Notes under the pieces: generated by a model
What the model was told of the DNA's origin: nothing
The model's database searches: none
The model's input: only the letters and a program-made list of their open reading frames with translations
Source: Bacillota bacterium
GTDB lineage: Bacteria > Sysuimicrobiota > Sysuimicrobiia > Sysuimicrobiales > Segetimicrobiaceae
Assembly (NCBI GenBank): GCA_021324255.1
Contig: JAJPJL010000101.1
Location: 1 to 32,657, forward strand
Length of the DNA: 32,657 nucleotides
Direction: 5' to 3'
In this document: positions 1 through 32,657 of the stretch, piece by piece
Layout: every line of letters begins with the position of its first letter
Position numbering within the stretch: the first letter of the stretch is position 1
Program-made: the position numbers and the translations under genes

Positions 1-16
1 AGAGCGCCAGGAGGCC

Positions 17-107
17 GGAGGGGTGGCCGAGCGGTCCAAGGCAACGGTTTGCTAAACCGTGACCCCTTAACCGGGGTCCGTGGGTTCGAATCCCACCCCC
101 TCCGCCA
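17..107 (+). tRNA. tRNA-Ser (anticodon GCU)
   Basis: Class II tRNA fold read directly. The acceptor arms GGAGGGG (17-23) and CCCCTCC (97-103) pair fully, followed by discriminator G and an encoded CCA (105-107). The anticodon stem ACGGT/ACCGT encloses the loop TTGCTAA, giving anticodon GCT, which reads serine AGC/AGU. A long variable arm with a CCCC/GGGG stem, typical of tRNA-Ser, precedes the T arm GTGGG-TTCGAAT-CCCAC. No second tRNA or integrase gene lies nearby, so there is no sign of use as an attachment site. Confidence 0.97.
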
Positions 108-172
108 CTTCAGAACAGAACCGGCGAACGCCGGGCGCAGGGCCCGCCTGCTCGCGCCCAAGCGTTCATGGT

Positions 173-550
173 TCAACTCGTCTTACGCGACCGCATGAGC
201 GGCAGGTCCAGTTCCACGCGGTCGTGCATGACCTTGGGTGTGATGCGACCGCGCGCGCCGCGTTCGAGGCGGACCAGGCCGTAGCCCTCCATGGTCCGCA
301 GCGTGCGCGAGAGGTTGGATTTGGCCTTGCCGGTGATCCGCGCCAGCTCATCCAGCGAGCCGGGCGCCTTCTCGGCGATGACACGCAGCAGCTCACGATT
401 GCCGGCCGAGAGCACCTTGGCGAAGGACTCGGTCGAGGTGAACCAGACCGTGGGCTCGTCCGTCGTCACGCGACACTCGCCGCGCGCGACGGCCATCGTG
501 CGCGCCTTCATCTCCTCGTAGCTGGCGATGCCGACCTTCAAGGTGGTCAT
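173..550 (-). CDS. Small winged-helix transcriptional regulator (HVO_A0114/COG4190-like)
   Basis: A protein of about 125 residues. The first ~45 residues (beginning MTTLKVGIASYEEMKAR) resemble the N-terminal part of small archaeal/bacterial predicted regulators of the HVO_A0114 type. The central part, with the segments LDELARITGKAKSNLSRTL and GYGLVRLERG, is a clear winged helix-turn-helix that would bind DNA. ATG at 550 was chosen; an in-frame TTG at 571 is the alternative and adds seven residues. The gene lies last on the minus-strand peptide-use cluster, about 65 nt after the M20 peptidase. It could be a local regulator or the antitoxin-like member of a pair, but no toxin gene is visible next to it. 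Family assignment is from memory of the motif; targets are unknown. Confidence 0.75.
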   Translation of the reverse strand: MTTLKVGIASYEEMKARTMAVARGECRVTTDEPTVWFTSTESFAKVLSAGNRELLRVIAEKAPGSLDELARITGKAKSNLSRTLRTMEGYGLVRLERGARGRITPKVMHDRVELDLPLMRSRKTS

Positions 551-614
551 GGGATCACCCGAAGCAACCAATGCAACAAGGGGCTTACGGCGCCGCTGGA
601 CGCGTGAGGATGAT

Positions 615-1886
615 TCACGGCTCCGCTACTCCACACCAGTCCAACACGAAGGCTGCCACAACTTTCGTGACCTCTCGGACGGTCTCGACTTCCACGTATT
701 CGTCCACGCCGTGCATCCCGGATCCTTGGGCCCCGAAGCAGGTGACGGGCACGCCGTAATATAGGCTGAAGAACCTCGCATCTGTCGTCGCGGTGGCGAT
801 TCCGGGTTGCAGTACCCGGCCGGTTACCCGATGATAGGCATCGGTGAGCACCTGAATCACGGGCGACTCTTGAAAATCCATTGTCGCCCCCTCCGCGTGA
901 AAACCATAGAATGTGATCTCGGGCGGATTCTTCTTGAGCCAGGTGTCGCGCTCCGCGGCGGCGAGCAGATGGCCGCGGACCATTGCCTTGGCGTCTTCAA
1001 TGCGCGTACCCGGATAAAACGCCATCCGGAAATCGAGTTCACAGTCCGCGGGAACGTTTGATGGCCAATCGCCTCCTCGGATGACCCCGGGATTAAAATT
1101 GATGGGCCAAGGGTGCGAGCGATAGGCCGGGTGCTTTGCATCGTTGAGCTGTGCTTCCAGTTCGCGCATCGCACGGATCAGGACGTACGTCTTTTCGATG
1201 GCGTTGACGGCCTGGTTCGCGCCCTGGACGTGCGCCGCCACCCCGCGCACCTTGAGCCGGCACCAGAGCACGCCCAACTGCGCCACGAGTGCCCGGTCGT
1301 GGAACGGTTCGGCAATCAAACAGCCGTCGCCGAGGTACCCGCGCGCCAAACAGGCCAGCGTTCCGTTGCCCGTACACTCTTCCTCGATCACCGACTGGAG
1401 AATGACGTCGCCCTTGAGCCGAACGCCGGCAGCCTGGATCGCGCGCACCGCCCATGCCATCGCGCTGACACCGGACTTCATGTCGCAAGCGCCGCGTCCG
1501 TAGAGGCGGCCGTTCTCGATTTCGGCCCCCCACGGGTCGTGCCGCCACCGACTGACCGGCTCCGGGCTAACGACATCAACGTGGCCGTTCAACACGAGCG
1601 ACCGCCCGCCGCCGGCGGGAGACCGCCAGATTCCGACGACATTGGGCCGGTTGCGGTAGCTCCACTCGGGCGGAGAAAAGCCCCGTAGCGGTGAGATCGC
1701 TCCGATATCGGGCTCAAAGGCCGCGACGTCGAGTCCCATCTCGTCGAACAGCGCGCTCATCAGCCGCTGAGCTCCGGCCTCCTGTCCCAGCACGCTCGGC
1801 TGGCGGACGAGAGCCTGCAAATGCCGGACCTGCCGCTCCCATCCTGAGTCGACCGCGTCCATGACGCTCCGCGTCAGCGCGTCCAT
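615..1886 (-). CDS. M20 family metallopeptidase (ArgE/DapE/CPG2 type)
   Basis: A cytoplasmic di-zinc hydrolase of about 423 residues that should remove an acyl or amino-acid group from a small amide or peptide substrate; the substrate cannot be read. Family landmarks are present: NGHVDVV (His102, Asp104), GRGACDMKSG (bridging Asp135), the catalytic Glu pair VIEEE (169-170), AEP (Glu193) and a C-terminal metal His in GSGMHGVDE. The central dimerisation domain lies between about residues 200 and 310. ATG at 1886 starts 10 nt after the M28 stop; an in-frame TTG at 1910 would overlap that gene by 14 nt. It is co-oriented with M28, the Opp-type permeases and a binding protein, which suggests it finishes hydrolysis of imported peptides or N-acyl amino acids. 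Confidence 0.93.
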   Translation of the reverse strand: MDALTRSVMDAVDSGWERQVRHLQALVRQPSVLGQEAGAQRLMSALFDEMGLDVAAFEPDIGAISPLRGFSPPEWSYRNRPNVVGIWRSPAGGGRSLVLNGHVDVVSPEPVSRWRHDPWGAEIENGRLYGRGACDMKSGVSAMAWAVRAIQAAGVRLKGDVILQSVIEEECTGNGTLACLARGYLGDGCLIAEPFHDRALVAQLGVLWCRLKVRGVAAHVQGANQAVNAIEKTYVLIRAMRELEAQLNDAKHPAYRSHPWPINFNPGVIRGGDWPSNVPADCELDFRMAFYPGTRIEDAKAMVRGHLLAAAERDTWLKKNPPEITFYGFHAEGATMDFQESPVIQVLTDAYHRVTGRVLQPGIATATTDARFFSLYYGVPVTCFGAQGSGMHGVDEYVEVETVREVTKVVAAFVLDWCGVAEP

Positions 1887-1896
1887 GACTCGAGCG

Positions 1897-3663
1897 TCAG
1901 GCCTTCGCAAGGTCCGAGGCGGTCTCCAGCGCGTACGTCACGGCGTCCGTCACACGATTGCGCTCGCGCACGAGTTCGCCCCACCACAGCATCCGAACGT
2001 CCGGCGATTCGTCGTGCTGCCGCAGAACGCCGGCGTTCGCAAGACTGGGGACCCAGCGGGAGAGCGCGCTGAGCCCGTAGGTATCCTGCCCGTACCGGCC
2101 GACCACACTACCCAAGACGGGGATCAGCGCCCGGCTGATTCGCTTCAGCCCGGCGTTCATGCGCGCCGCCTCCGCCTTCAGTCCGGCAGACCGGCCGTCC
2201 CGATCCAGTTTCGCCGCCAGGCCGTTGGCCTGTTGGTACAATCGAGCGGCGGCGGCGGCAAACTCACGCGCCAGTCCGATGGTCGCCTCGAGACCAAGAG
2301 AATCGTCCGCGGCGCGACGATATTCGTCGAGCGCCTCGACCAAAATGCGGGCGGGCTCCCGGAAGTCGTACGGCAGGATCGGCCGCGTCGCGAGCTCCCA
2401 GGCGTAGGCGAGCGAGATCCGGAGGTCCTGACGGAGCACCGTCTTGTCGGCCACGTCCATCGTGTCCTCGGTGCTCTGGTACCAGGGCCCCAGAATGGCG
2501 CCGTGCCAGCGCTTGATGAGCTCCGGAGGAAACTCGCTGCGGCCGCTGATCGACGCGACGCCGACGCCGAAAAAGGACTGGTCGCCTGTCTTCGCCAGTT
2601 TGCGCGGCTCTGTACCGTATCCGAGCGCGCGCGGCATGACGTCGCGATGCCAGGTCCACAGCTCGGGCGAGAGCGTCGCCTCGTAGTGCTGCGCATGCCT
2701 CATGCCCGGCGAGTCGATGTTCAAGTATCCGATCAGGCCACGCGTGATCGGATCCCAGTAATGGTCGACGAACCACGTCGAACCCACCATGATGCCGTTC
2801 TCGTGAGCTTGCCAGAAGGCGATCTGCACGTCGCGAAGCAGTTCGCCGCGGTGCGCGGCGAGGACCCGCGCGATCTCGAGCGTCACCGCGTTCCCGGAGG
2901 CGTTGTCCGTCGCGCCGCCGCCCCACGAGTCCATGTGATCGGCCACCAGAATCCAATCGCCGGTCGTGCCGGCCCCGAGCACGCCGTGGGGTTGCGTCAG
3001 CGTCCGCCATTCGCGCCCGCCTTTGGCCACGATCCGGGCCAGGGCACGGCCCCGGCGGCACTCCTCGCGCAACGCGACGCCGTCGCGGCGCGCGATGCCG
3101 ATGGCCGGCAGATTGGGCATCTTGTGCACGTCGTCCACCGTGGGGTTACCCCAGACCGGCTTGACCGTGCCCATCGGGATCGAAGGATTGTCGTCGTCGC
3201 CCCAGTTGATGAGAATGATCCCGATCGCGCCGTGTTCCGTCGCGATCCGCATCTTCTCCGGCCGTGGGGGCGCGTAGGACAGCTCGGCGAGGACGATTTT
3301 GCCCTGGGCGTCCCGTCCCCGGTAGTCGCCCTCGCCGCCTGATCCCAGGTACAGCAGTTCGCCCTCCAGCCCTTCCGGCGGGGTGCTCGTGCTGTGGGCG
3401 AACGTCATCGCCTCGATCGTGCGCGGCGACGGGGCAGTGACCACGAGCGCGCCGCGCTGCGGAAGGCTGACGACGCCGAGGAACTTGTCCTGATGCGCGT
3501 CAAGGCCGTACGCACGAAGCCGTTCGGTCAGGTAATCTGCCTGCTGCTGCGCCGCCGGCCAGCCGGAAATGCGCTCCGGCACCTCGCGCGACATCCATTC
3601 CATGTGCTCCCACGCCCTGTCCACCGACGCTTCGTCCAGGATCGCCCGCAGTTCGGTCCCCAT
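1897..3663 (-). CDS. M28 family metallopeptidase with PA domain insert
   Basis: A predicted zinc aminopeptidase of 588 residues. An N-terminal segment with a PA (protease-associated) domain spans about residues 100-215. It is followed by the M28 catalytic core with ADHMDSWGGGATDNASG (His243, Asp253), QAHENG (Glu287/288 region) and NIDSPG (Asp317). The C-terminal ~170 residues form a helical extension seen in some M28 members. No signal peptide is evident, so it is probably cytoplasmic. ATG at 3663 is preceded by GGAGGG at a good distance and abuts the TGA of the upstream 62-codon ORF, so translational coupling is likely. It sits between the transporter genes and the M20 peptidase and probably degrades imported peptides. 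Confidence 0.92.
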   Translation of the reverse strand: MGTELRAILDEASVDRAWEHMEWMSREVPERISGWPAAQQQADYLTERLRAYGLDAHQDKFLGVVSLPQRGALVVTAPSPRTIEAMTFAHSTSTPPEGLEGELLYLGSGGEGDYRGRDAQGKIVLAELSYAPPRPEKMRIATEHGAIGIILINWGDDDNPSIPMGTVKPVWGNPTVDDVHKMPNLPAIGIARRDGVALREECRRGRALARIVAKGGREWRTLTQPHGVLGAGTTGDWILVADHMDSWGGGATDNASGNAVTLEIARVLAAHRGELLRDVQIAFWQAHENGIMVGSTWFVDHYWDPITRGLIGYLNIDSPGMRHAQHYEATLSPELWTWHRDVMPRALGYGTEPRKLAKTGDQSFFGVGVASISGRSEFPPELIKRWHGAILGPWYQSTEDTMDVADKTVLRQDLRISLAYAWELATRPILPYDFREPARILVEALDEYRRAADDSLGLEATIGLAREFAAAAARLYQQANGLAAKLDRDGRSAGLKAEAARMNAGLKRISRALIPVLGSVVGRYGQDTYGLSALSRWVPSLANAGVLRQHDESPDVRMLWWGELVRERNRVTDAVTYALETASDLAKA

Positions 3664-3852
3664 TCACCATCCCTCCATGCGGCGTGCCGCTCCGCAACAG
3701 ATCACGGCTTGTACTGCCATCGGACCGTCACGGCGGCCGCGCACGACGTGAAACGTCTGCTGCATGATGGCCCCGCTCACCGTGGTGCCGACCGGCACCG
3801 GAAAGAACGCCTTCGTGCCGGCCGGAACGTCAGCCGCCGAGTCGACGCGCAT
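3664..3852 (-). pseudogene. 62-codon ORF, probably the truncated N-terminus of an M14/aspartoacylase-like gene
   Basis: This ORF begins at ATG 3852 behind a strong ribosome binding site (GGAGGTGACG). Its TGA (3666-3664) directly touches the ATG of the M28 gene. The protein starts MRVDSAADVPAGTKAF; the stretch QTFHVVRGRRDGPMAVQAV resembles the first beta strands of succinylglutamate desuccinylase/aspartoacylase-like M14 enzymes, which usually continue with a metal-binding His-Gly-x-Glu. Here it ends instead with ICCGAARRMEGW. The most economical reading is an in-frame-looking deletion remnant that still carries its ribosome binding site and now feeds ribosomes into the M28 gene. It could alternatively be a real small leader protein. 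The M14 resemblance is by eye and needs a profile search. Confidence 0.5.
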
Positions 3853-3866
3853 CGTCACCTCCGACG

Positions 3867-4685
3867 CTACGAGATGCGGACCGCCAGCACATCTTGAAGT
3901 CCGTCGCCGAGGAAGTTAAAGGCCATGACGGTGACCATCAGCGCGAGGCCGGGCGCCGTGAGCAGCCACGGCGCCGTGCTGATGTACGTCCGGCTGTCGA
4001 CAAGCATCACGCCCCACTCGGCGCGCGGCGGCTGGGCTCCAAGGCCGAGAAACCCGAGCCCCGCGGCGGCCTGGATCGCGATCGCGACGAGCAGCGTCGC
4101 CTGCACGAGCAGCACGCTCACACTGTTGGGCAGCACGTGATGCCGCAGCAGACGCCACTCGCCGGCGCCCGCGGCCCGCGCGGCCTCCACGTACGTCTCC
4201 TCGCGGAGGGACAGCACTACCGCACGCGCCAGACGGGCAAATCGCGGCGTCGAGGACACCCCCACCGCGACCATGGTGTTGGCAAGGCCCGGACCGAGCG
4301 CCGCCACGACCGCGATGGCCAGCAGGATCTCCGGAAACGCCATCAGGACGTCGACGGCCCGCATCAACGTCTCGTCGACCCATCGCCCGAACCACCCGGC
4401 CGCGAAGCCGATCGCGGTGCCGACGGTGAAGGCGATCGCCAGGACGGCGGCGCCGATGACGAGGGACGTGCGGGCGCCGTAGATGACCCTGCTCAGGAGA
4501 TCGCGGCCCAGTTGATCCGTCCCAAGGGGATGGCGGACGCTGGGCGGTTGCGCCACGTCGCGCAGATTCTGCGCGATCGGGCTGTACGGTGCAAGCCAGG
4601 GCGCCAGCAAGGCGACCACGATGACGAGCCCGACGATGCCGCCGGCCCAAGCCACGCGTCCACTCCGCCGGAGGCGCCTCCACAC
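3867..4685 (-). CDS. Peptide/nickel-type ABC transporter permease (DppC/OppC family)
   Basis: An inner-membrane permease of 272 residues that pairs with the DppB-type subunit to form the translocation channel for peptides or similar solutes. It has an N-terminal transmembrane helix (AGGIVGLVIVVALLAPWLA), the family hallmark HPLGTDQLGRDLLSRVIYGA, five further hydrophobic segments, and the EAA cytoplasmic loop YVEAARAAGAGEWRLLRHHV that would contact an ATPase. A much longer open frame extends upstream but overlaps dppB and lacks family sequence. GTG at 4685, 2 nt after the dppB stop, gives the normal family length. No ATPase gene follows; the 62-codon remnant ORF comes next. Confidence 0.93.
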   Translation of the reverse strand: MWRRLRRSGRVAWAGGIVGLVIVVALLAPWLAPYSPIAQNLRDVAQPPSVRHPLGTDQLGRDLLSRVIYGARTSLVIGAAVLAIAFTVGTAIGFAAGWFGRWVDETLMRAVDVLMAFPEILLAIAVVAALGPGLANTMVAVGVSSTPRFARLARAVVLSLREETYVEAARAAGAGEWRLLRHHVLPNSVSVLLVQATLLVAIAIQAAAGLGFLGLGAQPPRAEWGVMLVDSRTYISTAPWLLTAPGLALMVTVMAFNFLGDGLQDVLAVRIS

Positions 4686-4687
4686 GA

Positions 4688-5608
4688 CTACTGGTACCGG
4701 ATGCGCGGGTCCACGAGCGCGTACAGCAGGTCCGTCGCAACGTTGAGGGCGATGAGCGTCAGCGCGACCAGCAGGATGCCGCCCTGCACGACCGGGTAAT
4801 CGCGCTGCATGATGGCGTCCACCAGTAGGCGGCCGAGCCCCGGCCATACGAATACGGTCTCCGTGAGCACGGCCCCTCCGAGCAGATAGCCGAATTGCAG
4901 AGCCCCGACGGTTATGATCGGAATCGCAGCGTTGCTCAGCATGTGCCGCCAAAGCACCCGCGGCTGCGACAGCCCTTTGGCCCAGGCCGTCCGGACGTAC
5001 GGCTGCTGCAGCACCTCGAGCAGGCTGCTGCGGGCGATCCGCGACACCAGCGCGGTCGCGTTGAGCCCAAGCGTGGCCACCGGCAGCACGAACGTCGCCG
5101 GTCCCCCCATCCCGGTCGCGGGCACGAGCTGAAGCTGCACGGCGAACACGAGCATCAAGAGCAGCCCGAGCCAGAAGATGGGCATGGAGACACCGGCCAG
5201 CGCGATGACCGTAAAGATGTGATCCCACATCGAACCACGGTGAACTGCGGCAACGATGCCCCAGGCACCGCCGACCAGAAGCGCGAACGCCATCCCTCCA
5301 ACCGCCAGCTTCAGCGTGTTGCCGAACCGATAGAGGAGCTGGGGCAGCACGGCCTGCTGTGTCACGAGCGACCGTCCAAGGTCGGCCCGCAACAGACGGC
5401 CGGCCCACTTGAAATACTGTTCGGCCAGAGGGCGATCAAGGCCCAGCTGGTGCCGGATAGCCTCGATGCCCTCGCCTGTCGTGCCGGTGCCCGCGATCAC
5501 CTCCGCCGGATCGCCGGGGACAAGGTGCAGAATCAGAAACACGACGATCGACACGCCGACAAGCACCGGCACAAGCGCGAGCAATCGCCGGGCCAGAAAC
5601 CGGCTCAT
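4688..5608 (-). CDS. Peptide/nickel-type ABC transporter permease (DppB/OppB family)
   Basis: A membrane permease of 306 residues. It opens with the characteristic first helix MSRFLARRLLALVPVLVGVS and the conserved VPGDPAE motif after it, followed by a periplasmic loop (residues ~50-95) and five more transmembrane helices. The EAA loop YVRTAWAKGLSQPRVLWRHM lies before the last two helices, and the protein ends ALVDPRIRYQ, as is usual for this family. ATG at 5608 is 12 nt after the stop of the substrate-binding protein gene and the gene is packed against dppC, so all three are co-transcribed. The solute is not defined; flanking peptidases favour peptides. Confidence 0.94.
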   Translation of the reverse strand: MSRFLARRLLALVPVLVGVSIVVFLILHLVPGDPAEVIAGTGTTGEGIEAIRHQLGLDRPLAEQYFKWAGRLLRADLGRSLVTQQAVLPQLLYRFGNTLKLAVGGMAFALLVGGAWGIVAAVHRGSMWDHIFTVIALAGVSMPIFWLGLLLMLVFAVQLQLVPATGMGGPATFVLPVATLGLNATALVSRIARSSLLEVLQQPYVRTAWAKGLSQPRVLWRHMLSNAAIPIITVGALQFGYLLGGAVLTETVFVWPGLGRLLVDAIMQRDYPVVQGGILLVALTLIALNVATDLLYALVDPRIRYQ

Positions 5609-5620
5609 GCCGGGTCGCCG

Positions 5621-7255
5621 CTAACCCACCCACGTTTGCCTGAGATCGAACGCCTCCGAGGGCAGCGCGATGAGGCCATGGACGTTGCTCCGCAGTCCCA
5701 GCACCTGCCGGTAGGTAAAGAGAAATAGCCACGGCGCGTCGTTGACGACGAGCCGCTGAACGTCGGCATAGACCTGTTTCCGCGTCGCCTGATCTACCGT
5801 CTCGTCGCCCTTGGCGACCAGCGCGTCGACCTGCGGGTTCTTGTAGAACATCGTGTTCCAACCCTTCGGCGGCCACTCCGAGCTCCGGAACACGAGGTCG
5901 GCGACAAAACCGATCTCGCCCGTCCCGGACTCCCATGCCAGGAGATACAGGTGAACCGTATTCTGATCCAGCGGCTTCCGGAGCAGGTCTAAGTAGCGGG
6001 CCCACTCGATGACCTGGACCTGCGCCTGCACGCCGATCTGCGCCAACTGGCCCTGCACCGCGACAGCCGTTTCCTTGTCCTGCGGGTACCGTCCCTGCGG
6101 CGTCCAAATCGTGGTATGGAAGCCGTTCGGATACCCGGCCGCCGCGAGGAGCTGCTTGGCCCTGGCGGGATCGTAGCGATAGATCGGCTGCGCCGCGTAG
6201 CCCCAGGTGATCGGCGCCACGAACGAATCGGCGGGCGTGCCGAGACCGCGCAACAGGCCCTCGACCAACCCGCCGCGGTCGACGGCGAAGTTCAACGCTT
6301 GCCGCAGCCGCCGATCGGTGAGCGGGTCCTTCTGCACGTTGATCCCGATATGCGCAACGCGGTTGCCTTCTCTCACGGCCACGGTGACTCCCGGCCGGCC
6401 CCGCAGGCGCTGTATCTCAGATGGGGGCACGTTGACGATGACCTGCGCCTGGTTCGTTTCCAGCTGCGCGACCCGCGTCGCGTCCTCCGACACCGCCGTG
6501 AACGTCACCGAGCTCAGGTAGGGCCGGCCCGCCCAGTAGTGCTCGAACCGTTTGACGGTAATGCTCTGTCCCGGGATTTGACTGCTGAAGCTGTAGGCGC
6601 CGGTTCCGACCGGATGCGTCGCAATATCCTTGCCATACCGTCGCAGCGCAGCGGGGCTGATGATCAGGGCCGCCTCGCTCGCCAGATGCGGCAGCATCGC
6701 GCCGTACGGTGTCTTGGTCTTGATGCGAACCGTGAGCGAATCCACCACATCAACGCTGTCGATCATGTCGAAGAGATAATGATAGGGAAGCTTCTGGCTC
6801 GGATCGACCAGTCGGTCCAGGCTTGCCTTTACGGCGGACGCATCGAACCGGGTGCCGTCCTGGAACGTCACGCGCGGACGAAGAAAGAATGTCCAGACGG
6901 TGCCGTCGGGCGAGACAGTCCACCGCGTGGCGAGACCGGGCCGGAGGCCGCCGCTCGCATCGAGATCGACGAGCCCTTCGTACATGCTGCGCTTGACGGT
7001 CTCCGCGAGCGTCGACGTGGGAACCGCGGGGTCAAGTGAGGTCACCGGGGCGCCAAGCGCGACGGTGAGCGCCGCGTTGTAGTTCGGGCGGGCCCCGGCC
7101 ACCGGCGCCGCAAACGCCGCCGAGGCGCGAGACAGCATGGGCCACGCGGCCGTCCCCGCGGCCAGTACCGCCGAATCGACGAGCAGCCTTCGACGTCCCA
7201 CCCGCCGCGCCGCCTGCGTACCGGCCGGTGAGTCTCTCCTCGCATCTGCCCCCAT
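5621..7255 (-). CDS. ABC transporter substrate-binding protein, family 5 (DppA/OppA type), Tat-exported
   Basis: An extracytoplasmic binding protein of about 544 residues that delivers its solute to the DppB/DppC-type permeases downstream. A twin-arginine-like signal (RVGRRRLLVDSAVLAAG) is followed by an Ala-rich cleavage region near ASAAFAAP. The mature domain carries family-5 landmarks: YEGLVDLD, LRPRVTFQDGTRFDA, GTGAYSF, RRLRQALNFAVDR and the C-terminal YKNPQVDALVAKGDE. ATG at 7255 was chosen because it follows a GGAGGAGGGGAGAGGG stretch; an upstream in-frame ATG at 7276 lacks a ribosome binding site. It lies between the M24 peptidase gene and dppB. Ligand specificity cannot be read. Confidence 0.93.
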   Translation of the reverse strand: MGADARRDSPAGTQAARRVGRRRLLVDSAVLAAGTAAWPMLSRASAAFAAPVAGARPNYNAALTVALGAPVTSLDPAVPTSTLAETVKRSMYEGLVDLDASGGLRPGLATRWTVSPDGTVWTFFLRPRVTFQDGTRFDASAVKASLDRLVDPSQKLPYHYLFDMIDSVDVVDSLTVRIKTKTPYGAMLPHLASEAALIISPAALRRYGKDIATHPVGTGAYSFSSQIPGQSITVKRFEHYWAGRPYLSSVTFTAVSEDATRVAQLETNQAQVIVNVPPSEIQRLRGRPGVTVAVREGNRVAHIGINVQKDPLTDRRLRQALNFAVDRGGLVEGLLRGLGTPADSFVAPITWGYAAQPIYRYDPARAKQLLAAAGYPNGFHTTIWTPQGRYPQDKETAVAVQGQLAQIGVQAQVQVIEWARYLDLLRKPLDQNTVHLYLLAWESGTGEIGFVADLVFRSSEWPPKGWNTMFYKNPQVDALVAKGDETVDQATRKQVYADVQRLVVNDAPWLFLFTYRQVLGLRSNVHGLIALPSEAFDLRQTWVG

Positions 7256-7294
7256 CCCTCTCCCCTCCTCCGCCATCGCGCTACGGCTTCGAGC

Positions 7295-9100
7295 TTACGG
7301 CTCCCACACCCAACCGGTATGGCGGGTCAGGTTAACCCCGCCTTGGCCATCGACGAACCACGCGTCTTCTACGGCAACAACGGTCCGGTCGTGCGGCCAC
7401 ACGAGCTCCACGCACGCCATCATGCCGTCCTCCAGGATGGCCCGCACGCCGGCTGCAAAACGCACCGTACACGGTGTCTGCCGCGCCAGCCCGTGGCCGC
7501 AATCGCGCGCATACCCTTCGGCCGCTGTTTTGGACGCTAAGAACCCGAGGGCGCGAAAGTGGCGCTCGTGCTCCTTGAGCGCCGCCACCCCCGACGCGTA
7601 GACCTCAGCGCCGGATCGCCCGGGCCGTATCGCGCGGGGAAGATCGTTGCGCACGATCGCGTCGAGCGCGGCATTCATCTCCGAGGCTTCGGACCCGAAC
7701 GCGCACGTGCGCGCAAGATCCGAACAACCGCGGATCAGGCCGCGACGATCGAGTACGAGCGTCCCCACGTCGAACTTGATCGTCTGCGTGTCGGCGGTGA
7801 TGGGAAACGAACTGGGCATCGCCGGGTACAGCGTTCGTTCGCCGGCCTGAATGATCTCGAAATAGGGGAGGAGCCGCGCCGTCATCCCGAGCGACGCCGC
7901 AAACCGCTCCAACGCGGACCGGTAGACGACCGCCAGATCCTCCTCGGCGTAATGCTGACCGGCAGCGCTCAACGCCTGCGCGCGCTGAATCGCAACGTCC
8001 ATTCCTTGAACCGCCGAGAGGGATGCCAGCAGGAAGGCGGGCGCATTCGCCGCCGCCATCCGGTCTTCCCAGCGTCGGACCGTCTCGGAGGCCGGGACAC
8101 ATCGACCGTACCGCTCGTTGAGAGACCGGAGGACGCCCACGGAGAGGTGAAGCTCCTCGTATCCAATCCGTCCGGACGCAAGTGCGGCGACCGCGCTGGC
8201 AAGATCTCCGGAGCGCGCGATGGCAGCCGCGGGGAAGGGAAGGTTGCTTGATTCGGCCAGCAGAATGACCTCAGGCTCGCCGCGCAAGTACAGCACGGCG
8301 GCTCGTGCCCGCGCGATTTCCCGGAACGACAACCCTGTGAGCCCTTGGACGTGCAGCGGCGAGGTCGCCAAGACGCCGTCAAGCTCGGCCTCTTGCAACG
8401 TGGCGTCAAGCACCGTGAACCGTGACGGTGCGGCCGCCTCACAGACGGCATCCCTTCGGGAATCCTCCAGGCACCTGGCGGCGCGGCGGGCTGCCGCGCG
8501 CAACTCCGGATCGTCGGCCTCCCATCGCGCATCGACGTCAGCGGCCGACAGCCGGAAAGCATGCACCGGTGCGAGCGACGCCGGCGATGTCACCTCAACG
8601 TCGACCGACTTCGCCAGCGTTTCGTACAGTGCGGCGGGCGCATCCGCGTCCAGCCTGATTGAGGCGCCACCAGTGACTCGAGCCACGGCGTCAGACAATC
8701 CCGGCCTGGGCCGCGTGCCCCACGTGAAGTAATAACCGTGGAGAACGACCGGCGCCGGCTTTGCCCATGCCAGCGCGGGCTGCTCGGACTCGGGCACAAA
8801 CACTGCCACGGTTTGATCGCCGCGCCGCAGCACGAGAGGACGCACCATGTCCGTGGCATCCATCACGATCGACGGAAACACCAACCGGCACACACATGCC
8901 TGGCCTAAGACATCGGCCGCTACCTTCGCGGAGTGCGTCAGCTCCAGTTGGGCAGTTGCGGCTCCGTTCATAGTCGGACCATCGCCGGCCCGGCGCGGCC
9001 ACTCGGACGCAGCAGTAACCTTTCGTACCGCCTGCGCGGCCATACGCGCTGAGGGCAGGAAGAAGGTCTTTTCATGAGAAGATAACTGCCATGCCATCAT
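7295..9100 (-). CDS. M24 family metallopeptidase (Xaa-Pro aminopeptidase/creatinase-like)
   Basis: A pita-bread-fold dimetal enzyme, probably an aminopeptidase acting on Xaa-Pro or a related amide. The C-terminal catalytic domain shows the metal ligands in order: IKFDVGTLV (Asp), GCSDLAR (Asp), DCGHGL (His), ACVELVWP (Glu) and VEDAWFV (Glu). The N-terminal ~250 residues are a divergent creatinase-like domain. The start is uncertain: tandem ATGs at 9100/9103 give about 601 residues, an ATG at 8971 gives about 558, and none has a clear ribosome binding site. The open frame reaches 9271 but would then overlap the divergent GntR gene, so I rejected the longest form. It heads the peptide-use cluster, 39 nt before the binding-protein gene, and is probably controlled by the adjacent regulator. 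Confidence 0.88.
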   Translation of the reverse strand: MMAWQLSSHEKTFFLPSARMAAQAVRKVTAASEWPRRAGDGPTMNGAATAQLELTHSAKVAADVLGQACVCRLVFPSIVMDATDMVRPLVLRRGDQTVAVFVPESEQPALAWAKPAPVVLHGYYFTWGTRPRPGLSDAVARVTGGASIRLDADAPAALYETLAKSVDVEVTSPASLAPVHAFRLSAADVDARWEADDPELRAAARRAARCLEDSRRDAVCEAAAPSRFTVLDATLQEAELDGVLATSPLHVQGLTGLSFREIARARAAVLYLRGEPEVILLAESSNLPFPAAAIARSGDLASAVAALASGRIGYEELHLSVGVLRSLNERYGRCVPASETVRRWEDRMAAANAPAFLLASLSAVQGMDVAIQRAQALSAAGQHYAEEDLAVVYRSALERFAASLGMTARLLPYFEIIQAGERTLYPAMPSSFPITADTQTIKFDVGTLVLDRRGLIRGCSDLARTCAFGSEASEMNAALDAIVRNDLPRAIRPGRSGAEVYASGVAALKEHERHFRALGFLASKTAAEGYARDCGHGLARQTPCTVRFAAGVRAILEDGMMACVELVWPHDRTVVAVEDAWFVDGQGGVNLTRHTGWVWEP

Positions 9101-9103
9101 ACT

Positions 9104-9113
9104 AGTTCGAACT
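9104..9113. promoter_or_regulatory. Perfect 10-bp palindrome in the M24/GntR divergent region (candidate operator)
   Basis: AGTTCGAACT is a perfect inverted repeat lying between the divergent starts of the M24 peptidase gene (9100, minus) and the GntR regulator (9151, plus). A TATGAT hexamer on the minus strand (9101-9096) lies beside it and overlaps the proposed start, so a promoter assignment there is weak. FadR-type GntR proteins bind short palindromes in such regions, so this is the best visible candidate site. It does not match the E. coli FadR consensus. Confidence 0.35.
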
Positions 9114-9150
9114 CGACTTTTCCTGGGCCCGTCTTGCGTTCTCAGAGACC

Positions 9151-9948
9151 ATGAAGCGACGACAGAGCACAGGCAACCGAGCCAGGCGTAACAGCGCGCT
9201 CCGGGCTCAGGGCGTGACCCCGCTCGCACGAAGCCAGCCACTTTCATTCCGGCTAGCCGACGAGATCGCACGGCTCATTACTAGGGAGGGGTGGCAGCCG
9301 GACGGCCGGGTGCCCTCGGAACGTGAACTGGCCGAGGCCTACGGCGTCAGCCGGACCGTTGCGCGTGAAGCGATCAAACGGCTCGAAGCGCGCGGCATCG
9401 TCTCCGTGGTCACGGGCAGCGGTACCTTCCTGCGCGCTCCCGATCCCGGACTCGTATCCACATCGCTGCAGACGTATCTTCAGTTGCTGCGGAGAGACTA
9501 CAAGGGCATTTTCGGCCAACTCTACGAGGTCCGGTCTCTTCTTGAACCGGAAATTGCAGCCTTCGCCGCCGAGCGAGCATCACCCGAGCAGCGCAGCCAC
9601 CTACACTCCGTCTGCGCAGAGATGCGGTCGCGCGTCGACGCGCCAGCGGAACTCGCTGAACTCGACATTACCCTACACGTCGCGATCGCGGAGTCGGCAC
9701 AAAACGTCATCTTTAGTGTGATCGTGAACTCGCTGATCGAACCACTTCGCCAAAGTCTGATTCCGGGCTGGGCGGGCTACTCGAGCTACGCACCGCGGCC
9801 GGTCGAGGAAATCTTCGTCCAGCACGAGGCTATCGTGACGGCGGTCGATCGGCGGGACGCGGCGGCGGCGAGGCAGGCGATGGCGGACCACCTCAAGTAC
9901 GCGGGCGAGGTGCTACTGCGGTATCCGGACACGTATCCGACCCCCTGA
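9151..9948 (+). CDS. GntR family transcriptional regulator, FadR subfamily (FCD domain)
   Basis: A DNA-binding regulator of 265 residues. The winged helix at ~28-98 includes the segments PSERELAEAYGVSRTVARE and AIKRLEARGIV. The all-helical FCD ligand-binding domain (~115-255) carries metal/ligand residues in LDITLHVAIAES (Asp, His), QHEAIV and MADHL. FCD proteins usually sense a carboxylic acid or amino-acid-like effector. It is divergent from the minus-strand peptide-use cluster, and the short shared upstream region implies that it regulates that cluster and itself. A basic N-terminal extension (~25 residues) precedes the domain. ATG at 9151 has only a weak GAGA ribosome binding site; a later start is possible. 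Confidence 0.93.
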   Translation: MKRRQSTGNRARRNSALRAQGVTPLARSQPLSFRLADEIARLITREGWQPDGRVPSERELAEAYGVSRTVAREAIKRLEARGIVSVVTGSGTFLRAPDPGLVSTSLQTYLQLLRRDYKGIFGQLYEVRSLLEPEIAAFAAERASPEQRSHLHSVCAEMRSRVDAPAELAELDITLHVAIAESAQNVIFSVIVNSLIEPLRQSLIPGWAGYSSYAPRPVEEIFVQHEAIVTAVDRRDAAAARQAMADHLKYAGEVLLRYPDTYPTP

Positions 9949-10012
9949 AGCGCCACGGACGCGCCTCCGTTCGCGGCATCCGCTCGACTGGCCGGATGGC
10001 GAATCTAGGCAC

Positions 10013-10258
10013 CCATCGCGACTCATCGAGGTGCTATCCGAGAGCACCCGCGACCGCGATCTCGGCGTGAAACTCCGCCAGTACGCTCGGCACGGTGTCA
10101 AGTGGTACTGGGCCGTGGATCCCGACGCCGAGGAGATCCGCGTGTTCGCCTGGCGCGAGGGCGCGTACGAGGAGCAGACGACCCTGCGACGCGGCGACCA
10201 ACTATCGTGTCCGTTGTTCCCCGACGTCGAAGCCCCGGTGGCTCCCATCTTCGCGTAG
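10013..10258 (+). pseudogene. Uma2-family (DUF820) nuclease-like gene, C-terminal fragment
   Basis: The frame reads LIEVLSESTRDRDLGVKL, then RQYARHGVKWYWAVDPDAEE and FAWREGAYEEQTTLRRGDQL, ending PLFPDVEAPVAPIFA. This matches the second half of Uma2 proteins, PD-(D/E)XK-like nuclease-fold proteins common in cyanobacteria and soil bacteria. The usual N-terminal ~100 residues, including the first part of the core, are missing. The 64 nt between the GntR stop and this fragment do not encode them. A GTG at 10031 could allow translation of 75 residues, but such a product lacks half the fold. Most likely a decayed remnant. Confidence 0.65.
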
Positions 10259-10362
10259 GGCGTCAGCGCTCTTCGGAGCCGCGGGCAGCTCCCCCGGAAC
10301 TTCGCTGTGCGCCCTCACGAGGAGGGATTATTTCCGCCGTCCAGCGAACGGTCCCGATCATC

Positions 10363-10421
10363 CGCGGGCATTCACCCGCGCATGCCGGCAGGAGTCCGTC
10401 CCGCCATCACCTCGGCGGGAC
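10363..10421 (+). promoter_or_regulatory. Two stem-loops in the leader of the second binding-protein gene
   Basis: In the 185 nt between the Uma2 fragment and the next gene, two hairpins can be drawn: CGCGGG/CCCGCG (10363-10368 with 10375-10380, loop CATTCA) and GTCCCGCC/GGCGGGAC (10398-10405 with 10414-10421, 8-nt loop). The second lies just before the GGGAGG ribosome binding site of the gene at 10444. There is no T tract. They could stabilise the mRNA or end transcription from upstream. No known riboswitch class is recognisable. Confidence 0.35.
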
Positions 10422-10443
10422 ATGAGGAAGGGAGGTCGCATCG

Positions 10444-12051
10444 ATGGCCGCTCCCGGCTCCACGCGCGCGCCGCAGACGACCAGGCGGACGTTTCTCAAG
10501 AAGGTCACGGCGGCCGGCATCGGCGCCGCAGCGTCCCGCTGGTGCGTAGACGCCAGGCCCGACGGGTCCTCGGCGTTCGCCGCCCAGGGCCTGCGGCGCG
10601 GCGGCACGCTCAAGATCGCTGAAGTCGGCGAACCACTGACGCTCGACACCCCTGCCACGACGGCCGGCCTCACCGCCAACATCACCCTGCCGTTGTTCGA
10701 GGACCTGTTCGCGTTCGACGCCAGCTGGCGGGTCCAGCCGAGCCTGGTGTCCGGCTACACCGTCAGCAAGGATGGCCTGACCTACTCGTTCACGCTCCGC
10801 GGCGGCGTGCCGTTCCACAACGGGAAGACCATGACCGCCGACGACGTGGTTGCGTCGCTCAACCGCTGGGGCAGAGTCAGTCCGTACGGCGCCGTGCCGT
10901 ACAAGTCGGTGGACTCGGTCACCGCGACCGGCAACACCGTGGTGATGAAGCTCAAGGCGCCGTCCGCACCGTTGCTGGCGTTCCTGGCGTTTCCGGTCGG
11001 CGGTGCCGCGATCATGCCGAAGGAGGTAATCGACGCGGCGGGCACCGGGCCGATCAAGCAATACATCGGCACGGGACCTTACAAGTTCGTGGAGTGGGCG
11101 CCGGACCGCTACGTCCATCTCACGCGCTTCGACCAGTACGCGGCGCGTTCCGAGCCCGCAAGCAACATGGCGGGGCGGAAGGAAGCCCTTGCGGACGACA
11201 TCTTCTACTATCCCGTCTCCCAGGTTGCGACCCGGATCGCCGGCGTTCAGAGCGGAGAGTACGACATTTCCGATCAGATCAACACCGACGCCTACGCGCA
11301 ACTCAAACAGGACCCGCGCGTGCAGCCCGGCGCCGTCGGCGGCGCCTTCATGACGTTCTTCTTCAACAAACGGCAGGGAGTGATGACGAACCAGAAGCTG
11401 CGCCAAGCCGTCGCGGTGGCCATGGACATGCAACCCATCATGCAGGCGACATTCGGCGCCCCCGAACTCTACTCGGTCGACGCCAGCATCTACCCGAAGG
11501 GGACGCCATGGTATACGACCGCCGGGGCCAACTGGTACAACGTCCACAACACGGAACAGGCGAAGCGGCTCGCCAAGGAAGCCGGCTACTCGGGGCAGAC
11601 GATCCGATGGCTGACAACGCAGGAATACGACTATATGTTCAAGAGCACCGTCGTCGCCGCTGCGCAGCTGCAGCAGGCGGGCTTCAAGGTGGACATGCAG
11701 GTCGTTGAATGGGCGACGCTGCTCGACCGGCGTGCGAAGGCGGCGGAGTGGGACATGTTCGTCACCTCTCACGCCTTCGTGCCGGATCCGTCCCTGATCA
11801 CGGTCTTCAGCTCGGCGTATCCCGGGTGGTGGGACACGCCGGAAAAGAACGCGCTTTTCGCGCAGTTCAACGCGGAAGTGAACCAGGGCAAGCGCGTCCA
11901 GCTGTGGGCGAAACTGCAAGCGATGATGTACGAAGAGGCACCGATTGTCCGGCCCGGCGGATTCAGCAGCCTGCTGCTGAGCCGGAAAGGACTCCCCGGG
12001 TTCCACCCGACGGCGTGGATCATCCCGTGGAACGTGCAGGCCGCGAGGTGA
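10444..12051 (+). CDS. ABC transporter substrate-binding protein, family 5 (peptide/nickel type), Tat-exported
   Basis: An extracytoplasmic solute-binding protein of 535 residues. A twin-arginine signal TTRRTFLKKVTAAGIGAA lies at residues 12-29. Family-5 landmarks follow: LPLFEDLFAFD, FTLRGGVPFHNGKTMTADDV, GTGPYKFVEW, NQKLRQAVAVAMD and AKRLAKEAGYSG. ATG at 10444 is preceded by GGGAGG at suitable spacing. Unlike the binding protein at 5621-7255 it has no permease genes beside it; the next gene is convergent. It is therefore an orphan component that may serve the DppB/DppC permeases at 3867-5608 or a transporter elsewhere. The two binding proteins in this window are clearly diverged, so this is not a recent duplication. 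Confidence 0.93.
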   Translation: MAAPGSTRAPQTTRRTFLKKVTAAGIGAAASRWCVDARPDGSSAFAAQGLRRGGTLKIAEVGEPLTLDTPATTAGLTANITLPLFEDLFAFDASWRVQPSLVSGYTVSKDGLTYSFTLRGGVPFHNGKTMTADDVVASLNRWGRVSPYGAVPYKSVDSVTATGNTVVMKLKAPSAPLLAFLAFPVGGAAIMPKEVIDAAGTGPIKQYIGTGPYKFVEWAPDRYVHLTRFDQYAARSEPASNMAGRKEALADDIFYYPVSQVATRIAGVQSGEYDISDQINTDAYAQLKQDPRVQPGAVGGAFMTFFFNKRQGVMTNQKLRQAVAVAMDMQPIMQATFGAPELYSVDASIYPKGTPWYTTAGANWYNVHNTEQAKRLAKEAGYSGQTIRWLTTQEYDYMFKSTVVAAAQLQQAGFKVDMQVVEWATLLDRRAKAAEWDMFVTSHAFVPDPSLITVFSSAYPGWWDTPEKNALFAQFNAEVNQGKRVQLWAKLQAMMYEEAPIVRPGGFSSLLLSRKGLPGFHPTAWIIPWNVQAAR

Positions 12052-12171
12052 TCCCGATGCGCCCGCGCGGCGGGGCGGGCACGCACGCGGGGCGCGATGA
12101 TGTCGACGCGGCGCCCGCCGGGCCCGGCTGGGTGACTCTCGCTTCAAGACCGGTACGGACCGGGTGGGGCT

Positions 12172-12882
12172 TCACCCGTGGCCCGCAGCACGTCCGTAGG
12201 CCCGCGGCGCGAGCGCGTCGTGGACCAGGCGGACGAGGGTCGTGATATCGAAGACCGGGCGGCCGGTCGCCCGCCTGATCGCGGCGGCGTAGGGAGGCAT
12301 GTTGGTGCACTCCAGCACGATCGCGGCGACCTCCGCGTGCCGCTCCACGAGGTCGCGCGCAACCTCGATATGCTCCCGGCGGGCAGCGCCTTCGTCGAGT
12401 GCCGGCTTGTTGCCGAGCAGGACCGGCGCGAATGCCCGTCCTCGCTCCATCCCCGCGACGACCACGGGCGTGTCCGCGCCGATGCCGGCGCCCGCCAGAT
12501 GACGCGGTCCCAGCGCCCCGGCGTCCACGGTCATGATGCCGACCGCGGCGCCGGCCGGCAGCATGCGCGCGATCATCGGCACCAGGAGCAGGGCTGAGGT
12601 AAACGCCGGCACCGAGACCGCGGCGGCGAGCTCGCGCTGGAACATGGCAAGAAAGCCGCATCCCGTCGTAACGGCCGGCACGCCGGAGGCTTCAAGCGCC
12701 CGCGCGCCGTCGACGAACGGGGCCAGGAGCCCAGGATCGCCCTCGCGCACGACCCGCTCGGGCGAGGCGCCCGGCACGCGATGATAGCGCACGGGGAACG
12801 GAAACGTCGCCGGGTTCCCGATGTCCCCGCGGATCCTCGGGAACGCCGTATCGAGCATGAGAATGCCGATCGGCCCGGACAC
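12172..12882 (-). CDS. Aspartate/glutamate racemase superfamily protein
   Basis: A protein of 236 residues of the cofactor-independent Asp/Glu/hydantoin racemase superfamily. Both catalytic cysteines are visible: TTGCGFLAMF (Cys75) and VLECTNMPPYA (Cys192). The N-terminal GPIGILMLDTAFPRIRGDIG is typical of a subgroup whose substrates are not well defined; maleate isomerase and arylmalonate decarboxylase belong to the same fold. GTG at 12882 was chosen, 11 nt after the LivM stop; the open frame continues far upstream but there overlaps livM. It is the last gene of the branched-chain-type transporter cluster, so it probably acts on the imported amino acid or dicarboxylate. Confidence 0.85.
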   Translation of the reverse strand: MSGPIGILMLDTAFPRIRGDIGNPATFPFPVRYHRVPGASPERVVREGDPGLLAPFVDGARALEASGVPAVTTGCGFLAMFQRELAAAVSVPAFTSALLLVPMIARMLPAGAAVGIMTVDAGALGPRHLAGAGIGADTPVVVAGMERGRAFAPVLLGNKPALDEGAARREHIEVARDLVERHAEVAAIVLECTNMPPYAAAIRRATGRPVFDITTLVRLVHDALAPRAYGRAAGHG

Positions 12883-12893
12883 GACCGTTCTAT

Positions 12894-13931
12894 TCAGGTT
12901 GCCGGGCCCGATGCCCTGTGGTATCGCCGGCGGGGCTGGCCGTGCCGCAGGCGCGTCCAGAGGGCCCGGCCGAGGCCGGCGAGGCCCGGCGGGTAGACGC
13001 GCATGATCGCGAGGACGAGCAGCGCGAAGACGACCATCCGCAGCTGACCGTATGCCCGAAGCCCTTCGGACGCCACTTCGACCACGACGGCCCCGATCAC
13101 CGGCCCGACGAGGGTGCGCTGGCCGCCCAGGATCACCATGATGATGATCAGCGCCATCTCGTCGAACTGCATCGCCGCGGGGCTGAGGAGGCCGACATAG
13201 TGACCGTAGAGCGCTCCCGCGAGGCCGGCGATGCCGCTGCTCATCCCGAAGACAAACCGCTTCCACCGCACGGTGTCGACGCCGGCGGCCCGTGCGACGG
13301 TCTCGTCGTCCCGGATCGCCCGAAGCCGGTAACCGATCCGCGAGCGGAGCAGCAGCGCGAGCCCGGCGACGGTGGCTGCGGCGCATACGAGAAACAGCTC
13401 ATAGTACGGCCGCGGTGACGAGGTGGGAAGCAGCAACGGCACGGCCAGGCCGAGGTCGCCCCGCGTGACGCCGTACTCCATCGACACGACGATCCTCGCG
13501 GATTCGGCGAACGCCCACGTGGCGAGCGCGAGGTAGAGCGCGCGCATCCGCAGCGTGACGCTACCCAACCCGTACCCGGCGGCGCCGGCGCACAGGCCTC
13601 CGCACACGATCGCGGCAGGCACGGGCGCGCCGGCGCGCACCGCCAGCAGGGCGGACGCGTACGCGCCGATGCCCGCGAAGGCGTGGTGCGCCAGTGAGAA
13701 CAGCCCCGTGTATCCCGCGATCAGGTTCCAGCTGGACGCCAGGATCACGTAGTAGCAGGCAACGGTGAGCACGTGGATCGGATAGGTGCCAAGCAGGAGC
13801 GGCAGCAGCGCCGCCGCGCCCAGGCCGCAGGCGATGAGCACCGGCGGCCGCACCGCAACGCCGCCGGCCCGCGCGGCCCGGCGCTCGGACGACGCGACTC
13901 CGCCCGCCGCGGGAGCTACCGGATCATCCAC
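12894..13931 (-). CDS. livM: Branched-chain amino-acid-type ABC transporter permease (LivM family)
   Basis: A membrane permease of 345 residues, one half of the channel formed with LivH. It contains the family segments YVILASSWNLIAGYTGLFSLAH, LRMRALYLALATWAF, the cytoplasmic coupling loop RLRAIRDDETVARAAGVD and GGQRTLVGPVIGA near the C-terminus. A ~30-residue Ala/Arg-rich N-terminal extension precedes the first helix. ATG at 13931 is 29 nt after the livH stop. It belongs to the five-gene livG-F-K-H-M cluster. Such transporters carry branched-chain amino acids, but related ones carry urea, amides or aromatic acids, so the solute is open. Confidence 0.93.
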   Translation of the reverse strand: MDDPVAPAAGGVASSERRAARAGGVAVRPPVLIACGLGAAALLPLLLGTYPIHVLTVACYYVILASSWNLIAGYTGLFSLAHHAFAGIGAYASALLAVRAGAPVPAAIVCGGLCAGAAGYGLGSVTLRMRALYLALATWAFAESARIVVSMEYGVTRGDLGLAVPLLLPTSSPRPYYELFLVCAAATVAGLALLLRSRIGYRLRAIRDDETVARAAGVDTVRWKRFVFGMSSGIAGLAGALYGHYVGLLSPAAMQFDEMALIIIMVILGGQRTLVGPVIGAVVVEVASEGLRAYGQLRMVVFALLVLAIMRVYPPGLAGLGRALWTRLRHGQPRRRYHRASGPAT

Positions 13932-13960
13932 GTCGCGCCGGTCCCGGCCCGCCCGCCGCC

Positions 13961-14851
13961 CTACGCCTCGCGCGCCCGTTCACCCCAGAGCCCCGTGGGG
14001 CGGAGGGCCAGGATGAGCACCAGCAGGCCGAACCCGTACACGTCACGAAACGCCGGCGAGATCAGCACCGAGCCGAGACTCTCCACGAGGCCCAGCAGCA
14101 GGCCCCCCACGATGCTCCCCCCGAGCGAGCCGAGCCCGCCGATCACGATGATCTCGAAGCCCTTGACCGTGCTCAACGCCCCGCTCTGCGGGTAGACGAG
14201 AAACACCGGCGCGAGCAGCGCCCCCGCGGCGCCCGCGAGCGCGACGCCGATCCCGAACGCGAGCATGTCGATCCGCGACAGGTCGATGCCCGCGCACAGC
14301 GCGCCGACCCGGTTCTGCGCCACGCTCCGGATCGCCAGGCCGAACCAGGTTCGCCGGACGACCCAGGCGAACAGGCCGAGCAACGCCGCCGCGCCAAGAA
14401 ATGCGACGAAGCGGCTGCCATTCACGGGCAGGGGGCCGAGTTGCACCGGCGGCGCGTAGTCCCGCGGGGAGAATTGATAGGGCCCGAAGATCACGACGGC
14501 GAGATTGCGGAACAGCACGGTCAAACTGATCGTCACGATCGTCGCGTACTCGTCGAGCCGTTCGATCCCGCCGGCGAACATCGGCCGGAGCAGCACCCGC
14601 TGCACGACCATGCCGAGCGCGCCGACGCCGGCGATCGCCAGCGGCAGGGCCAGGTACCAGCGGTCCGGCCCCAGCCAGTCGGCGATCAACAGGTACTGCA
14701 CGTATCCGCCGATCATGTAGAACTCGCCCATCGCCCAGTTGATCATCCGCATGACGCTGTAGATGAACGTGATCCCGACCGCCATCAGGCAATAGATCGC
14801 GCCGATGACGAGCCCGGCGAGCGCGTACTGGGTGAGGAGCGTCGCGTCCAT
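13961..14851 (-). CDS. livH: Branched-chain amino-acid-type ABC transporter permease (LivH family)
   Basis: A membrane permease of 296 residues. The N-terminal half has ALAGLVIGAIYCLMAVGITF, the LivH signature MRMINWAMGEFYMIGGY and about eight hydrophobic segments. The coupling loop reads AIRSVAQNRVGALCAGIDLSR, and ALSTVKGFEIIVIGGLGS with GGLLLGLVESL follows near the C-terminus. ATG at 14851 begins exactly at the conserved start MDATLLTQYALAG; an extended open frame upstream runs into livK and is not coding. It is 29 nt after the livK stop and 29 nt before livM. Confidence 0.94.
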   Translation of the reverse strand: MDATLLTQYALAGLVIGAIYCLMAVGITFIYSVMRMINWAMGEFYMIGGYVQYLLIADWLGPDRWYLALPLAIAGVGALGMVVQRVLLRPMFAGGIERLDEYATIVTISLTVLFRNLAVVIFGPYQFSPRDYAPPVQLGPLPVNGSRFVAFLGAAALLGLFAWVVRRTWFGLAIRSVAQNRVGALCAGIDLSRIDMLAFGIGVALAGAAGALLAPVFLVYPQSGALSTVKGFEIIVIGGLGSLGGSIVGGLLLGLVESLGSVLISPAFRDVYGFGLLVLILALRPTGLWGERAREA

Positions 14852-14880
14852 CGACGGTGCGCGCCGGCCTGCCCCCCCGC

Positions 14881-16122
14881 TCAGTGAGCGGGCTCGAACG
14901 CTCCCGTCTTCATCGCCGGAGGATACAGAATCGGCGCCTGGTCGTACGTCTCGTCGGGCCGCGTGTACTGCAGAATCACGAGCGGCGGCGACCACTGGTG
15001 CCAGCGTACCCCGGCGGCGCGGGGGAACGTCGCGCCCGTCCCGATCCACGTGTCGAACCGGCCGCGCTCGAGCTGCGCGATGATCCGTTTCGGGTCGCGG
15101 CTGCACGCCTGGTTCATCGCCTCCGCGAGGATCACGGCGTCGCCGAACGAGTTCAGGTTGCTGTACACGGCGGTGGAGTGAAACCGCTTCGCGTACTCTA
15201 CGGACGCCCACGTACCGAGCGCGGTCAGCGCCATCCGGGGGTGGAAGTAGGAGATGAACGCCAGCCACACGCCGGTCGGGCCGAGGTTCTTCCAATACTC
15301 CTCGGGCCGCACAGGAAAGTCATAGGAGGCCAGCATCGGGGTCTGGGGAAAGAGCCCGATGTCGTGCGCCTGCTTGATGATGAGATAGGCCGGCGTGCCG
15401 ACGCCCACGTTGAGCACGATGTCCGGCTTCTCAGCCTTGATTTTCAAGAGCTGGGGCGTCAGGTCGGCCGACGTGCGGTCGAAGATCACCGCGTCCAGCG
15501 TCATCGCGAGCTTCCGCTGCGCGATGAGCGACTTCGTCGCCTCGGCGAGCCCGATCCCGTAGTCCGTGTTCTCCGCGAGCAGGGCGATCTTGTGCCAGTT
15601 CTGCGCCTGGATGAAGCCGAGCCAGGCCGCGGCGCGGTCGGGATCGACGGGATGCGTCCGGAACACGGCCGCGAAGTGCTTCGCCGTGATGTCGGCGGCG
15701 GACGCCTGCGTCGAGATGTACGGCACGCCCAGTTCATCGGCGAGCGGGGCGGCGGCCAGCATCGCAGAGCTGTGGAACGCGCCGAAGACGCCGACGGCGT
15801 GCTCCTCGGTCACGAGACGGCGAAAGCCCGCGACGGACTTCTCGGGAGTGCCGCTGTCATCTTCCACGGCGATGCGAACCGGCGTCGCCGGCTGCGGGCA
15901 GGACGTCTTCGGCCCGAACACCCCGCCCATGACGCCGTTGATGTAGGCTTCGCCGAGCTGGGCGCCCTGTACGATGAGCTGCCCGGCCGCTGGATCTCCG
16001 GGCGGAGACAGAGGGGTGAGCACGCCGAGCACCACCGGCGGCGCCGCACCCCAGCCGGACCCGGCTCCCGCTGCCCCCGTCGCGATCACCGCGACCGCCG
16101 CGGCGACGATCCATTTCCGCAT
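14881..16122 (-). CDS. livK: Branched-chain amino-acid-type ABC transporter substrate-binding protein (LivK family)
   Basis: An extracytoplasmic type I periplasmic-binding-fold protein of 413 residues. A Sec signal peptide (MRKWIVAAAVAVIATGAAG) lacks a lipobox cysteine. The mature part shows VVLGVLTPLSPPGDPAAG, VRIAVEDDSGTPEKSVAGFR, VGVFGAFHSSAMLAAAPLAD, VPYISTQASAADIT and IALLAENTDYGIGLAE, all in family order. The ribosome binding site GGGAGGTGG precedes ATG 16122. It lies between the ATPase genes and the permease genes of the same transporter. The ligand pocket does not tell me the solute. Confidence 0.93.
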   Translation of the reverse strand: MRKWIVAAAVAVIATGAAGAGSGWGAAPPVVLGVLTPLSPPGDPAAGQLIVQGAQLGEAYINGVMGGVFGPKTSCPQPATPVRIAVEDDSGTPEKSVAGFRRLVTEEHAVGVFGAFHSSAMLAAAPLADELGVPYISTQASAADITAKHFAAVFRTHPVDPDRAAAWLGFIQAQNWHKIALLAENTDYGIGLAEATKSLIAQRKLAMTLDAVIFDRTSADLTPQLLKIKAEKPDIVLNVGVGTPAYLIIKQAHDIGLFPQTPMLASYDFPVRPEEYWKNLGPTGVWLAFISYFHPRMALTALGTWASVEYAKRFHSTAVYSNLNSFGDAVILAEAMNQACSRDPKRIIAQLERGRFDTWIGTGATFPRAAGVRWHQWSPPLVILQYTRPDETYDQAPILYPPAMKTGAFEPAH

Positions 16123-16150
16123 CTGTCCACCTCCCGCGTGTGCCGTGCGA

Positions 16151-16873
16151 TCACCCGCCGGTGCCGATCAACGCCTCCTGCACGAGGATCCGGAGATCGG
16201 CGGCGACGCTCTCGCGTGGCCCGGCGCGCTGGACCCGGCCCAGGGCCATCACGCAGACATGATCCGCCAGCGCGACCGCTTCCGCGATGTTCTGGTCGAC
16301 GAGCATCACCGCGATGCCGAGCTCCCGCGCGCGCTCGAGCAGGCGGTACACGTCGTCCGCGATCCGCGGCGCCAGGCCGGCCGTCGGCTCGTCCACCAGC
16401 GGCAGCGACGGCATCACCACGAGTTCCTTGGCGATGGCGAGCATGCGCAGCTGGCCCCCGCTCAGCACGCCGGCGCGGACGCGGCGCAGTTGCGCGAGCA
16501 CAGGGAACAGGTCGTAGACGTGGGCGATGCGGTCGCGGAGGCGGGCGCGGTCGTGTCGGATCGTCCAGCCGCCGACGCGCAGCGTCTCCTCCACGGTCAT
16601 CTGCGGAAACGTGCTCGTCCCCTGCGGCACGTAGCCGATCCCGCGCCGCTTTCGCGTGTCGGGCGGTAGCTCCTGGATGTCGTGTCCGTCGAACACCACC
16701 CGCCCCCGGCGGGGGGCCAGGAGGCCAAACACCACGCGGAGCAGCGTGGACTTGCCGGCGCCGTTGGGCCCGATGACCGCCGTGACGCGGCGGGCCTCGA
16801 CGCGGAGGGTGACCCCGCGAAGGACGTCGATGCCCTCGTGGTACCCGGCGACGACCCCGTCGACCCACAGCAT
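16151..16873 (-). CDS. livF: ABC transporter ATP-binding protein (LivF family)
   Basis: A cytoplasmic ATPase of about 240 residues that powers the LivH/LivM channel with LivG. Walker A is GPNGAGKST, the signature motif LSGGQLRMLAIAKEL, Walker B LPLVDEPTAGL and the switch region VDQNIAEAVALADH. GIGYVPQGTSTFPQMTVEETL is the LivF-type Q loop. ATG at 16873 lies 4 nt after the livG stop; an in-frame GTG at 16885 would overlap livG instead. The signature differs from the usual LSGGEQQ form at its second half (GGQLRM). Confidence 0.93.
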   Translation of the reverse strand: MLWVDGVVAGYHEGIDVLRGVTLRVEARRVTAVIGPNGAGKSTLLRVVFGLLAPRRGRVVFDGHDIQELPPDTRKRRGIGYVPQGTSTFPQMTVEETLRVGGWTIRHDRARLRDRIAHVYDLFPVLAQLRRVRAGVLSGGQLRMLAIAKELVVMPSLPLVDEPTAGLAPRIADDVYRLLERARELGIAVMLVDQNIAEAVALADHVCVMALGRVQRAGPRESVAADLRILVQEALIGTGG

Positions 16874-16877
16874 GGAG

Positions 16878-17648
16878 CTACACACCGCCCGGCGCCGCCG
16901 GCGAGAGCGGCCCCGAGCCCCCGCGGCCGAGATACGCCTCTACGACCCGGGGGTTCCCCGCGACGTCGGCCAGCGGGCCCTCGGCAATCCAGGCGCCGTT
17001 GTGCATCACCGATACCCGCGGCGCCAGCTGTCCGAGCACGCTCATCTCGTGGCTCACGATCAGGAACGCCACTCCTCGCTCGCGGTTGATCTGCACGATG
17101 GTCTCGATCATGCGCGCTTTGATCGCCGGGTGCACCCCGGCGAACGGCTCGTCCAACAGGCACAGCACGAGCGGTTCGGCCGCGAGGCAGCGGGCCATCT
17201 GGAGCAGCATCGCCTGGCCGCCCGAGAGGGCGCGCGCCTCCATGCGGCCCATCGCATCGAGCCGCGTGAGGCGCAGCAACGTCTCCGCGCGGCCGCGCGC
17301 CTGCGCCCAGGCCGTTCTTCGGTGGTCGGCGCAGGCCGGCACGAGCACGTTGTCGAGCACCGTCATGGACCTGAACACCCGCGGCACTTGAAACGTCCGG
17401 GCCACGCCCAACGCCGCAATGCGGTCCGCGGGCAGTCCCGAGATGCGTCGCCCGTCGAGGCGGATCTCGCCGCCGTCCGGCCGCTCCTGGCCTCCGATCA
17501 GATTCAACAGCGTGGTCTTCCCGGATCCGTTCGGCCCGATCAATCCTCGAATCTCGCCCGCGGCCACCGTCATCGCGACGTCGCACACGGCGGCGACGCC
17601 TCCAAAGAGCTTGCGGACGCCGAGGATCGAGAGAAGCGGATCAGCCAC
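16878..17648 (-). CDS. livG: ABC transporter ATP-binding protein (LivG family)
   Basis: A cytoplasmic ATPase of 256 residues. Walker A is GPNGSGKTTLLN, the LivG-type segment IAALGVARTFQVPRVFRSMT carries the Q loop, the signature is LSGGQAMLLQMARCL, Walker B CLLDEPFAGV and the H loop IVSHEMSVL. It begins at GTG 17648 without an obvious ribosome binding site and heads the minus-strand transporter cluster. About 185 nt separate it from the divergent peroxiredoxin gene, and the promoters of both units must lie there; I see no confident promoter hexamers. Confidence 0.93.
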   Translation of the reverse strand: MADPLLSILGVRKLFGGVAAVCDVAMTVAAGEIRGLIGPNGSGKTTLLNLIGGQERPDGGEIRLDGRRISGLPADRIAALGVARTFQVPRVFRSMTVLDNVLVPACADHRRTAWAQARGRAETLLRLTRLDAMGRMEARALSGGQAMLLQMARCLAAEPLVLCLLDEPFAGVHPAIKARMIETIVQINRERGVAFLIVSHEMSVLGQLAPRVSVMHNGAWIAEGPLADVAGNPRVVEAYLGRGGSGPLSPAAPGGV

Positions 17649-17834
17649 GCGGGTGTTTTCGCCGCTCCCGCGCCGCGGTCCTTACACCGTCTCGAAGCAG
17701 CCGCACGTGCGCGGCGTCCGGCTCCTCCGGCAAAAAGGGGTGGGGGTCGGGCGGCAGGAACGTTACCGTCGAAGCCGCCCGAGCCGGGCGGCCGTCGTGA
17801 TGCACCGGCCGATCGGGGTGGAGGGAGGCGCCGC

Positions 17835-18428
17835 ATGTCTGTGCACAATCCCCTGGAGTTGCCGCCGAATCTTCCGGTCCCTGTGGACGACGGCGCGGCG
17901 GCGCATCTACCCGGCATGCACGTACCCTCGATCGCCCTGCCGTCGACAGGCGGCGGGACGGTGGACCTCTCCGCGTTGAAGGGCCGGACCGTGGTGTATT
18001 GCTACCCGCGTACCGGGCGGCCGGACCAGGCCGTGCCGGAAGGATGGGATCAGATCCCGGGCGCGCGCGGTTGCACCCCGCAGTCCTGCGCCTACCGCGA
18101 CCACTACGCGGAGTTCGAGGCGCTCAACGCGCGCGTATTCGGACTGAGCACGCAGACGACCGACTACCAGCGCGAGGCGGCCGCGCGCCTGCATCTGCCG
18201 TTTGCACTGTTGAGCGATCACGCGTTGAGATTCGCGCGGGCGCTCAGGCTTCCAACGTTTGAGTTCGCCTGGAGCTTCGGCGGCCAGCCCGCCGAGCTGA
18301 TCAAACGGCTCACGCTCGTGCTCCGGGACGGCCGCGTCGAGCACGTCTTCTATCCGGTGTTTCCGTCGAACATGGACGCGGAACGGGTCCGGGGCTGGCT
18401 CGCCGGGCATCCGGCCGATGTGCGGTAG
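17835..18428 (+). CDS. Peroxiredoxin, AhpC/TSA superfamily, BCP/PrxQ-like
   Basis: A thioredoxin-fold peroxidase of 197 residues that should reduce hydrogen or organic peroxides. The active site GARGCTPQSCAYRDHY carries peroxidatic Cys80 and, five residues on, Cys85 at the resolving position, as in bacterioferritin-comigratory proteins. Compared with typical BCP there is an insertion of ~15 residues between the strand VVYCYPRTG and the active-site loop. The following VFGLSTQTTDYQREAAARLHLPF is the usual helix-strand. ATG at 17835 follows GGAGG. The open frame continues more than 1 kb upstream as an antisense shadow of the liv genes and is not coding. It is followed 21 nt later by the agmatinase-type gene, probably in one transcript. 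Confidence 0.9.
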   Translation: MSVHNPLELPPNLPVPVDDGAAAHLPGMHVPSIALPSTGGGTVDLSALKGRTVVYCYPRTGRPDQAVPEGWDQIPGARGCTPQSCAYRDHYAEFEALNARVFGLSTQTTDYQREAAARLHLPFALLSDHALRFARALRLPTFEFAWSFGGQPAELIKRLTLVLRDGRVEHVFYPVFPSNMDAERVRGWLAGHPADVR

Positions 18429-18449
18429 ATCACAGCCGAGGTGAGGCGT

Positions 18450-19418
18450 ATGGACGACGCGACGCTCCCGAGCGCGACGCAGATACCGCGCTTTTCAGGA
18501 ATCCGCACGTTCATGCGCCTTCCCTACGCCCCCGGCATTGGGACGCCGCGTCCCGATATCGTGATCGCCGGCATTCCGTTTGACACCGCGGCCAGCTTTC
18601 GCCCGGGCGCGCGCTTTGGGCCGTCGGCGATCCGCAACATCTCCGTGCTGTTGCGCCCGTCGAACCAGTTTCACCGGATCAACGCCCTGGAACGGCTGCG
18701 CGTCGTCGATGCCGGGGACGTGCTGGCCGTGCCCGGCGAGATCGCCCGCACGTACGCGAACCTCGAGCAGCGGTGGGCGGAGTTCGTCTCGGCGGGCGTG
18801 GTGCCGGTGGGCCTGGGCGGCGACCACTCCGTGACGCTCGGGGAACTGCGGGCCGTGGCCAAGGCCGGCGGACCGGTCGCGCTCGTGCAGTTCGACTCCC
18901 ACTCCGACACGTGGGACAACTACTGGGGCGTGCGATACACGCACGGGACGGGATTCCGGCGCGCGTGCGAAGAGGGCTTACTCGATCCGGCGTACTCGAT
19001 TCAAGTCGGGCTGCGTGGCAGCGAGTACGCGCCCGGCGACCTCGACGACACACGGGAGCTCGGGTTTCAGGTGCTGCTCGCGCAGGAGCTCTCCTCGATG
19101 TCCCCGGTCGAGGTCGCGGACGTCATTCGGGCCCGCACGGCCGGCCGGCGGGTATTTCTCAGCTTCGACATCGATTTCTTCGATCCGTCGTGCGCGCCGG
19201 GCACCGGCACCCCGGAGGTCGGCGGGCCCACGAGCGCCTACGGCCTGCAGGTCGTGCAACGCCTCACCGGGATCGATTTCGTGGGATTCGACGTCGTTGA
19301 GGTGCTGCCCGCGCACGATCCTTCGGCCATCACGGCGCTGCTCGGGGCGACGTTGATTTTCGAGTTTCTCGCGCTGGTGGCGGTGCGCCGCGCGGCGGCC
19401 GCGACTCGGGCGAATTAG
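18450..19418 (+). CDS. Agmatinase/arginase family ureohydrolase
   Basis: A cytoplasmic di-manganese hydrolase of 322 residues that cleaves agmatine or a related guanidino compound to urea and an amine. Ligand motifs are complete: GLGGDHSVTLGE (His), VQFDSHSDTWD (Asp, His, Asp) and LSFDIDFFDPSCAPGTGTPE (Asp, Asp). SFRPGARFGPSAIRN is the conserved N-terminal signature. ATG at 18450 follows GAGGTGAGG; a GTG at 18441 is the alternative. The family includes guanidinobutyrase, guanidinopropionase and formiminoglutamase, so the exact substrate is open. Its neighbour on the opposite strand is a gamma-glutamyltransferase-like gene with only 16 nt between the stops. Confidence 0.92.
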   Translation: MDDATLPSATQIPRFSGIRTFMRLPYAPGIGTPRPDIVIAGIPFDTAASFRPGARFGPSAIRNISVLLRPSNQFHRINALERLRVVDAGDVLAVPGEIARTYANLEQRWAEFVSAGVVPVGLGGDHSVTLGELRAVAKAGGPVALVQFDSHSDTWDNYWGVRYTHGTGFRRACEEGLLDPAYSIQVGLRGSEYAPGDLDDTRELGFQVLLAQELSSMSPVEVADVIRARTAGRRVFLSFDIDFFDPSCAPGTGTPEVGGPTSAYGLQVVQRLTGIDFVGFDVVEVLPAHDPSAITALLGATLIFEFLALVAVRRAAAATRAN

Positions 19419-19434
19419 GCCGCAACAAGTCCCG

Positions 19435-21189
19435 TTACCAACCGGCGGCGTAACTCGCCCGCCGGGGATCGGCGCCGCCTTCGAGCACCCCCGTCTCCCG
19501 GCGCCGGATCGCGCAGACGGCGGCCACGGACGGGGCGACATCGGGCAGCACGTCGACGGTATGACCGAGCGCGCCGAGCTGCGCCCGGACCTCCGGCGGA
19601 ATCCGGCCTTCCACTCGCACCACCCCGGGTTCGTACGCGTGAGGATAAAAGGACGAGGGGAAGCTGGCCGAGACGACGCGGGGGGCTTCGATGGCCGCCT
19701 GGACGTTCATCTCGAAGTCCAACACGTTGCACGCCACCTGCACCATCGCCTGAACCTGGGCGTCCCCGCCCGGGCAGCCAAACGGCATGAGCACCTGCCC
19801 CGCCCGCACGAGCATCGCCGGGTTCGGGGTCAGACGCGGCCGCTTCCCGGGCGCGATCGCCGAGGGATGTCCCGGCATGGTCCACAACTGCGCGCCGCGC
19901 GTGGAGATGATGATGCCGAGACCGGGAACGAGCGGCGCGCTCAGGCCCGGGTCGGACGGCGTCGCGCAAAACGCGGTCCCATCGGCCTCCATCGCGCACA
20001 CGAAGGACGTGTCGGGATGCGAAGCGCCGGCCGCGGGCACCGGGATGTAGCCCGCGGGCCCCGACCGGCCCTCGTGGCGCCACGGGTTGCCCGGGGCCGG
20101 AAGGCTCGGCCACGCGCGCGCCGGATTGATGAGGCGCCGCCGCTCCTCCGCGTATTCCGGACTGAGCAGGCCTGCGATCGGCACATCGACCTGCGCCGGA
20201 TCCCCGATGAACGCTTCCCGGTCGGCGCAGGCGACCTTGATCGCCTCGATGAGATAGTGCAGGTGGACGGCACCGCCCCGTTCCCACTCACGGAGCGGCG
20301 CGCCCTCCAGCAGGTTCAGGATCATCGGCAGCAGGGGCCCCTGCGACCACGGGCCGCAGGCGTGCACCTCCACGCCGCGGTACCGCGACGAGATTGACGG
20401 CTCGACCGCGACGCGGGAGGCGGCCAGGTCGTCCGCGTCCAACTCGCTGCCGGTCTGTGCGGCGTGCGCAGCGATGGCCCGGGCGATCTCGCCGTGATAG
20501 ATCTCGTCCCGGGCCGCCGTGATTGCGGCCTCCCGGCCGCGATGCGCCGCGGCGTGCTCGACGTCGATCAGCCGCCGGAACAGGCTGCCGAGATCGCGCT
20601 GCACGAGCACCTCGCCGACCCGCGGCGGCCGGCCGTTCGGGAGAAAGACCCGGGCGCTTGCGGGCCATTCCCGGAGCCGGGAGGCCAGCGCGCCGATCGT
20701 CCGGGCGAGGCGGTCGTAGACCGGGAACCCCTCGCACAGCTCACACGCCGGCTGCAGCACGTCACGCAATGCGAGGCGGCCATACCGGGCCAGCGCGGTC
20801 AGCCACGCGTCGGGCGCCGCGGGCGTCACGTAGCGCGGCGCGCCGATCGGCATGTCGCCGCCGTAGCGCTCGAGATACCGGTCCAGCGTGAGCCGGCGCG
20901 GCCAGCGGCCGACGCCGGCGATCGTCTCAGGCCGCGCCATCCCGGGCCGAAAGAACATGATCGGCGCCACGCCGCCAAAATCCGTCAGGTGCCGTTCGAG
21001 GACGTTGAGGGCGATCCCCGCGGCCACGCCCGCGTCGGCGGCGTTGCCGCCGAGCGCGAACATCCGCAGCCCGGCCATGGTCGCCAGATAGTGGCTGGAA
21101 CTGACCACGTGCCGCGTGGCCAGGAACTCCGGCCGCCCCTGCGCGACGCCGGCCACGGGCAGGAACGCGCCGGTCATAGGCTCGATCAT
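19435..21189 (-). CDS. Gamma-glutamyltransferase family protein (Ntn hydrolase)
   Basis: A protein of 584 residues with the gamma-glutamyltranspeptidase layout: a large-subunit region (LGGNAADAGVAAGIALNV, FGGVAPIMFF, APRYVTPAAPDAWLTAL) followed by the autocleavage site, where Thr394 in HPDTSFVCAMEADGTAF would be the nucleophile of the small subunit. LTPNPAMLVRAGQVLMPFGCPGGDAQVQAM is diagnostic of the C-terminal part. No signal peptide is seen, so it may be cytoplasmic like many GGT-like (YwrD-type) proteins. ATG at 21189 is preceded by GAGGTG. The long open frame that continues upstream to 22470 is an artefact of high GC. It may act on glutathione, gamma-glutamyl amides or cephalosporin-like amides. 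Confidence 0.9.
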   Translation of the reverse strand: MIEPMTGAFLPVAGVAQGRPEFLATRHVVSSSHYLATMAGLRMFALGGNAADAGVAAGIALNVLERHLTDFGGVAPIMFFRPGMARPETIAGVGRWPRRLTLDRYLERYGGDMPIGAPRYVTPAAPDAWLTALARYGRLALRDVLQPACELCEGFPVYDRLARTIGALASRLREWPASARVFLPNGRPPRVGEVLVQRDLGSLFRRLIDVEHAAAHRGREAAITAARDEIYHGEIARAIAAHAAQTGSELDADDLAASRVAVEPSISSRYRGVEVHACGPWSQGPLLPMILNLLEGAPLREWERGGAVHLHYLIEAIKVACADREAFIGDPAQVDVPIAGLLSPEYAEERRRLINPARAWPSLPAPGNPWRHEGRSGPAGYIPVPAAGASHPDTSFVCAMEADGTAFCATPSDPGLSAPLVPGLGIIISTRGAQLWTMPGHPSAIAPGKRPRLTPNPAMLVRAGQVLMPFGCPGGDAQVQAMVQVACNVLDFEMNVQAAIEAPRVVSASFPSSFYPHAYEPGVVRVEGRIPPEVRAQLGALGHTVDVLPDVAPSVAAVCAIRRRETGVLEGGADPRRASYAAGW

Positions 21190-21555
21190 GTCACACACCT
21201 CATCCAGGCTCGTGCTTCCCCGGATCGCCGGGGTCTCGCCGGTACTTCGCCCACGGCGGCGTGCGACCATGCATGACGGATGAGGCCGGACGGCCCACTC
21301 CTCGATCGTGAGGGGCCCGGCCGCAGCACGACCAAGTCGGGATGGTACGACGCCTCGAGACCGTCGGCCCGCCGGGCGCCGCGCCCGCCTCGTGAGCCCC
21401 CCACGCCGGCCGCGTGCGCACGCGGCGCGCCGGCGAGGCGCAGATGTTCCGCCCGCCGTGCCGGCGGGACAGGCGGCTGGAGGAACCGCCCGCGGGAGGA
21501 ACGAAACCCCGCCCCCCGGGGGATGTCTACGTGAGGCTTCGACCGATACCCAACA
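21190..21555. other. Divergent intergenic region with a GC-rich stem-loop
   Basis: About 366 nt separate the GGT-like gene (minus) from the MarC-family gene (plus). I see no supported gene. A 7-bp stem-loop CCCGCCG-TGC-CGGCGGG lies at 21452-21468, without a T tract. Promoters for both flanking genes must be here, but no hexamer pair is convincing. Confidence 0.4.
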
Positions 21556-22200
21556 ATGTGCGCGCCGTTTTGCCCTGACCGCCTCATCACCGACGCGGTC
21601 ACGTTCTTCGTGGTCGTCAATCCCCTGGGGCTGGTACCGCTGTACATCGCGCTGACCCGGCACGAGCCGGCGTCCAGCCGCCTGAGCATCGCGCGACGCG
21701 GGGTCGCGATCGCCGCGGTCATCTTGGTCGCCTTTATTGTGGTCGGCCAGATCGTCCTGAACGCGATGGGCGTCAGCTTGGCGTCCTTTAGAATCGCCGG
21801 CGGGCTGGTCCTGCTGGTGATTGCGATGCGGATGATCCTCGAGGAGGAGCCCGCGGTCGAGCCGGAAGGCCCTGACGGGGCGCAGGTCGTGCGGCACCAT
21901 CGCGATATCTCGGTGTTCCCGCTGGCGATCCCCTATATCGCCGGCCCCGGCGCCATCATGGCCTCGATGCTGCTGACCGACAATGAACGATTCAGCATCG
22001 CGCAGCAGGCCGTCACCACGGTCATCCTGTTCCTGGTCCTGATCTTTACCTATGCGACGCTGCGCGCGGCGGAATCGGTGCACCGCGTGCTGGGCACCAC
22101 GGGCGCCACCGTGCTGACCCGCGTGATGGGCCTCGTCCTGGCATCCCTCGCCGTGGAGGGAATCCTCGCCGGCATCCGCGGCGCATTCTCCCTGCACTGA
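21556..22200 (+). CDS. MarC family integral membrane protein
   Basis: An inner-membrane protein of 214 residues of the MarC/UPF0056 family, whose biochemical role is unresolved; despite the name it is not an established drug-resistance factor. The first helix FFVVVNPLGLVPLYIAL and the conserved SFRIAGGLVLLVIAMRMI, VFPLAIPYIAGPGAIMASM and LTRVMGLVLASLAVEGILAGI are all in place, giving about six helices. ATG at 21556 has no clear ribosome binding site, and the first nine residues look unlike the family, so the true start could differ slightly. Confidence 0.92.
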   Translation: MCAPFCPDRLITDAVTFFVVVNPLGLVPLYIALTRHEPASSRLSIARRGVAIAAVILVAFIVVGQIVLNAMGVSLASFRIAGGLVLLVIAMRMILEEEPAVEPEGPDGAQVVRHHRDISVFPLAIPYIAGPGAIMASMLLTDNERFSIAQQAVTTVILFLVLIFTYATLRAAESVHRVLGTTGATVLTRVMGLVLASLAVEGILAGIRGAFSLH

Positions 22201-22289
22201 CCCGGCGTTGGGGTACGGACCGCGCCGGCGCGCAGGGCCCGAGGGGCCTATCGGCCGAGAACGCGAGGTGTCCCGAGAGGAGGCCGTCG

Positions 22290-23279
22290 GTGGACACCGT
22301 GGGGTGGGGTGTAATGGGGGCTGCGCGGATCGCGGAGATCGCGGTGATCCCCGCGCTCCGGCAGGCTCGAAACGCGCGGCTCGTCGCCATCGCGAGCCGT
22401 GCTCTTCCCCGCGCGCAGGAGGCGGCCCGGCGCCTGGGCATCCCCAAAGCGTACGGGTCGTACGAGGCACTGCTGGACGATCCGGAGGTGCAGGCCGTCT
22501 ACATTCCGCTGCCCAACGCCTTGCACCGCGAGTGGACCCTGCGATCGGCGGCGGCGGGCAAGCACGTGCTCTGCGAAAAGCCCCTCGCCCTGTCCGCCGA
22601 GGACTGCGAAGCGATGATCAGCGGGTGCCGGCGACAGGGCGTCACGCTGATGGAAGCGTTTATGTACCGCTTCCATCCCCGGACGGAGCGCGCCCTCCAG
22701 ATCGCGGCGTCCGGGGAGATCGGCGAGGTCCGGTTGGTCCGCGCCGAGTTTACGTTCGCCGTGCGCACGCCTCGGGGCAACATCCGGTTCGACCCAGCCC
22801 TCGGCGGGGGCGCGCTCTTCGACGTCGGCTGCTACGCCGTGAATTTGTGCCGTGCCGTGCTCGGCGAACCCCGCGAAGCCTTGGCGTTCGCGTGCACGGG
22901 GCCGACCGGCGTGGACGAAGTCACGGGCGGCCTGCTCCGCTTCGACGATCGCCGTCTCGCGGTGCTGGACTGCGCGCTAACGCTGCCGCGCCGCCAGGAG
23001 TACGAAATCGTGGGGACGGAGGGAACGCTTCGCGTCCCCGCCCCAGACGCGTTCCTGCCCGGCACCGCCGACACCGAACTCCGCGTCACGCGCGCGGCGG
23101 ACTCGCGCATCGTCCGATTTTCCGGCACGGACCAGTATCAGCGCATGGTGGAGCATTTCGGCGACGCGCTGGCGGGCCGGCCGCTCGCGCTTCCGCCCGA
23201 AGACGCCGTTGGAAACCTGCGGGTGCTCGGCGCGCTCCACGCGTCGGTCCGGCGCGGCGCACCCGTTTCGATCGCGTGA
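22290..23279 (+). CDS. Gfo/Idh/MocA family oxidoreductase
   Basis: A cytoplasmic NAD(P)-dependent dehydrogenase of 329 residues, probably acting on a sugar, inositol or related polyol. The N-terminal Rossmann fold has the GVMGAARIAE dinucleotide loop; YIPLPNALHREW and the catalytic-loop motif CEKPLAL with Lys follow. The C-terminal domain contains MEAFMYRFHPR and the GGGALFDVGCYAVNLCR helix. It starts at GTG 22290 behind GAGAGGAGG. It is 89 nt after the MarC gene on the same strand, possibly but not clearly co-transcribed. The substrate is not deducible. Confidence 0.93.
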   Translation: MDTVGWGVMGAARIAEIAVIPALRQARNARLVAIASRALPRAQEAARRLGIPKAYGSYEALLDDPEVQAVYIPLPNALHREWTLRSAAAGKHVLCEKPLALSAEDCEAMISGCRRQGVTLMEAFMYRFHPRTERALQIAASGEIGEVRLVRAEFTFAVRTPRGNIRFDPALGGGALFDVGCYAVNLCRAVLGEPREALAFACTGPTGVDEVTGGLLRFDDRRLAVLDCALTLPRRQEYEIVGTEGTLRVPAPDAFLPGTADTELRVTRAADSRIVRFSGTDQYQRMVEHFGDALAGRPLALPPEDAVGNLRVLGALHASVRRGAPVSIA

Positions 23280-23296
23280 CGCGCCGGGGGAGGGCG

Positions 23297-23791
23297 TTAC
23301 CCCCGACGCGCCCCGGCCCACCGCGGGACCAAAACCGCAACCGCGGCCGCCGGAATGTAATGGATGACCGTATCGGCGAACAGAAACGCCGCCGGGAAGT
23401 GGCGCGCACCGAAGTGCCCCACGCCCACGAGGGCGGCCAGCTGGCGGACCGGCACGACCAGCCCGTCAAACGGGCCCAGATGCGCCCCATGACCGGCCGG
23501 CAGCGGCAGCACGGCGATGAGCAGCGTGTCGACCGTCGCGATCGCGAGCGCCGACACCCATAGCGCGCGGCCCGGCGCAGCGGTGAGGCGAACGAGCACG
23601 GCGTAGAGTAGGCCGCCCGCGACGCCGGCCGCAACGGCCGATCCCAGGGTGTCGTTGTAATGCGGGTACGGCGCACGCATGAGCACCTGCGCGGCTATGC
23701 TGGCGGCGGCCCCCACGATGCCGGCGCCGACGCCGGCGATGAGTGCGCGCAACTCCATGGGCGTTCTGGTATCGATCGCTCCGGCTTCCAT
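23297..23791 (-). CDS. Small integral membrane protein of unknown function
   Basis: A protein of about 164 residues with four predicted transmembrane helices (around residues 14-37, 48-70, 77-98 and 135-160) and a His-rich loop GVGHFGARHFPA between the third and fourth. I do not recognise a family. ATG at 23791 is preceded by GGAAGGTGG; an in-frame GTG at 23801-23803 is a less likely start. It is convergent with the oxidoreductase gene (17 nt apart). Codon use and hydrophobic pattern support a real gene. Confidence 0.75.
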   Translation of the reverse strand: MEAGAIDTRTPMELRALIAGVGAGIVGAAASIAAQVLMRAPYPHYNDTLGSAVAAGVAGGLLYAVLVRLTAAPGRALWVSALAIATVDTLLIAVLPLPAGHGAHLGPFDGLVVPVRQLAALVGVGHFGARHFPAAFLFADTVIHYIPAAAVAVLVPRWAGARRG

Positions 23792-24021
23792 GACATGTTC
23801 CACCTTCCCGGGCCCGTGCCCGTATGATCGCTGTCCGATGCGCCCGCGTGGTACGCACCGTTGTCAGGATAGAGCGGCCGTGTGAAGACGTGACGCAGCC
23901 GGTATGTGAATGGCGTGAATGCCCGCGGGCCGCGCGGCCGCCGCCGGCGACCGCGAGATGAGGGACCTATGACGCGGACGTGCCGGAGGCCACGCAGCGG
24001 GACGTGCGGCGGATCCACGCG

Positions 24022-24057
24022 CCGGGCGGGCGCCAGGGATGCGCGACGCCCGCCCGG
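24022..24057 (-). terminator. Strong GC hairpin downstream of the aldolase gene
   Basis: The arms CCGGGCGGGCG (24022-24032) and CGCCCGCCCGG (24047-24057) form an uninterrupted 11-bp stem with a 14-nt loop, starting 20 nt beyond the aldolase stop on the minus strand. There is no run of T after it on either strand, so it is a GC-rich terminator or 3'-end stabiliser rather than a classic intrinsic terminator. The rest of the 23792-24076 gap shows no supported gene. Confidence 0.5.
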
Positions 24058-24076
24058 GACACGTACGCCTCGACGG

Positions 24077-25132
24077 TTAGGAACGCGCCGGACCGGTGGC
24101 TGCGCCTGCCTGCTCCATCGCCGGCGTGTACCGGCCCTCGCGCGCGGCCGCGACCAGCCTCGACCGGCGCAGGAACGCCTGCTGGGCTGCCTGGACCGCG
24201 GCCGTGGAGCCGCGCCACGTGTCCATCGCCGGCGCCTGGAGCGCGCGCGCGAACGAAAAGCTTAGCACCCAGGGGCGCGGCCCCGGCAGCGCGTTCATCG
24301 CGTTCAGATGTTGCGTCGCGCGCTCCGGTGATTGACCGCCCGACAAGAACATCACCCCGGGCAGCGCGGCCGGTACGGTCCGCCGCAGGCACCGCACCGT
24401 CGCCTCCGCCACCTCGTCCACGCCCGCCTGCCGCGGGCACTTCGCCCCCGACACGACCATGTTGGGCTTGAGCAGCATCGCTTCCAGCACGATGCGGTGA
24501 TCCCGCAGCGCGCGGAAGACGTGGTCGAGCGTCGCCTCCGTGGCCTCGAAGCACTGTTCGATCGTGTGGCTGCCGTCCATCAGCACTTCGGGCTCCACGA
24601 TCGGCACGATGCCGGCTTCCTGGCAGAGCGCGGCGTATCGCGCCAGCGCGTGCGCGTTGACCTCGAGGCAGTACCGGCTCGGCCGCCCTTCGCCGATCTC
24701 GATGACGGCCCGCCACTTCGCGAACCGCGCCCCCAGGCCGCGATACTCCGCGAGGCGCTCACGCAGGCCGTCGAGCCCTTCCGTGACGGTTTCCCCGGGC
24801 GCGCCGGCGAGCGGCTTGGCCCCGGCGTCCACCTTGATGCCGGGCACGATGCCTAAGGCGGTGAGGAGCTTCGGAAACGGCGTCCCGTCATCGGCCTGCT
24901 GGCGGATCGTCTCGTCGAACAGGATCACGCCGCCCAGCGCATCGGCGATGCCCGGCGTGGTAAAGAGCAGCTGCCGGTACCGCCGGCGGTTCTCCGGCGT
25001 GTTCTCGACGCCGATCGCGGTAAACCGGCGGCCAATGGTGCCATGGCTCTCGTCCGCGGCCAAAATCCCCTTGCCGTGCGCCGTGAGCGCGCGTACCGTC
25101 TCGGACATGGCGTTGATACCGTCGAAGCTCAT
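24077..25132 (-). CDS. Class I fructose-bisphosphate aldolase
   Basis: A cytoplasmic glycolytic/gluconeogenic enzyme of 351 residues that reversibly splits fructose 1,6-bisphosphate into glyceraldehyde 3-phosphate and dihydroxyacetone phosphate by a Schiff base. It is the classical (animal/plant-like) class I type: GKGILAADESHGTIGRRF near the N-terminus, FDETIRQ, IKVDAG, and the Schiff-base lysine Lys222 in MLLKPNMVVSG. FLSGGQSPERATQHLNAMN and LSFSFARALQAPAM complete the family pattern. ATG at 25132 follows the phosphofructokinase stop by 3 nt with a GGGAGG ribosome binding site inside that gene's end, so the two are translationally coupled and form a substrate-product pair. Confidence 0.96.
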   Translation of the reverse strand: MSFDGINAMSETVRALTAHGKGILAADESHGTIGRRFTAIGVENTPENRRRYRQLLFTTPGIADALGGVILFDETIRQQADDGTPFPKLLTALGIVPGIKVDAGAKPLAGAPGETVTEGLDGLRERLAEYRGLGARFAKWRAVIEIGEGRPSRYCLEVNAHALARYAALCQEAGIVPIVEPEVLMDGSHTIEQCFEATEATLDHVFRALRDHRIVLEAMLLKPNMVVSGAKCPRQAGVDEVAEATVRCLRRTVPAALPGVMFLSGGQSPERATQHLNAMNALPGPRPWVLSFSFARALQAPAMDTWRGSTAAVQAAQQAFLRRSRLVAAAREGRYTPAMEQAGAATGPARS

Positions 25133-25135
25133 GGC

Positions 25136-26467
25136 TCAGCCCCCGCCTCCCGTCGTATTCCGCGACGGCCGCACGGCCGGATCGCGGTCGCCGGCATTGT
25201 CGGACGCAGACACCTGAGGCACTGTCGCGGCGACCGGTCGAAAGCGGCGCACGAACTCGTCTTCCGTGAGCCGCCCGGCCGCCGCGAGCTTGCGGATCCG
25301 CTCCGGGGCGGTGACGTCGTCGGGCCGGAGGCGAATCATGTACGACAAGTATACCGCGTACATCTCCGACTGGACATCGACCCGGCGCACGCGCACGCGG
25401 CCGGTCGCCGGGTCGATGATCTCGGCAAATGGAACGGGCACGAGCCGGTCCCCCTGCACGGTGACCATTGCCCCGCTTCCCCCCTGGAGGAGGAATCGAA
25501 TCGCGGCGTACCCGAGACCGCGGCAGTACTGGATGTCGAAGCCGTCGGGCGGCGCGCATCGCAGCTCGTAACCAAGGTCCAGCGGCTGGATCGGCACGCG
25601 CACCCCGCGCGCGGTCAGGCTGGCCGTGACGCGTTCCATCAGGAGGCGCCCAAGCCCGAGTTCCGCCAGGCGCACGTTGCCGTAGCTGTCCCGTTCCACC
25701 GGGCCGAGCGTGGCGGGATCCAGGCTCTCCAGCAGGCCTTCGGCCACCAGCGCGACCCCGTGCTCGCGGCCGTCCGCGAGCCGCTTGATGATCGCGCCTT
25801 CGAGGATGTCGGCCACGTGCTGCAGCGGCAGGTGCGACCCGGGAAACTCCTCCACCCGGAATTCCTCGGGGATCACGGCGAGAGTGGCGCCCGCGGCGCC
25901 CGCCACGCCCAACGCGAGGTGGCCGGCGTGACGGCCCATCACGGTCACGAAGAACCACCGGTCCCCCGTGGCCGCGTCCTGCATGAGATTGTGCACCAGG
26001 TTTTTCCCGACGTTCACGGCGGTCGTGAAGCCGAACGTGGGAATGCCGGGCGGAAGCGGGAGGTCGTTGTCGATGGTCTTCGGGACGTGGACGGTCGCCA
26101 GCCGGCCCCGCATCGCGGCCGCCACCTGCGCGGCGCCAAACGCCGTGTCGTCGCCGCCGATCGTGAGCAGGTACGATACCTCGAGGCGGTGGAGAGATTC
26201 GGCGACGCGTTGGAGATCGTCCGGCGTCTTTGCCGGATTCACCCTCGACGTCCCGAGGATCGAACCACCCTCGAAGTGGATCCGCGACACATCGTGGATG
26301 TCGAGAGAACGCGCGCGGCCCGTGTCCCCGGCGACGAGCGCGCGAAAGCCGCTCTGCACGCCGAGCACGGTCACGCCGTGGTTGCGCGCCTCGATGGTGG
26401 CCGCGGCGATCACCGCGTTGATGCCGGGCGACGGCCCGCCGCCGACGACGATGGCCAGCGTCCTCAT
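25136..26467 (-). CDS. 6-phosphofructokinase, pyrophosphate-dependent type predicted
   Basis: A protein of 443 residues of the PfkA superfamily, phosphorylating fructose 6-phosphate to the 1,6-bisphosphate. The phosphoryl-donor determinants read IGGDDT (104-108) and PKTIDND (129-135). Known ATP enzymes have Gly in place of the second Asp (GGDG) and Gly in place of the Lys (PGTIDND), whereas the Asp/Lys pair marks pyrophosphate-dependent enzymes, so I predict PPi as donor and a reversible reaction. VMGRHAGHLAL and RDSYGNVRLAELGLG follow. ATG at 26467 is preceded by GGAGG. The aldolase that uses its product is directly downstream. The C-terminal ~25 residues are Asp/Pro/Gly-rich and probably disordered. 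Confidence 0.93.
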   Translation of the reverse strand: MRTLAIVVGGGPSPGINAVIAAATIEARNHGVTVLGVQSGFRALVAGDTGRARSLDIHDVSRIHFEGGSILGTSRVNPAKTPDDLQRVAESLHRLEVSYLLTIGGDDTAFGAAQVAAAMRGRLATVHVPKTIDNDLPLPPGIPTFGFTTAVNVGKNLVHNLMQDAATGDRWFFVTVMGRHAGHLALGVAGAAGATLAVIPEEFRVEEFPGSHLPLQHVADILEGAIIKRLADGREHGVALVAEGLLESLDPATLGPVERDSYGNVRLAELGLGRLLMERVTASLTARGVRVPIQPLDLGYELRCAPPDGFDIQYCRGLGYAAIRFLLQGGSGAMVTVQGDRLVPVPFAEIIDPATGRVRVRRVDVQSEMYAVYLSYMIRLRPDDVTAPERIRKLAAAGRLTEDEFVRRFRPVAATVPQVSASDNAGDRDPAVRPSRNTTGGGG

Positions 26468-26593
26468 CAACGAACCTCCGGATCCTGCACCCCGATTCTC
26501 CAACACAAGGCGGGCGGCGCGCAAGCCGCCGCCTCGCCGGAACGGAGCGTGCCGGCGCGCCGGAGGAACACGACCGACAGCGCGGCCGGAGGG

Positions 26594-27538
26594 CTAGTCT
26601 CCCGGACCGGTCCCCCCGCGCGGCGCGACCCCGAGGATCCGCTGGCCACGCATTCCATGGAGCAGCATCGACCAGCCGTAGTACACGCCCTTGTGAATGT
26701 CGGCGCCGACGATGGATCCGGTATCGTTGATGCCGAACACGTTGGTCACGGTCGCGCCCGGGACGTCGATGGTCGTCACGTGCCCGGAGACCTCCCGCAC
26801 AAACCCATGAATCGCCTGCGCGTTGTCCTGGTAGTAGCCGACAATCTGCTCCGTGCCGTTGATCCCCCACGCCCAGGTCCGGACCGCGTTCGGAATGTCG
26901 ATCGTCGTGAAGCGCCCGCCGGCGTAAAAGAACCCGTGGGCGATGCGCCCCGCTTCGTAGTACCCGACGACCTGGCCCGCTTGGTTGATGCCGTACGCCA
27001 GGGTGGTCGTCGCGCCGGGGGCGTCAAAGGTGCTGAGCTGGCCCGCCGCCAGGATGAAGCCATGCGAATGGCCGGCGTGGTCGTCGTAGGTCCCGACGAC
27101 CTGCCCGCCGGCGTTGATATCATCGGCGTAGGTGGCCGCGGCGCCCGGCACGTCGATCGTCGTAAACCGTCCGCCGGACAGCCGGTATCCATGGGGTACG
27201 TTCCGGGCGTCGCGATAGTAGCCGACGATGTCGCCGGCGTTGTTGATGCCGCCGGCCACCGTCGCGCCGGCACCCGGCACCTCGATCGGGGTGAATTGGC
27301 CGTCGGCGAAGAGGTAGCCGTGGGGCCGCTTCGCCTTGTCGAGGTAGAAGCCGACCATGCGACCCTGGTCGTTGATGCCCCTGACGACCGTGGAGGCCGA
27401 ATTGGGCGGCTCAACAGGTTTCACCGCGGGCGCGGCCGTGGACTGCCCAACCGCGACGGGCACACCCGCGGCCGCGAGTACCCCCAGCAGGCCGACGGTC
27501 GCAACGAATGCCAGCCCCCGTCCGGGCGATCCTCTCAT
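26594..27538 (-). CDS. Secreted HAF-repeat protein
   Basis: A protein of 314 residues with a signal peptide (GRGLAFVATVGLLGVLAAAGV, cleavage near AVGQS) followed by about six tandem repeats of ~43 residues. Each has the pattern GIN-x-x-G-x-hydrophobic-VG-[YFT]-Y, then HGF/HGY, then G-x-FTTIDVPGA. This is the HAF/extracellular-repeat type, usually predicted to form a beta-propeller; no activity is established. ATG at 27538 follows AAGGTGG; an ATG at 27583 would add 15 residues before the signal. It is co-oriented with the phosphofructokinase gene 126 nt away, but a function shared with glycolysis is unlikely. Confidence 0.9.
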   Translation of the reverse strand: MRGSPGRGLAFVATVGLLGVLAAAGVPVAVGQSTAAPAVKPVEPPNSASTVVRGINDQGRMVGFYLDKAKRPHGYLFADGQFTPIEVPGAGATVAGGINNAGDIVGYYRDARNVPHGYRLSGGRFTTIDVPGAAATYADDINAGGQVVGTYDDHAGHSHGFILAAGQLSTFDAPGATTTLAYGINQAGQVVGYYEAGRIAHGFFYAGGRFTTIDIPNAVRTWAWGINGTEQIVGYYQDNAQAIHGFVREVSGHVTTIDVPGATVTNVFGINDTGSIVGADIHKGVYYGWSMLLHGMRGQRILGVAPRGGTGPGD

Positions 27539-27706
27539 GCGCACCACCTTCTGCCTCCGAGCGTTCCTCACAGGACGATCCATTGCCCCGCGTCGCCACC
27601 TCGCTTATCCCCGGTTCATCCCCGCGGCTAAACCACGAGGCGGCCCATTCCGCGTGCCCAGGCCGGCGACGGCCGCGGTCGCGGATCGGTCGCCCCCTAT
27701 GTTCAA

Positions 27707-27732
27707 GGGGCGGACCCGTCGGAATCCGCCCC
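27707..27732 (-). terminator. Stem-loop between the microprotein and HAF-repeat genes
   Basis: GGGGCGGA (27707-27714) pairs with TCCGCCCC (27725-27732) around a 10-nt loop. It lies about 95 nt beyond the stop of the 26-residue microprotein gene, within the 287-nt gap before the HAF-repeat gene. After the hairpin the minus strand reads TTGAAC, a poor T tract, so termination is only a guess. Confidence 0.35.
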
Positions 27733-27825
27733 CGCTTTCTCGCCCGCCGCCACGGGAGCACGGGACGGCGAGCACGATCATCCCGTTGTCAGGAGTTTCC
27801 TCGGCCGGTCGTCTCGATTGCCGCC

Positions 27826-27906
27826 CTATCGATTGCTGTGTGAAACTGCGACTGCGATGGCCGTGAGCCCAAGGAACACCCCGAGCGCAAGCCAGGGAAA
27901 GAACAT
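27826..27906 (-). CDS. 26-residue single-pass membrane microprotein
   Basis: A tiny ORF of 27 codons including the stop. Its ATG (27906) follows GGGAGGTGAAGCC, one of the best ribosome binding sites in the window. The product begins MFFPWLALGVFLGL and ends SHSNR: one hydrophobic helix (about residues 2-20) with a short polar C-terminal tail and no positive charge before the helix. Such proteins are known as accessory subunits of membrane complexes (KdpF, CydX and similar), but I see no specific match and no partner operon. A weak promoter-like pair, GTTACG and AATATT 17 nt apart, lies upstream on the same strand. It stands alone between the HAF-repeat gene and the divergent DinB gene. Confidence 0.6.
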   Translation of the reverse strand: MFFPWLALGVFLGLTAIAVAVSHSNR

Positions 27907-28243
27907 GGCTTCACCTCCCTTCGCTCCGCCGTGTTCGCCCTGCACCCAAGCAATATTTCCCGCGGATGCGCCGGCGTAACATCGCGCGGTCCCCGCGGAC
28001 TCGCCGGCGTCGCACGGCACCGTTGCGCGCGACCGGCGGACGGACGCCGCGACGTCGAGGCGGCGTCGCGCGGGCACACGGCCGTGCGGCTTGACGCGGG
28101 CGGCCCGCACGCGTTACGCGGCGGCTCGACGAGGGTATATCGTACGCTGCCGCGGTCTTGCCCCGGACAATGGCGCGCGGCAGGGACGCCGCCGGGCGTA
28201 CGCGTAGCTCGTGCCAACGACACCGCGGAGGGGAGAGGGTGGC
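27907..28243. other. Divergent intergenic region between the microprotein and DinB genes
   Basis: Some 337 nt with no supported coding sequence other than the flanking genes. It contains a stem-loop GACGCCGC/GCGGCGTC (28043-28050 with 28060-28067, 9-nt loop GACGTCGAG) and a TATATC hexamer near 28135 that could be a -10 box for the plus-strand gene, though without a clear -35 partner. Confidence 0.35.
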
Positions 28244-28753
28244 ATGGAGCGGGAGAGCCGGGTGACGCTCGGGCAACTCGTAGCCGATCACGTGCATACC
28301 ACGCTGTACGACGAGACGGTGCAGTGGCAGCCTCCGCTCAACGGGGCGCTCCGCGGGCTGACCGCCGCGGAAGCCGCGTGGAAACCCGCACCGGCGCGTC
28401 ACTCGATCTGGCAAATCGTGCGTCATCTGATCCTCTGGAAGCGCGGGGTGCTCCAGGCGTGGGATGGGGATCCACCCGACGGCCACGCGCTCGGAGCCGC
28501 CGACTGGCACGAGATCTCGGGGAGCGATGCCGATTGGGAGCGTGATCGCCGGACTTTGCTGGATATCTCGACCGAGTTCCTGACCCGGGTCCAATCACTC
28601 GACGACGCGGCGCTCTCCAGGCGGATCACGTGGTACAAGGGGGGCGTGACGCAGCCGCTGGCGATGCGGATCGTCCGGACAACGACCCACGACATCTACC
28701 ACGCGGGCCAGATCATGTACCTGCGGGCGCTGCAAGGAATCCCCGCGAGATAG
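28244..28753 (+). CDS. DinB family protein
   Basis: A protein of 169 residues with the four-helix DinB/YfiT metal-binding fold. Candidate metal histidines are in the first helix (LVADHVHTTLYDE), in IWQIVRHLILWK, and in the last helix THDIYHAGQIMYLR; the three-His pattern is conserved in thiol-dependent S-transferases of this superfamily (bacillithiol, mycothiol). ATG at 28244 sits behind GGAGGGGAGAGGGTGG; GTG at 28211 would add 11 residues without a ribosome binding site. Substrate and thiol are unknown. The EgtB-like enzyme near the window end carries a related DinB domain. Confidence 0.9.
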   Translation: MERESRVTLGQLVADHVHTTLYDETVQWQPPLNGALRGLTAAEAAWKPAPARHSIWQIVRHLILWKRGVLQAWDGDPPDGHALGAADWHEISGSDADWERDRRTLLDISTEFLTRVQSLDDAALSRRITWYKGGVTQPLAMRIVRTTTHDIYHAGQIMYLRALQGIPAR

Positions 28754-28820
28754 CCCCTGCCCCGCCGGGCGCCGGCCGGCCTCGACGGTCGCGGCCCGCT
28801 CGCTCGATACCGCGGCCGGT

Positions 28821-29834
28821 CTATCCGGGAAGGCAGGCCGCCGCCGAGACCCCGTCGTCGAGCGCGGCGGGCGGCCAGGGGATATCGAGCGCCGCCCAGG
28901 ATTGGCCGGCGTCCGCTGAACGGTAGGCGCCCCGGTTATTCACGGCATAGATGACGCCCGGTTCGTCCCGGTGCGCCGTCAGGCGGCTCGCCGCCGTACC
29001 GGACGCATCCGGGAACCCGCCGTCCACCCGCTGCCATCCGTGCCGGCTCGATTTGCGGTAGACGTACGCCTGGGCGGTGCGCGGACGGTAGGCCACGTGC
29101 GGCCCCGCCGCCGCGGAAACGACGACGGCGTCCGGGTCGCTCGGATCGACCGCAACGCTCACGAGATACTGGTGGCGCAGGCCGTCCAGCTGGCGGGCCC
29201 AACCCTCACCGCCGTCGAGGCTTTCAAAGTATCCATCGCCGGCGGCGGAGTACACGCGGTCCGGTGCGAGCGGGTGTGTCGCGGCGGTGTGGGTGTCGTA
29301 TGGCCCCCGCGGCACGCGGTCCACCCACGTCCGCCCGCCGTCCGGGGTGCGCACCAGCGCGCCGGCCTCGATCGCCACGTAGACCCGGCCGAGGCGCGAC
29401 GGATCCGGCTCGATCCACCGGACGTGGTGCGTGGACGGCCTCGGCGGAAAGCTCCACGTCCGCGAGGACGGCAGTGTCCGCATGCCGGGCAGTTCGCGCC
29501 ACGTGTCCCCGCCGTCGTCGGATCGAAACACGGCGCTCGGCTCCGTGCCGGCGTACACGACCCCCAGGCGCTCCGCGCCCTCGACGCGGCTCACGGCCAC
29601 GGCGGTGACCCGCTCGTGTGCAACCCCGCGGCCGGCCGGCTCCCAGCGCCGGCCGCCATCGCGGCTTCGCCACAATCCATACCGCCTGGTCCCGCAGTAG
29701 ACTCGGGACGGATCACGCGGGTCGACGGCGACGCAGTCGGGTTCGCGGCCCTCGAGCGACGTCTCGACAGACCACCGCGATGCAAACCGGGCGATCAGCA
29801 ACGCGCGCTCCGCGGCGACGACAAGGTGAACCAC
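28821..29834 (-). CDS. BNR/Asp-box repeat beta-propeller protein
   Basis: A protein of 337 residues with at least five Asp boxes of the S-x-D-x-G-x-x-W type: SRDGGRRWEP, SDDGGDTWRE, TPDGGRTWVD, SLDGGEGWAR and SADAGQSWAA, alternating with VDP.DP..VY-like strands. This is the sialidase/Ycf48-like propeller fold. Catalytic sialidase residues are not apparent, so enzymatic activity is not implied. No signal peptide is seen. GTG at 29834 follows GGGAGGGTG. It is convergent with the DinB gene (67 nt between stops). Its role is unknown; many such proteins are annotated as glycosyl hydrolase or exo-alpha-sialidase by homology only. Confidence 0.9.
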   Translation of the reverse strand: MVHLVVAAERALLIARFASRWSVETSLEGREPDCVAVDPRDPSRVYCGTRRYGLWRSRDGGRRWEPAGRGVAHERVTAVAVSRVEGAERLGVVYAGTEPSAVFRSDDGGDTWRELPGMRTLPSSRTWSFPPRPSTHHVRWIEPDPSRLGRVYVAIEAGALVRTPDGGRTWVDRVPRGPYDTHTAATHPLAPDRVYSAAGDGYFESLDGGEGWARQLDGLRHQYLVSVAVDPSDPDAVVVSAAAGPHVAYRPRTAQAYVYRKSSRHGWQRVDGGFPDASGTAASRLTAHRDEPGVIYAVNNRGAYRSADAGQSWAALDIPWPPAALDDGVSAAACLPG

Positions 29835-29912
29835 GAGGCACCCTCCCTACTCTCCCCGCCGGGTACAACATCGAGCCGCGCGCGTCGATTCCCGCACCGC
29901 GGCCGCACCCGG

Positions 29913-30128
29913 TCAGATCACGGGTCGGTCCGCCCAGATCAGCCGGCTCGCCTCGGCGTAGTCTCTGTCCCGCTTCGCCGGCTCGGCGGTCGAGAGGCCG
30001 TCTTTGATCAGCGCGTCCACTTGGGCGTTCTTATAGTGAGGAGAGCCTGGACCTGGCTGTAGCCGGCGACCCCGGGCGCCATCGGAGCATCCAGCGGGCT
30101 GTACACCTCCTTGACGTGGAGACCGCCC
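29913..30128 (-). pseudogene. Decayed family-5 ABC substrate-binding protein gene
   Basis: Two short pieces of a DppA/OppA-type protein lie in different frames on the minus strand. The first (from about 30128) reads LHVKEVYSPLDAPMAPGV followed by GYSQVQ, resembling the central region of these proteins. The second reads HYKNAQVDALIKDGLSTAEP, then AKRDRDYAEASRLIWADRPVI and a TGA at 29913. This is the typical near-C-terminal region, but about 50 residues normally follow. Upstream the first frame meets TAA. The N-terminal half, the middle and the extreme C-terminus are missing, so this is a deletion- and frameshift-bearing remnant. It is distinct from the two intact binding proteins in the window. 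Confidence 0.7.
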
Positions 30129-30239
30129 CGTTACGTAATACCGCGGCGGCGCGCCTGGGGTTCGCCGGGGATTCACAAGACATTCACGCGCTCTGGGCCA
30201 TTTCTTCAACGGGGTAAGATACCCTGGGACACGAACGGA

Positions 30240-30267
30240 GCCGGCCGCCCGGACCTGGGCGGCCGGC
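30240..30267 (+). promoter_or_regulatory. 11-bp stem-loop in the leader of the Gly/Tyr-rich secreted protein gene
   Basis: GCCGGCCGCCC (30240-30250) and GGGCGGCCGGC (30257-30267) form a perfect 11-bp stem with loop GGACCT. It ends 12 nt before an exceptionally long anti-SD match, GGAGGTGATC (30279-30288). A TAAGAT hexamer at 30215-30220 could be the -10 box. A hairpin this stable so close to the ribosome binding site suggests mRNA protection or attenuation-type control, or it may terminate upstream transcription. Confidence 0.5.
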
Positions 30268-30291
30268 CCAACCGCTACGGAGGTGATCACC

Positions 30292-30723
30292 GTGACACTG
30301 CGTTCGATGTTCCGCGGACCGGGTTCCAAGCTGGTGCTCGTGTGCGCCGCCTCGTTGATGCTGAGCGGCGTGCCGGCGTACGCCGATTCGGGCGGAGGCT
30401 ACGGGCAAGCCCCCTACGGGTACGGCGCCCCGTACGGGAACGGATCGTGCCAGCAGCCCGGCGGCTGGAATGGCTGGAATGCCGGGAACGGGTGCCAGAA
30501 CGGCGGCGGCTATCGCGGTACCCCCGATCAACCGTATCGCGGCCCGCGGAACGCGCCGAGCTACCAGGATGACCGCCGGTACGGCGCGCCGCAGTACGAC
30601 AACCGGCGGTACGTCGGCCCGCAGTACAACGACTGCCAGGACCCCAATCGCGGCGGCTGCCAGCCACCGGCGCCGCAGCCGAACGATCAGCGCAACATTC
30701 ACGACGACGGCAACAGCAAGTAG
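30292..30723 (+). CDS. Secreted Gly/Tyr/Gln/Asn-rich low-complexity protein, unknown function
   Basis: A protein of 143 residues with a Sec signal peptide (SKLVLVCAASLMLSGVPAYA, cut before DSGGG). The mature part of ~110 residues is rich in Gly, Tyr, Pro, Gln and Asn (YGQAPYGYGAPYGNG, two copies of an RRYxxPQY motif near DDRRYGAPQYDN) and holds four cysteines. It has no recognisable fold and resembles disordered cell-surface or matrix proteins. GTG at 30292 was chosen because it has correct spacing from GGAGGTGATC; an in-frame GTG at 30283 lies inside that site. It is 73 nt before the permease gene on the same strand. Confidence 0.75.
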   Translation: MTLRSMFRGPGSKLVLVCAASLMLSGVPAYADSGGGYGQAPYGYGAPYGNGSCQQPGGWNGWNAGNGCQNGGGYRGTPDQPYRGPRNAPSYQDDRRYGAPQYDNRRYVGPQYNDCQDPNRGGCQPPAPQPNDQRNIHDDGNSK

Positions 30724-30781
30724 GCGGGCGGCGAAATTTTGATCGAAGGCAGGCTTATGCGGGGCCGACGGAGGATAAACA

Positions 30782-30787
30782 TATACT
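30782..30787 (+). promoter_or_regulatory. Candidate -10 box of the permease gene
   Basis: TATACT lies 9 nt before the proposed GTG start (30797) of the permease, in an AT-rich patch unusual for this window (GATAAACATATACTGATT). The -35 region is not recognisable. If used, the mRNA would be nearly leaderless at GTG 30797 and would favour that start over the in-frame GTG at 30818. Confidence 0.35.
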
Positions 30788-30796
30788 GATTGCCAT

Positions 30797-31897
30797 GTGA
30801 GCCCGTGGGGACGCCGCGTGGACGAACTCACTGCACGCCGGGAGCATGCCTCGCCATCGGAATCACCGTATCTCTGGGGCGTGCTCCTCTTTTTTCTTAC
30901 CACGATCGTCGGCCTCTACTACGCCAAGTGGATGCCGTATTTCCATCGGGCCCTCACCGCCGCCGCGACCCATAGTCTCGGACCCTCGATCGTGAGCGGC
31001 AAGGCCGCGGTGCCGCCCGCCGTGGGATGGACGGCGGCTTGGTCGTACACGGTGGCGTACGCCGGCGCCGTGTGGCAGGCCCTGGTCGTGGGCCTCCTGG
31101 TGGGATCGGGCATCCAAGCGCTGCTGCCTCGGGCCTGGCTGACCCGGTTCCTCGGGCGCGCCGGCTTCACAACCACCGCCCTTGCGGGAGCCGTATCGAT
31201 TCCGTCCATGATGTGAACATGCTGTGCGGCCCCACCGGCGGTGGGGCTGGCGAAGAGCCGGGCGTCCACCGGCGCCGTTCTCGCGTACTGGCTCGGCAAC
31301 CCCATGCTCAATCCCGCGACCTTGATCTTCCTGGGCTTCGTCCTCGGCTGGCGATGGGCGGCGTTGCGCGCCGCCACCAGCATCCTCCTCGTCCTCGGCG
31401 TTGCGTATCTGGCTGAGCGGTTCGTGGCGGGGCGCGCGGCCCGGCCCGCGGCGCCGGCGCCAGCCGTCCCCGACGCCGCGTCCGATCGCCGTCCGCTCCT
31501 CGTCCGGTGGGCGAGCGCGTTCGGGCAACTCGCGGTCGGGCTGGTCCCGGAGTACTTTGTGATCGTGGTCGTGCTCGGGGCCGTGCGCGCCTGGCTCTTT
31601 CCCGCGATGACCCCGGCGATCGGACACAGCCTGTGGTTGATCGTGGGCCTTGCACTGGCGGGGACCCTGTTCGTGGTGCCCACCGCCGGAGAGGTTCCGA
31701 TCGTGCAGACGCTCCTGGCGTTCGGTCTCGGCGCGGGAGGCGCCGGGGCGCTCTTGGTGACCCTGCCGCCGGTGAGCCTGCCGTCGCTCGTCATGGTCGG
31801 ACGCGCCGTGCCCGCTCGGGCGCTGGCGTTCGTCGCCGGCTCCGTGGCGGTGCTGGGCGTCCTGACCGGGCTCGCCGCCCTGGTGCTCAGGCTCTGA
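30797..31897 (+). CDS. ArsP/YraQ-type permease (DUF318, PF03773-like), candidate selenoprotein with in-frame TGA
   Basis: A polytopic membrane protein of 366 residues if the TGA at 31214-31216 is read through as selenocysteine (residue 140). The sequence on both sides belongs to one protein in one frame. Before it are helices around YLWGVLLFFLTTIVGLYYA and YAGAVWQALVVGLLVGSGIQ, then GAVSIPSMM; after it come TCCAAPPAVGLAKSRASTG, AVLAYWLGNPMLNPATLIFL, and a second half with VPTAGEVPIVQTLLAFGLGAG. Relatives of this family carry Cys-Thr-Cys-Cys-Ala-x-Pro here, so the TGA replaces the first Cys, leaving Cys142 and Cys143. Some members (ArsP) export trivalent organoarsenicals; the substrate here is unknown. 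GTG 30797 is the assumed start, GTG 30818 the alternative. Without recoding, the gene would be split into a 139-residue and a 218-residue ORF, the latter starting in mid-motif. Confidence 0.8.
31214..31249 (+). promoter_or_regulatory. SECIS-like element: TGA codon plus downstream hairpin inside the permease gene
   Basis: TGA (31214-31216) is followed after 10 nt by the arm CGGCCCCACC (31227-31236), the loop GGC (31237-31239) and the arm GGTGGGGCTG (31240-31249): ten consecutive pairs, one of them G-U. Twenty nucleotides separate the TGA from the apical loop, and the loop begins with G. Bacterial SECIS elements, as I recall the published models, are stem-loops directly downstream of the UGA with a G among the first loop bases and this order of spacing. 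Only comparison with relatives or a SECIS search can confirm it. Confidence 0.65.
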
Positions 31898-31959
31898 CTT
31901 CACTGCCGGCCGCCGGCGGAGCATCCCGTCGACGGCGCGGTGCGCGGGGAGGTGCCGGG

Positions 31960-32657
31960 ATGCTCAGGCAGTGGCTCGACGTGGCGCCGAGCGACCTTGC
32001 GGAGTGGGTCACGGACGCGCGGCGCCGGACCGTGGAACTGGCGGCCGACCTCACGGACGCCCAGCTCATGGGGCCGCGCCTGCCCATCGTGAATCCCTTG
32101 CTGTGGGAAATCGGACACATGGCGTGGTTTCAGGAAAAATGGGTGCTCCGGCACGTGTGCGGCGAGCCGCCGATCCGCGGCGACGGGGATGCGCTCTACG
32201 ACTCCTCGGCGATCCCGCATGACGCGCGCTGGGACCTCCCGCTTCCGGCGCGGGAGGCGACGCTCGCGTACGCCTACGCCGTCCGGGATCGCGTCCTCGA
32301 CAAGCTCCGCGCCGAACCGCACGAGCAGCTCGTGTACCATGTGCTCTACTCCGTCTTCCACGAAGACATGCACACGGAGGCGTTTACGTACACGCGACAG
32401 ACGCTCGCGTACCCCGCGCCGCGTTTTTCCGACGCCCCGAGCGCGATCCCCCGCACCGGCGGGGGGCCGCTGCCCGGCGACGCGCCCCTGCCCGGAGGCG
32501 CGCTGATGCTCGGCGCGGCTCCCAACGGGCCCTTCGCATTCGACAACGAGAAATGGGCCCACCCGGTGGAGGTTCGCCCGTTTGCGATCGCGCGGGCGCC
32601 CGTGACGCAGGCCGAGTTCGCCGCGTTCGTCGAGAACGACGGATACCGGCGGCGCGA
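31960..32657 (+). CDS. EgtB/SenA-like DinB-FGE (SUMF1) non-heme iron enzyme, partial
   Basis: The 5' portion, 232 codons, of a gene that runs off the window. ATG at 31960 follows GGGGAGGTG. The N-terminal DinB domain has WEIGHMAWFQEKWVLRH and HEDMHTEAFTYTRQ, giving the three histidines of the HX3HXE iron site found in EgtB. From about residue 185 an FGE-sulfatase domain begins (GALMLGA, FAFDNEKWAHPVEV, FAIARAPVTQAEFAAFVEN). EgtB joins cysteine or gamma-glutamylcysteine to hercynine for ergothioneine; its homologue SenA uses a selenosugar to make selenoneine. The first-His motif here (LWEIGHMAWFQEKW) looks to me closer to the SenA-like WxxGHxxWFQExW than to the EgtB-like KWHxxHTTWFFE, but this is from memory. 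It lies 62 nt after the permease stop on the same strand. Confidence 0.85.
   Translation, partial: MLRQWLDVAPSDLAEWVTDARRRTVELAADLTDAQLMGPRLPIVNPLLWEIGHMAWFQEKWVLRHVCGEPPIRGDGDALYDSSAIPHDARWDLPLPAREATLAYAYAVRDRVLDKLRAEPHEQLVYHVLYSVFHEDMHTEAFTYTRQTLAYPAPRFSDAPSAIPRTGGGPLPGDAPLPGGALMLGAAPNGPFAFDNEKWAHPVEVRPFAIARAPVTQAEFAAFVENDGYRRR

Follow-up and report, generated by a model that had tools for sequence, protein, structure and literature searches.

The window analysed here is a stretch of 32,657 nucleotides, and the locus of interest lies at its downstream end. The gene permU occupies positions 30797–31897 of the forward strand and encodes a YraQ-type ArsP_1 permease predicted to contain selenocysteine (Sec), as judged from its read-through translation, Pfam PF03773 and its homologues. 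It is followed on the same strand by senA, the gene for selenoneine synthase (31960–32657; NF041186, 247 bits over 232 aa), of which only the 5′ part is present, as the contig ends there. Directly upstream of permU, and also on the same strand, nucleotides 30283–30723 encode a small protein rich in Gly, Tyr and Asn, which is probably secreted and matches no Pfam family. A tRNA-Ser (GCT) gene opens the contig, at nucleotides 16–107 of the window.

The initial annotation described two open reading frames in the same frame, split only by the TGA at 31214–31216. Read through this codon, permU is a single continuous frame and encodes one 366-aa protein counted from GTG 30797, with its stop codon TGA at 31895–31897. 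The absence of any further lesion was also confirmed: the TGA, at residue 140 in this count, is the sole internal stop. Based on the sequence VDELTARR, which is conserved in the orthologue from the same genus, translation probably begins at GTG 30818 instead, and the Sec would therefore be residue 133. The TGA, read as Sec, corresponds to the first residue of U-T-C-C in the motif MM[U/C]TCCAAP (Met-Met-Sec-Thr-Cys-Cys-Ala-Ala-Pro; 31208–31234, forward strand), which is recognized by its invariance in the alignment. The downstream frame had been considered useless by itself because its first start codon was placed inside this motif. It does lack the conserved motif, because that start, GTG 31241, falls just 3′ of the motif; the position inside the motif is thus not correct.

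The read-through protein scores 84.2 bits against Pfam ArsP_1 (PF03773), above the gathering cut-off of 32.3. Its nearest NCBIfam models are SaoE (NF040736; 36.1 bits, equivalog cut-off 325) and the SO_0444 Cu/Zn efflux family (NF033936; 33.6 bits, equivalog cut-off 300). Both scores are far under the cut-offs, and PermU is a member of neither family. The nearest annotated relatives are permeases annotated as YraQ, with ~46% identity over 79% of the protein.

TGA is present at exactly the Sec codon of permU in three genomes: the source genome, a genome of the same genus (G004), and a genome of the same family (G006). PermU is ~75% identical to the G004 orthologue and 47–49% identical to the G006 orthologue. 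All other close homologues examined (~80) have Cys at this codon, in agreement with the earlier proposal that the TGA replaces the first Cys of a Cys-Thr-Cys-Cys motif. The sequence MMCTCCAAP is seen in nearly all of these ~80 homologues, which belong to Bacillota, Pseudomonadota and Actinomycetota, and two have MMCTCCSAP. Residues M138, M139, C/U140, T141, C142 and C143 are invariant among 29 aligned PermU homologues. Scattered stops, which had been named as a sign of decay, are absent from the aligned relatives; the site is occupied by either Cys or TGA. Between the source genome and G004, dN/dS is ~0.18 (0.145/0.805) downstream of the TGA and ~0.24 (0.211/0.880) upstream, indicating that purifying selection after the TGA is at least as strong as before it.

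The TGA-containing motif was also searched for outside the phylum, with no match in the 398 genomes of the phylum of Paradesulfitobacterium and none in viral contigs. Relatives of PermU found in a search of plasmids are all below 60% identity. A reassigned genetic code was considered and rejected: TGA serves as the stop codon of permU itself (at 31895) and of other genes.

The source genome contains all four components for which a genome search had been suggested, selA, selB, tRNA-Sec and selD. The tRNA-Sec has the anticodon UCA (74 bits), and selA and selB are adjacent on another contig (C83). SelD, on contig C92, has an in-frame TGA at its catalytic position (ACAGUASKLSP), as it does in most genomes of the family, and an FdhA-like protein on contig C84 has an in-frame TGA at its Sec site (SCNRTUH). 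In another genome, G007, two SelB-like and two SelD genes are found (contig C34 and a further locus), and one SelD with Cys (GGGCGCK) adjoins SelB; this suggests either contamination or another Sec locus that was acquired separately.

Termination is the default reading of a stop codon until experiments say otherwise, and an in-frame stop in a MAG might mean that permU is a recent pseudogene whose TGA arose by nonsense mutation and is a true stop. Such a mutation would have to coincide at one codon in three genomes whose permeases are down to ~48% identical, and would have to be followed by a sequence still under purifying selection, in a genome with the Sec machinery and two more genes with UGA at Sec sites. 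We regard a pseudogene as very improbable. The shared TGA codon, the selection downstream of it, the Sec machinery and the UGA codons of SelD and FdhA together indicate that permU almost certainly encodes a selenoprotein, with Sec at UGA 31214–31216.

A SECIS-like hairpin is located at 31227–31249 of the forward strand, 20 nt after the UGA. Its stem consists of 10 uninterrupted pairs (31227–31236 with 31240–31249), its loop is GGC (31237–31239), and its folding energy is −19.0 kcal/mol. The initial annotation had noted ten pairs, a loop starting with G and a SECIS-like spacing, and all three hold. In the published model of bacterial SECIS elements, the loop is 3–9 nt with G in its first two positions, the stem is 4–16 bp, the spacing is 16–37 nt, and the minimum free energy is −7.5 kcal/mol or lower (PMC13188914). 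The permU hairpin of the source genome agrees with this model in every constraint, a favourable outcome for the SECIS check proposed earlier. Only 0.12% of 5000 synonymous recodings of the source protein equal it (p = 0.0012). A looser definition, the energy of a generic hairpin, gave p values of 0.06, 0.12 and 0.33, the first of them for the source gene; a more stringent test that considers loop and spacing was therefore applied. With codon conservation and the Sec machinery, the fit to the SECIS model supports the reading of the permease TGA as Sec.

The hairpin of G004 has the same loop and spacing as that of the source genome, with a stem of 8 bp (p = 0.027), and also fits the model. The hairpin of G006 has an interrupted stem, CCGG-U-GGC, with the loop CGUGA at 23 nt and −11.1 kcal/mol; it is no better than synonymous shuffles and fits the model only if the interrupted stem is allowed. 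The source FdhA gene has a similar hairpin, with the 7-bp stem CGUCUCC and the loop GGUCU at 18 nt. In the Sec genes of the source genome and G004, the consensus Val of CCAAPVAVG is replaced by Pro. When Val is kept, none of 5000 recodings reaches the observed hairpin energy, and the replacement itself therefore seems to serve the hairpin.

The origin of the sequence from a MAG also raises the possibility of a sequencing or assembly error, the real codon being TGC or TGT. TGA is also present at this codon in other genomes, which were assembled independently, and the best hairpin among 80 Cys homologues reaches −9.5 kcal/mol, far weaker than the −19.0 kcal/mol of the source gene. An error at this codon is the least probable of all explanations considered here, close to negligible.

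The window stops inside senA, and for this reason the link to selenoneine was missed in the initial annotation. The start of contig C100 overlaps the window end exactly over 107 nt; it carries the rest of senA, followed by senB and egtD. In the source genome, senA starts 62 nt downstream of the permU stop, and SenB (selenosugar synthase) on C100 scores 390 bits (cut-off 300). The order permU-senA-senB-egtD is found on one contig in G004 and in G006, with 513 and 533 bits for SenA (equivalog cut-off 420), 386 and 398 bits for SenB (equivalog cut-off 300), and 372 and 380 bits for EgtD (equivalog cut-off 291), respectively. Adjacent senA and senB equivalogs are thus seen in G004 and G006, and in the source genome across a contig break, with SenA split over two contigs. 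The gene senC, encoding selenophosphate synthetase, is not in the source sen cluster; SelD sits on contig C92.

Among the 43 genomes of the phylum, SenB is present in three, and these coincide exactly with the genomes that carry the TGA permease. If the two were independent, full coincidence would have a probability of 1/12341, a value that ignores kinship; the three genomes are of one family, and two of them are from one genus. Around the 80 nearest homologue loci, no sen genes were found except at L020 (Centralia_MAG_233), which is the same contig as in G004. A permease of the PermU family is absent from nine sen loci in Pseudomonadota, so PermU does not belong to selenoneine pathways in general. 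Several senB loci of Pseudomonadota (L154, L155, L157 and L158) adjoin apparent ABC transporter genes for an ATPase, a permease and a binding protein, and three of these loci encode a fusion of SelD with a dehydrogenase-like domain. Transport functions may recur among sen loci.

It could be argued that PermU is a real selenoprotein that neighbours the sen genes by accident, as only three genomes have this arrangement and the gap between permU and senA is roughly 0.4 kb in G006. Order and strand are the same in G004, in G006, whose permease is ~48% identical to PermU, and in the source genome across the contig break, and the co-occurrence with SenB is exact (3/3 versus 0/40). We consider an accidental neighbourhood improbable.

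Several known systems resemble PermU in part. A Sec form of the SO_0444-family Cu/Zn efflux transporter with the motif UxC (NF033936, WP_014809615.1) is annotated in GenBank and listed in a 2026 review (PMC13188914). It belongs to the ArsP_1 superfamily like PermU, and its Sec, which opens a CxC motif, corresponds to Sec140 as judged by the motif. Sec in ArsP_1 is thus not unprecedented, and the earlier suggestion that Sec is new to this permease family fails for the superfamily; the PermU subfamily is distinct by score (~34 bits, where membership would require 300), and a link to selenoneine is unmentioned in PMC13188914. SaoE is weakly homologous to PermU (36 bits) and has a selenium-linked neighbourhood, but its operon is a different one and PermU scores far under the cut-off of 325; SaoE is also not among the Sec-containing Sao proteins in the review (PMC13188914). 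The same review lists a Sec form of the YeeE/YedE thiosulfate transporter family (motif GUxSG), which is, like PermU, a multi-span transporter with Sec at its motif, although the family (PF04143) is unrelated. Escherichia coli YraQ and the permeases annotated as YraQ are nearest to PermU; the close homologues examined have Cys where PermU has Sec. The organoarsenical exporter ArsP shares with PermU the Pfam family ArsP_1 and a Cys motif of the CxC type. No ars genes were identified in the permU operon.

The SenA and SenB equivalogs, above cut-off, are shared with senABC of Variovorax paradoxus (PMC10891094). The permU operon differs from senABC in that its cluster has no senC and has egtD and a Sec permease in addition; SelD of the source genome, encoded outside the sen cluster, is itself a Sec-containing protein. 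The selenoneine-pathway literature found describes enzymes, and a text search of one such paper revealed no transporter. A Sec-containing transporter in a selenoneine operon is unreported in the literature searched, with an earlier mention possible in Haft and Gwadz 2023 or Haft and Tolstoy 2025. A selenoneine operon that includes a Sec permease appears to be new.

The AlphaFold2 model of PermU (pLDDT 84, pTM 0.84) has broken helices at PSMM-U-TCC (124–133 and 141–153) and at FVVPTAGEVP (279–291 and 299–308). In this model, each of the two sites could form the tip of one of two inverted repeats. Structural comparison gave weak matches to elevator-type carriers such as INDY, Pho90, NaS1 and ArsB (VIA Z 9–12, rmsd 4–7 Å). 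Foldseek with the PermU model gave no significant fold match (E > 0.1), and none of the solved structures is related to PermU by sequence.

The computed results comprise the Sec codon and its machinery, purifying selection, the hairpin and the link to the sen operon, and a mechanism can be proposed around them. SelB and tRNA-Sec, with the SECIS hairpin 20 nt downstream, would insert Sec at UGA 31214–31216. The gene permU would be transcribed as the first gene of the operon permU-senA-senB-egtD, and selenophosphate would be supplied by the Sec-containing SelD, which is encoded outside the operon. PermU might be a carrier with two inverted repeats, with U-T-C-C at the broken-helix tip of one and T-A-G-E-V-P at that of the other, and the selenolate and the two thiols might form a soft-ligand site for the cargo. 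Based on the operon context, PermU would most probably carry a selenium species, which could be selenide or an organoselenium compound, selenoneine itself, or a soft-element adduct, either into or out of the cell. The supply of selenium or its product would be managed jointly with selenoneine synthesis. We consider it likely that permU is a Sec permease heading a selenoneine operon and passing a selenium species or a soft-element adduct via U-T-C-C. It can be speculated, with rather less confidence than doubt, that PermU is a dedicated transporter of selenium or selenoneine in which Sec itself is the ligand for the selenium cargo, forming a feed-forward link between selenoproteins and selenoneine.

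PermU might also be a real selenoprotein that exports soft metals or metalloids, such as As(III), organomercury or Cu, in the way of ArsP, SO_0444 and SaoE. Its place in the operon would then be due to the binding or detoxification of such species by selenoneine as well, not to the movement of selenium. Selenoneine interacts with methylmercury, and the named ArsP_1 relatives are exporters of metals or metalloids, with SaoE and SO_0444 as the nearest models, though far under cut-off. The genes downstream are those for selenoneine, not ars or mer, and the Sec form is confined to genomes with senB. A soft-metal exporter is therefore possible but rather doubtful.

According to the 2026 review, prokaryotes have no known transport system that is specific for selenium and of high affinity (PMC13188914). 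As the product of the first gene of a selenoneine operon, with a distribution in the phylum that matches that of senB exactly, PermU is a concrete and testable candidate for such a transporter. PermU also suggests a role of Sec as a transport ligand instead of a redox catalyst. With a predicted Sec permease gene at the head of a selenoneine operon, selenium itself would seem to be employed in the handling of selenium.

The Cys forms in G005 and G007 and the Cys paralogues in the source genome and G004 are located away from the sen operon. The source paralogue (contig C57, 45000–59000) adjoins DoxD-like, radical SAM/SPASM and cupin genes. Similar neighbours are seen beside the Cys forms in the source genome, G004 and G005, and this neighbourhood looks like a separate, uncharacterised system. 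In the phylogeny, the Sec genes of the source genome and G004 are sisters (100/97), within the group that holds the Cys paralogues of the family, and the Sec gene of G006 branches separately and has a long branch. Constraining all three Sec genes to one clade is rejected (p-AU 0.004), a result made uncertain by the long branches. This leaves two histories: two origins of Sec at this site, both in this operon setting, or a Sec-containing ancestor from which Cys copies descended. Given the rejection of one common Sec clade, the permU site may have gained Sec twice within one bacterial family.

Other ArsP_1 or SO_0444-like loci of the phylum were also inspected for stops, and two of them contain such codons. 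An ArsP_1/SO_0444-like locus in G041 has two TGA codons, neither at its CSC motif. In G003 (contig C143), an SO_0444-like permease (161 bits) is interrupted by TAG, and it could be a pseudogene.

Follow-up and report, generated by a model that had tools for sequence, protein, structure and literature searches.

A putative selenocysteine-containing ArsP_1 permease with a SECIS-like hairpin, encoded beside genes of selenium metabolism

According to two papers, selenium transporters that are specific or of high affinity are not known. A member of the YeeE/YedE family with selenocysteine (Sec) is listed in PMC13188914, a 2026 list of selenoprotein families that also gives, in its section 5, the consensus of the bacterial SECIS (bSECIS) element. 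This source makes no mention of PF03773, YraQ, DUF318 or ArsP. COG0701 is likewise without mention in PMC5322559, PMC9312934 and PMC2432076. The literature covered was open-licence, so these negatives do not imply absence from print. Among the described selenoproteins the Cu/Zn efflux protein SO_0444 (NF033936; PMC13188914) resembles the permease studied here in its motif, which is UxC there and U-T-C here, but the profile match is weak. Membership in that family was rejected, since the permease scored 33.6 bits where 300 are required, and it therefore represents another subfamily.

In the current study, this locus was interpreted as encoding a Sec-containing ArsP_1 permease, with a hairpin downstream of the UGA acting as its SECIS element and a role in selenium metabolism. 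To this joint reading we assign a probability of about 0.82.

The permease gene and its in-frame TGA

The window (the whole stretch of DNA analysed, 32,657 nucleotides) carries at 30797-31897, on the forward strand, a permease gene of the ArsP_1 family (PF03773), which gives 366 residues on read-through. Its GTG is only a possible start, and a TGA stop codon ends the gene. The Pfam ArsP_1 model scored 84.2 bits, above the gathering score of 32.3. A further TGA, in frame at 31214-31216 on the same strand, occupies residue 140 within the motif Met-Met-Sec-Thr-Cys-Cys-Ala-Ala-Pro, and homologues align a Cys with it: all 97 distinct homologues lacking the TGA have a Cys codon at this site (TGC in 77, TGT in 20). 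Permease copies with TGA at the same site were found in three other genomes, namely G001 (75% identity), G005 (49%) and G1088 (two copies, 48%), and in all three the reading frame past the TGA is intact and conserved. A Cys paralogue of the permease is present in the genome that holds the window (63% identity) and in G001 (62%). The TGA at 31214 is very likely read as Sec.

For INDEPENDENCE, TGA was found in three places on the tree (columns 138-152 masked): the window with G001, G005 beside the Cys rows G852 and G862, and G1088 among Bacillota-type rows. G1088, G852, G862 and G386 fall within one class. A single Sec clade was rejected (p-AU 1.4e-66), a value to be read with caution given the long branches of G1088 and G005.

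Further TGA homologues were searched for with P0001 as query (E <= 1e-30). Five genomes among 386 relatives had a match, all of them already known, and no further TGA homologue was detected there. Matches in 12 of the 348 genomes of one phylum were all without an in-frame stop, while seven of the 356 genomes of another phylum matched, one of them (G1088) with TGA. In one class of 337 genomes three had a match and none an in-frame stop, and in the 39 genomes of the class of G1088 four had a match, with no new TGA. A pattern scan of IMG/VR for the TGA motif gave 0 matches. Homologues of the permease on plasmids (16 records) were all at or below 60% identity. The permease homologue of G862 at L192:828-1808 has one in-frame TAG, and a nearly identical sequence, L191, has none.

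On the 5' side of the permease, positions 30283-30723 of the window encode a short protein rich in Gly, Tyr and Gln, with a likely signal peptide; no other relative was found in the loci searched. At the start of the contig lies a tRNA-Ser (GCT; 17-107), and an Rfam scan of the window gave a tRNA as its sole match.

An AlphaFold2 model of the permease, made with 28 sequences, had a mean pLDDT of 82.6 and a pTM of 0.82, and placed residue 140 between the predicted helices 124-137 and 141-153. The residue is plausibly at the substrate site of the modelled protein, at the break between two half-helices. The closest structural neighbours were transporters of sulfate, dicarboxylate, phosphate and arsenite (human NaS1, Z 11.7; ArsB, Z 10.4). 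In the comparison with elevator folds of the ion-transporter type (NaS1, VcINDY, ArsB) the best Z was 11.7 and the best Foldseek E value 0.17, the Foldseek search giving nothing at E <= 0.001; a sequence search of solved structures gave nothing convincing. The Z values for NaS1 and ArsB are middling for a helical protein and may reflect a common helical arrangement only.

Gene context and predicted function

Directly downstream of the permease, at 31960-32657 on the forward strand, lies the 5' part of senA, encoding selenoneine synthase (NF041186, 247 bits on the fragment); the gene is truncated where the contig ends. An exact overlap of 107 bases joins the end of the window to the start of contig C100, which carries the 3' part of senA, senB (390 bits) and egtD (363 bits). 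The order permease-senA-senB-egtD, with senA directly after the permease, was also found in G001 (senA 520 bits, senB 386 bits) and in G005 (533 and 398 bits), where an aminotransferase-like gene follows. Divergent from the G005 operon is a LysR gene of the selenium-metabolism type (L127:6426-7700, forward strand), which at 229.8 bits scored below its cut-off of 250. With senA and senB together taken to define a selenoneine cluster, such a cluster is present in the genome of the window, in G001 and in G005. When 43 genomes of the order were searched, senA was above the cut-off in G001 and G005 and was recovered as two contig pieces in the genome of the window; weaker fragments occurred in other genomes of the order. 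The same three of the 43 genomes hold both senA and the TGA permease.

The permease copies of G1088 lie on short contigs and had no senA alongside. Directly 3' of the permease, G1088 encodes a ResA-like protein of the WAxxUGC family (NF041054; L193:2544-3576), with 517 bits against a cut-off of 300. This gene has an in-frame TGA of its own, so that two putative selenoprotein genes adjoin. Near plasmid-borne senA, the permease family was absent from the 5 neighbourhoods examined among 11 matches.

Relatives with Cys at the TGA site were also analysed for their gene neighbourhood. The set comprised 79 loci (80 less L013), which were picked by similarity and not by their neighbours. At 33 of them selA, selB or selD lay within about 4 kb (32 within 1.5 kb), the genera being Hyphomicrobium, Methylocella, Dyella, Luteibacter, Rhodanobacter, Paraburkholderia, Paenibacillus, Bacillus and Niallia, together with several MAGs. 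Thirteen of the 33 represent a single arrangement in Burkholderiaceae, a family that contributed 41 loci. At the other 46 loci none of the three genes was found within about 4 kb. Distant ArsP_1 loci had selA, selB or selD in 0 of 23 cases with flanks of about 1.5 kb, which is a rough control because the flanks were shorter and the selenium status of the genomes was not established. In loci of the Hyphomicrobium type (L030, L039, L048, L057 and L059) the Cys permease has selD on one side and fdhE on the other, and selB and a tRNA-Sec lie nearby.

This gene context gives good support to a role of the permease in selenium metabolism, and the family is a candidate selenium transporter. The alternative for its function is the efflux of metals, arsenic or organometals, as in ArsP, SaoE and SO_0444, with the selenium genes nearby owing to detoxification or chance. 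The Pfam assignment to ArsP_1 speaks for efflux, as do the weak matches to the models of SO_0444 and SaoE (membership in the latter, NF040736, was rejected with 36.1 bits against a cut-off of 325) and the presence of an MntR/DtxR-like regulator and a plastocyanin-like gene near the G1088 copies. Against it stand the selA, selB or selD neighbours at 33 of the 79 Cys loci, which extend over several families and arrangements, and the position of senA 3' of two Sec permease lineages that lie apart on the tree. Efflux is a real, if disfavoured, possibility. A broader proposal, put forward tentatively and with chances a little under even, is that the clade is the missing dedicated bacterial selenium transporter, feeding SelD and through it the synthesis of both Sec and selenoneine; in a few lineages it would have placed selenium, as Sec, in its own substrate site, and selenium supply would then also control the synthesis of the transporter itself.

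The hairpin downstream of the TGA

An earlier note on this DNA had claimed a pairing of two arms over ten positions around a GGC loop, right 3' of the TGA, in RNA that must also encode conserved residues. Direct reading of the sequence bears out both points. On the forward strand the left arm, CGGCCCCACC (31227-31236), the apical loop GGC (31237-31239) and the right arm, GGTGGGGCTG (31240-31249), follow a spacer of ten bases (31217-31226), so that the loop begins 20 nt past the TGA. The stem has ten contiguous pairs, nine of them Watson-Crick and one G·U (31228-31248), and the same RNA encodes Thr-Cys-Cys-Ala-Ala-Pro-Pro-Ala-Val-Gly-Leu. The limits of the bSECIS model are 16-37 nt from UGA to loop, a stem of 4-16 bp and an energy of -7.5 kcal/mol or lower. 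With 20 nt, ten contiguous pairs and -20.1 kcal/mol for the extended hairpin, the structure falls within all three.

The hairpin could nevertheless be a by-product of GC-rich coding, with the TGA still read as Sec and SelB relying on another element or on little structure. On folding energy this explanation fits well: the energy of 31190-31270 was no better than that of shuffled sequences (z -0.14), and among 85 homologues the best SECIS-model hairpin of the window ranked 20th, the 19 above it all being Cys homologues. Energy was dropped as evidence for a SECIS element because GC-rich Cys homologues fold equally well. The length of the stem gave a different result. The uninterrupted stem of ten pairs was the longest among the 85 homologues, and also among 101, and synonymous recoding of the window peptide produced an equally long stem in 0.74% of draws and an equally long Watson-Crick stem (8) in 0.37%. 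The contention of the earlier note that the complementarity is unlikely to be fortuitous therefore holds for uninterrupted length and fails for energy.

An 8-bp core (31229-31236 with 31240-31247, forward strand) is common to the window, G001 and G1088. In the same register it was found in three of the four distinct TGA homologues and in none of the 97 distinct Cys homologues, the best of which reached 6 of the 8 pairs. The suspicion that the hairpin might be kept equally in homologues with a Cys codon is thereby answered in the negative, and the suggested pattern of a stem in TGA homologues and its loss in Cys homologues was observed with one exception, G005. In this TGA homologue only 3 of the 8 core pairs are possible, so the stem is not formed; other hairpins that fit the model are present, one with the loop CGUGA at 23 nt. 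If G005 inserts Sec, it does so without the core stem, which favours the by-product explanation. The suggested search for compensatory changes yielded one double change, C-G to U-A, at the loop-closing pair between window/G001 and G1088; another pair changed from C-G to U-G. The covariation score was not significant on four distinct rows (237 of 500 shuffles reached it), a number of rows that gives no power.

The core requires C as the first base of codon 147, which pairs with a G of Val149. Among the 97 Cys homologues, residue 147 is Val (81 sequences), Ile (7), Leu (6), Met (2) or Ala (1), and with Val or Ile at this position the core arose in 0 of 50,000 recodings each. Codon 147 encodes Pro in the window and G001 and Leu in G1088, and is thus C-first in both hairpin lineages. 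Six Cys homologues are also C-first here and reach at most 6 of the 8 core pairs, indicating that residue 147 alone does not make the stem. Given residue 147, synonymous recodings formed the core in the same register in 2.4% of cases for the window (0.18% with Watson-Crick pairs only) and in 1.5% for G1088, where an equally long stem appeared in 5.5%.

The stem appears in two of the three Sec lineages on the tree; the window and G001 form one lineage, so the independent hairpin lineages number two. The recurrence of the core in the same register in two Sec lineages that lie apart, its absence from all 97 Cys homologues, the rarity of the stem length under synonymous recoding in the window and the need for an unusual residue at 147 all argue against the by-product explanation, which is rather unlikely. 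The description 'SECIS-like' proved apt, given the position at 20 nt, the loop with G first, the Sec machinery of the genome, the restriction of the core to TGA homologues and its recurrence in G1088. From these comparisons of sequence, the hairpin at 31227-31249 is quite probably the SECIS element of the permease UGA.

Decoding of the UGA and comparison with known systems

The genome of the window contains a tRNA-Sec (74.2 bits, also found by ARAGORN), and profile matches identified SelB (321 bits) and SelA (527 bits); the genes for tRNA-Sec, selA and selB are grouped in one region. In addition, SelD and an FdhA-like protein of this genome each carry an in-frame TGA. Some bacteria have unusual tRNAs that read UGA, and Cys is the residue of the family at this site, but the idea that another tRNA decodes the UGA, giving Cys or Trp, is very improbable in view of the clustered Sec genes, the UGA-containing SelD and FdhA-like proteins and the TGA with which the permease gene itself ends. 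A true stop, arising from a sequencing error, a pseudogene or a truncated product, agrees with the end of the frame at the TGA under translation table 11 and is equally implausible, as G001, G005 and G1088 share the codon at this position and keep an intact, conserved frame beyond it, Cys is found in all other homologues and the Sec machinery is present.

In the proposed mechanism, the UGA at 31214 would specify Sec in an ArsP_1 permease of the Met-Met-Cys-Thr-Cys-Cys clade. SelB would bind the hairpin at 31227-31249 and Sec-tRNA would enter at the UGA, placing Sec at the predicted half-helix break, plausibly the substrate site. The permease would head the selenoneine operon permease-senA-senB-egtD and serve selenium metabolism, presumably by moving a selenium compound.

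Across several families, members of the clade adjoin selD, selA, selB or senA, and three separate lineages carry Sec, which makes the clade a concrete and testable candidate for a selenium transporter. The hairpin may add a case in which a SECIS element and an altered residue close by go together in more than one lineage. It is read here as an ordinary SECIS in an unexpected context, within a selenoprotein subfamily missing from the PMC13188914 list, where SO_0444 with UxC is present and PF03773 and YraQ are absent.

The hairpin resembles the bSECIS consensus (PMC13188914) in its 3-nt loop with G first, located 20 nt from the UGA, in a stem of more than 4 bp and in an energy below -7.5 kcal/mol. 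The hairpins of the FdhA-like protein and SelD in the same genome have the loops GGU or CGU, whereas that of the permease has GGC. Among known permeases, enterobacterial proteins of the YraQ type (one record is annotated yraQ) were tblastn relatives with 45-47% identity over about 290 residues. YedE, the predicted selenium transporter (PMC5322559), is also a membrane protein clustered with selenium genes, but belongs to PF04143 according to the table of PMC13188914, whereas the present permease belongs to PF03773. Finally, the locus resembles the known selenoneine pathway of SenA and SenB in the presence of senA, senB and egtD, here after the permease, and differs in having a Sec permease as the head of the operon.
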